This document shows positions 1 to 37,240 of a stretch of DNA of 37,240 nucleotides, piece by piece. The notes beneath the pieces are model-generated. The model had not been told where the DNA came from and made no database searches. It worked only from the letters and a program-made list of their open reading frames with translations. The stretch's first letter is position 1. Every line of letters starts with the position of its first letter. The position numbers and the translations under genes are program-made. The stretch spans positions 72,678 through 109,917 of the forward strand of contig JAFWMO010000010.1 of assembly GCA_017510705.1 (NCBI GenBank), read 5' to 3'. The stretch is from Candidatus Saccharimonadota bacterium (lineage in GTDB: Bacteria > Patescibacteriota > Saccharimonadia > Saccharimonadales > Saccharimonadaceae).

Positions 1-926
1 CACACACTGCCACGGGTCACTCTTTTGTCGCACCAAGCAGTGAATCTCCATTTGGTAGAGTCTAAACTACTGCCACTTCTAAGAGCCTGGGTATTGCTGG
101 CTGGAATGATTTGGCTGGCGATGCCAGAACTTTGGCCAGAATCGTCTGCGGCGGTACCATAGACAATTTCATCATGAAAAGAGAAAACCCGATCACCACT
201 GTCTACATCCGAAACGGCGTCTGGATCGTAAAGGCGAATGACAGTAGAGATGGTGGATGGGTGCTCTGCACCTGGGCCATACCAACAGGTACGGATGTAG
301 AAATCGAAGTAAGCAGAAGTGGCGGTGGAGTGAGTTTTGTCCGTGACGATATTAGTGGTGTTAGAATCTTTGACGGCCACAATATAAATGCCTTCAGCGC
401 GTTGAATGGTAGTGCCAGTATCTTCGGCCAAAAGGTCGTCGCCGGAATCATTATAAATAATACGTGGGTAAGTAGTAGCTGGCTTAAAAAGATTTGAGTT
501 GTTTTGTGCGGAGAGAACAACGCTATTAGCGTTACCATTTCGCAGATTGTGGGTATTAAGGACGAAAGCTTTTTGCTGCCGAACTGGGCTATTGGTGCCT
601 TCGTAGAGCGTGCGACAATCGCTAGGCGCATATTCTAGAATGCTGGCGCTTGCGCTGCTGGCGTTGCTAGTAATAGCTCGCCAAATTTCGGCGTATCTTT
701 TGCTGGCAGTATCGTCGCTCCCATTACCAGCAATGTAGGAATCATGAACAAAACGCAGAGCTTCGGCTTGAGCGTCGATTTCTTCACGCGTGACGGTGGT
801 CTCGAGCGCAGTCTGGGCGTCCGACGAACTACCGTTTACCACAGAAACTACTGCGACGGCAACCATAGAAAAGATGCCTACTGCGAGAGTAACTTCTACC
901 AGTGTATCGCCCAACCTCCGTTTCAT
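1..926 (-). CDS. Type IV pilin-like minor pilin (3' end cut by window edge)
   Basis: The reading frame is open from the ATG at 926 to the window edge (about 308 codons), so the C-terminus is missing. The N-terminus has a short basic leader, then the prepilin cleavage context G|DTLVEV with Glu at +5 and a hydrophobic stretch, as in class III signal peptides processed by prepilin peptidase. It should be a pilus or pseudopilus subunit anchored in the membrane before assembly. The start lies 4 nt after the pilD stop, so the two are probably co-transcribed. It also has its own extended -10 (TGG-TATTAT, 933-938) 6 nt before the ATG, implying an additional leaderless transcript. The remainder is Ser/Thr/Asp-rich with no family I recognise. 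The large size suggests a minor pilin rather than the major subunit. Confidence 0.8.
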   Translation of the reverse strand, partial: MKRRLGDTLVEVTLAVGIFSMVAVAVVSVVNGSSSDAQTALETTVTREEIDAQAEALRFVHDSYIAGNGSDDTASKRYAEIWRAITSNASSASASILEYAPSDCRTLYEGTNSPVRQQKAFVLNTHNLRNGNANSVVLSAQNNSNLFKPATTYPRIIYNDSGDDLLAEDTGTTIQRAEGIYIVAVKDSNTTNIVTDKTHSTATSAYFDFYIRTCWYGPGAEHPSTISTVIRLYDPDAVSDVDSGDRVFSFHDEIVYGTAADDSGQSSGIASQIIPASNTQALRSGSSLDSTKWRFTAWCDKRVTRGSV

Positions 927-930
927 AATT

Positions 931-1707
931 TTATAATACCACACTTTCTAAAAAACTGCTAAAGCTTAACGTAATTACAAGCGCAATAACCAAAAACGGG
1001 CCAAAATGAATATGGTGATTTTTGGATTTTTTGACAAATGGCAACATCACAATACAGGCAAGAGTATTGGAAATAAACAAAGTAACGAGTGCGAGCCATG
1101 GGCTAGCAAGAGCAAGACCAATAGCAGTACCGAGCAGCCAATCACCATCGCCCACCCATTTGCCTTTGGAAATGAGGTACAAAAGCAAATATAGACCACC
1201 GAGAATTAAAACAGACCATACAGGATTCAAGGTAAATGGAACGCCCCATAATTTTAAAATTAATACGACTGCGCCACAAATTATGGAGATAATTAGAGTA
1301 AAACTTGGTAGCTCGCCATAGAGACCATCATAAATTGCCAAAAAGGCTAGGCTTAAAATAAGCGTAAGCGTGGAGGCGAAAATACCCCATTCTAGAGGAG
1401 TGGCATTTTGTACGTTGATGTTTACGCTTAAACCAAGAAAAGCCAGAGCTACACCGACCTCGGAAAAGAACTCGGCAACGCCAATACTTTTGTGACATTT
1501 CCTGCACTTCCCTCTTTGGATGAGCCAAGAAATAAGTGGGATGTTTTCGTACCATTTGAGGGATTTGTTGCAATGCAAACAGACGGAGCGAGCTCCGAGT
1601 TTTTTCTTGCCGGTTTCTTTAAGGCGGAGGCGGCGAGCTTGGCAGCACAAAAACGATCCAAAACAAGCGCCAAGGACAAACATCATAATACAAAACACGA
1701 CCCGCAT
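931..1707 (-). CDS. pilD: Prepilin peptidase (PilD family)
   Basis: This is a 258-aa polytopic membrane aspartic protease that cleaves the leader of type IV prepilins and may N-methylate them. An N-terminal membrane segment carries the GACFGSF signature (residues 13-19). A cytoplasmic loop has two CxxC pairs (C43/C46 and C68/C71), the Zn-binding site of bifunctional PilD enzymes. The catalytic aspartates should be D127 (AIYDGLYGELP) and D189 in the GDGD motif. Several further membrane helices follow. Length is normal for the family. The gene precedes the truncated minor pilin on the same strand and diverges from the pilin at 1765. An extended -10 (TGG-TAAAAT, 1714-1719) lies 6 nt before the ATG, so the transcript is probably leaderless. 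Confidence 0.95.
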   Translation of the reverse strand: MRVVFCIMMFVLGACFGSFLCCQARRLRLKETGKKKLGARSVCLHCNKSLKWYENIPLISWLIQRGKCRKCHKSIGVAEFFSEVGVALAFLGLSVNINVQNATPLEWGIFASTLTLILSLAFLAIYDGLYGELPSFTLIISIICGAVVLILKLWGVPFTLNPVWSVLILGGLYLLLYLISKGKWVGDGDWLLGTAIGLALASPWLALVTLFISNTLACIVMLPFVKKSKNHHIHFGPFLVIALVITLSFSSFLESVVL

Positions 1708-1730
1708 AAATCTATTTTACCATAAGAATC

Positions 1731-1758
1731 TTGAATTTTTGAAGTTTTAATTTATACT
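1731..1758 (+). promoter_or_regulatory. Promoter of pilin gene at 1765
   Basis: TTGAAT (1731-1736), a 16-nt spacer and TATACT (1753-1758). The -10 ends 6 nt before the ATG, so the transcript would be leaderless. Confidence 0.5.
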
Positions 1759-1764
1759 AGAAGT

Positions 1765-2346
1765 ATGGAAAATGAAAAAAGTGGGTTTACGGTGATTGAA
1801 GTATCTTTGGTGTTGGCACTCGCCGGGTTGATATTCCTGATGGTATTTTTGGCCTTGCCGGCTTTGCAGAGGTCACAGCGCGACACTAGTAGACGTGAAG
1901 CGGTAACAAAACTAATAAGAGAAATTAAAAATTACCAGTCTAATAGTGGTAGAGGTAATTTGCCGGGAGCTTCGGATACCATTAATGATGTGCTACAAAT
2001 TAACGGCAAGACAGCAGCAAATAATTCCAGCGCACTTGCTACGAGTTGGGCGGGATTCTATAGAGATTATCTTGGTAAGAATTTCGTAGATCCAGATGGC
2101 GAAGAATACAATTTGCTCGTGGCAAAATGCAGTTCAACCGCCAAGGTAGATCAATCTTGTACGGATAATAAAAACCAGCTGAATAATTTGTACGGCGCTG
2201 GTTTTCCTAATGGTTATAAAATGTATGTGATAATTGGTGCGACCTGTGATGGCGAGACGGCGGTAGCAACATCCAACCCAAGAAATGCAGCAGTTCTCTA
2301 TCGGCTAGAGGGTGCTGGAATTTATTGCTCATCAACGAGCTTGTAA
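1765..2346 (+). CDS. Type IV pilin
   Basis: This 193-aa prepilin has a short leader ending at G8, followed by FTVIEVSLVLALAGLIFLMV, the conserved N-methylated hydrophobic helix with Glu at +5. It continues with LALPALQRSQRDTSRR, shared with the two pilins downstream. Two C-terminal cysteines and the ending RLEGAGIYC suggest a D-region disulfide. It is paralogous to the genes at 2400-3044 and 3228-3902 but clearly more diverged at DNA level. It is divergent from pilD and convergent with the next pilin, separated from it by a terminator. It should be a pilus subunit, but whether it is the major one cannot be told from sequence. Confidence 0.92.
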   Translation: MENEKSGFTVIEVSLVLALAGLIFLMVFLALPALQRSQRDTSRREAVTKLIREIKNYQSNSGRGNLPGASDTINDVLQINGKTAANNSSALATSWAGFYRDYLGKNFVDPDGEEYNLLVAKCSSTAKVDQSCTDNKNQLNNLYGAGFPNGYKMYVIIGATCDGETAVATSNPRNAAVLYRLEGAGIYCSSTSL

Positions 2347-2353
2347 AGACAAT

Positions 2354-2383
2354 AAAAAAAATCTCCCTTGCGGGAGATTTTTT
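2354..2383 (+). terminator. Intrinsic terminator (likely bidirectional)
   Basis: Stem ATCTCCC/GGGAGAT with a TTGC loop, flanked by A and T runs. It sits between two convergent pilin genes. Confidence 0.85.
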
Positions 2384-2399
2384 GTGCGACTAATTAATT

Positions 2400-3044
2400 C
2401 TATTGGTCGTCGATGCAGTAGTTACCAGCACCTTCAAGGCGATAAAGTATTGCGAAGTGACGCTTTTCAGACTTCACTACGTTAGAGCCATCACAGCGTG
2501 CGCCTGGGATGATATAAACGATGTGTTCTGAGAACGGAGAGGTACCACCAATCGTGTAGCTATCCGTAACGTCGCCAGCGATGAGCTTGCTCTTGCTCTG
2601 CCCTTTTGGAGTGGTAGAGATAGAACCGTTGACTGCCCAGTTTTCGGTGATGAACATGCTATATGGCACACCATCTGGATCCTGGAATTCGTTGGCTTTT
2701 TGGGCTTCAGAAGCGCCAGAGTTCATGTAATCGCGAACGAACATACAAGCGATTTCGCCGGATTTACAATCGTTGCTACCAGCAAAGGTATCTTTACCGA
2801 CATAGTAACTACCACCAGCAGCAGGGTCTGGCAAGTTGTTGCTACGAGAGCTGTTGTTGGTTTGATATTGCACGAGAGAGGTGTCTACGCGCGACATATC
2901 ATTACGCCTGGACGTGTCACGTTGTGAACGCTGAAGCGCTGGAAGGGCGATAAAGACCATGAGGAAGATGAGACCTGCGATGGCAAGCACGAGCACGACC
3001 TCGATAATCGTAAAGCCTTCTTTAGTGTTGATATTTTTGGCCAT
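2400..3044 (-). CDS. Type IV pilin, inverted paralogue of the 3228 pilin
   Basis: This 214-aa prepilin has the cleavage context KEG|FTIIEVVLVLAIAGLIF, with Glu at +5 and a single hydrophobic helix. It is nearly identical to the pilin at 3228-3902 at protein level in the first ~65 residues and in the last ~45 (ending RLEGAGNYCIDDQ). The middle differs by substitutions and small indels, typical of surface-variable pilins. A strong Shine-Dalgarno (AGAAAGGA) precedes the ATG. The two genes are arranged head to head with a ~180-bp intergenic region holding a 15-bp inverted repeat. A 98-nt tract (2830-2927) is identical to the partner, see findings. Confidence 0.93.
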   Translation of the reverse strand: MAKNINTKEGFTIIEVVLVLAIAGLIFLMVFIALPALQRSQRDTSRRNDMSRVDTSLVQYQTNNSSRSNNLPDPAAGGSYYVGKDTFAGSNDCKSGEIACMFVRDYMNSGASEAQKANEFQDPDGVPYSMFITENWAVNGSISTTPKGQSKSKLIAGDVTDSYTIGGTSPFSEHIVYIIPGARCDGSNVVKSEKRHFAILYRLEGAGNYCIDDQ

Positions 3045-3079
3045 TTAAAATCCTTTCTAGATTTTATTTAGTATTACGC

Positions 3080-3198
3080 CGCACAACGATTAATTTACGA
3101 CTTTGACGCATCTTAAAATTGTCTTAAAAAGCTCTTGCTTTTTTGCCAGTTTTTGTTATTATGAAGTAAAGGTTATGTCACACATTAATCGTTGTGCG
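3080..3198. repeat. Perfect 15-bp inverted repeat flanking a promoter between divergent pilins
   Basis: CGCACAACGATTAAT at 3080-3094 and its exact reverse complement at 3184-3198 bracket an 89-bp segment. The segment contains one clear promoter, reading towards the plus-strand pilin. Each copy falls in the 5' leader region of one pilin gene, so this may be an invertible switch or simply a duplicated leader. Confidence 0.75.
3135..3162 (+). promoter_or_regulatory. Promoter of the plus-strand pilin at 3228
   Basis: TTGCTT (3135-3140), 16-nt spacer, TATTAT (3157-3162). The predicted start near 3169 gives a ~60-nt leader that contains the right inverted-repeat arm. No comparably good promoter reads towards the minus-strand pilin. 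Confidence 0.5.
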
Positions 3199-3227
3199 AC
3201 ATACTTAAAATAATAAGAAAGGACAAT

Positions 3228-3902
3228 ATGCCTAAACAAAATCAACAAATTGGGCGTGAAGGGTTCACTATCATTGAGGTGGTATTGGTTCTCGCGATTG
3301 CGGGTCTTATTTTCCTCATGGTGTTCATTGCTCTTCCGGCACTCCAAAGGTCACAACGTGACACGTCCAGGCGTAATGATATGTCGCGCGTAGACACCTC
3401 TCTCGTGCAATATCAAACCAACAACAGCTCTCGTAGCAACAACTTGCCGGTAGCCCCAACAGGCGGTAGTTACTACGTTGGTAAAGACAACTTCGGAACC
3501 AACCCATGTTCAAAAACAGACCAATCAGCAGTGGCTTGTGCGTTTGTGCGCGATTACATGAACTCTGGTGCGTCGGAAGTAGGCAAAGCTAATGAGTTCC
3601 AAGACCCAGATGGTGTTCCATACAGTGTGTTTATTACTGAGAACTACGGTGATACTGGTAGTATTACTACTCGACCGAAAGGCAATCAAAACAGTACACT
3701 AGAGCAAGATGTAACTATTACTACTAGTGATGGTAGCCCGGCTTACACTATCGGCGGCAAAAATCCATTCTCAGAACATATTGTTTACATTATCCCAGGC
3801 GCACGCTGCGATGGTTCTAGTATTGTGAAATCTGAAAAGCGTCACTTCGCAGTGCTTTATCGCCTTGAGGGTGCTGGTAACTACTGCATCGACGACCAAT
3901 AG
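3228..3902 (+). CDS. Type IV pilin
   Basis: This is a 224-aa prepilin. I place the start at the ATG at 3228, just after an AGAAAGGA Shine-Dalgarno; an in-frame upstream start would only add 12 residues translated from the leader. The cleavage context is REG|FTIIEVVLVLAIAGLIF with Glu at +5. C-terminal cysteines and the ending NYCIDDQ match the inverted paralogue at 2400-3044. The two proteins differ mainly in the middle (roughly residues 75-165). Long leader, good ribosome site and its own terminator suggest high expression, consistent with a major pilin, but this is inference. Confidence 0.93.
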   Translation: MPKQNQQIGREGFTIIEVVLVLAIAGLIFLMVFIALPALQRSQRDTSRRNDMSRVDTSLVQYQTNNSSRSNNLPVAPTGGSYYVGKDNFGTNPCSKTDQSAVACAFVRDYMNSGASEVGKANEFQDPDGVPYSVFITENYGDTGSITTRPKGNQNSTLEQDVTITTSDGSPAYTIGGKNPFSEHIVYIIPGARCDGSSIVKSEKRHFAVLYRLEGAGNYCIDDQ

Positions 3903-3919
3903 GATTATAAAGGTCACAA

Positions 3920-3946
3920 AAAAATACTCCCTGCGGGGAGTATTTT
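3920..3946. terminator. Intrinsic terminator (bidirectional)
   Basis: Stem AATACTCCC/GGGAGTATT with a short loop and A/T runs on both sides. It lies between the pilin at 3228 and convergent pilC. Confidence 0.85.
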
Positions 3947-3961
3947 TATATATATTATATA

Positions 3962-5173
3962 CTAGGTAGATACGCTGTTTACAAGCGAGTAGATTGGGAG
4001 GAGAGTACCGCCCACCACAATACCGATAAGGCCGGCCATCATTACCATGAGAATCGGTTCAATCATAGTAGAAATACCATTGATTTGCTCATCCAGTTCG
4101 TTTTCGTAAACTTGGGCAGCTTTGCCAAGCATTTCGTCGATTTTACCAGACTCTTCACCGATAGATGCCATCTGTGGCACAAGTGGAAGCATGTAATTTT
4201 TGTCTTTTAGTGATTCAGAAAGTGGCTTACCAGACTTGATGATTTCTAGAGATTTGCTATATTCAGTTTCTACTACTACGTTGTTTACTGCGCCGATAGC
4301 GATTTTGATAGAATCTAGCATTGGCACGCCGGTAGCAAGCATCATCTCGGCAGTACGAGCAAAGCGCGAGACGTAGAGCTTTCTAAATAGCCCGCCAAAG
4401 ATAGGAACGTGGATTTTGAAATTATCTGCAAAACGACGGCCGACAGTGGTCTTTTTGACAAAGTAAAAGACGCCGCCAACAATGCCGCCGAGCACACCGA
4501 GCACTAGCCACCAGAAATTGCCAAAGAAATCGGTAAGGTCCACAAGGAACTGAGTAAGTCCTGGGAGCTCCTCACCCATGTCTTCGTAAAGATCGCGGAC
4601 TTGTGGCACCACCATGATCATCATAAAGGCGAGCACGGCAATAATTACGACAAGAATAATAGCCGGATAGACAAGGGCGCCTTTGATTTTACTCATCATG
4701 GCAGCATCTTTTTCCTCTTGGTCCGCGAGACGTTTGAGGGCGAGATCCAAAGTACCAGACATTTCACCGGCGCGGATAAGCGCAAGGTAGACACCATTAA
4801 ATACATCTGGATAAGCGGCAAAAGAATCATAGAGAGTTTTACCAGATTCTACGGAGGCAAGGATTTCTTCGGCAATGGCTTTCATTCCCTTGTTTTGGGT
4901 TTGGTCTGAAACGGTGCGGAGGCTGGCCGCAAGTGGAAGACCAGCGCCGATCAACGTGGAGAGCTGACGCGTAAACATGATGCGATCTTTGTTGGTGATG
5001 CGGTTTTTTAATTTGGCGAGGATACTATCTTTGCCTTCTTCTACCACCGAGGCAGGAATATATCCCTGATCAACTAAAAGGCGGCCGGCAATTTGCTCAT
5101 TTTCGGCTTGGATAGTGCCTTTGACGGCTTTGCCAGTGGTTTTTTCTTTGGCCTTATAGTTGAAACGTTTCAT
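3962..5173 (-). CDS. pilC: Type IV pilus inner-membrane platform protein PilC
   Basis: This 403-aa protein has the GspF/PilC architecture. An N-terminal domain (FNYKAKEKTTGKAVKGTI) is followed by two duplicated T2SF cytoplasmic domains, each followed by hydrophobic segments (roughly residues 170-190, 215-240 and 375-397). Motifs include FTRQLSTLIGAGLPL in the first repeat and RFARTAEMMLATGVPM in the second. It is the rotor/platform on which PilB and PilT act during pilus extension and retraction. Its ATG is 1 nt after the pilT stop, so it is the last gene of the pilM-to-pilC minus-strand operon. Length matches the family. Confidence 0.96.
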   Translation of the reverse strand: MKRFNYKAKEKTTGKAVKGTIQAENEQIAGRLLVDQGYIPASVVEEGKDSILAKLKNRITNKDRIMFTRQLSTLIGAGLPLAASLRTVSDQTQNKGMKAIAEEILASVESGKTLYDSFAAYPDVFNGVYLALIRAGEMSGTLDLALKRLADQEEKDAAMMSKIKGALVYPAIILVVIIAVLAFMMIMVVPQVRDLYEDMGEELPGLTQFLVDLTDFFGNFWWLVLGVLGGIVGGVFYFVKKTTVGRRFADNFKIHVPIFGGLFRKLYVSRFARTAEMMLATGVPMLDSIKIAIGAVNNVVVETEYSKSLEIIKSGKPLSESLKDKNYMLPLVPQMASIGEESGKIDEMLGKAAQVYENELDEQINGISTMIEPILMVMMAGLIGIVVGGTLLPIYSLVNSVST

Positions 5174-5174
5174 T

Positions 5175-6260
5175 TTAGCCCTTTACTAACCTGTTTAGTT
5201 CGGTAATGTCAACTGCGTAATCACGGGCAGCATCATAAGTGATGACACCGGTTTGAACAAGTTTGGCAAGAGTGCGGTCCATAGTCTGCATGCCTTGGTC
5301 TGCGCCGGTTTGGATGGCGTTGTCTAGTTGGTGAGTTTTGCCATCGCGAATAAGGGCACGAACGGCCGGGTTTGCGACCATAATTTCAGCGGCGACAACA
5401 CGTCCACCGCCAATGGCTGGCACAAGGCGTTGTGCACAAATCGCCATAAGCATATTAGAGAGCTGTGAGCGCACTTGTGGCTGTTGATGAGATGGGAAAA
5501 CGTCGATCATACGGTCAATAGATTGTGCAGCAGAGTTGGTGTGGAGTGTAGCAAATACGAGGTGACCAGTCTCTGCAATAGTAATGGCAGCTTGGATAGT
5601 CTCGAGATCGCGCATCTCGCCAATAAGTACTACATCTGGATCTTCGCGAAGAGCGGAACGAAGTGCAGCGGAAAAACTAAAAGTATCATAGTGGACTTCG
5701 CGCTGAACAATGACCGAACGACGGGATTTGTGTGTAAACTCAATTGGATCTTCGATAGTAATAATATGAGAAGATTTTTCGCGATTGATTTTGTCTATAA
5801 GGGCGGCAAGAGTAGTAGATTTGCCGGAACCAGTAGGCCCAGTAACAAGCACGAGGCCGCGTGGGAAGTTTGCAAAAGTTTCTACGATGGCTGGCATGCC
5901 AAGATCGTTGATAGAACGAATTTGGTTAGGGATAAGACGAAAGGCGGCAGCCATTTTGCCACGTTCATGAAAGGCATTGACGCGGAAACGTGCGATATCA
6001 CCGAATGAGAATGAATAATCAAATTCTTTGTCTTTTAAGAAAATCTGTTGCTGGTCTTCGTCTAAAGTAGAAAAGATAAGATTTTTTAGCATTGCTTCGT
6101 TTAAAACTGGGGTGCTTGGCACCGGTGTAAGCGCACCGTCTATACGAAGAATTGGCGGCAAACCATATTGAATATGGAGATCCGAAGCATTACGACGAAT
6201 ACATTCTTCGAGGAGGAATTCGATTTTTAGTTGAGTTGTTGTCTGCCCACTACTTTCCAT
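5175..6260 (-). CDS. pilT: Type IV pilus retraction ATPase PilT
   Basis: This 361-aa GspE-superfamily hexameric ATPase has an N-terminal PAS-like domain (ASDLHIQYGLPPILRIDG), a Walker A GPTGSGKST at 141-149, an Asp box, and Walker B with DVVLIGEMRD. The HLVFATLHTNSAAQSIDRMIDVFP segment is typical of PilT. It should power pilus depolymerisation and so twitching. It lies between pilB and pilC. An extended -10 (TGG-TATAAT, 6267-6272) sits 6 nt before the ATG, in the short pilB-pilT gap, so pilT can probably also be transcribed separately as a leaderless message. Confidence 0.97.
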   Translation of the reverse strand: MESSGQTTTQLKIEFLLEECIRRNASDLHIQYGLPPILRIDGALTPVPSTPVLNEAMLKNLIFSTLDEDQQQIFLKDKEFDYSFSFGDIARFRVNAFHERGKMAAAFRLIPNQIRSINDLGMPAIVETFANFPRGLVLVTGPTGSGKSTTLAALIDKINREKSSHIITIEDPIEFTHKSRRSVIVQREVHYDTFSFSAALRSALREDPDVVLIGEMRDLETIQAAITIAETGHLVFATLHTNSAAQSIDRMIDVFPSHQQPQVRSQLSNMLMAICAQRLVPAIGGGRVVAAEIMVANPAVRALIRDGKTHQLDNAIQTGADQGMQTMDRTLAKLVQTGVITYDAARDYAVDITELNRLVKG

Positions 6261-6281
6261 AATATTATTATACCATAAGCA

Positions 6282-8045
6282 TTACGAAAGATCGCTCGCA
6301 ACGCGGTTAACTTCTTCGACGGTAGTAATGCCGGACAAGACCTTTAACATACCATCTTGGCGCATAGTTACAGTTCCCTTGCTTTTGGCAAGACGCATTA
6401 CTTCGTTGGCGGTAGCATGGGAAATAATTAACTTTTGGATATCTTCATCTACATCAATAGTTTCATAAAGGCCGGCACGCCCAGCATAACCGCCTGGTGT
6501 TTCTTTGCTGTCTACACCCTTGGCGAGCATATAATATTCGAGATTTTTAACCGGTAGCCCTGGGTAGCCAAGGTCTTCGCTAACGGCGGCCACATCTTCT
6601 TTGGTAGCTGGCAAAAGTTCGCCAACGATAGAATTAATACCGTCGGTTTCGACTTCACTGGATTTGTACATTTCGCGTTTTTCGGTGATGCGACGCACGA
6701 GACGTTGGCCAATAACTACGTTTAGAGTAGAAGCGAGCAAGAATGGCTCGATGCCCATATCAAGCATACGAGGCAAGATACCGGCTGCAGAGTTGGTGTG
6801 AAGCGTAGAAAACACAAGGTGGCCAGTAAGCGCAGCTTGCACAGCAAGGCCGGCAGTTTCGGAATCACGAATCTCACCCACCATTACTACGTCTGGATCT
6901 TGACGAAGAATAGAGCGAAGGCCAGAAGCAAAAGTAAGGCCAGCGTCTACATTAACTTGGATTTGGTTGATACCGTCCATTTTGTACTCAACCGGGTCTT
7001 CCAGTGTCACGATATTGATTTTTTCGGATTTGATTCGCTGAATTAGAGCATAGAGAGTAGTGGATTTACCAGAACCGGTAGGACCAGAAGTTAGAATCAT
7101 GCCATTTGGCTTTTCAATGCCAGCAAGCACCGAGCGAAGTGCGCGACCACTCATACCCATTTTCTCGATATCCATGCTGGTACCAGTTTTGTCGAGAAGA
7201 CGAATAACGACTTGTTCGCCCCAGGTAACTGGTGAAATGGCAATACGAAGATCGATTTCTTTATCATCTACAAGCACAGTAAACTGACCGTCTTGAGGAA
7301 TGCGGTGCTCGTCGATTTTGAGGTTTGAGAGAATTTTGATACGAGAGACAAGTGCCGGTGCAACATTTTTTGGAAGCTCCATGATGCGACGTAAAACACC
7401 ATCAATACGACAACGAATGATAAGGGAGTTTTCGAGTGGCTCGATATGAATATCGGAAGCCTTGGTTTTAGCGGCATAACTCAAAATCGTAGTGAGAGCT
7501 TTGCTAATTGGCGAATCTTGGACAATGGTTTTGACATTGGATTTAGCATCTTCGGAGGATTCTTCGTTGGTTTCGCGAACGGCTTCTTTGACTCCGGTGA
7601 AGTCACCGTGGTATTGCTCTAAAATTTCGTTGATGCCACGCGCAGATGACATCCAAACACGAATTGGCTGGCCGATAAGATTGGAAATGTAATCAGTGGC
7701 TTGGACATTTGTGACATCTACCATGGCAACATTGAGCATACCGTCCTTTTCACCCAATGGGACAGCTCTAATGCGGCTGGAAGCCTCTTGCGGAATACGA
7801 AGAAGTGTATCTTGATCTATGGTGATATTTTTAAGTTCTACATAAGGAACACCGATAATTACGGCGGTGGCGTGGGCAATCATATCATCACTGATGATTT
7901 TTTGCTCAACGAGTTTATTGAGGATGCGCTCACCGGAAGCGTCAGTAATATTTTTAATATTAAAAACCAAGCGACTATCCGCTAAGCCTTCAGAAATTAG
8001 GAGATTGACAATCTTGTCTTCGGCTTCTTTAGTTAGTTGGGCCAT
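6282..8045 (-). CDS. pilB: Type IV pilus assembly ATPase PilB
   Basis: This 587-aa extension ATPase has an N-terminal GspE/MshEN-like domain (residues ~10-145), a linker rich in acidic residues, then the ATPase core. ASDIHIEPLENSLIIRCRIDG (from ~197) is the N2 domain. Walker A GPTGSGKST is at 321-329 and Walker B DVVMVGEIRD is near 385-394. The tetracysteine zinc motif of many PilB proteins is not visible in the C-terminal region. The start overlaps the end of the upstream acidic membrane protein gene by 17 nt, so translation is likely coupled. Confidence 0.97.
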   Translation of the reverse strand: MAQLTKEAEDKIVNLLISEGLADSRLVFNIKNITDASGERILNKLVEQKIISDDMIAHATAVIIGVPYVELKNITIDQDTLLRIPQEASSRIRAVPLGEKDGMLNVAMVDVTNVQATDYISNLIGQPIRVWMSSARGINEILEQYHGDFTGVKEAVRETNEESSEDAKSNVKTIVQDSPISKALTTILSYAAKTKASDIHIEPLENSLIIRCRIDGVLRRIMELPKNVAPALVSRIKILSNLKIDEHRIPQDGQFTVLVDDKEIDLRIAISPVTWGEQVVIRLLDKTGTSMDIEKMGMSGRALRSVLAGIEKPNGMILTSGPTGSGKSTTLYALIQRIKSEKINIVTLEDPVEYKMDGINQIQVNVDAGLTFASGLRSILRQDPDVVMVGEIRDSETAGLAVQAALTGHLVFSTLHTNSAAGILPRMLDMGIEPFLLASTLNVVIGQRLVRRITEKREMYKSSEVETDGINSIVGELLPATKEDVAAVSEDLGYPGLPVKNLEYYMLAKGVDSKETPGGYAGRAGLYETIDVDEDIQKLIISHATANEVMRLAKSKGTVTMRQDGMLKVLSGITTVEEVNRVASDLS

Positions 8046-8451
8046 TTTGATTATCCTCGCTACCTTCTGTATTTTCGTCTTCTTTAGCCTCTTCTTCTTC
8101 GGTCTCTTCCTCGATATTATCTATTTCGTCCTCTACGACATCAACGGGATCATCTTCTAGACACTGGCCGTCTTCATCAAACTCAGTACAATCGCCGACA
8201 TAGACTTCTACAGTAGGGTTAAGAGCGCGAAAATTAAAGACGTTGACATCTGGCTCGGTAAGAGTGTAATCGTTATCGTTTTCTGAGCCTTCTGTATCTT
8301 CTGCATCTTCTGCATCTTCTTCCTCTACGACAGCATTAAGAGTTTTGACAGAGGCATCTTCTATGCTTGGGAGGAACATATTACAAATAAAGAACGCAAC
8401 AGCGGCACCAAGAACAGTGGCAGTGATGGATGTAATTAAATCAGTTTTCAT
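8029..8451 (-). CDS. Acidic single-pass membrane protein of the pilus operon (unknown)
   Basis: I do not recognise a family. The 140-aa protein has one membrane segment (about residues 7-28), with only 4 residues before it, and a very acidic remainder. It has two low-complexity Glu/Asp blocks (about 42-60 and 105-130) around a more ordered core, PTVEVYVGDCTEF with two cysteines. The 5' acidic block is encoded by imperfect 9-bp tandem repeats (near 8290-8325). It overlaps pilO by 4 nt (ATGA) and pilB by 17 nt, so it is a genuine operon member. Its position between PilO and PilB is where PilP or another alignment-complex subunit might be expected. That role is inference from context only. Confidence 0.8.
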   Translation of the reverse strand: MKTDLITSITATVLGAAVAFFICNMFLPSIEDASVKTLNAVVEEEDAEDAEDTEGSENDNDYTLTEPDVNVFNFRALNPTVEVYVGDCTEFDEDGQCLEDDPVDVVEDEIDNIEEETEEEEAKEDENTEGSEDNQNGPTN

Positions 8452-9326
8452 TTCTTGGTGTCTCCTCCCGCTTTGATAGTGGTACTACTCTCCGTGATAG
8501 TAATAGGTGTCATGTAATAGGCATTGGCCTGGGCGTTAAGGGTGAGAGAATTCTCGCCACTCCATTCTATAGAAGCACGACGCATATTAAAATTACGAAT
8601 GGAACGCTCGATATTGTTTAACACGCCTGTGGTAGTAGCAGTGTCGGCTTCAATCATCAGGCTAACACTAATTTCGTTGAGATTAGTACCAAGAGCAGAA
8701 GCACTAGAGCCACCACTTGGGGCGAGCTGCTCTGGCTCCCAGTTGGAGATGATAAAGATCTTGTTTAAGCTAGAGAGCAAAGCTTCTTCGTTTTTGAAAG
8801 CTGGAAGAGCATCTGGAATGACACGGAGAGCAGAACAGCGACGGAGAAGCCCACTGGCGCTCATGATCTCTTCGTTGGTAACAGCGTTATTGTACATGTC
8901 GCTAAGCTCTTTATAAGTATAATTTTTCTTGGTGTCTGGATTGACACAGCCGGTGCTACTTTCTTTTGGCACGGAGTTAAGAGCGCTATTAGAGGCAAGC
9001 CCTTCTACGATATTGGCGCGAAGAGTGCCCGGAACAGAGGCAACAGAAGTAGTGTTTGGATTACATTTTTTGAGTTCGTCAATAGTATAAACGCTGCCTT
9101 TTGGTGCAGTACAAATACCAATTTGCGAGATAGTGTCAGAATATGCAACAATAGACTCGTCTTCGGTCATAATGACTTTAGCATTGAAAGAGATTTTGTT
9201 GACGAATTGACTAATAAGCGAAATGGCTACACCAAGGAAAACTGAAGCGCCAAGCACTGCCAAGAGCATGTGCTGCTGTGCTTCGGAAATTTTAGCGCGC
9301 TTACCGATTGCAATTTCTTTAGCCAT
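8448..9326 (-). CDS. pilO: PilO-like pilus alignment-complex protein
   Basis: This 292-aa protein has a cytoplasmic N-terminus, one membrane segment (about residues 20-42) and a large exported domain, the usual PilO topology. I chose the ATG at 9326 because a GGAGGT Shine-Dalgarno lies just upstream; the ATG at 9338 overlaps that site and would leave it unused. It overlaps the end of the pilN-like gene by 8 nt. Sequence similarity to PilO is weak to the eye, so the name rests on topology and order (M-N-O). The exported part contains several cysteines, which could form disulfides. PilN and PilO normally form a heterodimer connecting the inner-membrane platform to outer parts of the machine. 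Confidence 0.7.
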   Translation of the reverse strand: MAKEIAIGKRAKISEAQQHMLLAVLGASVFLGVAISLISQFVNKISFNAKVIMTEDESIVAYSDTISQIGICTAPKGSVYTIDELKKCNPNTTSVASVPGTLRANIVEGLASNSALNSVPKESSTGCVNPDTKKNYTYKELSDMYNNAVTNEEIMSASGLLRRCSALRVIPDALPAFKNEEALLSSLNKIFIISNWEPEQLAPSGGSSASALGTNLNEISVSLMIEADTATTTGVLNNIERSIRNFNMRRASIEWSGENSLTLNAQANAYYMTPITITESSTTIKAGGDTKK

Positions 9327-10482
9327 TATTACCTCCATTATTTGCTGACTGGCAGGTTACGTCATTTTCCGCGCAGTCATCAGCACGTTTTTCAAACATA
9401 TTTTGGATTTGCACATAAGAATCTGTGACGTTGTGGCGGCCAGTAGGCGGAATAGCAATAACATGTTTTTTGTCAAAATCGTAAACTTCGGAATTTAGAG
9501 TAATACGAGCACTAAAGCGAAGCACTAAATCACCCGAAGAAACGCGACCACTGGAAGAGTCGGAAACATCAATGCCGTCCGTGCCGTTTGGTACAAGCAT
9601 ACAGTTTTCGTTGGTCTCGGACCAAACTGGCTTGCCACCGTCTAGGGCGCCGGTATAAGTAATACATTCGCTATTGAAATGTTCTACGCCAGAAATGGTG
9701 CCATCAAGACTCATATAAGGTTTGCCCTCGATTTGTTCAGATTTGTACCAATCATTATACTGTGGCGTACGCCAGATACGAACTACGGTATTGTCTTCGT
9801 AGGTTTCGGTGGTGTAATCTTTGGCCGAGAGGGCGTCTTCGCCTTCGCCGGATGGATTGCAACCCTCACCATCAATCAGCCAGAAGGCATAGCGACCGCG
9901 AGTGCTATCATAGAATGATGCCCCATCACTACCGGATTCCAAAATACAATAGGCTGGAATAGTTTCGTCATTTTTGTCTACATAAGAGCCGTAGTCGTAG
10001 CGCATGTATTGCATACTTTTCTTGAAAGAATCTAGGACATTGTAATCAATGTATGGTTCCCTAGTGGCGTTGGCCTGAGCCTCAAATGATAGGACTGGAT
10101 CTGACTCTTCGAGATTAACGGTGAGCTCGGAGAGCGTAATGGTGTCGCCATTGGTAGGTAGAAGTGCAGACAAAATGCCAAAAGTACGCGAGAGGAGCTT
10201 TTTGTCGCTATTGATGGACGAAAGGTTGCTAAGCTGTCCTTTGATAGTGAGAAAATCACTAAGCTCTGAATAAGAATTGAGCTTGGCGGATAATTCGCCC
10301 AGAGTTTCTTTTTTGCCATCTACAACGGCCTGTTGGCCACCAGCAATGGAGGCAAAAACTGCAGTAACTACCACGCTAGCGGAGGCCACAACGATACAAA
10401 GGAAAAGGATAAAATTGCGAAGCTTTAAGGCTTTGATCATTTCGCCTTTGATATCTGGAACAAGATTAATCTCACGTGCCAT
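9319..10482 (-). CDS. pilN: PilN-like pilus alignment-complex protein
   Basis: This 387-aa protein begins MAREINLVPDIK, the INLxP motif of PilN that binds a groove of PilM. One membrane segment (about residues 25-48) and a coiled/exported domain follow. It is about twice the length of proteobacterial PilN. The extra part (about residues 150-350) is rich in Asp, Ser and Tyr with several cysteines, suggesting an added extracytoplasmic domain. The ATG overlaps the pilM stop by 1 nt (TAATG). Context pilM-pilN-pilO supports the assignment. Confidence 0.8.
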   Translation of the reverse strand: MAREINLVPDIKGEMIKALKLRNFILFLCIVVASASVVVTAVFASIAGGQQAVVDGKKETLGELSAKLNSYSELSDFLTIKGQLSNLSSINSDKKLLSRTFGILSALLPTNGDTITLSELTVNLEESDPVLSFEAQANATREPYIDYNVLDSFKKSMQYMRYDYGSYVDKNDETIPAYCILESGSDGASFYDSTRGRYAFWLIDGEGCNPSGEGEDALSAKDYTTETYEDNTVVRIWRTPQYNDWYKSEQIEGKPYMSLDGTISGVEHFNSECITYTGALDGGKPVWSETNENCMLVPNGTDGIDVSDSSSGRVSSGDLVLRFSARITLNSEVYDFDKKHVIAIPPTGRHNVTDSYVQIQNMFEKRADDCAENDVTCQSANNGGNNG

Positions 10483-11528
10483 TAATCATTACTCCTTTCT
10501 GACAACCCCACTACAACTGCAAATTCGCTAGCAACTGGGGCCAAGGCTTCTTGCTGTTCCTTGGTAGTGCGAACAAGTTGCCAAGGGTTACCACGCATAG
10601 TAGGGACATTAGTGCGAGCTTCAATATATTCTGGGAAAAGTGGGATCATGCCGGCATAACCAGACAAGACAATACCGCCAACTTTACCATTTAGATACTT
10701 GGTCTGGAAGAAGCGGACAGATTTGGTAAGCTCGGAGGCATAATTATCGAGAGGATTACTTAGGATTTTAAAAACTTGGCCTTCAACTTTATCTTCGGCA
10801 AGACCAAACTTAAGGATGAACTGGCGAGCTTGATCTTCGCGGACATTAAGGCCATTAGCAACGGTCTTGACTAGTGTACCGAAGCCGCCTGGTATGGAAC
10901 GTACAAGACGAGGCTGATTGCGATAGACAATAACAAGATCGGTGGATTTTTCGCCAAAATCTACTACCATAGTGGCATCCATAGCACCAGGAATTGCGAG
11001 TGAACGTGCCATAGCAAGAGGCTCTGGCTCCATAGCGATAATATTGAGGCCAGTTTTTTCAATCATTTCCATAATGGACTCGGCATAATCTTTGGCAATA
11101 GACGAGACTAATACTTCTGTACGAGCTGGATCATTTGGGCTAGGACCAAGTATAACATAATCTGCCTTGGCATCGCTCATGGCCATTGGAACATATTTGT
11201 CTATTTCGTATTTGAAAGATTTGGCGAGCTCTTTTTCTGGGAGAGTGTCGGTTTCTACAATAGAAGTAAAAGTTTTGCCGGCTGGCAGACCAATAGCAAC
11301 ATTTTTGGTCTTGATGCCAGCTTGGTTGACAGCACCCATAATGGCCTCGCCGAGGCGCTTTTTGCCTAAATCTGAAGTGTCCTGTGTAAGACGAGGGTCA
11401 ATTGGTACGTAAGCATATTTTGAGAGTGTCCAACCATGATTTTGATTGCCAAAAAGCTGTACGATTCGCATCGAATTCGTCCCAATATCTAGGGAAAAGA
11501 AGTCGCCCACGCCATGCAATAAGTTCAT
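10482..11528 (-). CDS. pilM: Type IV pilus actin-like protein PilM
   Basis: This 348-aa cytoplasmic protein has the actin/FtsA-like fold of PilM. FFSLDIGTNSMRIVQL (from about residue 11) is the phosphate-1 motif, VVDFGEKSTDLVIV (near 190) the phosphate-2 motif, and GGIVLSGYAGMIPLF (near 285) the adenosine motif. It binds the N-terminal motif of PilN and links the alignment complex to the ATPases. It is the first gene of the minus-strand pilus operon. A TATAAT (11536-11541) overlaps the stop of the upstream methyltransferase gene and sits 7 nt before the ATG, so the operon message may start leaderless here. Confidence 0.94.
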   Translation of the reverse strand: MNLLHGVGDFFSLDIGTNSMRIVQLFGNQNHGWTLSKYAYVPIDPRLTQDTSDLGKKRLGEAIMGAVNQAGIKTKNVAIGLPAGKTFTSIVETDTLPEKELAKSFKYEIDKYVPMAMSDAKADYVILGPSPNDPARTEVLVSSIAKDYAESIMEMIEKTGLNIIAMEPEPLAMARSLAIPGAMDATMVVDFGEKSTDLVIVYRNQPRLVRSIPGGFGTLVKTVANGLNVREDQARQFILKFGLAEDKVEGQVFKILSNPLDNYASELTKSVRFFQTKYLNGKVGGIVLSGYAGMIPLFPEYIEARTNVPTMRGNPWQLVRTTKEQQEALAPVASEFAVVVGLSERSND

Positions 11529-11536
11529 ACATATAA

Positions 11537-12169
11537 TTATAAGCGGTTTCTAGAAAAACGCAAGTGGTAAAATCGTTCTATATTTCCGTGCCTGCCATGC
11601 GTAGCGTTGTCGCGTTTTTTGATTATTAGGAAATCGTTTTGTTTTAGCCATTGTTCAAAATTTTTAATAATATCGCGGCGAATTTTTTCGTTTTTTACAA
11701 TGCCTTTTGTAAGCTGGTCTTCGCGAGCTTCAAACTGCGGCTTTAGCATCATTAGCATATCGGCTTCTCTGTTTGGGAGATTGTACTTTAGATATTCTAG
11801 GACTTTTGTGAGTGATAAAAATGATACGTCTGCAACGACGACATTAATTTCTTTACTCAACTTAAAATCAAAAATATCTTGTTTTTCGTGAAGCTCGATA
11901 CGAGGATCGAAGCAGAGAGGGGCTTTCATTTGGTGAGAGCCTTTCTCTACTGCGATAACTCTTTTTGCGCCGTGGCTTAATGCGTATTCCGTAAAACCGC
12001 CGGTAGATGAGCCAATATCTAATACGATTTTGTCTTTAAACACAAAATTGAAGGCACCCACCGCTTCAGAAAGCTTAACGTAGCCCCGGACGGGTCCTGC
12101 CGTTTTTGCTTTCCCCCAAATCCGCTGGTTTGGGGGTCCCCCAGCAAAAACGTCACCCGTCCGTATCAC
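11537..12169 (-). CDS. TlyA-like rRNA 2'-O-methyltransferase lacking the S4 domain
   Basis: This has an FtsJ-type Rossmann methyltransferase fold. The SAM site is VLDIGSSTGGFTEYAL, followed by DVSFLSL and KPQFEAREDQLTKGIV, all characteristic of TlyA/hemolysin-A family enzymes that methylate rRNA ribose. The N-terminal S4 RNA-binding domain of TlyA is absent. I prefer the GTG at 12169, which follows an AGGAAA site and starts 1 nt after the efp stop (210 aa). An ATG at 12193 inside efp would give 218 aa but has no visible ribosome site. The first ~28 residues are encoded by a 77-bp GC-rich palindrome (12087-12163) and do not resemble the family. The conserved part begins at GYVKLSEAVGAF. Confidence 0.82.
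   Translation of the reverse strand: MIRTGDVFAGGPPNQRIWGKAKTAGPVRGYVKLSEAVGAFNFVFKDKIVLDIGSSTGGFTEYALSHGAKRVIAVEKGSHQMKAPLCFDPRIELHEKQDIFDFKLSKEINVVVADVSFLSLTKVLEYLKYNLPNREADMLMMLKPQFEAREDQLTKGIVKNEKIRRDIIKNFEQWLKQNDFLIIKKRDNATHGRHGNIERFYHLRFSRNRL
12087..12163. repeat. Nested palindrome inside the tlyA-like coding region
   Basis: Three nested perfect stems: CGGACGGGT/ACCCGTCCG (12087-12095, 12155-12163), CGTTTTTGCT/AGCAAAAACG (12101-12110, 12143-12152) and CCCCCAAA/TTTGGGGG (12113-12120, 12129-12136). There is no U run, so it is not a terminator. It encodes the non-conserved N-terminus of the methyltransferase. Confidence 0.9.
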
Positions 12170-12170
12170 C

Positions 12171-12728
12171 TTATTTCCTGCCCCGGTATTCATAGGTTTC
12201 GGTGTCTACTGAGACAATGTCACCTTCTTTAATGAACGCAGGAACTTTGATGACGACGCCGGTTTCAAGTGTAGCGTCTTTCATTACAGAGCTAGTAGTG
12301 TCGCCTTTTACGGCAGTTTCGGTATAAGTAACTGCGAGCCAAAGATTTTTTGGTAATTGCAAGTTGATTGGAGTGCCATTATAAAATTGGATTTCCATTT
12401 CGTCGCCATCACGCATAAAATCTTTGCTGTCGCCAACCATATCACTCATGAGCTCGTATTGTTCAAAACTTTCTGGATCCATAAAATAGAATTTTTCATC
12501 ATCCTTATAGAGATATTGAACTTTGCGAGTAGTAACCTCGGCTGGTTCAATTTTTTCTTGTCCTTTGAAAGTTTTTGGAAGAAGCGCACCGGTGATGAGG
12601 TTTTTGACCTTGACGTTCACGATAGAACCACCACGCCCCATAACTTTTTGGGAATATTCCACTACTTTATACGGCTGGCCGTCTAAAGTAATAAGGGTAT
12701 TCTTCTTTAGATCTGTTGGTCCGTACAT
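12171..12728 (-). CDS. efp: Translation elongation factor P
   Basis: This 185-aa protein has the three-OB-fold layout of EF-P (KOW-like N-terminal domain, central OB, C-terminal OB ending EGDIVSVDTETYEYRGRK). It binds between P and E sites and relieves stalling at proline runs. The modified loop reads MGRGG, with Arg at residue 32, instead of the lysine modified by EpmA. No modification enzyme gene is seen in the window. It follows rpsR by 9 nt and overlaps or abuts the tlyA-like gene, in a block rpsF-ssb-rpsR-efp. Confidence 0.96.
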   Translation of the reverse strand: MYGPTDLKKNTLITLDGQPYKVVEYSQKVMGRGGSIVNVKVKNLITGALLPKTFKGQEKIEPAEVTTRKVQYLYKDDEKFYFMDPESFEQYELMSDMVGDSKDFMRDGDEMEIQFYNGTPINLQLPKNLWLAVTYTETAVKGDTTSSVMKDATLETGVVIKVPAFIKEGDIVSVDTETYEYRGRK

Positions 12729-12737
12729 GTTTACTCC

Positions 12738-12935
12738 TTAGGCTTGTGAAACAAATGGTAAGAGCGCTAGGTGGCGAGCACGCTTAACTGCTACTGCGAG
12801 CTGGCGCTGTTGTTTGGCGGAAAGGCCAGTTTTGCTAATTGGCTCAATCCTACCATATACATCGATATAGCGTTGCAAAGTCTTGACGTCGCGATAGTCG
12901 AAGTATAGATTTGGATCATTTTTAAGTTTTCTCAT
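12738..12935 (-). CDS. rpsR: 30S ribosomal protein S18
   Basis: A 65-aa protein matching S18: [57 protein letters not shown] spans nearly the full length in the expected order (written here only as a family-diagnostic region: [26 protein letters not shown]). It lacks the Cys-rich N-terminus of some forms. It binds with S6 on the platform of the 30S subunit. The gene follows ssb in the common rpsF-ssb-rpsR order. Confidence 0.97.
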
Positions 12936-12960
12936 TTTCTCCTTCTCCGATTTAGATTAA

Positions 12961-13413
12961 TTAAAATGGCACCTCGCTGAGGTCAATTTCGCCCTCTGGG
13001 ATGTCGGCTGGAAGCTCTGATGTGGCTTCTTCACTAACGGCTGCGGGTGCAGCAGGAGCGGCGGAGCTATTGCCTCCATCACCACGAGCACCGGTAAAGT
13101 TGAAATCTTCTACAACGATTTCGACACGGGAGCGTTTGTTGCCATCTTTGTCTTCCCAACTGCGTTGGCTGAGACGACCAGAGACTAGCACGCCAGTTCC
13201 CTTTTTGGCATATTGACTAATCATTTCGCCAAGTTTGCCCCAAGCAGAACAATCAATAAAAGAAACGTCTTCTTTCTGCTCGCCGCTAGTGTCACGGTAA
13301 ACGCGGTTGACTGCAACTGAGAAAGAACAGACGCTAGCGCCATTTTGAGTGCTGCGAAGTTCTGGATCGCGGGTGAGGTTACCTACGATAATAGCTTTAG
13401 AAAATCCGCGCAT
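12961..13413 (-). CDS. ssb: Single-stranded DNA-binding protein
   Basis: This 150-aa protein has an N-terminal OB fold (AIIVGNLTRDPELRSTQNG, then FSVAVNR and FIDCSAWGKLGEMI, residues ~6-70) and a disordered Ala/Pro/Ser-rich linker. It ends with an acidic tail DLSEVPF, the protein-interaction tip seen as DDIPF in other SSBs. It binds single-stranded DNA in replication and repair, and could support natural transformation with the type IV pilus. It lies between rpsF and rpsR, 2 nt after the rpsF stop. Confidence 0.97.
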   Translation of the reverse strand: MRGFSKAIIVGNLTRDPELRSTQNGASVCSFSVAVNRVYRDTSGEQKEDVSFIDCSAWGKLGEMISQYAKKGTGVLVSGRLSQRSWEDKDGNKRSRVEIVVEDFNFTGARGDGGNSSAAPAAPAAVSEEATSELPADIPEGEIDLSEVPF

Positions 13414-13415
13414 GA

Positions 13416-13757
13416 TTATTCTCCTTGTTTTTCGTTAGTTTCTTCTTTGACCTTAGCCGCCATCTTGGCTTTTTTCTCGTCCGCACGGACTAGCAAATAG
13501 CGCAAGACCTCGTCGGTAATATTGAGGGTGCTAGAAATCTTTGCTGGGGCATCTGCCGGAAGCGAAAGATCCATAAAATAATAGACTGCAAAATCTTGGC
13601 CGTCGACAGGATACGCAGCGCGTTTCTTGCCGTCGTTCTCTTCTTTTGTGATTTTGCCGCCTGCACCTTCGATAATTTTCTTTACCTTATCGAGGGCGGG
13701 GTCTAGGTTCATCTCGAGATCGGGATGAAATAGAATAGAAAGTTCGTAATCTTTCAT
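13416..13757 (-). CDS. rpsF: 30S ribosomal protein S6
   Basis: This 113-aa S6 starts MKDYELSILFHPDLE and contains NDGKKRAAYPVDGQDFAVYY and ITDEVLRYLLVR, with a lysine-rich tail. It pairs with S18 on the 30S platform. It is the first gene of rpsF-ssb-rpsR-efp, has an ACCAAAGGAG ribosome site, and follows a promoter and leader hairpin. Confidence 0.96.
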   Translation of the reverse strand: MKDYELSILFHPDLEMNLDPALDKVKKIIEGAGGKITKEENDGKKRAAYPVDGQDFAVYYFMDLSLPADAPAKISSTLNITDEVLRYLLVRADEKKAKMAAKVKEETNEKQGE

Positions 13758-13774
13758 ATTACTCCTTTGGTTAA

Positions 13775-13799
13775 AGCAAACACGACTCTACTGTTTGCT
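13775..13799 (-). promoter_or_regulatory. rpsF leader hairpin
   Basis: Perfect 8-bp stem AGCAAACA/TGTTTGCT with a 9-nt loop in the ~55-nt rpsF leader. S6-S18 operons are often autoregulated through a leader RNA. I cannot confirm that this is such a site. Confidence 0.5.
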
Positions 13800-13818
13800 G
13801 AGCTGATATTATGCATAT

Positions 13819-13847
13819 ATTATACCACAGGGTAATATGAGTGTAAA
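13819..13847 (-). promoter_or_regulatory. rpsF operon promoter
   Basis: TTTACA (13842-13847), 17-nt spacer, and TATAAT (13819-13824) with an upstream TGG (extended -10). The predicted start is near 13812. Confidence 0.8.
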
Positions 13848-13878
13848 GGGGTAACTATGCGTTTGCGAGGCTAGTCTG

Positions 13879-13936
13879 GGTGCTTCGCACCAAGACATCC
13901 GTCGCACGTTCGGAAAACAAAGCAAGCTTTGTTTTC
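13879..13936. repeat. Two adjacent palindromes downstream of ftsK
   Basis: A GGTGC-TTC-GCACC hairpin (13879-13891) and GAAAACAAAGC-AA-GCTTTGTTTTC (13913-13936) lie just after the ftsK stop. A short outer repeat (TAGTCT/AGACTA) brackets them. There is no T run, so it is not a classic terminator. The style resembles the coding palindromes elsewhere in the window. Confidence 0.6.
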
Positions 13937-13938
13937 TC

Positions 13939-16110
13939 TCACTGTGCTAGACTATCAAACTCTTCCATGGAAGTAATGAGGAGATCGCGAGGCTTGTTGC
14001 CATTTTGAGGGCCAATAACGCCGATTTCTTCAAACCAGATAGCGAGGCCAGAGACAAAACCGTGGCCCTTGCCGAGATAAGTTTGGAGCATGGCGGTAGA
14101 GAATTTGCCCTTGGCAAGAGAGATTTCTACAGCCTTTCTCACGACTGGATCTTGTGGGTCGAAACGACGACCAAGACCATCCATGCCACCCATCTCGCCA
14201 CCCGACATACCTTTGATGGCTACGGTTTGAGCGATAACTTCGTCATTATACTGAGGTGGGCGTTGCGCACGAAGGAAGTCTGTAACTTTGTTGATGTCTT
14301 CGTCTGAAGCCCAAGCGCCCTGGATGCGGCGAGGCTTGCCCATCATTTCGGTAGTGAGAAGAAGCATGTCGCCTTTGCCAAGAAGCTTTTCGGCGCCGCC
14401 TTGGTCTAGCATAATGCGGGAGTCCATCTGGGAACCAACTGCAAAGGCGATACGACCAGGGATATTGGCCTTGATAAGACCGGTGATAACCTTGACTTCT
14501 GGACGCTGAGTAGCAAGTACTAGGTGGATACCAGCGGCACGACCTTTTTGGGCAATACGAACAATGAGCATCTCGAGGTCTTTCCCTGCCATCATCATAA
14601 GATCTGCCATCTCGTCGATAATGATAACGATATATGGCATCTTGCCTTCTTTTTCTGGATTTTCTTCGGCAGATTTGGCCATTTTGGCGTTGTAGTCGGC
14701 GATATTTTTGACTTTTTCTTCGGCCATCAAAGAGTAGCGGCGCTCCATTTCGCCAACAGCCCATTTCATAGCGGAGAGAGCCTTTTCTGTCTGCGTGATG
14801 ATAGGGGTAAGGAGATGAGGAATGTCTTGGTATTGGGCCATTTCTACTTGCTTTGGATCAACGATAATAAGCTTCATGTCGGATGGAGCGTTGCGATACA
14901 ATAGGGAGCTGATCAGCGTGTTGGTCATCACAGACTTACCAGAACCAGTGGTACCAGCGATAAGAAGGTGTGGCATTTTGGCAAGGTTTGCCACAACGGC
15001 ACGGCCAGAGATATCTTTGCCTACAGCAAAAGTGAGAGGATCGGAAGATTTTTTCCATTCTTGGCTTTCTAGAACGCCACGGAGACGCACATCAGCAGAA
15101 CGGGCGTTTGGAATTTCTACACCTACAGAGCGAGTGCCTGGGATTGGGGCCTCAATACGGATTTTGTCTACAGCAAGATTCAAGGCTAGCTCTTTGTCGC
15201 GAGCAAGAATTTTGCTCAGGTTGACGCCGGCAGGTGGGCGCATAGTATACTGCGTGACACGCGGGCCAACATTGGCACCTTCCATTTCTACTTCAATGCC
15301 GAATTCCGCAAGAGTAGATTTGATAATATAAGCGTTTTGCTGGATATTGCCAGCGTCGGCTGGAGATTGTTTTTTCTCGAGAAGGTCGGTGGTAGGCATT
15401 TTCCAGTTTGGATCGGAAATGGCCACAAGAGCCTTCTCCTCTTTGGCTGGCTCTGGAGCTTTTTCTGGGGCTTTTTTGATTTTGCTAGCTGCAATTGGGG
15501 CTTCGGTAGATGCCACGCCGGAATTGACCTTGATTTCAAGCTGACCGAGTTTTTTGTCTTCTTTTTCTTCTTTTGGCTCACGCTTGCCGCCGGTTTTAAC
15601 AAGATTTTTGGTGCCCTTGAAAAAGGTGATTGGAGAGAGCTGAAGAATAAACATGGTAGTGATGAAGATAAGAACAATGTAGATAAAGATGACTACAGCT
15701 TGGTCTAGAACCTTGAGCATGAGATCATTGAGCCAAGTACCAACTGCGCCGCCGTTGTGCCAAATAGCAGAAGCGCCAGAAATCCAGACAATCTGGAGGG
15801 CGCTAGCGAGATAAACTGGAATGGCAACACGATTGTTTTCGCTACGGAAAATTTTGATGGCAAGATAGACCAGAAGTGCCGGTACAAAATAAGCCCCAAA
15901 ACCAAAGGAGCTAAGCATGAAATTGTGAATCGTATTAAGGACAGAGCCGCCGTGGCCAAACCAAGTCACTACGAAGAAGAGAGCAAGGGCAATCATGAGG
16001 ACGGCAAAGATTTGGTGCCAAAAACCGCCTGGGAGCTCGTGTTCTACTGGGGCCTCTTTTTTGGTGCCTCTTGTAGTGCGTTTTCGTGTTGGTTTTCGTT
16101 TTTTAACCAT
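13939..16110 (-). CDS. ftsK: DNA translocase FtsK/SpoIIIE
   Basis: This 723-aa protein has about four N-terminal membrane segments (residues ~30-160), a charged Ala/Pro/Glu linker (~170-250), and the motor domain. Walker A is GTTGSGKS (386-393) and Walker B is IVIIIDEMADLM. A C-terminal winged-helix gamma domain (VVRKAVEISLAKGKFSTAML onward) normally recognises KOPS-like sites. It pumps chromosomes across the division septum. A TGC-TATAAT -10 (16119-16124) lies 8 nt before the ATG with TTGTGT as -35 (16142-16147), so the leader is almost absent. It ends with TGA. Confidence 0.97.
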   Translation of the reverse strand: MVKKRKPTRKRTTRGTKKEAPVEHELPGGFWHQIFAVLMIALALFFVVTWFGHGGSVLNTIHNFMLSSFGFGAYFVPALLVYLAIKIFRSENNRVAIPVYLASALQIVWISGASAIWHNGGAVGTWLNDLMLKVLDQAVVIFIYIVLIFITTMFILQLSPITFFKGTKNLVKTGGKREPKEEKEDKKLGQLEIKVNSGVASTEAPIAASKIKKAPEKAPEPAKEEKALVAISDPNWKMPTTDLLEKKQSPADAGNIQQNAYIIKSTLAEFGIEVEMEGANVGPRVTQYTMRPPAGVNLSKILARDKELALNLAVDKIRIEAPIPGTRSVGVEIPNARSADVRLRGVLESQEWKKSSDPLTFAVGKDISGRAVVANLAKMPHLLIAGTTGSGKSVMTNTLISSLLYRNAPSDMKLIIVDPKQVEMAQYQDIPHLLTPIITQTEKALSAMKWAVGEMERRYSLMAEEKVKNIADYNAKMAKSAEENPEKEGKMPYIVIIIDEMADLMMMAGKDLEMLIVRIAQKGRAAGIHLVLATQRPEVKVITGLIKANIPGRIAFAVGSQMDSRIMLDQGGAEKLLGKGDMLLLTTEMMGKPRRIQGAWASDEDINKVTDFLRAQRPPQYNDEVIAQTVAIKGMSGGEMGGMDGLGRRFDPQDPVVRKAVEISLAKGKFSTAMLQTYLGKGHGFVSGLAIWFEEIGVIGPQNGNKPRDLLITSMEEFDSLAQ

Positions 16111-16118
16111 ATATCCTT

Positions 16119-16147
16119 ATTATAGCACACTTTTAAGATAAACACAA
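16119..16147 (-). promoter_or_regulatory. ftsK promoter
   Basis: TTGTGT (16142-16147), 17-nt spacer, TATAAT (16119-16124) with an extended TG. The -10 ends 8 nt before the ATG. Confidence 0.7.
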
Positions 16148-16165
16148 GGGATTTGGTATGCGATA

Positions 16166-16193
16166 TTGCGTTTTTGGGGATTTGTAGTATAAT
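16166..16193 (+). promoter_or_regulatory. tRNA-Gln promoter
   Basis: TTGCGT (16166-16171), 16-nt spacer, TATAAT (16188-16193), about 11 nt before the tRNA 5' end. Confidence 0.7.
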
Positions 16194-16204
16194 TGCAAGT
16201 ACGT

Positions 16205-16279
16205 TAGGCTGTCGCCAAGTGGTAAGGCACTGGGTTTTGGTCCCAGCATTCGCAGGTTCGAATCCTGCCAGCCTAGCCA
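16205..16279 (+). tRNA. tRNA-Gln (anticodon TTG), CCA encoded
   Basis: A full cloverleaf can be drawn. The acceptor stem is TAGGCTG/CAGCCTA, with G discriminator and encoded CCA. The D arm contains AAGTGGTAAGGC. The anticodon stem is CTGGG/CCCAG with loop TTTTGGT, giving TTG (reads CAA). The T arm is CAGGTTCGAATCCTG. It is followed by a terminator. Confidence 0.96.
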
Positions 16280-16290
16280 TACCAGTATAT

Positions 16291-16311
16291 CGCCTCCAGG
16301 GGGCGTTTTTT
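16291..16311 (+). terminator. Terminator after tRNA-Gln
   Basis: Short GC-rich stem (CGCC/GGCG) followed by six T residues. Confidence 0.6.
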
Positions 16312-16330
16312 AGTTGGGGATTCGCCTTAC

Positions 16331-16356
16331 GGAACGAATCCTGCCGGTCCAGCCAT
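16331..16356 (+). pseudogene. Degenerate tRNA 3'-end fragment
   Basis: CGAATCCTGCCGGTCCAGCC followed by AT matches the T arm, acceptor 3' strand and CCA of the tRNA-Gln ~75 nt upstream at about 20 of 25 positions, but no 5' half exists. It may be the remnant of a second tRNA or of an integration event at the tRNA. Confidence 0.6.
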
Positions 16357-16393
16357 AGAGAGTATCCGATCTCTTGGTCGGATATTTTCTATG
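16354..16393 (+). terminator. Hairpin, possible terminator
   Basis: TATCCGA/TCGGATA stem followed by TTTT, with an outer CATAGA/TCTATG extension. Confidence 0.5.
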
Positions 16394-16413
16394 TTTTAAC
16401 AGTGTGTCGTAAA

Positions 16414-16443
16414 AAAGCGCCCCGATGGTGCATGGGGCGCTTT
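16414..16443 (-). terminator. Strong terminator of the 48-aa gene
   Basis: Perfect 10-bp stem AAAGCGCCCC/GGGGCGCTTT with a 10-nt loop. On the minus strand it ends in a six-U run. Confidence 0.85.
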
Positions 16444-16489
16444 GAAAGGAGGTAGTCACGGCAGTTTGCCATGAAAAATGCGTAGTTAG

Positions 16490-16636
16490 TTAGTCTTTAT
16501 ACGTCTTGTAATTAGGATCGTATTCCGGCTTGCCAACGTGCGGTTTGAGGTTTTTGTGAATGCGCGTATCGTGCTCACTGTCACCCCATTTTTCCTCTTT
16601 AACCTGTTTATCTTTTGTCACATTTTTTTCTTTCAC
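16490..16636 (-). CDS. Small highly charged protein, 48 aa (unknown)
   Basis: GTG start at 16636 with an AGAAGGTG ribosome site; the frame stays open for 48 codons to TAA at 16490-16492. The product is hydrophilic: a lysine-rich N-terminal half, then WGDSEHDTRIHKNLKPHVGK and PEYDPNYKTYKD. There is no membrane segment or signal. Support for a real gene is its own promoter (16688-16715), Shine-Dalgarno site and strong terminator just downstream. I recognise no family. It is divergent from rlmH. Confidence 0.75.
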   Translation of the reverse strand: MKEKNVTKDKQVKEEKWGDSEHDTRIHKNLKPHVGKPEYDPNYKTYKD

Positions 16637-16687
16637 GGTTTCACCTTCTTTCTATGGTCTCTAAAGTGCGTGTGACATTTCGTTTTT

Positions 16688-16715
16688 ATTATAGCACATT
16701 CAAAAAATAGTGCAA
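16688..16715 (-). promoter_or_regulatory. Promoter of the 48-aa gene
   Basis: TTGCAC (16710-16715), 16-nt spacer, TGC-TATAAT (-10 at 16688-16693). It is back to back with the rlmH -10. Confidence 0.65.
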
Positions 16716-16733
16716 ATATGCTATAATTATATC

Positions 16734-17165
16734 ATGATAAGAATAATTGCTGGGGGCAAGAAAAATGCGGGATGGGTGCTGGAAGCGTGCGCTGAATATG
16801 AGAAGCGCTTGCGCAAGCCTTTTGATATTTCTTGGCAATTTATGGAGGAAGAAAAACTTTCTAAATATCTGGCGGATTGGCCGTTTAGTGGGCGAGATTA
16901 TGTAATTTGCTGTGATGAACGTGGCGAAAATATATCATCACCCGAATATTCCCAGAGGCTCAATAATGCATTTGTGGGCGGCAAGGATGTGGTAATTTTG
17001 ATTGGTGGAGCATATGGGTTTGACCAGACTGTAAGAGAGCGGGCGGATTTTGTCTGGAGTTTTTCTAAATTGGTATTTCCACACCAGATTTTTCGCGTGA
17101 TGATAGTAGAACAGATTTACCGAGCGAGCGAAATTATGAAAGGAAGTGGGTATCACCACGTTTAA
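16734..17165 (+). CDS. rlmH: 23S rRNA pseudouridine1915 N3-methyltransferase RlmH
   Basis: This 143-aa SPOUT-family methyltransferase starts MIRIIAGGKKNAGWV. It has the knotted SAM site ILIGGAYGF and the C-terminal FPHQIFRVMIVEQIYRASEI then YHHV, typical of RlmH. It methylates the pseudouridine at position 1915 of 23S rRNA on assembled ribosomes. I use the ATG at 16734. A GTG further upstream would place the TATAAT box (16722-16727) inside the coding region. The -10 ends 6 nt before this ATG, implying a leaderless message. tsaD begins 3 nt after its stop. Confidence 0.94.
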   Translation: MIRIIAGGKKNAGWVLEACAEYEKRLRKPFDISWQFMEEEKLSKYLADWPFSGRDYVICCDERGENISSPEYSQRLNNAFVGGKDVVILIGGAYGFDQTVRERADFVWSFSKLVFPHQIFRVMIVEQIYRASEIMKGSGYHHV

Positions 17166-17168
17166 GTT

Positions 17169-18464
17169 ATGAAGATTCTTGGAATTGAGACAAGTTGTGA
17201 CGAAACGGCGGCGGCCGTAGTAGAAGATGGGCGCGAGATTTTGTCTAATGTGGTAGTATCGCAAATAGATATCTTTGCTGAATACGGCGGAGTGATCCCA
17301 GAGGTGGCGGCGAGGAGCCATTTGGAGGCAATAATGCCGGTAGTAAACAAAGCCCTCTCTGACGCAAATTGCACCTGGGACGATATTGATGCGATTGCCG
17401 TGACACATGCACCGGGACTTTTGGGCTCACTATTAATTGGGACGCTCACGGCCAGAACACTTGCGATACTTCATAATAAACCACTTTATGCTACCCATCA
17501 CCTGAAGTCACACGTGTATGCGAATTGGCTTAGTAGCGTAAAATCGTCCGACTCGGGGTCGCGTCCAGCCGGCCCATCAGCCCTTCGGGCTGTCTGCGTC
17601 CCAAGGGGCAGTCTGCCATGGGCGGCTGGCGCTAATTCCTCGCTTCGCTCGCACGTCCCAAGGGGTGAACGCGCTGCCGCGCTCCGCAATACCCCGAGCC
17701 CGGACGATTTTACGCTGCCTCAATTTCCTTTACTGGCGCTGGTGGTGTCTGGTGGACATACGCAAATTCTCTATATGAAGGCACACAATCAGTTTGAGAT
17801 TATCGGGACGACGCATGATGATGCGGTGGGGGAGTGTTTTGATAAAGTAGCGAAGATACTGGGGTTGCCTTATCCTGGTGGGCCAAGTATTGCCAAGGCG
17901 GCATCTAGTGGCGATGATAAGAAATATAAATTGCCACATCCGAAAGTTGAAGAGCTAGATTTTTCGTTTTCTGGACTAAAAACTGCGGTGTTAAGGGCGG
18001 TGCAAAAAGAGGTAGGGGTGCCGATTTCGTATCCTTCTCACAAGTTGAAAAAGCTACTAACAAAACAGCAAGTAGCGGATTTTGCGGCGTCATTCCAAAA
18101 AACAGCTGTGGACATCCTTGCGGAAAAATTAAAAATGGCCCTAGAACAACATCCTGACGTGCAATCAGTTGTGGTTGCCGGTGGTGTGAGTGCGAATACG
18201 CTGCTAAGAGAGGAGATGAAAAAGAGATTTTCTCGGGCCGCGTCGCTCGCTCCCATCGCCATGGGGCTCGCGCGCTCGTCCTCGCCTTGCCAGGCTCCGG
18301 ATTCCCTCGAAAATTCTTTTTCCATCTCCTTTCCAGAGCCTTCACTTTCTGGGGATAATGGAGCAATGGTGGCGGCTGCGGCATACTACGAAATTCAGTC
18401 GGGAGTGAAGCCGACTGATCCGTATGCTCTTAATATTTATCCGAGGATATCGATTGAGGGCTAA
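17169..18464 (+). CDS. tsaD: tRNA N6-threonylcarbamoyladenosine transferase TsaD, with two insertions
   Basis: TsaD transfers threonylcarbamoyl to A37 of ANN-decoding tRNAs. Family motifs are present: LGIETSCDETAAAVV, GLLGSLLIG, the metal-binding THHLKSH, ALVVSGGHTQIL, DDAVGECFDKVAKILGLPYPGG, VVAGGVSANTLLREEM and SGDNGAMVAAAAY with the metal-binding Asp. At 431 aa it is ~90 residues longer than usual. The excess is in two in-frame segments, about residues 122-183 and 348-388. Both are encoded by GC-rich palindromic DNA, both fall between conserved motifs, and neither resembles the family. All catalytic motifs remain, so the protein may still work. The gene follows rlmH by 3 nt. Confidence 0.95.
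   Translation: MKILGIETSCDETAAAVVEDGREILSNVVVSQIDIFAEYGGVIPEVAARSHLEAIMPVVNKALSDANCTWDDIDAIAVTHAPGLLGSLLIGTLTARTLAILHNKPLYATHHLKSHVYANWLSSVKSSDSGSRPAGPSALRAVCVPRGSLPWAAGANSSLRSHVPRGERAAALRNTPSPDDFTLPQFPLLALVVSGGHTQILYMKAHNQFEIIGTTHDDAVGECFDKVAKILGLPYPGGPSIAKAASSGDDKKYKLPHPKVEELDFSFSGLKTAVLRAVQKEVGVPISYPSHKLKKLLTKQQVADFAASFQKTAVDILAEKLKMALEQHPDVQSVVVAGGVSANTLLREEMKKRFSRAASLAPIAMGLARSSSPCQAPDSLENSFSISFPEPSLSGDNGAMVAAAAYYEIQSGVKPTDPYALNIYPRISIEG
17534..17716. repeat. In-frame palindromic insertion 1 in tsaD (183 bp)
   Basis: Terminal arms AGCGTAAAATCGTCCG + ACTCGGGG (17534-17557) and the inverted copy (17692-17716) enclose nested hairpins, including CAGCCC-TTC-GGGCTG and CCAGCC..GGCTGG. The length is 61 codons exactly with no stop. 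It sits between the THHLKSH and LVVSGGHT motifs. Confidence 0.9.
18211..18331. repeat. Palindromic insertion 2 in tsaD
   Basis: The left arm (18211-18237, starting AGGAGATGAAAAAGAGA) is native coding sequence for REEMKKRF. The right arm (18305-18331) is an imperfect inverted copy of it. The GC-rich core between them resembles the core in valS (about 39 of the first 53 positions). Confidence 0.85.
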
Positions 18465-18549
18465 GATAGAAGTTTGGCGGTGGAGGATTGGTTGGCAAAT
18501 TTGCGGTCGAAAGTCCAGAGAGGCTCTTTGCGTTTCATAGCGATACGAG

Positions 18550-20754
18550 CTATTTGATCACCCTGTCGGCGACGCGGGCCATCAGATGCTTGGTGCCGGT
18601 GAATATGGCGAAGCCGGCAGCAATGATGATGCCAGAAGCAATGGCGCCGTCTTTGGTAAGAAAGACAAATTCAAAGAAGTCACGAAGAAATGGGATAAGA
18701 AATACCGCCGCCATAATACCGATAATTGTGACGAGGAGGCCGCTACGGAGAAGATTGAGTGGGCGGGAAATCCAGTAGATAAGAGATAGATCAATCACGA
18801 AAGTAATAAAGACAGAGGCGGTGGTGAGTTCTTGGTGGGTAAAGCTTTGGCTATCGGCCACAATGGAGAGGGCAATCATACAAACCGTAACGGTAAGACC
18901 AATCGGGAAGGAATATTGAAGAATATTCTTAGTGAAGCGATTTTTGATGCGGTCGGTATTGTGCTCTAGGGCGAGGACGAAGGCCGGAAAGCCAATACAG
19001 GCGAAGTTTAGAAGTGACATTTCAATAGGAGTGAATGGATAGTTGAATGGTAAGAAAACAAAGAATACGGCAAGAATAGAGGCGTAAACTGTTTTGGCGA
19101 GGAAGAGAGCAGTGGAGCGCTCGAGGTTGTTGATGGATTGACGGCCTTCGTCGATAATAGACGGGACGGCGGCGAAGTCTGATTTTAGGAGTACCAATTT
19201 GGCAGAACGGCGAGCGGCATCAGAGCCTTCACCGATAGCAATAGAACAATCGGCTTCTTTCATGGCCAAAATATCGTTGACACCATCACCGGTCATGGCG
19301 ACGGTTTTTCCCTGTTTTTTGAAAGCAATAATAAGATTTTTCTTTTGCTCTGGCTTGACGCGGGTAAAAATGGCATATTCTTTGACTAGTTGATTATAGT
19401 TTGGAGATTTTACCGTGGAGAGGTCGACACCACGGAGATCTCTTACTCCGACGGTTTTGGCGATATTTTGGACAGTGATGAGATCGTCACCAGAGATGAT
19501 TTTGACCTCCACGTCGTTTTTGTAAAAATAGTTGATAATCTCTGGCGCATCGTGGCGGATTTCGTCTTCTAGGCGAATAAAACCTAGGAGTTTTTCACGT
19601 TTCATTACGCCTAGGACACGATAGGCGCCTTTTTGTTTCTCGGCTTGGCGTAAATAAGTTTTGTCGGAAGTCATAAATTCAGTGGCGCCAATAAGGTACT
19701 CGGTATCTCCAATGCGGACACCGGAATACTTGCGGTCTGATGAAAATGGGATAATTTCAAAATCACCTGTGGCGCGATTTTTGGCACTTCTCGCGAATCT
19801 TTTTTTCAAAGCGCGTGAAGTGGCGTTGTCGGCCGGAATGTGGCTAGAAATAAGCTCTAGCGCGTCTAGGAGGGCATTTTCTGACACGCCTTCTGCCGGC
19901 GTGAAGTCGTAGACGGCCATATTGCCGGTGGTGATGGTGCCAGTTTTGTCTAAACAGATGCAATCAACGCGGGCGAGCGTCTCTATGGAATAGAGGTCTT
20001 GAACGAGAACTTTTTTCTTGCTAAGGCGGATGGTGGCAAGAGCGAGAACAGATGAGGTGAGTAAGATGAGACCCTCTGGTATCATATTGATAAGGCCAGC
20101 TACAGTGCCAGTGACGGCCACCTCTGGCGATTCAGCTACGCGAAAACGTGCCCAAAGCAACAATGCACCTACCGGTATGAGAGAATAAGAGATGTATTTG
20201 ACGATATTATTCATGAGAGTAAAGAGCTTGGAGTCGGCAGTCTTGATGGTATGAGCGGCGTTTTCAATTTTGGTAAGAGAGTTTTCGTCTCCAACTTTTG
20301 TGACCTTGGCTTTGCAGGCGCCAGAGACAACAAAACTACCAGAGATAAGCTCGTCACCCTGGCGTTTGACGATATTATCTGCTTCACCGGTGACGAACGA
20401 CTCGTTTACCTCTATGGCGCCTTCTTGTATTACACTGTCATACAGGACTTGATCGCCAAGAGCAAGGACCACGAGGTCACCTTTTATGATTTTTTCTGGT
20501 TCAATCTGAAAAGTTTTGCCATCTCTTACTACAGTAGGTTTTTGTTCGGCAATGAGGCGCATTTTGTCAATAATACGCTTGGCGCGAATCTCGTTGATGA
20601 TGCTGATAAGAGTATTGGCAATAGCAATAAAGATGAACAGCATATTTTTGTAACTACCAACAAAAGCCACCATCATGGCTAAGATGACGTTTACGAGGTT
20701 AAACAGCGTAAAAGTGTTTTTTGCAATGATGTGTAGTGTGGAGTTTTGTTTCAT
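18550..20754 (-). CDS. P-type cation-transporting ATPase, CtpE-like
   Basis: This 734-aa P-type ATPase has the phosphorylation site CLDKTGT (Asp at residue 269), the membrane-helix-4 motif MIPEGLILLTSSV (224-236) and the hinge MTGDGVNDILAMKEAD. Its layout fits the CtpE group implicated in calcium uptake; substrate is inference. About seven to ten membrane segments are spread at the two ends. The actuator loop reads VTGEAD where most pumps have TGES. The N-terminus starts directly at the ENTFTLFN-like helix, lacking the ~60-residue cytoplasmic lead of longer homologues. A TGC-TATAAT (20762-20767) lies 7 nt before the ATG, so the short start is likely the real one. Confidence 0.92.
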   Translation of the reverse strand: MKQNSTLHIIAKNTFTLFNLVNVILAMMVAFVGSYKNMLFIFIAIANTLISIINEIRAKRIIDKMRLIAEQKPTVVRDGKTFQIEPEKIIKGDLVVLALGDQVLYDSVIQEGAIEVNESFVTGEADNIVKRQGDELISGSFVVSGACKAKVTKVGDENSLTKIENAAHTIKTADSKLFTLMNNIVKYISYSLIPVGALLLWARFRVAESPEVAVTGTVAGLINMIPEGLILLTSSVLALATIRLSKKKVLVQDLYSIETLARVDCICLDKTGTITTGNMAVYDFTPAEGVSENALLDALELISSHIPADNATSRALKKRFARSAKNRATGDFEIIPFSSDRKYSGVRIGDTEYLIGATEFMTSDKTYLRQAEKQKGAYRVLGVMKREKLLGFIRLEDEIRHDAPEIINYFYKNDVEVKIISGDDLITVQNIAKTVGVRDLRGVDLSTVKSPNYNQLVKEYAIFTRVKPEQKKNLIIAFKKQGKTVAMTGDGVNDILAMKEADCSIAIGEGSDAARRSAKLVLLKSDFAAVPSIIDEGRQSINNLERSTALFLAKTVYASILAVFFVFLPFNYPFTPIEMSLLNFACIGFPAFVLALEHNTDRIKNRFTKNILQYSFPIGLTVTVCMIALSIVADSQSFTHQELTTASVFITFVIDLSLIYWISRPLNLLRSGLLVTIIGIMAAVFLIPFLRDFFEFVFLTKDGAIASGIIIAAGFAIFTGTKHLMARVADRVIK

Positions 20755-20791
20755 TCTCTCTATTATAGCACACTAGGTTAAGTGGTTACGT

Positions 20792-20820
20792 TTGAGTTTT
20801 TCCCTGTTTTATGGTAAAAT
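20792..20820 (+). promoter_or_regulatory. Promoter of the HEAT/DUF5758-like gene
   Basis: TTGAGT (20792-20797), 17-nt spacer, TGG-TAAAAT (-10 at 20815-20820). A ~55-nt leader precedes the start. Confidence 0.65.
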
Positions 20821-20883
20821 GCGGTCAGAAAGTAGGTTTTTGAACGTTAACATAGATATCCTAGAATGAGAGGGGGAAATGAG

Positions 20884-22098
20884 ATGATCAATATAAAAAC
20901 AATTGAAAAGGGACTTTTAGACAGTGATAAATATGTAAGGAAAGCTGCAATTATGGCGGCGAGGTATCAAAGCCACAATGCGGACGTGATAGACGACTGG
21001 TGGCACAGTGAGGACGTAAATTTTAAGATTGCGTCGTGTTTTTCTTATCTTGGTGCAAACAGAATGCTGCCAAAACAGAAAGTCGCAAAGGTAATCCACG
21101 AGTGCGCAAAACTCTACGGAGATGAATTTGCGAGCAATTTGCTCTTGGCCGGCTATAAACGTGATGCAATATTGACACGAATGTATCCGGAAGAGGAGTT
21201 TTCGCAGTATTACTCCGTAAAACTCCTGAAGAAGTGCGCAAATACTATCCCGATAGCGGCACCAATTATCACGAAATGGCTCGACTCGCCAGAGTGGTAT
21301 CATCAATGTCTTGCTCTTTATGTCTTGGCAAGACAAGAGGCCAAGGGATTTGTGCCGATTTCTTACATTTATCCCGCGCTGGAAAACATGGATAAAGCCG
21401 TGCGCGAAGCTGGAGTAGAGGCATTAAGAAATATTGGCCCTAGCATGAATTTCATGGCAGTGAAATTTATAAACCCGCTTAATAGTTCTAGTGTCAGAGA
21501 AACTTTGATGCATGTTTGCCAGGGGCGAAAAGATATAATTTTGCCTTTGAATCCCAATAGAATGTTGAGGGGTGAGTTGATGGCAGTGAGAGGACTAAGC
21601 GTAGAGGAAGAGACGGTGCTGAAATGGGAGAAAGGTACTACAAAGGAAAGGGCAGCAGCGCTTTATGCTAGGGCTGATGAGCCAAATTTGCCATACGTAG
21701 TGATTGAGCGTGGACTAAGAGATGGCGATTCGCTCCTGAGGGAAGCGGCACTAATTGTCTCTAGAACGCATGGCTACCCGCCATATCATTCCTTTAAACC
21801 AAAGAAAACAGTCTTTAAAAAATGCGTCGGTGATGTAATTTTGGAGGCGGAAATCCCCGAGTCGGCAGAAATTAGGGGCGATGGACGTGATGGTGCACGC
21901 GCTAATAGGGCGATAATCAAAAGTATAGAGAATGATTATTGCGGAGAAAAAATCGGAATCGCGTTTTATGATTGCTCAACAGAGTATAGAGTGGGCGATA
22001 CTGTAGAAATTAACGATTTTGATATGTCACTAGAAGAATGTGCAAGCGGATTTCATTTTTTTGAGAATCATAAGCTTGCAAAAAGTTTTTACTATTAA
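20884..22098 (+). CDS. HEAT-repeat protein with a C-terminal DUF5758-like domain
   Basis: This 404-aa protein starts at the ATG at 20884, which follows an AGAGGGGG ribosome site; the ATG at 20866 would overlap that site. The N-terminal ~300 residues are helical repeats (DSDKYVRKAAIMAAR, DKAVREAGVEALRNIG, DSLLREAALIVSR) consistent with HEAT repeats. The C-terminal ~90 residues (from VFKKCVGDVILEAEIPESA to ECASGFHFFENHKLA) resemble the domain called DUF5758, often seen at the end of phage and pentapeptide-repeat proteins. The function is unknown. It may be a scaffold or a phage-derived gene. It is monocistronic, with promoter and terminator. Confidence 0.8.
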   Translation: MINIKTIEKGLLDSDKYVRKAAIMAARYQSHNADVIDDWWHSEDVNFKIASCFSYLGANRMLPKQKVAKVIHECAKLYGDEFASNLLLAGYKRDAILTRMYPEEEFSQYYSVKLLKKCANTIPIAAPIITKWLDSPEWYHQCLALYVLARQEAKGFVPISYIYPALENMDKAVREAGVEALRNIGPSMNFMAVKFINPLNSSSVRETLMHVCQGRKDIILPLNPNRMLRGELMAVRGLSVEEETVLKWEKGTTKERAAALYARADEPNLPYVVIERGLRDGDSLLREAALIVSRTHGYPPYHSFKPKKTVFKKCVGDVILEAEIPESAEIRGDGRDGARANRAIIKSIENDYCGEKIGIAFYDCSTEYRVGDTVEINDFDMSLEECASGFHFFENHKLAKSFYY

Positions 22099-22113
22099 TA
22101 AGACCTGCTTTTG

Positions 22114-22141
22114 GCCTGTGGCGGATGCTGCAGGCTTTTTT
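22114..22141 (+). terminator. Terminator of the HEAT-repeat gene
   Basis: GCCTG/CAGGC stem followed by six or more T residues. Confidence 0.75.
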
Positions 22142-22165
22142 CTTGAGATATTTTTGTATTTTGGC

Positions 22166-22197
22166 AAAAAATAAGGCCGCGATTAAGATGCGGCCTT
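22166..22197 (-). terminator. Terminator overlapping the end of the His-rich gene
   Basis: Stem AAGGCCGC/GCGGCCTT. On the minus strand it ends in TTATTTTTT. The 5' arm lies within the last codons of the gene. Confidence 0.85.
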
Positions 22198-22533
22198 GTC
22201 GTGATGATGGTGCTGGTGGTGATGATGGCGGTCGTGCTCGAAATAGTACGGGCCGTGCTCGTGATGAGTATGGGCATGAGCTATTCCGAGTAGGCGCCTA
22301 AGTCTGGCTATGGATAATGATAAAACCATCAGAGCGACGCCGATACCGATACTTTCGGGCTTGCCATAGGTAGGCAATCCGGCCATATCAGATAGCACCA
22401 TCAGTGCCAGCGTGACCATACTTGCAAAAACTAAGGCATATATGGTCATCAGTTCTTTTCTGTCGCTGCTATCTTCCACAAGGAAAGGTAACAAGCACCC
22501 TGCAGCGACAACGAGTATGTAAAGTCCTAACAT
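22183..22533 (-). CDS. Small membrane protein with a His-rich tail (unknown)
   Basis: The 116-aa protein has three predicted membrane segments (about residues 3-19, 29-48 and 60-78), then a cytosolic or external tail with about 16 histidines (HAHTHHEHG and HHHHQHHHH). The tail suggests binding of Zn, Ni, Co or Cu ions, for storage, sensing or delivery. No transporter family is recognisable. A near-consensus promoter and a full AAAGGAGGG ribosome site make it well expressed. It is followed immediately by a terminator, so it is monocistronic. Confidence 0.8.
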   Translation of the reverse strand: MLGLYILVVAAGCLLPFLVEDSSDRKELMTIYALVFASMVTLALMVLSDMAGLPTYGKPESIGIGVALMVLSLSIARLRRLLGIAHAHTHHEHGPYYFEHDRHHHHQHHHHDKAAS

Positions 22534-22569
22534 TATTTTTTCCCTCCTTTATAAAAATACGTGCACACC

Positions 22570-22598
22570 ATTATAGCACGAGCAAGATAAAAAGTCAA
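22570..22598 (-). promoter_or_regulatory. Promoter of the His-rich membrane protein
   Basis: TTGACT (22593-22598), 17-nt spacer, TGC-TATAAT (-10 at 22570-22575). The leader is ~30 nt with AAAGGAGGG. The promoter overlaps nothing but lies right after the femX-like stop. Confidence 0.8.
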
Positions 22599-22609
22599 TA
22601 TTTGGCGCC

Positions 22610-23542
22610 TTAGGCGCGGCGAAGAAGGCGGTTTATCTTGCGGGTAGTCTGGTAGAGCTTGTATTTGGATGGTTTTAGGATAATGTCGTAGGTGCCGGCA
22701 TGGTCTTCTTCTTCCCCGGCGAAGGTTTTCTTGAAATTGGTAAAACCGGCCCAGGGGTGATTATCTGGCGCACCTTCTGGCGCAATACCCCAGAAATCAA
22801 AAGTCTCAAGATTCTTGGCCTTGGCATCAAGGATAAGCTGAATAGTAAGAATACCGGTAGCGTGGAGCCTTCTTCCCTGTTCGGACTGGGCACCCTGAAG
22901 ATTGTAGCGCACAACAGCGTCGTCAAAAACAAGACCAGCTGCAACAATTTCCTGCTGGTTTGTCTCTGGGTTTTGATATTTTACTGTATAAAGGGTAGAA
23001 AATGGCTGGGCGAGCTCGGTACTTAGGTATTTCTCGGAGAAGATGTTGATTCCCTTCTTGTCGGCAAGGGCTTTTTGGAGAGCAATGAGGTGCTTGACAT
23101 CTTCTGGCTTGTGCGACGTCTTTATAGTGAGACCGTTTTTTTCGGCGTTTCTGTGATAGCGGAGAAGACGAGATGGGAGTTTTTGCTTTAGCTCATCATC
23201 TGTACCTTTAAGATCGAGAATCCAAGTCTCTTTGGGGTTTAGATCGGTGGATTTTTTGGTGTTTTTAGGGGCATATTTAGCAAAATCTGGGTCTAGAGGC
23301 TCCACACGAATAAAGATGGCGCCGTGCTTAGCGGCAAGAGCTTTTAATGAATTGTAGGCGTCGTTAAAACCTTCTTTATCAACATAAATTGGGCCGTACG
23401 GCAAGTAAAGATAGTTCCCTACTGGGGTAGTTTTGAGAATTGCCAGGTATTCGTAATTCCCTTTTTTCTCATAAAAAGAAGTTTCCCCGAGGTCTTCCTG
23501 GAGTTTTTGCCATAATTTTGACTGGGTAATCGGAATTCTCAT
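22610..23542 (-). CDS. FemAB/FemX-like peptidyltransferase
   Basis: This 310-aa protein has the two GNAT-like domains of the Fem family and a short helical insert. Features include LYLPYGPIYVDKEG, FIRVEPLDPDF, RYHRNAEKNGLTIK, and the C-terminal LQGAQSEQGRRLHATGILTIQLILDAKAKN then FDFWGIAPEGAPDNHPWAGFTNFKKTFAGE. Such enzymes add amino acids from aminoacyl-tRNA to the peptidoglycan stem peptide. I start at the ATG at 23542. An ATG six codons upstream overlaps the extended -10 (TGT-TACAAT, 23549-23554), which ends 6 nt before the chosen start, so the message is likely leaderless. Confidence 0.93.
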   Translation of the reverse strand: MRIPITQSKLWQKLQEDLGETSFYEKKGNYEYLAILKTTPVGNYLYLPYGPIYVDKEGFNDAYNSLKALAAKHGAIFIRVEPLDPDFAKYAPKNTKKSTDLNPKETWILDLKGTDDELKQKLPSRLLRYHRNAEKNGLTIKTSHKPEDVKHLIALQKALADKKGINIFSEKYLSTELAQPFSTLYTVKYQNPETNQQEIVAAGLVFDDAVVRYNLQGAQSEQGRRLHATGILTIQLILDAKAKNLETFDFWGIAPEGAPDNHPWAGFTNFKKTFAGEEEDHAGTYDIILKPSKYKLYQTTRKINRLLRRA

Positions 23543-23838
23543 AAAAATATTGTAACACAAAACACTTCACGTCGCTGTTTTGCACGTGATTAAGATTGAC
23601 AGCATAAGCATAATATGTCATAGCATAAGCTTTTAATTATGCTTAACGATTTCTCCCAACTAACGGTTGCTAGTGGTTACTTTGATTTTAGCGTGAGCGG
23701 GATGCATTGTCAAGTGCGGTTGCTAGACAAAATGGATGCTAGACATAAGGGGAATAGTGTATGCGAATTTTGGATTTTTGTGGAAAAAGCTGGGGAAGCG
23801 CTTGTGCAAAAATTTGCGCGTGGTGGTATAATGAGGGC
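23543..23838. other. Intergenic stretch without a convincing gene
   Basis: About 296 nt. It holds short repeats (AGCATAAG twice near 23603 and 23624; GCTAG(T/A) motifs near 23669, 23721 and 23737) and the promoter regions of the divergent femX-like gene and the transposase fragment. A weak ORF across 23639-23851 overlaps the promoter and looks spurious. It may be degraded mobile-element DNA. Confidence 0.5.
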
Positions 23839-24045
23839 ATGGCTTTCATAAGAAAATTTGAAACGACTTCGGGGGCTACAGGGGTACAAGTGTGTTACAA
23901 GGAAGGGGGAAGAGTGGTAAAAACCATTCATGTGGGGTCGGCTTCCACCCCCGAAGCCTTGGAACGGCTAGTCAAAAAAGCGCAGGGTATCATCAACGAA
24001 AAAGACAACCCGTTGTTTGATCTTAGTGTTTTTGATAAAAAATAA
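23839..24045 (+). pseudogene. N-terminal fragment of an IS1634-type transposase
   Basis: The 68-aa product MAFIRKFETTSGATGVQVCY onward to DLSVFDKK resembles the first ~65 residues of IS1634/IS4-group transposases, which begin xxIRKVxTxSGATAVQxVYKxGxKVVxxxHIGSA. The DDE catalytic domain is absent: a stop codon and a new promoter follow. It is therefore a truncated remnant, or possibly a retained small protein. A TGG-TATAAT (23827-23832) lies 6 nt before the ATG. I see no terminal inverted repeats or target duplication. Confidence 0.7.
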
Positions 24046-24060
24046 AAATTGTGGTACACT
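24032..24060 (+). promoter_or_regulatory. Promoter of orphan gene A
   Basis: TTGATA (24032-24037), 17-nt A-rich spacer, TGG-TACACT (-10 at 24055-24060). It overlaps the stop of the transposase fragment. Predicted start near 24067. Confidence 0.75.
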
Positions 24061-24066
24061 GAAAGT

Positions 24067-24178
24067 GCGAAACTACAATCTATTTTTCACTTAATCAAGT
24101 AGTGAATGCGGCTATTTACGCAATTTGCTTGATTAAGTAGATTGTAGTTTCGCGACTAAGTAAATAGTCGCATTTTTT
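24067..24178 (+). ncRNA. Structured leader or attenuator upstream of orphan gene A
   Basis: Three competing structures can be drawn. (i) A long stem pairs 24067-24082 and 24090-24099 with 24128-24153, 26 bp in total, with one 7-nt bulge. (ii) A terminator hairpin GCGACTA/TAGTCGC (24152-24171) is followed by six T residues. (iii) TGCGGCTATTTAC (24107-24119) can pair with 24160-24172, which would break the terminator. It may be a cis-regulatory element, or a ~110-nt terminated small RNA. Confidence 0.65.
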
Positions 24179-24210
24179 GTTATGAAGAGTGCGGCAGTAA
24201 GAGAGGTAAT

Positions 24211-25188
24211 ATGGAAGAATTTCCAAAAGAAAATACAGAACAAGGTGGAGAAAATACTTTGAGCCCAGAATTGCAGGGCCTAGCTGACATGGCTGGGAAG
24301 ATGGGGGAGACACAAGAGAAGAGCTATGAAGAAGCAAAGAGAGACGGAGAACTACCTGAGGGGGTGAGAGATGAGAGGGATTATAAAGAATATTTGGAAG
24401 AGAAGAGAGCAAGGGAGAAGGAGGCAATAGAAACGAAGAAATCGTTTGAGAAGCGCTTGGAGATTAATGAGGTTTTTTACGACCAGATTGCTATTGCTCG
24501 TGTGCGCTACTTAATTTTTAATGATGGCGAAGGTGATATTTGGAATGGTGAATACAATCAAAATCGTAGGAGAATGAATTCGCGCGAGAAATTGGGCGGC
24601 CTAATGGGGTGTCTTTATCTAGGCACGAACAATAACAATGTGGACGATTTGGATTATGTCACCTGGACGACAGCCGACGGTGACACCGCATCGGCTATAG
24701 TTGAAAAGAAATACACAAAGAATAATGAGCTGTTTGAAGATGCTCTTGGTTTCGCATATCTAAATAATGCTTTCAATAAAAAAGCCAGTGATAGGCATAG
24801 GAATGATCCAGAAATAAAAGAGAGAATGGATACTAGCGCATACGAAAAAAATCTTTCTGATTATGTAAATACTCCGAATGACATGATTGATTCTGGTGAT
24901 GTAGACAACATCAAGGCTTTAATGAGAGATTTAAATTTTAAGACAGCATTATTATTTGACTTTGAGCTTGATAAAAAAGGGTATTATCATGTACAAGATT
25001 TACAAAAGGATAGCATAGTTCCGACGCTTAGATCAAGAATAGAGTTGGAGAACCTCTTTTTGCAAGCAATGAGAAAGAATGCCGAAATTGGTAACCCGGA
25101 AGATAAAGAAAAATTCAACGAAATAATCAAATATTCTACGCAAGGAAAAACCGTTGCTGACAGATTAGGGATGGAGGCGTTAAATTAG
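24211..25188 (+). CDS. Orphan protein A (ME[ED]FP family)
   Basis: This is a 325-aa soluble protein with no recognised domain, signal peptide or membrane segment. Its first ~33 residues (MEEFPKENTEQGG and LSPELQGLADMAGKMGE) are almost identical to those of gene B at 26001, and the first 44 nt of coding DNA are identical. After that the two diverge completely. Residues ~35-95 are charged and probably coiled coil. The C-terminal ~230 residues (with YLGTNNNNVDDLDYVTWTT and ELDKKGYYHVQDL) look globular. The ribosome site GAGAGG is good. The gene follows the attenuator-like leader. The function is unknown. Confidence 0.85.
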   Translation: MEEFPKENTEQGGENTLSPELQGLADMAGKMGETQEKSYEEAKRDGELPEGVRDERDYKEYLEEKRAREKEAIETKKSFEKRLEINEVFYDQIAIARVRYLIFNDGEGDIWNGEYNQNRRRMNSREKLGGLMGCLYLGTNNNNVDDLDYVTWTTADGDTASAIVEKKYTKNNELFEDALGFAYLNNAFNKKASDRHRNDPEIKERMDTSAYEKNLSDYVNTPNDMIDSGDVDNIKALMRDLNFKTALLFDFELDKKGYYHVQDLQKDSIVPTLRSRIELENLFLQAMRKNAEIGNPEDKEKFNEIIKYSTQGKTVADRLGMEALN

Positions 25189-25212
25189 TAGCTCCACAGG
25201 GGCTATTTATTT
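25189..25212. terminator. Weak terminator after orphan gene A
   Basis: TAGCTCC-ACA-GGGGCTA stem followed by TTTATTTT. It overlaps the end of the convergent pgeF-like gene. Confidence 0.55.
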
Positions 25213-25887
25213 TGCGACGACGATGGCGAAGCGGGTGGTTTTGTCGCCAGAGGAAGCGGAAGGGAAACGTGGGTCTTTTGCAACGTCAATTTCGGATTCT
25301 ATGATGTTTTCTAGGTTTACGCCCGCACTTAGGAGCTGGGCCGTGGCGGCCTCGGGGATGGTTTGATTATCTAGGGCATAGATTTGGTAATTTCTGGCGC
25401 AAGGGGAAAAGTAGATTTTGAGGCCCGCTGGGTTTACTCCCTCTTTGTCGGCTAAGTTTTGTATGAATTTGGCGGCACCTTGCTGCTCAAGATTTTGGCG
25501 GCCAGAGTGGATAAGGCCGAGTATTTCTGTCTCTGGATCGTAAACCACAATCCCAAGGCAGTCTGCGATGGGGAGGAGAAGGCCTACTCCTTGGATTTTT
25601 GTGTATAACCCGTCTGAAATAGGGATAGTGGATTCCTCTTTTGTGATTATGAAGTCTTTGAGGTTTTCTCTAGTGATTTCAAAATACCTGGCATAATCTG
25701 TGCGGGCGTCGTAGGTGGTATGAATGCGGGCGATATTTTCTCTGTTTAGATCAATACTTGCGCCAAGTTTGGATTGGTTTTCAATAATCTTTGCCTTGCC
25801 CTCTGCGCCAAAAATGCGCATGTTGCCATCTGCTAGGGTGGAGATGGCGATTTTGACACTTTTCTCTGAAAAATCTGGTTTTATCAT
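25207..25887 (-). CDS. Laccase-domain protein (YfiH/PgeF family)
   Basis: This 226-aa member of the DUF152/CNF1-like fold has the conserved metal-binding triad: His in ARIHTTYDA, Cys in IADCLGIVVYD and His in LGLIHSGRQN. Family members were described as polyphenol oxidases, purine nucleoside enzymes and peptidoglycan-editing factors, so the role here is not settled. I use the ATG at 25887. A TGG-TATAAT (25897-25902) is 9 nt upstream, giving a nearly leaderless message. A longer upstream frame runs through low-complexity sequence and the gene B promoter, and is rejected. It sits between orphan genes A and B on the opposite strand. Confidence 0.85.
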   Translation of the reverse strand: MIKPDFSEKSVKIAISTLADGNMRIFGAEGKAKIIENQSKLGASIDLNRENIARIHTTYDARTDYARYFEITRENLKDFIITKEESTIPISDGLYTKIQGVGLLLPIADCLGIVVYDPETEILGLIHSGRQNLEQQGAAKFIQNLADKEGVNPAGLKIYFSPCARNYQIYALDNQTIPEAATAQLLSAGVNLENIIESEIDVAKDPRFPSASSGDKTTRFAIVVAK

Positions 25888-25937
25888 ATTGCCCTGATTA
25901 TACCATTTTCTATTTGTTTGTTTTGTGAAATAAGATG

Positions 25938-25967
25938 TTGATTTTTTTTTTTTTTGTTTTTTATACT
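25938..25967 (+). promoter_or_regulatory. Promoter of orphan gene B with a 14-T run in its spacer
   Basis: TTGATT (25938-25943), 18-nt spacer, TATACT (25962-25967). A run of 14 T residues (25942-25955), then G and T6, makes up nearly the whole spacer. A change in run length would alter the -35/-10 distance, a classic phase-variation layout. Confidence 0.65.
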
Positions 25968-26000
25968 GGGTGTAAATAGCTTTAATTAAGTGAGGTAGAA

Positions 26001-26969
26001 ATGGAAGAATTTCCAAAAGAAAATACAGAACAAGGTGGAGAAAACAACTTGAGCCCGGAGATGCAAGAGCTCGCAGATATGGCGGGGAAGATGGGGGAGA
26101 AAACCGAAGTAGAGACGGAACAAGTTGAGAATACCGAAAAAGAGCCGATTGCCGAAAAGTACTACGAACAGGCAAGAGAAGAGAGGGCGCGGTGGATAGA
26201 GAGAGCTAAAGAAAAAGTAAAGAGGGCGGAAGAGATTGCTCCGGAAGATATTAAGATAGTAACTAATCCCCATCTATACTTTAGCTCTGGTGAAAAAGAA
26301 GGTTGGAAATTAATCGATATCGACAATGAGCAAGATATGCAAACATTTACTGAATATAAGGACCGAGAAATAAAAAAAGCGCAAGAGCAGCTAAAAGAAG
26401 ATTCTGAAGTAGATTTGGATAGAATAGCAAAAAGCTGTTGGAACACGGAACGTATCGGTAAAATTGATGAAAAGCTAAAAAATGGCGAGGAGTTTACTGA
26501 AGAAGAGCTTAAATATATAGAGGTACCAAAATCATTCGACGAAGTTTTTCATCCGTATCCGTTCTTTGACAGTACCAAATACGAGACCCTAAAAAATCTC
26601 GATGCGCTTCTTCACGGTAGTGGTGTTTTCGTAGATGATGGAGGCACGTATGAAGACATCTTGAGGGTAGGGTACACTCGTACTCCACTCGCAATGGCAA
26701 GAGTTAGAGAATTGGCAAAGAAAGACCGCTTAGCCTTGCATAATGATGAGGGAATCCAAGACCTTCTTGAAAATATGGAAGAGAGAAGAGAAGCTAACCC
26801 ATTTGCTGGGGAAACTAATATAAATAGCGAGACTGGCGAAGCTAGGACTTTTACACCAGAGGATAATTACCCGCGTCTTGAAGGGGAATCTGATGAAGAC
26901 TGGGCAAATAGACTAAAACGAATCCAACTAAAAACTCGTTTGGCAGAAAAAAGACAAGAACAAGAGTAA
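26001..26969 (+). CDS. Orphan protein B (ME[ED]FP family)
   Basis: This is a 322-aa soluble protein with no recognised domain or signal. The first ~33 residues are near-identical to protein A; the rest is unrelated. It is strongly acidic and helical (long Glu/Lys-rich segments at about 30-85 and 110-160), with a more ordered central region (FDEVFHPYPFFDSTKYETLKN to GYTRTPLAMARV). The start is secure: GAGG lies 6 nt upstream of the ATG and the N-terminus matches A. Expression may be switched by the T-run promoter. It ends at a bidirectional terminator shared with valS. Confidence 0.85.
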   Translation: MEEFPKENTEQGGENNLSPEMQELADMAGKMGEKTEVETEQVENTEKEPIAEKYYEQAREERARWIERAKEKVKRAEEIAPEDIKIVTNPHLYFSSGEKEGWKLIDIDNEQDMQTFTEYKDREIKKAQEQLKEDSEVDLDRIAKSCWNTERIGKIDEKLKNGEEFTEEELKYIEVPKSFDEVFHPYPFFDSTKYETLKNLDALLHGSGVFVDDGGTYEDILRVGYTRTPLAMARVRELAKKDRLALHNDEGIQDLLENMEERREANPFAGETNINSETGEARTFTPEDNYPRLEGESDEDWANRLKRIQLKTRLAEKRQEQE

Positions 26970-26996
26970 AAAATAGCCCCGTGAGGGGCTATTTTT
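26970..26996. terminator. Bidirectional terminator between orphan gene B and valS
   Basis: AAATAGCCCC-GTGA-GGGGCTATTTTT; A and T runs on both sides. Confidence 0.85.
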
Positions 26997-29718
26997 AGAT
27001 TAGCTCGAGTTGCTGTTTGAGGCGTGAAATCAGCGCCTCTTTTTCTTTGATGCCATCTTGAGTTTCTTTGACCAGGTGTTCTGGAGCCTTTTCAACGTAA
27101 TTTGGATTCATCATACGGGCATTAAGGGCGTCTAATTCGCGGCCAACAACGAGGATTTTCTCGGTGAGGGAATCTTTGTACTCTGTTACGACCTTTTCTG
27201 GAACGTCTAAGTAGAGCTCGTGATTGGCAAGGGCTAGCCGTAGGCCTCTAGGAGCGCCATCTAGGCGATTGATAGCTGGAACACGGGTAAGTGACATGAT
27301 TAATTGCTCGTTGTCCCCTACGAGGCTGTCATTGTCGTACATGAGCTGATATTTTTTGCTGTTATTGGTGCCTGGAAGGGCCTGCAAGGTGGTTCTAATC
27401 TCGGACACGATAGTTCTTATGTTTTCGAATTCTTCGGCCGAAATTGGGTCAAATTTGAAGGATTTTGGCCACTCCGCCACAGCAATAAAGCCATTTGTCC
27501 AGCTAAGATTTTGCCAAATCGTCTCTGTAACGAATGGGGCGAATGGATGCAAAACAATGAGTAAGGCTTCGAGAGTGCTCTTTAGCAATGGAACGTTTTT
27601 GTAAATCTTTTGCGATTCGAGGAACCAGTCTGCGTATTTGTCCCAAATTGTCTGATAGAGAATTTCGCAGGCTTCGGCGAAACGGTAGTCTTTTATTGAG
27701 GCATCAACTTGTTCCAAACATGTGTTAATTTCACGGCAGATCCAGTCTTCACCCATGTTATCGGTTGAATATAATGGAGAATCTGAAATAGTGTTCTCTC
27801 GGGACGGGTCGCTCACGCCCGCCGTTGCGGGGTTCGCGCCCTCATTCTCGGTCGTAACCTCCGAAAGCCCTCGAGCAACACTATTTCCAGATTCTCCTTC
27901 ATCCACTATACCTTGGATGAAGCGGGAAATGTTCCAGAGTTTGTTGCAGAGGTTGCGGCCAGCAATGACGCTGTTTTCGGAAAAGGCTTGGTTCATGCCA
28001 GCGGAGCGACCACGGAGAATACCAAGGCGGAAAGCATCAGAGCCATATTTGGTAACGAGGTCCATTGGGTTAATCACGTTACCCTTGGATTTGCTCATCT
28101 TCTTGCCGTGCTCGTCGAGAACTAGGCCGTGGAGATAGACTTCTTTAAATGGTACTTCACCGGTAACATAGAGTCCCATCATGATCATGCGGGCAACCCA
28201 GGCAAAGAGAATGTCGGCGCCAGTTTCCATGACATTTAGAGGATAATATGGATTGAAGTTTTCTTTGGTCCAGTTGGTGCAAACGATAGGCCAATGCGAG
28301 CTAGAAAACCAAGTGTCAAAAGTGTCTTCGTCGCGAACGTATTTGACACCACCTTTTTCAATTTCTTTGAGATTGGTACGGCGATCAAAAATCCAATCTG
28401 GCTCGTCGGTAGCAGATGCATCAATTTTTCTAAACATTGGAATGGCAATACCCCAAGGGATTTGGCGGGAAATATTCCAGTCTTTGAGATTCTTGAGATA
28501 ATTGATGAGAACTTTCTTTTTGTTCTCTGGGTGGAATTTGATTTCGCCCTTTTCTAGATGCTCAATAGCGGTGGCAGCAAGTTTTTCAACATCTACAAAC
28601 CATTGCTCCTTCAACATTGGTTCAATGGTGGTGCCGCATTTGTAACAGTGGGCCACATTGTGAACAATCTTTTTCTCGCCACGAAGTAAACCGGCTTTTT
28701 CAAGGTCTTTTAGAACTTTTTTGCGGCATTCGGCAGTGGTGAGGCCATAGTATTCTTCTGGTACATTTACCATGGTGCCGTCTTCGGAAATTACCTGGAT
28801 GCGCTCGAGATTGTGGCGCTCGCCAACTTCAAAATCATCAAAATCGTGAGCCGGAGTAATCTTTACGGCGCCAGTGCCATACTCTGGATCGGCGTGTTCA
28901 TCTGCAATAACTGGGATTTCGCGGTCTGTGAGTGGAAGATGAACGGTTTTGCCGATAATATCTTTGTAGCGGGCGTCTTCTGGGTTTACCGCGACAGCGA
29001 CGTCTCCAAAGAGAGTCTCCGGACGTGTAGTAGAAACTATAATCTCTCCACCGTCATAGGTATACGCGATGTCCCAGAGGGAACCTTTTTCATCTTCGTG
29101 CTCAACTTCGATGTCTGCAAAGGCGGTTTGGTGTTTTGGGCAGAAATTGACGAGTTTTTCGCCTCTGTAGATATAGCCGTCGTTCCACATTTTTTCAAAG
29201 GTGGTGTAGACACGGTCAATCACATTTTCGTCTAGAGTGAAGGTGAGGTCGTCCCAAGCACAGGAAGCACCAAGCGCACGGAGCTGGAGCTCCATATTGC
29301 CGCGTTGCATGGCCACAAAATCCCATACTTTAGCGTAGAGCTCATTTCTATCATATTCAAAACGAGTGTGGCCCTGTTTTTCAAGCTCACGTTCGTAGAC
29401 TACCCAAGTCTCAAAGCCGGCATGGTCGGCACCAGGGATATACCAAGCAGAATTACCTTTCAAACGGTGGTAGCGAATAAGAGAATCTTCAAGCGCGATA
29501 GTAAGGCCGTGGCCAATATGCAAGTTGCCATTGGCATTTGGTGGTGGCATAACGATAGAATAACAGTTTTGGCTGGCGGCCTCTCGGTCGTCCGTGCCGT
29601 TGCCGTCGTCATCCTTTGGCACGGTAGGAAGGGAAGGATTAAATATCCCGCTGGCTTCCCAAGCCGCATAAATATCGCTTTCATACTCCCCCGGTTCATA
29701 ACTACTTGAAAATTTCAT
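26995..29718 (-). CDS. valS: Valyl-tRNA synthetase with an inserted segment
   Basis: This 907-aa class Ia synthetase has the HIGH motif as PPPNANGNLHIGHGL and the KMSKS motif as DEHGKKMSKSKGNV, an editing domain between them, and a C-terminal coiled-coil arm (DSLTEKILVVGRELDALNAR onward). It charges tRNA-Val. I start at the ATG at 29718; a TGT-TATAAT (29725-29730) ends 6 nt upstream and overlaps an alternative ATG six codons earlier. Residues about 608-648 (around GNSVARGLSEVTTENEGANP) are an unusual, low-complexity insertion at the junction of the catalytic core and the anticodon-binding domain. It is encoded by a GC-rich palindrome (27776-27897). Confidence 0.97.
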   Translation of the reverse strand: MKFSSSYEPGEYESDIYAAWEASGIFNPSLPTVPKDDDGNGTDDREAASQNCYSIVMPPPNANGNLHIGHGLTIALEDSLIRYHRLKGNSAWYIPGADHAGFETWVVYERELEKQGHTRFEYDRNELYAKVWDFVAMQRGNMELQLRALGASCAWDDLTFTLDENVIDRVYTTFEKMWNDGYIYRGEKLVNFCPKHQTAFADIEVEHEDEKGSLWDIAYTYDGGEIIVSTTRPETLFGDVAVAVNPEDARYKDIIGKTVHLPLTDREIPVIADEHADPEYGTGAVKITPAHDFDDFEVGERHNLERIQVISEDGTMVNVPEEYYGLTTAECRKKVLKDLEKAGLLRGEKKIVHNVAHCYKCGTTIEPMLKEQWFVDVEKLAATAIEHLEKGEIKFHPENKKKVLINYLKNLKDWNISRQIPWGIAIPMFRKIDASATDEPDWIFDRRTNLKEIEKGGVKYVRDEDTFDTWFSSSHWPIVCTNWTKENFNPYYPLNVMETGADILFAWVARMIMMGLYVTGEVPFKEVYLHGLVLDEHGKKMSKSKGNVINPMDLVTKYGSDAFRLGILRGRSAGMNQAFSENSVIAGRNLCNKLWNISRFIQGIVDEGESGNSVARGLSEVTTENEGANPATAGVSDPSRENTISDSPLYSTDNMGEDWICREINTCLEQVDASIKDYRFAEACEILYQTIWDKYADWFLESQKIYKNVPLLKSTLEALLIVLHPFAPFVTETIWQNLSWTNGFIAVAEWPKSFKFDPISAEEFENIRTIVSEIRTTLQALPGTNNSKKYQLMYDNDSLVGDNEQLIMSLTRVPAINRLDGAPRGLRLALANHELYLDVPEKVVTEYKDSLTEKILVVGRELDALNARMMNPNYVEKAPEHLVKETQDGIKEKEALISRLKQQLELI
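27776..27897. repeat. Palindromic in-frame insertion in valS
   Basis: The arms start GGAGAATCTGAAATAGTGTT (27776-27803), with an imperfect inverted copy at 27868-27897. The GC-rich core begins CTCGGGACGGGTCGCTC and ends CCCTCGA, matching the layout of the tsaD insertion 2 core (CTCGGGCCGCGTCGCTC, CCCTCGA). Confidence 0.85.
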
Positions 29719-29745
29719 AAGATTATTATAACACATTTTTAGGCA

Positions 29746-29777
29746 TAAAAAATACCCCCATAAGGGGGTAATTTTTT
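29746..29777. terminator. Terminator after orphan gene C
   Basis: TACCCCC-ATAA-GGGGGTA stem with A/T runs on both sides. It lies just upstream of the valS promoter. Confidence 0.85.
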
Positions 29778-32523
29778 ATATATTTTCTTCTTGACGACGT
29801 TGCCACTCTCTATATCTTTCTAGCTCTTCTGGATCGATTTCTTCGCGCTCTATATTCAGCGGCCAGGCTGGATATTCTATGCTCTGATATGTTCCCCAAT
29901 ATTCACGCCCACTGTCTCCAAACTTATTATAGTGCACTATGGTTTTGTCGCCCGTGCGTAGGTACAGAAATGCTTTTTGGTATGCAAGGTCAATACTATC
30001 TTCCATATTATCTCTGTCTAGATGGTCTACACGCACAACGCGTGGATCCTTGAGTGAATTCGCCTTAGACCCATCAAACATTTCTTTGAAATTATCACCG
30101 GGTTTTCCACGGAAGAGGTACATACCAGCATCTACATTAAAGCTTTCCGCGATTACACATAAATTGCCTTCGTATTCAAATTGAAAACCAATATATGAAA
30201 GATCGTCGTCGAGTACTACATTGTCTAGCTTCCCATTGTCTACGTTTGCAACAGGAAATGTGTCAATAAAGAATTTTGGCTTATTTTCTTCTAGGGCATC
30301 ATTAAAATAATTTGCCTCAATGTATTCTTTCCAAGTTTTCAACATTTCAACTTTTCTGACACCAAAATCCTTCGGAGCTTCTGCTTTTAGCTCATCTCCG
30401 CTGTCTACTGCGTCTAGCCGTTTACTTCTTGCATAGAATGTCTCGACTTCTTCGGCTCCGGCTTCCTTGATTTCACCGACCAGCTCTTCCTGCCTTTTTC
30501 TGATTAGCTCATTGATATCTTCACCTGAGGCATTTCTCAAAATTGAGCGGTAAGTAGAAGATCGTTCCTTTCTTTCGGCGTCACGGGCCATTTTTTCAAA
30601 CAGACGTTTTTGTTCATATTCTTGGTAGCTCTCGTTAGCGTTCATAAATTTAGTAATTTTTGCTTTTAGGCTACGTGGGCAATCTTTGTTCTTTTTTAGA
30701 TCTATCATTCTGGAATAGAATTCGTCTGGGTTTTTAGCAAAAATGTTTTCGTAGTACCAGTTAGCTTGCTTGGAGGCTTCACCATTGACACCTTTCAATG
30801 TATTAAGGAAGCCGCTGATTGACTTATTGAATATTTCTGGGTTTGACAAATCTAAATCAAGATTCTGCTCAACGTTGGCCAGATCTTCAGGATTAAATGT
30901 TTGCATCACAAAATAATCTGTATATTTCTTATCGTAATCGGGGGTGTGATTCTCGGCTCCTATTTCTAGAATTTCAACAAATCTTTTTCCCAGTTGTTTC
31001 TTTAGGTGGTCTTGATTAATTTCGGCTACTTCGTCATGAACTAGCGGGTACATCCCAAATTCTCCAAAAGCGCGCCCATATTTCTCTTCCAAATATTTCT
31101 CGATACTTAATGTCCCTATTTCAACTGTTCTTGTTTTTAGAAATCCACCCAAATATACTTCTTCTTTAATTCCCCCGAAAAACTGTTCGGTTGCTTCTTT
31201 TTTGCTTTTTTCTAGTATATTCACATACTCCGCTTCTTGTCTTATACCCAAGGATTCAACTCTTTCTGATACTATTCTCTTTAATTTTTCTGTAATTTTT
31301 TTGTCAAATCTTTCTCGATTATACGAATAACGGCTTTCTTCCCCAACAATACGTGTCCTGTGCGAATAGAAATCATACTTGATTGGATATTCTGTACCAG
31401 ACAGCGCCTGTTCTACAACATGGTCGCTCATGCCAATATATTGATCATTGTAATCCACATGGTTCCAGGCAGCACTGATTATGGCTGGGTCATTTTTATC
31501 TATGCCATATAGCCCAAGAAACTTATCTGACAGTTTGACGTTTTTTCTGTTACATTTAAAATAATCTCTGTATCTCAAACTATCCATTATTTCCTGCTTA
31601 GCTATTTCCGATGCCTGATCAGTGGCGTTAAAGTCCTTTAGCTCTTCAGATATTTTTCCTTTGTTTTTTGTTCGATAATCTTCCCATAGTTGATTTTCAA
31701 TTTCTAAGGCCAGCTCGTTTAGATGATGTTTTCTTCTCTCTCCCTCCGTCCACTTGCGTCTTAATGGTAAGTTGGGATAAGGATTTTCGTCAGAATAGAA
31801 GAATTTATCTAGGGCGGTTTCTTCCGCGCTATTCCAGATTTTTTCTTGGTCAATCTCTACACTTCCGTCTTCGTCTTCTTTTACTGGGATATCACCTCCT
31901 GTGAGCTTGAAAATCTTATTCCTGTAGACGCCTTTTATGTTTACCTGGAGCTTTCCTTGGTATCGTTCTACGCTTTCTAGGACATCCATACGTTCTTTCC
32001 ATGTACACCCTTTTAAGCTATCTAGTAGTTTTTCTGAGATTAATTGGCCTAATTCGTCCACTTTGTTGTCCATCCAAGGCTTCGCCTTCTCCATCTCTGG
32101 CCTCATGGCTTTGTCTGTAATCGTCTCATGATGGATGACTGGACGAGAGCCCCTTTCGTCTTCTGGTTTTTCTAGCCATTCTTTATATTCTGGAGTAGGG
32201 AACAGCACATGTGCATTGCCTTTGTCGTCTTTTGCAAAAGCAAAGCCTTGTTCTTCGAATTCACCAGGATTGAATGGAACACCGTTGCCTTTCATTTCTC
32301 CATAAAGAACTGGGTGGTGTTCCTTCATCCATTTTTCCTCATCGCGAGGTTCTGTAGCTGTAGAAGAAGCTAAAACTGCATCATTCGTCTTGTCGCCTCT
32401 ATCGAGAGCATCCTCTCTGTCTATCGCTTCGTTAGCATCGGTTTGTTCAATATCGTTCTGCTTGGCATTGTTTTGTTCGATATTTTGGTTTTCATTTGTT
32501 GGATTATTTGGAAAATCTTCCAC
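29776..32523 (-). CDS. Large orphan protein C (ME[ED]FP family), putatively phase-variable
   Basis: This 915-aa protein has no recognised domain, membrane segment or signal peptide. I place the start at the GTG at 32523, which has an AGGAG site 7 nt upstream and gives M-EDFPNNPTNENQN, matching the MEEFPKENTEQ start of A and B. An upstream ATG would add 25 residues translated from the leader hairpin and is rejected. Residues 1-65 are Asn/Gln/Asp-rich and repetitive (EQNNAKQND, EQTDANEAID). The bulk is charged and mostly helical. The C-terminal ~200 residues look globular (LSYIGFQFEYEGNLCVIAESF; GMYLFRGKPGDNF). The promoter has a 9-G run in its spacer. The function is unknown; an interaction or effector role is inference. 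Confidence 0.85.
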   Translation of the reverse strand: MEDFPNNPTNENQNIEQNNAKQNDIEQTDANEAIDREDALDRGDKTNDAVLASSTATEPRDEEKWMKEHHPVLYGEMKGNGVPFNPGEFEEQGFAFAKDDKGNAHVLFPTPEYKEWLEKPEDERGSRPVIHHETITDKAMRPEMEKAKPWMDNKVDELGQLISEKLLDSLKGCTWKERMDVLESVERYQGKLQVNIKGVYRNKIFKLTGGDIPVKEDEDGSVEIDQEKIWNSAEETALDKFFYSDENPYPNLPLRRKWTEGERRKHHLNELALEIENQLWEDYRTKNKGKISEELKDFNATDQASEIAKQEIMDSLRYRDYFKCNRKNVKLSDKFLGLYGIDKNDPAIISAAWNHVDYNDQYIGMSDHVVEQALSGTEYPIKYDFYSHRTRIVGEESRYSYNRERFDKKITEKLKRIVSERVESLGIRQEAEYVNILEKSKKEATEQFFGGIKEEVYLGGFLKTRTVEIGTLSIEKYLEEKYGRAFGEFGMYPLVHDEVAEINQDHLKKQLGKRFVEILEIGAENHTPDYDKKYTDYFVMQTFNPEDLANVEQNLDLDLSNPEIFNKSISGFLNTLKGVNGEASKQANWYYENIFAKNPDEFYSRMIDLKKNKDCPRSLKAKITKFMNANESYQEYEQKRLFEKMARDAERKERSSTYRSILRNASGEDINELIRKRQEELVGEIKEAGAEEVETFYARSKRLDAVDSGDELKAEAPKDFGVRKVEMLKTWKEYIEANYFNDALEENKPKFFIDTFPVANVDNGKLDNVVLDDDLSYIGFQFEYEGNLCVIAESFNVDAGMYLFRGKPGDNFKEMFDGSKANSLKDPRVVRVDHLDRDNMEDSIDLAYQKAFLYLRTGDKTIVHYNKFGDSGREYWGTYQSIEYPAWPLNIEREEIDPEELERYREWQRRQEENI

Positions 32524-32544
32524 TACACTTCTCCTGCACCGCAC

Positions 32545-32576
32545 CAAGGTAACGGTTATAAAAATAACTATTACCT
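32545..32576 (-). promoter_or_regulatory. Leader hairpin of orphan gene C
   Basis: AAGGTAA/TTACCTT with an inner GTTAT/ATAAC forms a stable stem in the ~50-nt leader, upstream of the AGGAG site. Confidence 0.55.
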
Positions 32577-32578
32577 TT

Positions 32579-32608
32579 ATGATACCCCCCCCCAGCACGT
32601 TTTGTCAA
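32579..32608 (-). promoter_or_regulatory. Promoter of orphan gene C with a 9-G run in its spacer
   Basis: TTGACA (32603-32608, overlapping the vapC stop), 18-nt spacer, TATCAT (32579-32584). The nine G residues (32585-32593) directly abut the -10. Loss of one G would give the optimal 17-nt spacing. Confidence 0.75.
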
Positions 32609-33027
32609 TTGCCGATTGCCATTTCTAGCACGAATTGTTCTGGGGTGTAGACCTGCACTGGCGAGTCAGCGTAATCTTTCGTGTTCCTTGTGATGATGCA
32701 ATCCATATCTTCGCGGATGGCGGACTCGATTTCTAGGGCATCTTCAAAATCGTTTCTTCCTGAGACAAGTGCCCTACGACAATCATCACTTGTAGTGTCG
32801 ATAATTTTGATCGTTTTAGTGAGCTGTTTTAGGATGTCCCCGGCAAGGGAACTACTATGAGTCTCTCTGCGGATGAGGTAATGCAAGTCCGTTAGCTGGT
32901 TTGCAGAGATGAAACCTTCTAAATAGCCGCGCTCTGCCATTAGCAATATCTGCTGAGCCGATTCCGAGAAAGGCTTTCTATCCCTGATGGCGTCTACAAT
33001 CACACAAGTATCTATTAAAACCCGCAT
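32605..33027 (-). CDS. PIN-domain ribonuclease toxin (VapC-like)
   Basis: This 140-aa PIN-domain protein starts MRVLIDTCVIVDAI with the first catalytic Asp. It has the central acidic motif RNDFEDALEIESA and a late Asp/Asn motif CIITRNTKDYADSP. PIN toxins cleave tRNA or other RNA and are inhibited by a cognate antitoxin. It overlaps the antitoxin gene by 13 nt, so translation is coupled. Its stop codon overlaps the -35 box of orphan gene C. Confidence 0.92.
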   Translation of the reverse strand: MRVLIDTCVIVDAIRDRKPFSESAQQILLMAERGYLEGFISANQLTDLHYLIRRETHSSSLAGDILKQLTKTIKIIDTTSDDCRRALVSGRNDFEDALEIESAIREDMDCIITRNTKDYADSPVQVYTPEQFVLEMAIGN

Positions 33028-33263
33028 TTACTACCGAGCCTTTCGTCTCTGGCTTCTTTTAGGCTGATGCCGCTTGCTGGCAAGACACCAAAAATACTAC
33101 TGATGCTGCTCGTCTTGTGGTGCAGCGCTTCTGTTTTAGGCGACGTTGAAGTGAGCTTTACGGAGACTTTGCCGTTTTTGGCAATTTCAATGTCTTCGCT
33201 TTTTGCAAGCATCAAATATTTGCCTAGATTTTGTTTGAACTCTGTAGCTGTAACTATTGCCAT
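33015..33263 (-). CDS. Phd/YefM-type antitoxin
   Basis: This 82-aa antitoxin has the Phd/YefM N-terminal DNA-binding fold (VTATEFKQNLGKYLMLAKSEDIEIAKNGKV in three short blocks: VTATEFKQNLGKYL, KSEDIEI, KNGKV) and a flexible C-terminal part that should wrap the toxin. The AAAGGA site precedes the ATG. Its promoter is a perfect consensus with a palindromic spacer, fitting autorepression by the toxin-antitoxin complex. Confidence 0.9.
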   Translation of the reverse strand: MAIVTATEFKQNLGKYLMLAKSEDIEIAKNGKVSVKLTSTSPKTEALHHKTSSISSIFGVLPASGISLKEARDERLGSKCGF

Positions 33264-33280
33264 AATTATCCTTTGTGCGA

Positions 33281-33309
33281 ATTATAGCAAAAATCGTACG
33301 AAATGTCAA
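33281..33309 (-). promoter_or_regulatory. Consensus promoter and operator of the toxin-antitoxin pair
   Basis: TTGACA (33304-33309), exactly 17 nt, TGC-TATAAT (-10 at 33281-33286). The spacer holds the palindrome TCGTACGA. TTTGTGCGA occurs at 33273-33280 and 33324-33331 region as a direct repeat. Both may be operator sites. Confidence 0.85.
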
Positions 33310-33337
33310 TATCTATATTTAGTTTTGTGCGATTTAC

Positions 33338-33368
33338 ACAAAAAATAGCCCCGGAGGGCTATTTTTAT
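33338..33368. terminator. Bidirectional terminator (HIT gene and TA region)
   Basis: AATAGCCC-CGGA-GGGCTATT stem with A and T runs. It overlaps the hit stop codon. Confidence 0.8.
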
Positions 33369-33742
33369 TTGTATTCTAGTTTCTGGCGGATTTCTTCGAA
33401 TTCTTCTGGCGTAAGCTCTACTTCGCGGCCATAGTACCAGGTTTCGTCGAATGGTTCTAGATGAACGTGAGCGTGGGGGACGTCGGTGCCGACAACTTTC
33501 CAGAGTGTGCGGACGCCAAAAACTTTCTCCATGTGCTTAGAAAGCTTTTTTACGGTGGCCATCAAAGCATTGTAGTCTTCTTCTGGCAAATCGTAGATTT
33601 TGTCAACTTCATTTTTTGGGATGACTAGAGTGTGGCCTTTGGTCTCTGGATGAATATCTAGAAAAGCAATGGTTTTGTCATCTTCGTAAATTTTGTAGCA
33701 AGGAATTTCTCCATTAATAATTTTGGTAAATACGCTAGACAT
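33365..33742 (-). CDS. HIT-family nucleotide hydrolase/transferase
   Basis: This 125-aa HIT protein contains FTKIINGEIPCYKIYEDD near the start, the GHTLVIPKNEVDKIYDL block and the triad PHAHVHLEPFD. Family members hydrolyse AMP-linked substrates such as AMP-NH2 or Ap4A. The ATG at 33742 has an AAAGGAGAA site. A longer upstream frame lies within the PAP2 gene and is rejected. It overlaps the end of the PAP2 gene by 8 nt, so they are likely co-transcribed. Confidence 0.95.
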   Translation of the reverse strand: MSSVFTKIINGEIPCYKIYEDDKTIAFLDIHPETKGHTLVIPKNEVDKIYDLPEEDYNALMATVKKLSKHMEKVFGVRTLWKVVGTDVPHAHVHLEPFDETWYYGREVELTPEEFEEIRQKLEYK

Positions 33743-34232
33743 CTTTTTTCTCCTTTTTGAATTTGATTTTTTTGAGACAAAGGTAGTAAATTTCTGTAAA
33801 AATCGCCGCAAAAGCGAGGCCGCCAATAACGTCCGAGAGCCAATGCATATCAGAAAGGATGCGGCCAACGCAAACAATGGAAAGGAGCGCCAACATCACA
33901 ATATCTAAAATAGCGAGGGCTACCTTGGAACGAATATATTTTGGCAAAATGATAGCAACAATGAAAAAGATTGTAGCAACCACCATGACGTGGGTGGAAG
34001 GGAAGGATGATTCGCCAGAGCCATTTGGGCGAGTATTCAGAACTAGAAATTTATCAAAAATAAAATAGATGACCACCATAAGAACTAGTGGAATTGGCGC
34101 AAATAAAAGCCGTTTGTCTACTTTTTTGAGAGATTTGCGAGAAATCCATTGACATAAACCAAGAATTACAAAAACTGCGAGTGCCGCAAGGGATGCGATT
34201 AAAATAATGTCTGTAGCCTTTTTCCATTCCAT
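33735..34232 (-). CDS. PAP2-family membrane phosphatase
   Basis: This 165-aa protein has about five membrane segments and the phosphatase signatures KFLVLNTRP, SFPSTHVMV and GRILSDMHWLSDVIGG (catalytic His and Arg present). Such enzymes dephosphorylate lipid phosphates such as undecaprenyl pyrophosphate. Substrate is not determined by the sequence. A TGA-TAAAAT -10 (34239-34244) lies 6 nt before the ATG, implying a leaderless message. The HIT gene follows with an 8-nt overlap. Confidence 0.93.
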   Translation of the reverse strand: MEWKKATDIILIASLAALAVFVILGLCQWISRKSLKKVDKRLLFAPIPLVLMVVIYFIFDKFLVLNTRPNGSGESSFPSTHVMVVATIFFIVAIILPKYIRSKVALAILDIVMLALLSIVCVGRILSDMHWLSDVIGGLAFAAIFTEIYYLCLKKIKFKKEKKDV

Positions 34233-34263
34233 GGATTAATTTTATCATAAAAAAATAAAGAAT

Positions 34264-34297
34264 AAAAAAGGCCCCCGAGAAAAACTCGGGGGACTTC
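34264..34297 (-). terminator. hppA terminator
   Basis: GGCCCCCGAG-loop-CTCGGGGGAC hairpin followed on the minus strand by a six-U run. Confidence 0.9.
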
Positions 34298-34322
34298 TTA
34301 ATTAAATGTACATTAGCACATA

Positions 34323-36482
34323 TTAAAAAGGGAGTATGTGGTATGCTGCAAACAACGGAGCAAGCATTAATGCGGTAGTGCCCATGATCTTCATAAAAAT
34401 GTCGACCGATACCGCAACAACGTCCTTCATCCAATCTCCAACCGTGTCGCCCTGGACTGCAGCATCATGTGCTTTGTCATATTCTACTGTACCCGGCTCA
34501 AAGCCAATTACTAAGCCGGCCTCAAAACGTTTTTTGGCATTATCCGCTAAACCACCGGCATTACTAAAAAGGATAGCTAGCGGTAAACCAACTAGCAAAG
34601 TACCTGCTTGGGCGCCGCCTAAGCATTCTGGCCCAAATATGAAGCCCAATAAAACTGTTGCTCCTAGGTTAATCGCCACTGGAATAATCATATATTTCAG
34701 ACCATTGCTGGTCGAAATATTGATGCAAGCATCCGCATCAGGCTCACGTAAACCTTCGGCGACTTCTTTGATGGCAAACTGCCTCTTAACTTCGTCAGCC
34801 ATTTTGCCTGCTGCAAGAATAGTAAAAAGTGCAAGTAGCCCACAAAACATTGCCATAAGACCAGAACCAAGTTGTGCGCCTAACATCGGTGAATCTGACG
34901 AAATATCAATATACAAACCACCGTATGCCATTCTGTAGGTACTAAGCTGCGTTAAAACGACGGCAGCAGCACCGGAGATTGCAAAACCTTTTCCTACGGC
35001 TGCAGTTGAATTACCTTTAGCATCATTTTTGTCTGTGATTTTTCTGATTCTATGGTCGTCCTTACAGCAGTATTCAGCGATACCACCTGCGTTGTCCGAG
35101 ATGGGGCCAAATGCATCTGCCGCGATAGGCTGAGCTATAAATGATAGCATACCGAGTGCCATAATTGCGCGACCATAAGGGCCTGCGATTGCCGAAGCAG
35201 CATAAACACCCACTGCCACAACTGCTATTTCAAAGAAGCATGAAATTAAGCCACCTGCCATAGACATAGAAATACATAGAGCCGCCCCATTCTTTGCGGT
35301 ATCTGCTACTCTTTCTGCCCATTTACTATTAATATCGGTGTAGTAGCTTGCTATAAAACCTACAAGTACACCAGCTCCGATGCCAATTAGCGTAGACACG
35401 AATAGAGCAAGCCAACCAAATTTAAAATCTGCAGGAGCGAGATTGGTCCTTCCAAATAAGAGATATGAGCCAGCCAGAGAAGCAACGAGAGTACCGACAA
35501 CGGCAATAATCATGGAGGCATTAAGCTGCTTGCCGGGGTCCTTGCTTTCTTTAACATGCGATGCATAGAATAACCCGATAATACTACTAATTAGGCCTCC
35601 GAGCGCCAACACGAACGGATAGGCTACTGCTGCAGATAAAAGAGCTGTGTCGTTTAGATCGCGACCATATAGAGCTGCTGCCGTAACAATAGTAGTTACC
35701 GGCGCCGCAGTGAACGATTCGCCAAGATCTGCTTGGTTCCCTTCAATATCGTTTACGTTATCACCAACCTGATCCGCTATAACTGCTGGATTTCTGGGAT
35801 CGTCTTCATCAAAATGCATAAAAACTTTTCCGATTAAGTCCGCACCGATATCTGCTGCTTTGGTGAAAATACCGCCCGCAACACGGCTGAACATTGCAAC
35901 CAGCGACCATCCTAGTGAATAAGAAGTTAATCTAGCCACAATAGGAATGACATCCGCTTTTCCCGAAGGGGTAAAACATTCTACTCCACCAAGTAGCAAA
36001 CTTAATAATACTATGATGGAAAGGCCTAGCATTGACGAAGAGTGCACAATGATACCGCAAATTTGGCTACCCTTAAGAGTAACATTTACGGTTTTTGCTA
36101 ATGCCTTGCCTTCGGTCCCGTTGGGATCTTCTATGCCTGCTTTAGCAGCCGCTGTCGCGCGAACATTGGTATAGGTAGCTACGCTCATACCTACAATTAT
36201 TGAGATTGTTGTGAGAATAACTCCTACTACAAACGTGAGACCAGCCCAATGTTCTACAATGAACGACAAAACAAGTGCTAGAATTGCGGCTACAATTAAG
36301 ACATATTTGAACATTTTCTTTGTAAATACTTTTGACCCGGAACGAATCCTGGCCGCAAGCAACGACATTTCTGCTGTTCCTTCGGGGAGCTTTAACAGTC
36401 CACGGTATTGAACTATCATGTATATTCCCGCCAAAGTAACTATGCCAATAGTAAAATAACAGATATTATTTATTAATGTCAT
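34323..36482 (-). CDS. hppA: Membrane-bound ion-translocating pyrophosphatase
   Basis: This 719-aa protein has about 16 membrane segments and hydrolyses pyrophosphate to pump H+ or Na+. The substrate-binding region reads EDDPRNPAVIADQVGDNVNDI, with a second acidic motif SNAGGLADNAKK near the C-terminus. The sequence GNSTAAVGKGFAI has Ala where K+-independent enzymes have Lys, so it should be the K+-dependent type. H+ versus Na+ specificity is not settled here. It could help a fermentative, energy-poor cell maintain ion gradients. The ribosome site is AGAAGGTG and the start is preceded by a structured leader. It is monocistronic. Confidence 0.97.
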   Translation of the reverse strand: MTLINNICYFTIGIVTLAGIYMIVQYRGLLKLPEGTAEMSLLAARIRSGSKVFTKKMFKYVLIVAAILALVLSFIVEHWAGLTFVVGVILTTISIIVGMSVATYTNVRATAAAKAGIEDPNGTEGKALAKTVNVTLKGSQICGIIVHSSSMLGLSIIVLLSLLLGGVECFTPSGKADVIPIVARLTSYSLGWSLVAMFSRVAGGIFTKAADIGADLIGKVFMHFDEDDPRNPAVIADQVGDNVNDIEGNQADLGESFTAAPVTTIVTAAALYGRDLNDTALLSAAVAYPFVLALGGLISSIIGLFYASHVKESKDPGKQLNASMIIAVVGTLVASLAGSYLLFGRTNLAPADFKFGWLALFVSTLIGIGAGVLVGFIASYYTDINSKWAERVADTAKNGAALCISMSMAGGLISCFFEIAVVAVGVYAASAIAGPYGRAIMALGMLSFIAQPIAADAFGPISDNAGGIAEYCCKDDHRIRKITDKNDAKGNSTAAVGKGFAISGAAAVVLTQLSTYRMAYGGLYIDISSDSPMLGAQLGSGLMAMFCGLLALFTILAAGKMADEVKRQFAIKEVAEGLREPDADACINISTSNGLKYMIIPVAINLGATVLLGFIFGPECLGGAQAGTLLVGLPLAILFSNAGGLADNAKKRFEAGLVIGFEPGTVEYDKAHDAAVQGDTVGDWMKDVVAVSVDIFMKIMGTTALMLAPLFAAYHILPF

Positions 36483-36517
36483 TCATAACACCTTCTTTCT
36501 ATAAATTGTTAAAGTGC

Positions 36518-36593
36518 TTTAGGTTGTGGGCGCAACCTAAATAAAAGTGGGCGCTGCCCACTACCTACTCGCACATATCTCCCAAACATGTAC
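36518..36593 (-). promoter_or_regulatory. Structured hppA leader (three hairpins)
   Basis: On the minus strand the order is GTACAT/ATGTGC (36571-36593), AGTGGGC-AGC-GCCCACT (36546-36562) and TTAGGTTG/CAACCTAA (36519-36540). Together they fill most of the ~110-nt leader. No known riboswitch consensus is recognised. Confidence 0.6.
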
Positions 36594-36601
36594 TTGGCTG
36601 A

Positions 36602-36630
36602 ATTGTAGCATATAACAGAGATAAAGTCAA
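36602..36630 (-). promoter_or_regulatory. hppA promoter
   Basis: TTGACT (36625-36630), 17-nt spacer, TGC-TACAAT (-10 at 36602-36607). Predicted start near 36595. Confidence 0.8.
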
Positions 36631-36636
36631 CAAAAA

Positions 36637-36710
36637 GGCCCAGTGATGAGACCTCTGGAGCCAAAAATAATAACATGGTACACCCTAGTGAAAGAGGTGG
36701 CAACTATGTT
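36637..36710. ncRNA. Two hairpins with complementary loops (candidate structured RNA)
   Basis: GGCCCAG/CTGG-A-GCC (36637-36662) and AACAT..CACC/GGTG..ATGTT (36672-36710) each form a stem. ACCTCT in the first (36651-36656) is complementary to AGAGGT in the second (36693-36698), allowing a kissing or pseudoknot contact. It lies between the divergent hppA and cysteine desulfurase promoters, and I see no clear promoter for it. Confidence 0.4.
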
Positions 36711-36743
36711 AAAAAGGGATTTAATGGTATAATCAAACATACT

Positions 36744-37240
36744 ATGGTTTATCTAGATTATGCGGCGACTAGCCCGCTTTTACCGGAGGTGATAAAAGCG
36801 ATGCATGAAGCAGAGCAAAAATATTTTGCTAATGCATCAGCACTCCATACGCCAGGTCATCTCTCGATGAACAAAATTGAAGAGACGCGCGAGCTATTGG
36901 CAAAATTAATCAATGCGGATTTAGACGAAATCATTTTTACCTCTGGTGCTTCTGAATCGAACAATACCGTTATTCGTACTTTTGAAGATCATGAAATTAT
37001 CACTTCGCCACTTGAGCATCATTCCATAATTGAGTCTGCGAAGGAATTAGGTGGGAACAAAAAGCCGACACTTTATTCTTATATGTACGCTAATAATGAG
37101 ATTGGGGAATTATTGCCAATAGAAGACATCGTCAAAGAAGCGCATGTGAAAGGTGGGTATATTCATTCTGATTTAACGCAAGCACTTGGTAAAGTTCAAT
37201 TAGACATAAAAGCACTCGATTTGGACTATGCAACGTTTAG
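36744..37240 (+). CDS. Cysteine desulfurase, class V aminotransferase (3' end cut by window edge)
   Basis: The frame is open to the window edge (165 codons). It starts MVYLDYAATSPLLPEV, with FTSGASESNN (PLP phosphate contact), TSPLEHHSII (His stacking on PLP), MYANNEIGELLPI and HSDLTQALGKV, the usual order of NifS/IscS-type enzymes. It removes sulfur from cysteine for Fe-S clusters or tRNA thiolation. The PLP lysine and active Cys lie beyond the window. Between EHHS and MYANNE there are only about 20 residues, against roughly 45 in typical homologues, so a sub-domain is shortened. TGG-TATAAT (36728-36733) sits 10 nt before the ATG. Confidence 0.93.
   Translation, partial: MVYLDYAATSPLLPEVIKAMHEAEQKYFANASALHTPGHLSMNKIEETRELLAKLINADLDEIIFTSGASESNNTVIRTFEDHEIITSPLEHHSIIESAKELGGNKKPTLYSYMYANNEIGELLPIEDIVKEAHVKGGYIHSDLTQALGKVQLDIKALDLDYATF

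Follow-up and report, generated by a model that had tools for sequence, protein, structure and literature searches.

The window analysed here is a stretch of 37,240 nucleotides (G000:C18:72678-109917) from a Candidatus Saccharimonadota bacterium, whose genome assembly (G000) consists of 657,694 bases in 19 contigs. It contains gene B, an open reading frame of 322 aa (26001..26969, + strand) with no Pfam, PHROG or PADLOC assignment. The start of gene B lies 33 nt downstream of a -10-like hexamer, TATACT (25962..25967, + strand, 5/6 matches), and five nt after a Shine-Dalgarno-like GAGG recognized by eye (25992..25995, + strand). Further upstream a -35-like hexamer is found, TTGATT (25938..25943, + strand), which shares four of six positions with TTGACA. 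The run listing of the window gave a homopolymer of 14 T at 25942..25955 (+ strand), which is followed in the sequence by a G at 25956 and by six more T at 25957-25962. The last two T of TTGATT belong to T14, and the first T of TATACT is the last T of T6; the spacer proper (25944-25961, + strand) is therefore 18 nt long and reads T12-G-T5, being filled by the run together with G25956 and T25957-25961.

An earlier sequence-only reading of this DNA had reported the two hexamers at a distance of 18 nt with T14-G-T6 between them. They are as described, both in the sequence itself and in a promoter scan, which recovered the site with 9/12 matches (2 sites in 25800-26060 as compared to 0.6 expected in shuffles) and returned no further promoter-like site on the + strand in the same interval. 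The 18-nt spacer is within or near the functional range of about 16-19 nt. The gene immediately upstream of gene B is on the opposite strand and codes for a Cu-oxidase_4 (laccase-domain) protein, assigned by Pfam search (25207..25887, - strand); its extended -10, TGGTATAAT, was located by eye at 25905-25897 (- strand). To the right, and convergent with gene B, lies a gene resembling that of valyl-tRNA synthetase, as judged from its sequence.

Gene A (325 aa, 24211..25188, + strand) has an N-terminus in common with gene B, although its promoter contains no homopolymer. The block common to the two genes, which comprises the ribosome binding site and the beginning of the coding region (25987..26100, + strand), is 86% identical at the DNA level and 91% identical over 32 aa. 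Neither gene A nor gene B gave a Pfam match over the cut-off, gene C (915 aa from the GTG at 32523; 29776..32523, - strand) gave none at E<=0.1, and no PHROG or PADLOC match was obtained for any of the three at E<=0.01. Genes B and C had been assigned to the same N-terminal family, and from this it had been reasoned that a homopolymer spacer is carried by two family members out of three. This grouping is not supported, and neither is the count built on it. In fact, BLASTP (E<=1e-3) ties gene B to gene A and to a homologue in another genome of the genus (G030), not to gene C; an M-E-E/D-F-P start, seen by eye, is all that genes B and C have in common, and the alignment of ten N-termini contains a single invariant column, M1. 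That the common N-terminus acts as a translocation or sorting tag is only a guess.

The G030 protein is the one whole-body homologue of gene B in 174 genomes of the genus (38-40%), and its gene is also located beside a valyl-tRNA synthetase-like gene. We observed that this locus (L014, G030:C30) is cut by an in-frame stop near the C-terminus (282 aa). In the homologue search, 19 of 24 rows cover only the last ~100 residues of gene B, and the C-terminal segment of gene B is N-terminal in L016 and L019 (WDSLKDFAGEQNLNS.TGKARTF...). This module of ~50 aa, which in gene B spans residues ~264-313 (26790-26939 in the window) and is placed at the N-terminus of these larger proteins, is possibly a tag or a small domain; searched as a regular expression, the tail motif occurs at 3 or more of 22 loci, this being a lower bound. 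The structure of gene B predicted from the single sequence had a mean pLDDT of 45.5, too poor for a search, and was confident only at residues about 281-310.

T14 is the only run of T or A of at least 12 on both strands of the whole genome, and the next longest T run within the window is 7. The runs of G or C of at least 8 are only two in the genome, and both are contained in -35/-10 spacers. The first, G9 (32585..32593, - strand), is found upstream of gene C in an 18-nt spacer (TTGACA-aaacgtgct-G9-TATCAT), which bears out the earlier claim of a second homopolymer spacer of a different base in the window (TTGACA-N18-TATCAT). The second, G11 (about G000:C10:76251-76261, - strand; TTGACA-N17-TATCAT), precedes a predicted surface protein of 843 aa with leucine-rich-like repeats, the type of repeat being judged by eye. 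Just upstream of the G9 promoter there is also a small overlapping pair of open frames (33015-33263 and 32605-33027, - strand), which by eye looks like a toxin-antitoxin system of the VapB/VapC type.

The T run might be a neutral accident, formed by drift in AT-rich intergenic DNA without mismatch repair and lying between chance hexamers, or else an artefact of the assembly. The origin of the data from a single metagenome-type assembly and the weak -35 would be in keeping with this explanation. MutS_V (PF00488) was not found over the cut-off in G000 (best 10.6 bits), as compared to 11 of 14 control genomes over it, and, because this is a 19-contig, 91%-complete assembly, MutS could sit in the missing part and T14 is to be taken as a consensus length. 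Against an accident stands the location of T14, which has no counterpart of 12 or more among the T and A runs of the 658 kb and yet falls in a -35/-10 spacer. For a 14-nt segment placed at random in the window, 245 of 74,320 positions (0.33%) have such a -35/-10 pair on either side, and for G9 and G11 the corresponding figure is about 0.04% of window positions; both are after-the-fact chances and somewhat too low, since long runs accumulate preferentially between genes. Moreover, both long G/C runs are likewise spacers, and the pattern recurs in other genomes. We consider a neutral accident quite unlikely, and the sequence comparisons support the view that the homopolymer spacers of G000 and of the genus did not arise by accident.

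The pattern TTGACA-n-G8+-n-TATNNT is present in 21 of 174 genus genomes, whereas the reversed-pattern control gave 0/174. The 31 rows obtained correspond to 29 distinct sites, once two double readings of one -35 (in G058 and G138) are dropped. The G run abuts the -10 in nearly all of these sites; on the basis of the pattern's own -10, the spacers range from 12 to 26 nt and the tracts from G8 to G19, although the spacers of L072 and L094 would be shorter if measured to a -10 closer by. A sample of G9+ tracts was also collected irrespective of context (30 loci among the matches listed, taking the first run per genome in 30 genomes), and two N-adjacent tracts, belonging to one locus, were dropped to give 30 clean tracts. 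When a -35 with at least 5/6 matches including TTG and an abutting TANNNT were looked for, 9 of the 30 tracts were promoter spacers, the mirror control gave 0, and the other 21 failed. Many of the remaining G9+ tracts (L107-L136) are located inside long open frames, and slippage in coding regions may exist too.

As judged by eye, 21 of the proteins behind 28 poly-G promoters have a hydrophobic N-terminal segment; one is a small membrane protein, and six are soluble with gene-B-like N-termini, two of these carrying GNAT domains. The orthologous promoters of a secreted MSKTTKIIAALG protein contain G12 in G047, G11 in G111 and G9 in G112, with spacers of 21, 20 and 18 nt, respectively, and closely similar flanks; two related promoters of G050 contain G10 and G14. 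At the sequence level, these differences are direct evidence that tract length changes between species at poly-G promoters, and for the poly-G class the comparisons make a strong case that promoters may undergo phase variation driven by slippage.

With T in place of G, the pattern TTGA-n-T10+-n-TATNNT was found in 2/174 genomes, namely that of the window and G171 (control 0). T12+ runs are ten in total, in 9 of 174 genomes. Three of them lie at contig ends or beside N (L097, L100 and L105), a location that would suit an artefact, and seven are clean. Promoter spacers account for five of the seven, these being that of gene B and four that precede a secreted protein, while the other two (L104 and L106; one in G170, the other a second run in G167) are not in evident promoters. 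The four are found in G139, G166, G167 and G168 as TTGACA-T12-n6-TAAAAT, where n6 is ATTGCG or ATTAGA, and the protein encoded downstream always starts with MKKSQ[IV]LAALALAFALG. Since this gene family is unrelated to gene B, the poly-T spacer must have arisen at least twice, on unrelated genes. The MKKSQ case is, in addition, variable in length between species, as the promoter has T11 and a spacer of 17 in G171 and T7 and a spacer of 14 in G164, as compared to T12 and a spacer of 18.

The sequence-only reading had taken the homopolymer spacers as a sign of selection for switching. The part of this claim that relied on a family comprising genes B and C did not hold. The conclusion itself is nevertheless kept because of the genus survey: the frequency of poly-G spacers against their control, the differences in length and the recurrence of poly-T speak for it, as does the rarity of long runs.

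Poly-A tracts are known to modulate promoters, and T14 could be a static element, either a rigid poly(dA:dT) spacer or a UP-like A tract of the divergent laccase-domain gene, with no switching involved. On that strand, A14 precedes the start expected for the laccase-domain gene by ~52-65 nt, as deduced from the position of TGGTATAAT, and this is close to the range of UP elements. However, the four other laccase-domain homologues found in 40 relatives, which are only 46-50% identical and stand in other contexts, have no A/T run longer than 5 within 150 nt upstream, and with 0/4 the attribution of the tract to this gene was not supported. In other promoters of G000 the corresponding position is taken by poly-G, which does not resemble a UP element, and the remaining poly-T spacers stand before a different gene family. 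A static role is, in our opinion, unlikely.

Upstream of gene A we found a structured leader (24055..24177, + strand) consisting of a -10, a long hairpin and a terminator-like hairpin followed by a U run, as indicated by alignment, folding and shuffles. The same leader precedes the G030 homologue of gene B, and it is conserved in 36 of 174 genus genomes. Twenty copies were aligned, 10 of 30 leader loci being left out since they were missed by the pattern. The -10 is TATAAT-like and the apical GCGGCTATTTACG of the long hairpin is invariant; in the 20 copies, 20 of 35 pairs of this hairpin changed on both sides in a compensatory manner. The fraction of paired cells was 91.4%, as compared to 80.3% in shuffles and 33-42% when the alignment was slid, and no shuffle out of 500 scored as high on any measure; the copy of the window has a z of -7.9. 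On the 3' side of the long hairpin there is a nearly invariant terminator-like hairpin, GCGACTA-AGTAAATAGTCGCATTTTT, and by eye the apical GCGGCTATTTAC is complementary to its 3' part. The leader had no match in Rfam, and a viral origin was discarded after no match was found in viral contigs. For proteins of the gene A/B class, the leader is a candidate attenuator.

The leader of the G030 homologue is a different, structured promoter arrangement, and it raises the possibility that gene B is also transcribed from elsewhere, the T run acting in some other way, for example when transcription reads through from preceding DNA, or in the RNA itself. This is hard to reconcile with the orientation of the upstream gene, which is on the other strand, and with the result of the promoter scan between 25800 and 26060. 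Nor does gene B appear to retain a remnant of the leader, which is lost: the best similarity of its 5' UTR to the leader is the ribosome binding site alone, and 119 of 500 shuffles were as high. A promoter located elsewhere is thus very improbable. A homopolymer promoter in one genome and a leader in another were observed in three homologous pairs, namely gene B and L266 of G030 (38%), L084 and L272 (47%), and L085 and L258 (64%).

We therefore favour, with a probability of roughly 60%, the reading of T14-G-T6 as a slippage-prone spacer within the sigma-70-type promoter that drives gene B, which would make the site a phase-variation (contingency) locus or a rheostat. According to this mechanism, strand slippage during replication, which long mononucleotide runs and a lack of mismatch repair promote, would alter the number of T in the spacer; this number would set the distance between -35 and -10, now 18 nt, around its working optimum, and cells of one population would come to differ in the transcription of gene B. 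The gene B case would then be part of a wider practice of Saccharibacteria, in which the promoters of secreted and other lineage-variable proteins have G or T runs as part of their spacers.

The variation in tract length described above is between species and at promoters other than that of gene B, and the T run of gene B is broken by one G, which counts against switching. Because the -35 matches at four of six positions and overlaps T14, changes in the tract may matter less here than they would with TTGACA. For the T run of gene B we consequently have moderate confidence, based on analogy with the other promoters, in phase variation driven by slippage; that T14 slips within a population, that transcription is affected and that this brings a benefit under selection is what we infer.

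A broader scheme, which we put forward tentatively and regard as possible rather than probable, is a bet-hedging at the level of the genus. Secreted proteins and N-terminally tagged soluble proteins, the latter being candidates for delivery into the host bacterium, would be switched by G- or T-run spacers, and their genes would alternate in evolution between this random control and the regulated control of a terminator-bearing leader RNA. The alternation between slippery promoter and leader is suggested because of the three homologous pairs. Saccharibacteria have reduced genomes and live as epibionts, dependent on other bacteria, and promoter contingency loci would directly mark those of their genes that are exposed to changes in host, phage or community. 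Should tract length prove variable inside populations, existing metagenome reads would yield a ready list of phase-variable genes, including orphans such as gene B, for these bacteria, which are hard to culture.

In open papers, searched mostly by listing, we found no report of promoter phase variation in Saccharibacteria, the Candidate Phyla Radiation, Patescibacteria or TM7x/Nanosynbacter; a hypervariable repeat gene is described in a Gracilibacterium (PMC6851277). The mechanism is not new, because homopolymer-length control of promoters is established and the poly-G spacer design is widespread in bacteria, with at least 119 stretches among genome contigs in many gut bacteria. The poly-G promoters of the genus look like the same design as the poly-G/poly-C spacer promoters of Neisseria, although this belongs to an unrelated phylum and gene B uses T. 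In Neisseria, the length of the spacer tract tunes the transcription of porA and fetA. The poly-A tract of the vlp genes of Mycoplasma hyorhinis is located between -35 and -10, and the poly-T of Helicobacter pylori sabA is at or upstream of -35, whereas the run of gene B fills the spacer between the two hexamers.

Tract length in the promoter also tunes transcription of Neisseria opc, according to work cited in PMC6389960. In Neisseria meningitidis, transcription of nspA is altered when an A tract that precedes the -10 changes by one base, and a section title of the same article states that there is no evidence of phase variation (PMC6389960); its authors report no -35 consensus for nspA, whereas gene B, which similarly has a homopolymer tract upstream of its -10, has a -35-like hexamer. 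In M. hyorhinis, indels in the poly-A of the vlp promoter region switch surface lipoprotein genes between a transcribed and a silent state (PMC10502178). Gene B resembles vlp in having a homopolymer in the promoter region, and differs from it in the base, T instead of A, and in that the vlp switch, in a lipoprotein gene family, was demonstrated experimentally. As regards H. pylori sabA, variation in length within a strain was measured, with 13-16 T in clones of strain 26695 and 16-19 T in J99 (PMC2715451); gene B, for which switching is proposed by analogy, has a poly-T of similar length in its promoter region.

What the first reader, a model, noticed from the sequence alone, without database searches (positions are those of the whole stretch)
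27776..27897. valS carries a palindrome with the same core as the tsaD insertion
The cores of the valS and tsaD-2 elements align at about 39 of the first 53 positions (CTCGGG.CG.GTCGCTC at the start, CCCTCGA at the end), while the arms are unrelated. Shared core with site-specific arms, in two essential genes, suggests a family of coding-compatible mobile palindromes.
Basis: seen in the sequence. Interest (0 to 1): 0.8.

Follow-up and report, generated by a model that had tools for sequence, protein, structure and literature searches.

The report
Mobile coding palindromes in Saccharibacteria genes
Small folded DNA inserts spread through the genes of a group of tiny gut bacteria without breaking them; the folded centre is shared, but the paired ends differ at every site and in several cases can be shown to be a mirror copy of the host gene beside them, a pattern I know from no other mobile DNA.

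Summary
It is one copy of a real repeat family. A covariance model finds 20 places in this 658-kb genome (17 strong), copies in 33 of 36 genomes of the genus (Nanosyncoccus-like gut Saccharibacteria) and none in 24 genomes of other families of the order. The core is a covarying three-way junction. 73 of 87 copies lie in long open frames, in both orientations and all six frames. The striking part is the arms. Copies with 97-100% identical cores in one genome have unrelated arms, yet each pair of arms is self-complementary. In tatD the right arm encodes invariant LVA codons, so the left arm is its mirror copy; in tsaD-2 the left arm is host. No target-site duplication, Y1 transposase or consistent reverse transcriptase was found. 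Best reading: RPE-like selfish palindromes whose core is inserted by a templated, foldback-type event that copies one host flank in inverse. Element, family and arm pattern are shown; the mechanism is inferred. New variant of a known kind.

The parts
27776..27796 (+). outer arm of the valS element (3' side in the gene)
   Evidence: Complementary to 27876-27897 with a 1-nt bulge; no arm identity with other own-genome copies
27797..27875 (+). valS element core (three-way junction, 'GGGACGGGTCGCTC' subtype), antisense to valS
   Evidence: Covariance model R1, 65.7 bits, E 2.3e-15 in the window (it is one of 14 training sequences); near-identical cores in other species
27876..27897 (+). other arm of the valS element (5' side in the gene)
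26995..29736 (-). valS, open reading frame of 913 aa reading through the insert (linker before the anticodon-binding domain)
   Evidence: tRNA-synt_1 54-574 and Anticodon_1 664-783, translation; the orthologous linker is empty or filled in 80 loci
17169..18464 (+). tsaD, 431 aa, carries two elements in frame
17533..17718 (+). tsaD-1 element: arms 17533-17550 and 17701-17718, composite core 17552-17698 with two nested mini-palindromes
   Evidence: 96% identical core at C10:32208 with different arms
18213..18328 (+). tsaD-2 element: left arm 18213-18230 (host codons REEMKKRF), core 18231-18311, right arm 18312-18328 (inverted copy)

Best explanation
The element is one copy of a selfish, protein-coding palindrome family. 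A constant core of about 75 nt folds as a three-way junction with two hairpins. New copies of the core are inserted at many places, mostly in variable linkers of proteins, where the core is open in about four of six frames and is simply translated. During or just after insertion about 15-25 nt (sometimes more) of one host flank is copied in inverted orientation onto the other side of the core, so the finished insert is host flank, core, inverse copy of that flank. The most likely way is foldback-primed, template-switched synthesis: a strand that ends with the core folds back through its GGG/CCC base, copies its own host flank, then rejoins the host DNA with variable loss. Shown: family, structure, in-frame insertion, recurrent insertion at hot linkers, site-specific arms, host origin of one arm in several cases, no target-site duplication. 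Inferred: mobility as such, foldback synthesis, and the absence of a dedicated transposase.
For: Covariation: 18 pairs with two-sided changes vs 10.6 shuffled, score 0.437 vs 0.176. Copies in 33/36 genus genomes and 0/24 others. 84 of 87 copies have arms above the 99% null; self-complementarity of arms 0.85 vs 0.28 between elements. 19 within-genome pairs with cores at least 97% identical have arm identity 0.30, the background value. In tatD L325, L328 and L329 the right arm covers invariant LVA codons and the left arm follows each species' own synonymous codons; about 20 empty alleles show HPE, about 15 aa, then LVAIGEVGLDY. tsaD-2 net insert is 99 nt, roughly the 79-nt core plus one 20-nt arm, and the left arm is host-like. 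No direct repeats outside the arms. Orthologous valS linker 34-42 aa when empty, mostly 58-110 aa when filled, always in frame. Foldback inverted duplications of 5-34 bp are documented at yeast breaks (PMC11724301).
Against: No insertion was seen happening and no conspecific strain pair was held. Net insert lengths run from 63 to 126 nt, so host loss or older inserts must be invoked. At most sites the arms lie in variable linkers and their origin cannot be told. The valS-type copies in several species and genes share an arm motif (GAAATAGTGCTCTCTCGGG), so some may move with their arms. In L179 both arms look inserted. Identical cores could also reflect gene conversion between old copies.
Confidence: 0.62

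Rival explanations
1. The whole palindrome, arms included, moves as one unit as assumed for Rickettsia palindromic elements; arms then diverge while staying complementary by compensation.
For: valS-type copies at different sites and species share an arm motif; own valS and L155 look like one inherited insert with partly compensated outer arms; L185 and L186 share arms at an orthologous site; L179 net insert of 120 nt seems to include both arms.
Against: Copies with 100% identical cores in one genome have unrelated but complementary arms (12 such pairs); tatD left arms match the local host codons.
Confidence: 0.15
2. The core inserts into the loop of inverted repeats or terminator hairpins that already exist, so both arms are old host sequence.
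For: Many intergenic copies sit in A-tract/T-tract terminator-like contexts; in the methyltransferase gene the net insert is about core-sized (81 nt) and L189 has arm-like repeats without a core.
Against: Inverted repeats of 16-25 bp inside coding sequence are rare (null); empty tatD alleles show no complement to the LVA codons beyond 4-6 nt, filled ones up to 9; net inserts near 99 nt mean sequence was added.
Confidence: 0.12
3. Old copies stay in place; cores are homogenised by gene conversion and arms by template switching between the two arms, with little recent transposition.
For: Orthologous valS cores are far more alike (about 95-99%) than the genomes (about 76%).
Against: Sites differ between species, including one pair at 91.6% identity, and most orthologous sites are empty in most species.
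Confidence: 0.08
4. A structured functional RNA, intron or translational bypass element.
For: Conserved covarying structure.
Against: Copies lie in both orientations (33 sense, 40 antisense) and in all six frames, all open; no Rfam match.
Confidence: 0.02

Closest known systems
Rickettsia palindromic elements (RPE)
   Same: Palindromes of about 100-150 bp inserted in frame in essential genes, many copies per genome, tolerated in translated protein; from my knowledge and as summarised in PMC6649704.
   Different: Different phylum; here the core is a GC-rich three-way junction and the arms are specific to each site, in several cases a copy of one host flank. I know of no report of site-derived arms for RPE, but the original papers were not held.
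Coding palindromes of Nematomorpha mitochondria (PMC6649704)
   Same: Inverted repeats inside coding genes; template switching proposed for arm identity.
   Different: Perfect repeats of up to 284 bp; the paper sets them apart from insertion elements such as RPE, and its abstract describes both arms as coding conserved protein; no shared mobile core is described in what I read.
Foldback templated insertions at breaks (PMC11724301)
   Same: Inverted copies of 5-34 bp of flank made by foldback synthesis; can combine with insertion of distant sequence.
   Different: Sporadic repair events in yeast, no recurring element.
REP/RAYT and MITEs
   Same: Short palindromic repeats, no coding capacity.
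   Different: No Y1 transposase, no conserved terminal inverted repeat, no target-site duplication here.

Membership tests
Rickettsia palindromic element-like coding palindromes (functional class) | Palindromic insert in frame in protein-coding genes, many copies, absent from orthologs | tested here: met
Rickettsia palindromic element-like coding palindromes (functional class) | Sequence homology to an RPE family | not tested
   No RPE reference was compared; none of 24 genomes from other families of the same order has the core
MITE | Conserved terminal inverted repeats | tested here: not met
   Arms unrelated between copies with identical cores
MITE | Target-site duplication | tested here: not met
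   No excess of direct repeats outside the arms in 87 copies; exact ends are uncertain
REP/RAYT | Y1 (RAYT) transposase in the genome | tested here: not met
   PF01797 found in 1 of 40 genus genomes, not in the own genome
Retroelement moved by a reverse transcriptase | Reverse transcriptase in genomes with many copies | tested here: not met
   RVT_1 not found in G003, G004, G018, G025, G026, G029, which hold 6-15 copies; some of these assemblies are incomplete
Known structured RNA | Rfam match | tested here: not met

The most novel reading that the evidence does not exclude
A new kind of mobile DNA: a conserved folded core that spreads without its own transposase by templated foldback insertion, each insertion making its own terminal inverted repeats by copying the host flank, so that ends are never shared between copies.
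Probability: 0.4. Interest if true: 0.9.

Novelty: new variant of a known kind. Interest (0 to 1): 0.78.

Why it matters
Protein-coding palindromes have been a curiosity of Rickettsia with no known mode of movement. Here a dense, actively changing family sits in ultra-small symbiotic bacteria, with dozens of species to compare, and its arms record how insertion occurs. It gives a direct route to test replication-coupled, transposase-free mobility, and it explains why ValS, TsaD and TatD of these bacteria carry long variable linkers.

Tried and rejected
Chance or base composition: rejected. Assembly or chimera artefact: unlikely, since copies occur in many independent assemblies and are kept in frame, and one is shared between L185 and L186. 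Known RNA: no Rfam match. Phage or plasmid carrier: no phage match; one partial chance-like Burkholderia plasmid match; one weak viral-contig hit of 19 bits inside a coding gene, judged chance. Y1 transposase and reverse transcriptase as movers. Target-site duplication. Literature searches for such elements in Saccharibacteria or CPR gave nothing relevant.

Full report
OBSERVATION. The valS element lies at 27776-27897 within an uninterrupted 913-codon valS. Its core matches the tsaD-2 core at exactly 39 of 53 positions; 5000 shuffles of the valS core averaged 22 and never exceeded 32. It folds far better than dinucleotide shuffles (z -6.2 on the coding strand as DNA). The arms of the two elements are unrelated.

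FAMILY. DNA searches of the own genome (657,694 bp, 19 contigs) with the three window elements gave about 19 copies. Fourteen simple copies were aligned and form one structure: a basal GGG/CCC stem, a long hairpin with loop CGCC and a short hairpin with loop TGCC. Eighteen of 26 pairs show changes on both sides against 10.6 in shuffles, covariation score 0.437 against 0.176, and sliding the partner by one column destroys it. The covariance model finds 20 places in the own genome at E up to 1, 17 of them at E below 1e-10, and copies in 33 of 36 genomes of the genus, up to 24 per genome, but in none of 24 genomes of other families of the order. That last result is also a negative control. Records of related loci name Candidatus Nanosyncoccus alces and ruminant-gut Saccharibacteria.

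CODING. 73 of 87 copies lie in long open frames, 33 sense and 40 antisense, in all six frames. Cores are open in 4.2 of 6 frames on average; shuffled cores of the same composition in 4.0, genomic 81-mers in 2.4. So high GC, not a special code, makes them tolerable. Filled and empty alleles alternate between species: TsaD proteins are about 340 aa without inserts and up to 448 aa in the proteins aligned (single open frames reach 493); the ValS linker before the anticodon-binding domain is 34-42 aa when empty and mostly 58-110 aa when filled, in 80 loci; TatD behaves likewise. In L163 and L194, 91.6% identical, the same sites hold different inserts, so turnover is fast.

ARMS. In 84 of 87 copies the arms pair beyond the 99% level of random positions, with a median of 19 nt outside the core. 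In 94 copies the 16 nt outside the core are 85% self-complementary, against 28% between elements. Nineteen pairs of copies in one genome have cores at least 97% identical, twelve of them 100%, yet their arms are no more alike (0.30) than those of any pair (0.30). For example, three copies in genome G004 (L306, L307, L308) have identical cores and three unrelated sets of arms. The arms are therefore made at the site.

ORIGIN OF THE ARMS. TatD is informative because LVAIGEVGLDY is conserved. In three species (L325, L328, L329) the right arm runs into the LVA codons, and the left arm is their reverse complement, following the local synonymous codons (TTA-GTA-GCT in one species, CTT-GTA-GCT in another). 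Empty alleles show no complement to these codons beyond 4-6 nt. In tsaD-2 of the window the left arm encodes REEMKKRF, matching ortholog residues, and the net insert is 99 nt, about the 79-nt core plus one 20-nt arm. L158 gives the same picture. So one flank, on either side, is host and the other arm is its inverted copy. Net inserts elsewhere range from 63 to 126 nt, which needs variable loss of host sequence or insertion into older inserts. In most other cases the linker is too variable to tell.

EXCEPTIONS. Copies of the valS subtype in several species share the arm motif GAAATAGTGCTCTCTCGGG. The own valS insert and that of L155 look like one inherited copy whose outer arms changed partly in a compensated way. 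Some copies may therefore travel with arms, or the arms are kept alike by later template switching. The focal valS copy itself does not show which arm is host.

MOVER. No target-site duplication is seen. The Y1 transposase family is absent from 39 of 40 genomes including the own one. Reverse transcriptases are present in 26 of 40 but not found in several copy-rich genomes. No Rfam family, phage or credible plasmid relative was found. This does not exclude an unknown enzyme.

MECHANISM. The simplest account is templated insertion: a strand carrying a core copy folds back through the GGG/CCC base, copies its own host flank for 15-25 nt, then rejoins the host duplex. Foldback inverted duplications of 5-34 bp are known from yeast breaks (PMC11724301), and template switching was proposed for coding palindromes in Nematomorpha mitochondria (PMC6649704). 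How the core reaches a new site is unknown.

COMPARISON. In what it does the family works like Rickettsia palindromic elements. Membership by descent was not tested. It fails the defining features of MITEs and REP/RAYT that were tested. The site-derived arms are, to my knowledge, not described for any of these; the original RPE papers could not be read here.

Noticed in passing
L154-L233, valS linker; L128, L332, L343: The same linkers in valS, tsaD and tatD carry several other in-frame inserts, some with unrelated cores, e.g. the peptides SRGAFATTGANDEASPVTTGASEEATRGS and SSTSYTGTPTEPSLRDEPVGSVRNIR.
   Followed up: partly
17552-17698; C10:32208 and C10:47304 of the same genome: Composite cores hold two nested mini-palindromes sharing CGTCCCAAGGGG, one in the hairpin I loop and one before hairpin II.
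   Followed up: no
G000 C8:17000 and C9:13660; L240, L246, L251, L265, L267, L271, L285: Intergenic copies sit between an A-tract and a T-tract and look like bidirectional transcription terminators topped by the core.
   Followed up: no
genus genomes (G000:C16:8516 and others): Reverse transcriptase domains in 26 of 40 genomes, up to four per genome; type not determined.
   Followed up: no
24064-24156: Inverted repeat GCGAAACTACAATCT/AGATTGTAGTTTCGC without the core, mostly between genes; possibly another palindrome type or a remnant.
   Followed up: no
29573-29632: GC-rich stretch coding KDDDGNGTDDREA near the ValS start; L184 has a full element near the same position (aa 74-101), so this may be a remnant.
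   Followed up: no

Follow-up and report, generated by a model that had tools for sequence, protein, structure and literature searches.

Introduction

Several bacterial promoters change their activity when a short repeat inside them gains or loses units. In Neisseria meningitidis, the transcription of PorA changes when the G tract of the porA promoter becomes one base shorter or longer, and in Haemophilus influenzae the number of TA repeats in the hifA/hifB promoter alters the spacing between the -35 and -10 elements (PMC3899988 for both). The poly-C tract of the meningococcal opc promoter dictates expression; the parent carried 11 C and the high-Opc variants 12, and the tract varied in a mutS mutant whereas that of the parent did not (PMC3447861). 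In a Gracilibacterium, a hypervariable repeat gene has been described, with 9-mer repeats within the gene (PMC6851277).

The promoter examined here, that of gene C in a genome of the Saccharibacteria, resembles the porA promoter in possessing a G tract between -35 and -10. It differs in belonging to another phylum, and PorA is a membrane protein whereas the product of gene C is uncharacterised and lacks a signal peptide. The likeness to opc is the homopolymer in the promoter; the tract there is of C but here of G, and the mutS loss there is a laboratory mutation, whereas none of the 25 genomes searched here yielded MutS_V. The hifA/hifB system differs by its dinucleotide repeat and its shared bidirectional promoter. 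The Gracilibacterium gene shares repeat-based hypervariation and belongs to another CPR lineage, but its repeats lie in the gene and do not form a promoter homopolymer. No report of poly-G promoter switches in Saccharibacteria was found in the literature covered, which lay mostly outside subscription journals. Switches of spacer length are as such a known kind; new would be the lineage, a background in which MutS was not detected, and possibly the connection with a group of exported proteins.

Cultivated Saccharibacteria live on other bacteria, and to our knowledge the ways in which they vary contact with their hosts are poorly known. If the broader proposal made in the last section is true, stochastic expression, rather than gene content, would help to set attachment or host choice. 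A promoter switch with so simple a DNA signature yields a list of candidate genes, testable with co-cultures that already exist and with archived metagenome reads.

Architecture of the gene C promoter

The window, the whole stretch of 37,240 nucleotides that was analysed, belongs to a draft genome of 657,694 bases in 19 contigs that is 91% complete. On its minus strand, from 32608 to 32579, TTGACA is followed by nine nucleotides (AAACGTGCT, between TTGACA at 32608-32603 and the run at 32593-32585), by G9 and by TATCAT, giving a spacer of 18 nt (Table 1). The sequence-only reading had named a perfect TTGACA, a TATCAT, an 18-nt spacing and a G9 run that forms half of the spacer and abuts the -10, and all of these proved exact. 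The site thus has the make-up of homopolymer-spacer promoters, in which -35 and -10 hexamers surround a G or C run of about eight or more. With three mismatches permitted, the promoter pattern matched only once in the window and in none of 100 dinucleotide shuffles. Apart from the G9, no run of G or C in the window reaches six bases; from base composition, 6.8 runs of at least six and 0.07 of at least nine would be expected. The promoter lies 55 nt from the start of gene C (GTG 32523).

Table 1. Features at and around the gene C promoter, in window positions
Feature	Position	Strand	Remark
Gene C, 915-aa protein from GTG 32523	29776..32523	-	AGGAG before start
Shine-Dalgarno-like AGGAG	32531..32535	-	read from sequence
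Imperfect inverted repeat of 14 nt with 86% complementarity and a loop of 4 nt	32546..32577	-	directly after -10 of gene C
-10 hexamer TATCAT	32579..32584	-	
G9 homopolymer, 3' half of 18-nt spacer, abutting -10	32585..32593	-	the genome has one further G8+ run
-35 hexamer TTGACA, perfect	32603..32608	-	contains TGA stop codon (32607-32605) of upstream PIN-domain gene
PIN-domain gene (PIN_3), probably encoding the toxin of a toxin-antitoxin pair	32605..33027	-	upstream of gene C
Phd/YefM-type antitoxin gene	33015..33263	-	precedes PIN-domain gene

We consider it highly probable that this site is a slipped-strand switch of spacer length, of the porA/opc kind, controlling the transcription of gene C; slippage at 32585-32593 and its effect on that transcription are what we infer from the architecture and from the comparisons below. 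The promoter would be of the sigma-70 type, with an unstable G tract setting the length of the spacer. Slipped-strand mispairing in replication would add or remove G, which would shift the distance between -35 and -10 by whole bases and turn the transcription of gene C up or down, reversibly and at random within the population. The spacer of 18 nt given by G9 would become 17 nt with G8, the commonest ordinary spacing here, and 19 nt with G10. The benefit would presumably be a diversity of proteins for contact with a bacterial host.

Recurrence of G-run promoters

The genome carrying the window has two runs of at least G8, and both (2/2) lie between TTGACA and TATCAT. The second (G000 contig 10, 76251-76261) is a G11 in a 17-nt spacer; the gene behind it encodes a protein that has LRR and Listeria-Bacteroides repeats and whose N-terminus is hydrophobic. 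Among 147 genomes of the genus, the strict pattern TTGACA-N2..12-G7+-N0..4-TATNAT was found at 24 sites, these two included, in 16 genomes and was missing from 131, and the reversed pattern was found at no site in the 147. G8 directly before TATNAT occurred at 45 sites in 28 of the 147 genomes, with zero in the reversed control, and G8+ runs in any context were present in 117 of them. A sample of 61 G8+ runs (63 from this genome and eight relatives, seven of them with full inventories and G007 with 1 of its 4 runs, minus two with identical context) was sorted by a looser rule that takes a -35 with at least 5/6 and a -10 with at least 4/6 matches around the run. Seventeen of the 61 lay in promoter spacers, none of the 61 did so on the C-run strand, and the other 44 were not promoter-like, several of them sitting a few codons after a start codon.

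These counts bear on the explanation that the run or its length is an artefact of sequencing or assembly, whether from a miscounted homopolymer or from spurious poly-G in two-colour sequencing. Several runs of relatives do lie near contig ends, and one G31 begins 56 nt into its locus. The window site, however, is about 4.6 kb from the end of a contig of 109,917 bases, with unbroken sequence on both sides, and artefacts would not select a -35/-10 context or a strand, so that we judge this explanation very improbable. The length given for the G9 may still be off by one base.

In a phylum-wide sample, the strict pattern occurred in 8 of 379 genomes, or 6 of 375 outside the genus; set against the 16 of 147 within it, this shows enrichment in the genus (Fisher p 1e-5, genomes taken as independent). 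A scan of named genomes, with a pattern that misses long spacers and whose spacer counts were left unused, found at least 120 stretches with promoters of this sort, among them many from gut Bacilli and Clostridia, and the architecture is thus not confined to this phylum. In two members of the genus, 200-nt stretches at the G-run promoters themselves (L087 and L061) are identical to sequences recorded under the name 'Candidatus Saccharibacteria bacterium', one obtained from the ileum of sheep and one from the jejunum of roe deer; the organism of the window is thereby assigned to Saccharibacteria by way of its genus.

Runs of G9 to G13 were also seen a few codons after the start codon in paralogous genes (L232-L249 and L265-L274, in genomes G101, G133, G080 and G032). 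These look like tracts of translational phase variation.

Spacer lengths and run lengths

At the 24 sites of the genus, the run lengths are 8 to 14 and the spacers 12 to 21 nt. A spacer of 17 nt was found in 2 of the 24 G-run promoters versus 98 of 149 ordinary TTGACA..TATNAT promoters (Fisher p 8e-8, a value that overstates independence because some G-run sites are paralogous), and a spacer of 16-18 nt in 9 of 24 versus 113 of 149 (Fisher p 4e-4). The ordinary promoters were taken from the full listings of G001, G004, G007 and the genome carrying the window, with nested matches sharing one -35 kept; G-run rows, spacers outside 12-22 nt, the partial rows of G003 and the unlisted G002, G005 and G006 were left out. 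TGn precedes the -10 at 33 of 42 ordinary promoters with a spacer of 17 (this genome and G001) and at none of the 24 G-run promoters, the latter following from the pattern itself since the G run occupies the TGn position. Lacking TGn, the G-run promoters would depend more on spacing.

Run lengths were compared in 23 homologous pairs, from which a self-pair (L042) and a pair with a G31 at a contig end were excluded. The lengths differ in 11 of the 14 pairs in which both runs are of the promoter type, and the three equal pairs are all paralogues in G133. The unequal pairs include G10 and G14, which occur in the same genome and whose flanks are 89 and 95% identical; G12, G11 and G9 in three species, the flanks of G12 and G11 being 87 and 93% identical and those of the third 64% upstream and 88-90% downstream; and G8/G9, G9/G10 (among the G133 paralogues) and G9/G11. 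The LRR-protein promoter of the window's genome has G11 versus G14 and G9 in G053, with flanks 65-72% alike, and several homologous pairs are just 65-77% alike in one flank. Where at least one run lies outside a promoter (7 pairs), three pairs differ and four are equal. Length variation among homologous copies, used with one genome per species as a proxy for variation among cells or isolates of a species, and read from draft assemblies that can miscount homopolymers, is thus present for a set that includes the LRR-protein promoter but not the gene C promoter.

The only intact full-length orthologue of gene C, in G113, has the promoter TTGACA-N9-GGGGAGGGG-TAACAT, also with an 18-nt spacer and with one A inside the tract. 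An unbroken run is thus not required there. The A-broken tract would fit a loss of switching and would equally fit a fixed G-rich spacer. Other broken G-rich spacers were found at L293 (G6AG3) and L303/L306 (G4AG5), all of 16 nt, and at L308 (GGGGAGAGTG), of 17 nt.

It is in this light that an ordinary promoter has to be weighed, one whose G-rich spacer is constant at 18 nt and whose run arose by chance or has a fixed role, as a protein site or in DNA shape. By chance, a genome as large as this one and of like composition should contain 1.3 runs of G9 or longer, so that the location of the run, and not its existence, is the evidence; the G113 orthologue keeps exactly 18 nt despite its broken tract, and A-broken tracts recur in two further promoter sequence types (L293; L303 = L306). 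A constant spacer, however, sits poorly with the range of runs and spacers at the 24 sites, with the unequal lengths in most of the homologous pairs and with the reversed and opposite-strand controls, which were all zero. We therefore regard the fixed spacer as unlikely and prefer the spacer-length switch.

Mismatch repair

A search for the repair domain MutS_V alone gave no match in any of 25 genomes (that of the window, 14 of the genus and 10 of other families), and 11 of 14 control genomes were positive. Such a background is one in which the tracts should slip. Because the genome of the window is 91% complete, the absence there is weak evidence by itself; all 25 genomes agree. The description of the site as a promoter of the phase-variable type, put forward in the sequence-only reading, is supported by the recurrence in the genus, the empty reversed controls, the differing run lengths, the scattered spacers and the failure to find MutS_V.

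Gene C and its neighbourhood

The protein length of 915 aa given earlier for the downstream gene is right for the start at GTG 32523, with AGGAG before it. The protein matched nothing in Pfam, NCBIfam or PADLOC, and against PDB sequences it gave three weak matches, none significant (best E 0.025). Its N-terminus is rich in Asn, Asp and Glu, and residues 1-59 were modelled with pLDDT under 50. The full-length structure model is poor (pLDDT 52.6, pTM 0.31), and the last 226 residues, modelled separately (pLDDT 65.6, pTM 0.64), had no Foldseek match below E 0.45. Neither a signal peptide nor a hydrophobic N-terminal segment was detected. Of the two classes of switched gene that the first reading named for known systems, surface gene is an ill-fitting description of gene C and effector gene a putative one. 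The word 'orphan' stands as far as the family databases are concerned but not strictly, since homologues exist in a few relatives. Any match was found in 6 of 147 genomes of the genus and 7 of 394 of the family, this one included, and only three other relatives matched over most of the length. Among these three, the gene of G063 is broken and that of G102 runs off the contig start; that of G113 is syntenic with 38-39% identity, and a ValRS gene follows in both genomes.

The -35 overlaps the stop codon of the antitoxin/PIN operon, and read-through into gene C is thus also possible. This leads to a different switch, at the level of translation, in which the operon read-through would be translated from GTG 32598, the G run would encode glycines and slippage would shift the reading frame of a hydrophobic N-terminal extension of 25 aa. 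The mechanical ORF of gene C does begin at this GTG inside the spacer and crosses the run without a stop, so that it spans 940 aa and includes a hydrophobic stretch, and relatives have G runs a few codons after ATG. No Shine-Dalgarno-like sequence precedes GTG 32598, however, and in the G113 orthologue a stop codon lies between the tract and the gene, the frame opening at 1494 and the tract occupying 1424-1448 in the reverse-complemented L182. The start from GTG 32523 is, in addition, conserved (MEDFP in gene C, MEEFP in the orthologue). A translational switch at this site thus appears scarcely credible, and a transcriptional one remains our preferred reading.

Inspection by eye revealed no PIN/Phd-type toxin-antitoxin pair (32605-33263 in the window) at the orthologous place in G113.

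Two other proteins of the window, encoded at 24211-25188 and 26001-26969 on the plus strand, are almost identical in their first 33 aa (MEEFPKENTEQGGEN...LADMAGKMGE) and largely different in their bodies. The beginning of gene C, MEDFP, resembles this shared start. The notion of a genome-wide N-terminal export module was rejected, as the 33-aa start was found nowhere else in 410,154 bases of this genome, the window included, and the module is treated as local.

Elements after the promoter

The whole inverted repeat after the -10 (32546-32577) folds as RNA better than shuffled sequences (z -2.84; 2 of 200 shuffles as good). If transcription is taken to start at 32572, one arm of the repeat is incomplete in the RNA, and this transcript folds no better than shuffles (z -0.25). 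The repeat could be a DNA operator or a leader RNA hairpin. An Rfam search of the window returned tRNA only.

A 16-mer leader, AAGCATAAAGGTTATA, was noticed by eye after several G-run promoters. Across the 147 genomes of the genus it has 21 occurrences, spread over 19 genomes, against one occurrence of the reversed control. In all 21 cases (L289-L309), a TATAAT-like hexamer (at least 4/6 matches, the best being picked among 11 positions) lies 0 to 4 nt before the leader, and within the first 60 aa of the protein that follows there is a hydrophobic segment (13 residues with a mean Kyte-Doolittle value of at least 1.5), both thresholds being loose. An intact G run (G11 to G19) is present at 5 of the 21 sites, the G19 site being without a good -35 in range. 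The window promoter bears a partial likeness to the leader, CATAAAGGTAATA, which overlaps the -10.

Proteins behind G-run promoters

At 18 of the 24 sites in the genus, the protein encoded downstream has a strongly hydrophobic segment within its first 120 aa; judging from their sequences, these proteins look exported or membrane-bound. By the same loose test, 17 of 33 ORFs of the window pass (p 0.10 for the difference), and hydrophobic N-termini were accordingly rejected as statistical proof of surface targets. The proteins at the other six sites, gene C included, lack a strong hydrophobic segment, and two of them are GNAT acetyltransferases.

A broader proposal can be put forward tentatively, although on balance we lean a little against it: an ultrasmall and presumably epibiotic genus without MutS may use poly-G promoter switches to diversify a whole set of proteins for host contact. 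Some of these promoters would have the AAGCATAAAGGTTATA leader in common, others would be locked near the optimum by an A in the run, and gene C would be among the non-Sec cargo genes under this control.

Four proteins encoded behind G-run promoters (L010, L011, L012 and L018) have no signal peptide; close to its N-terminus, each carries the motif G[WY][ED]x[VI][AS].
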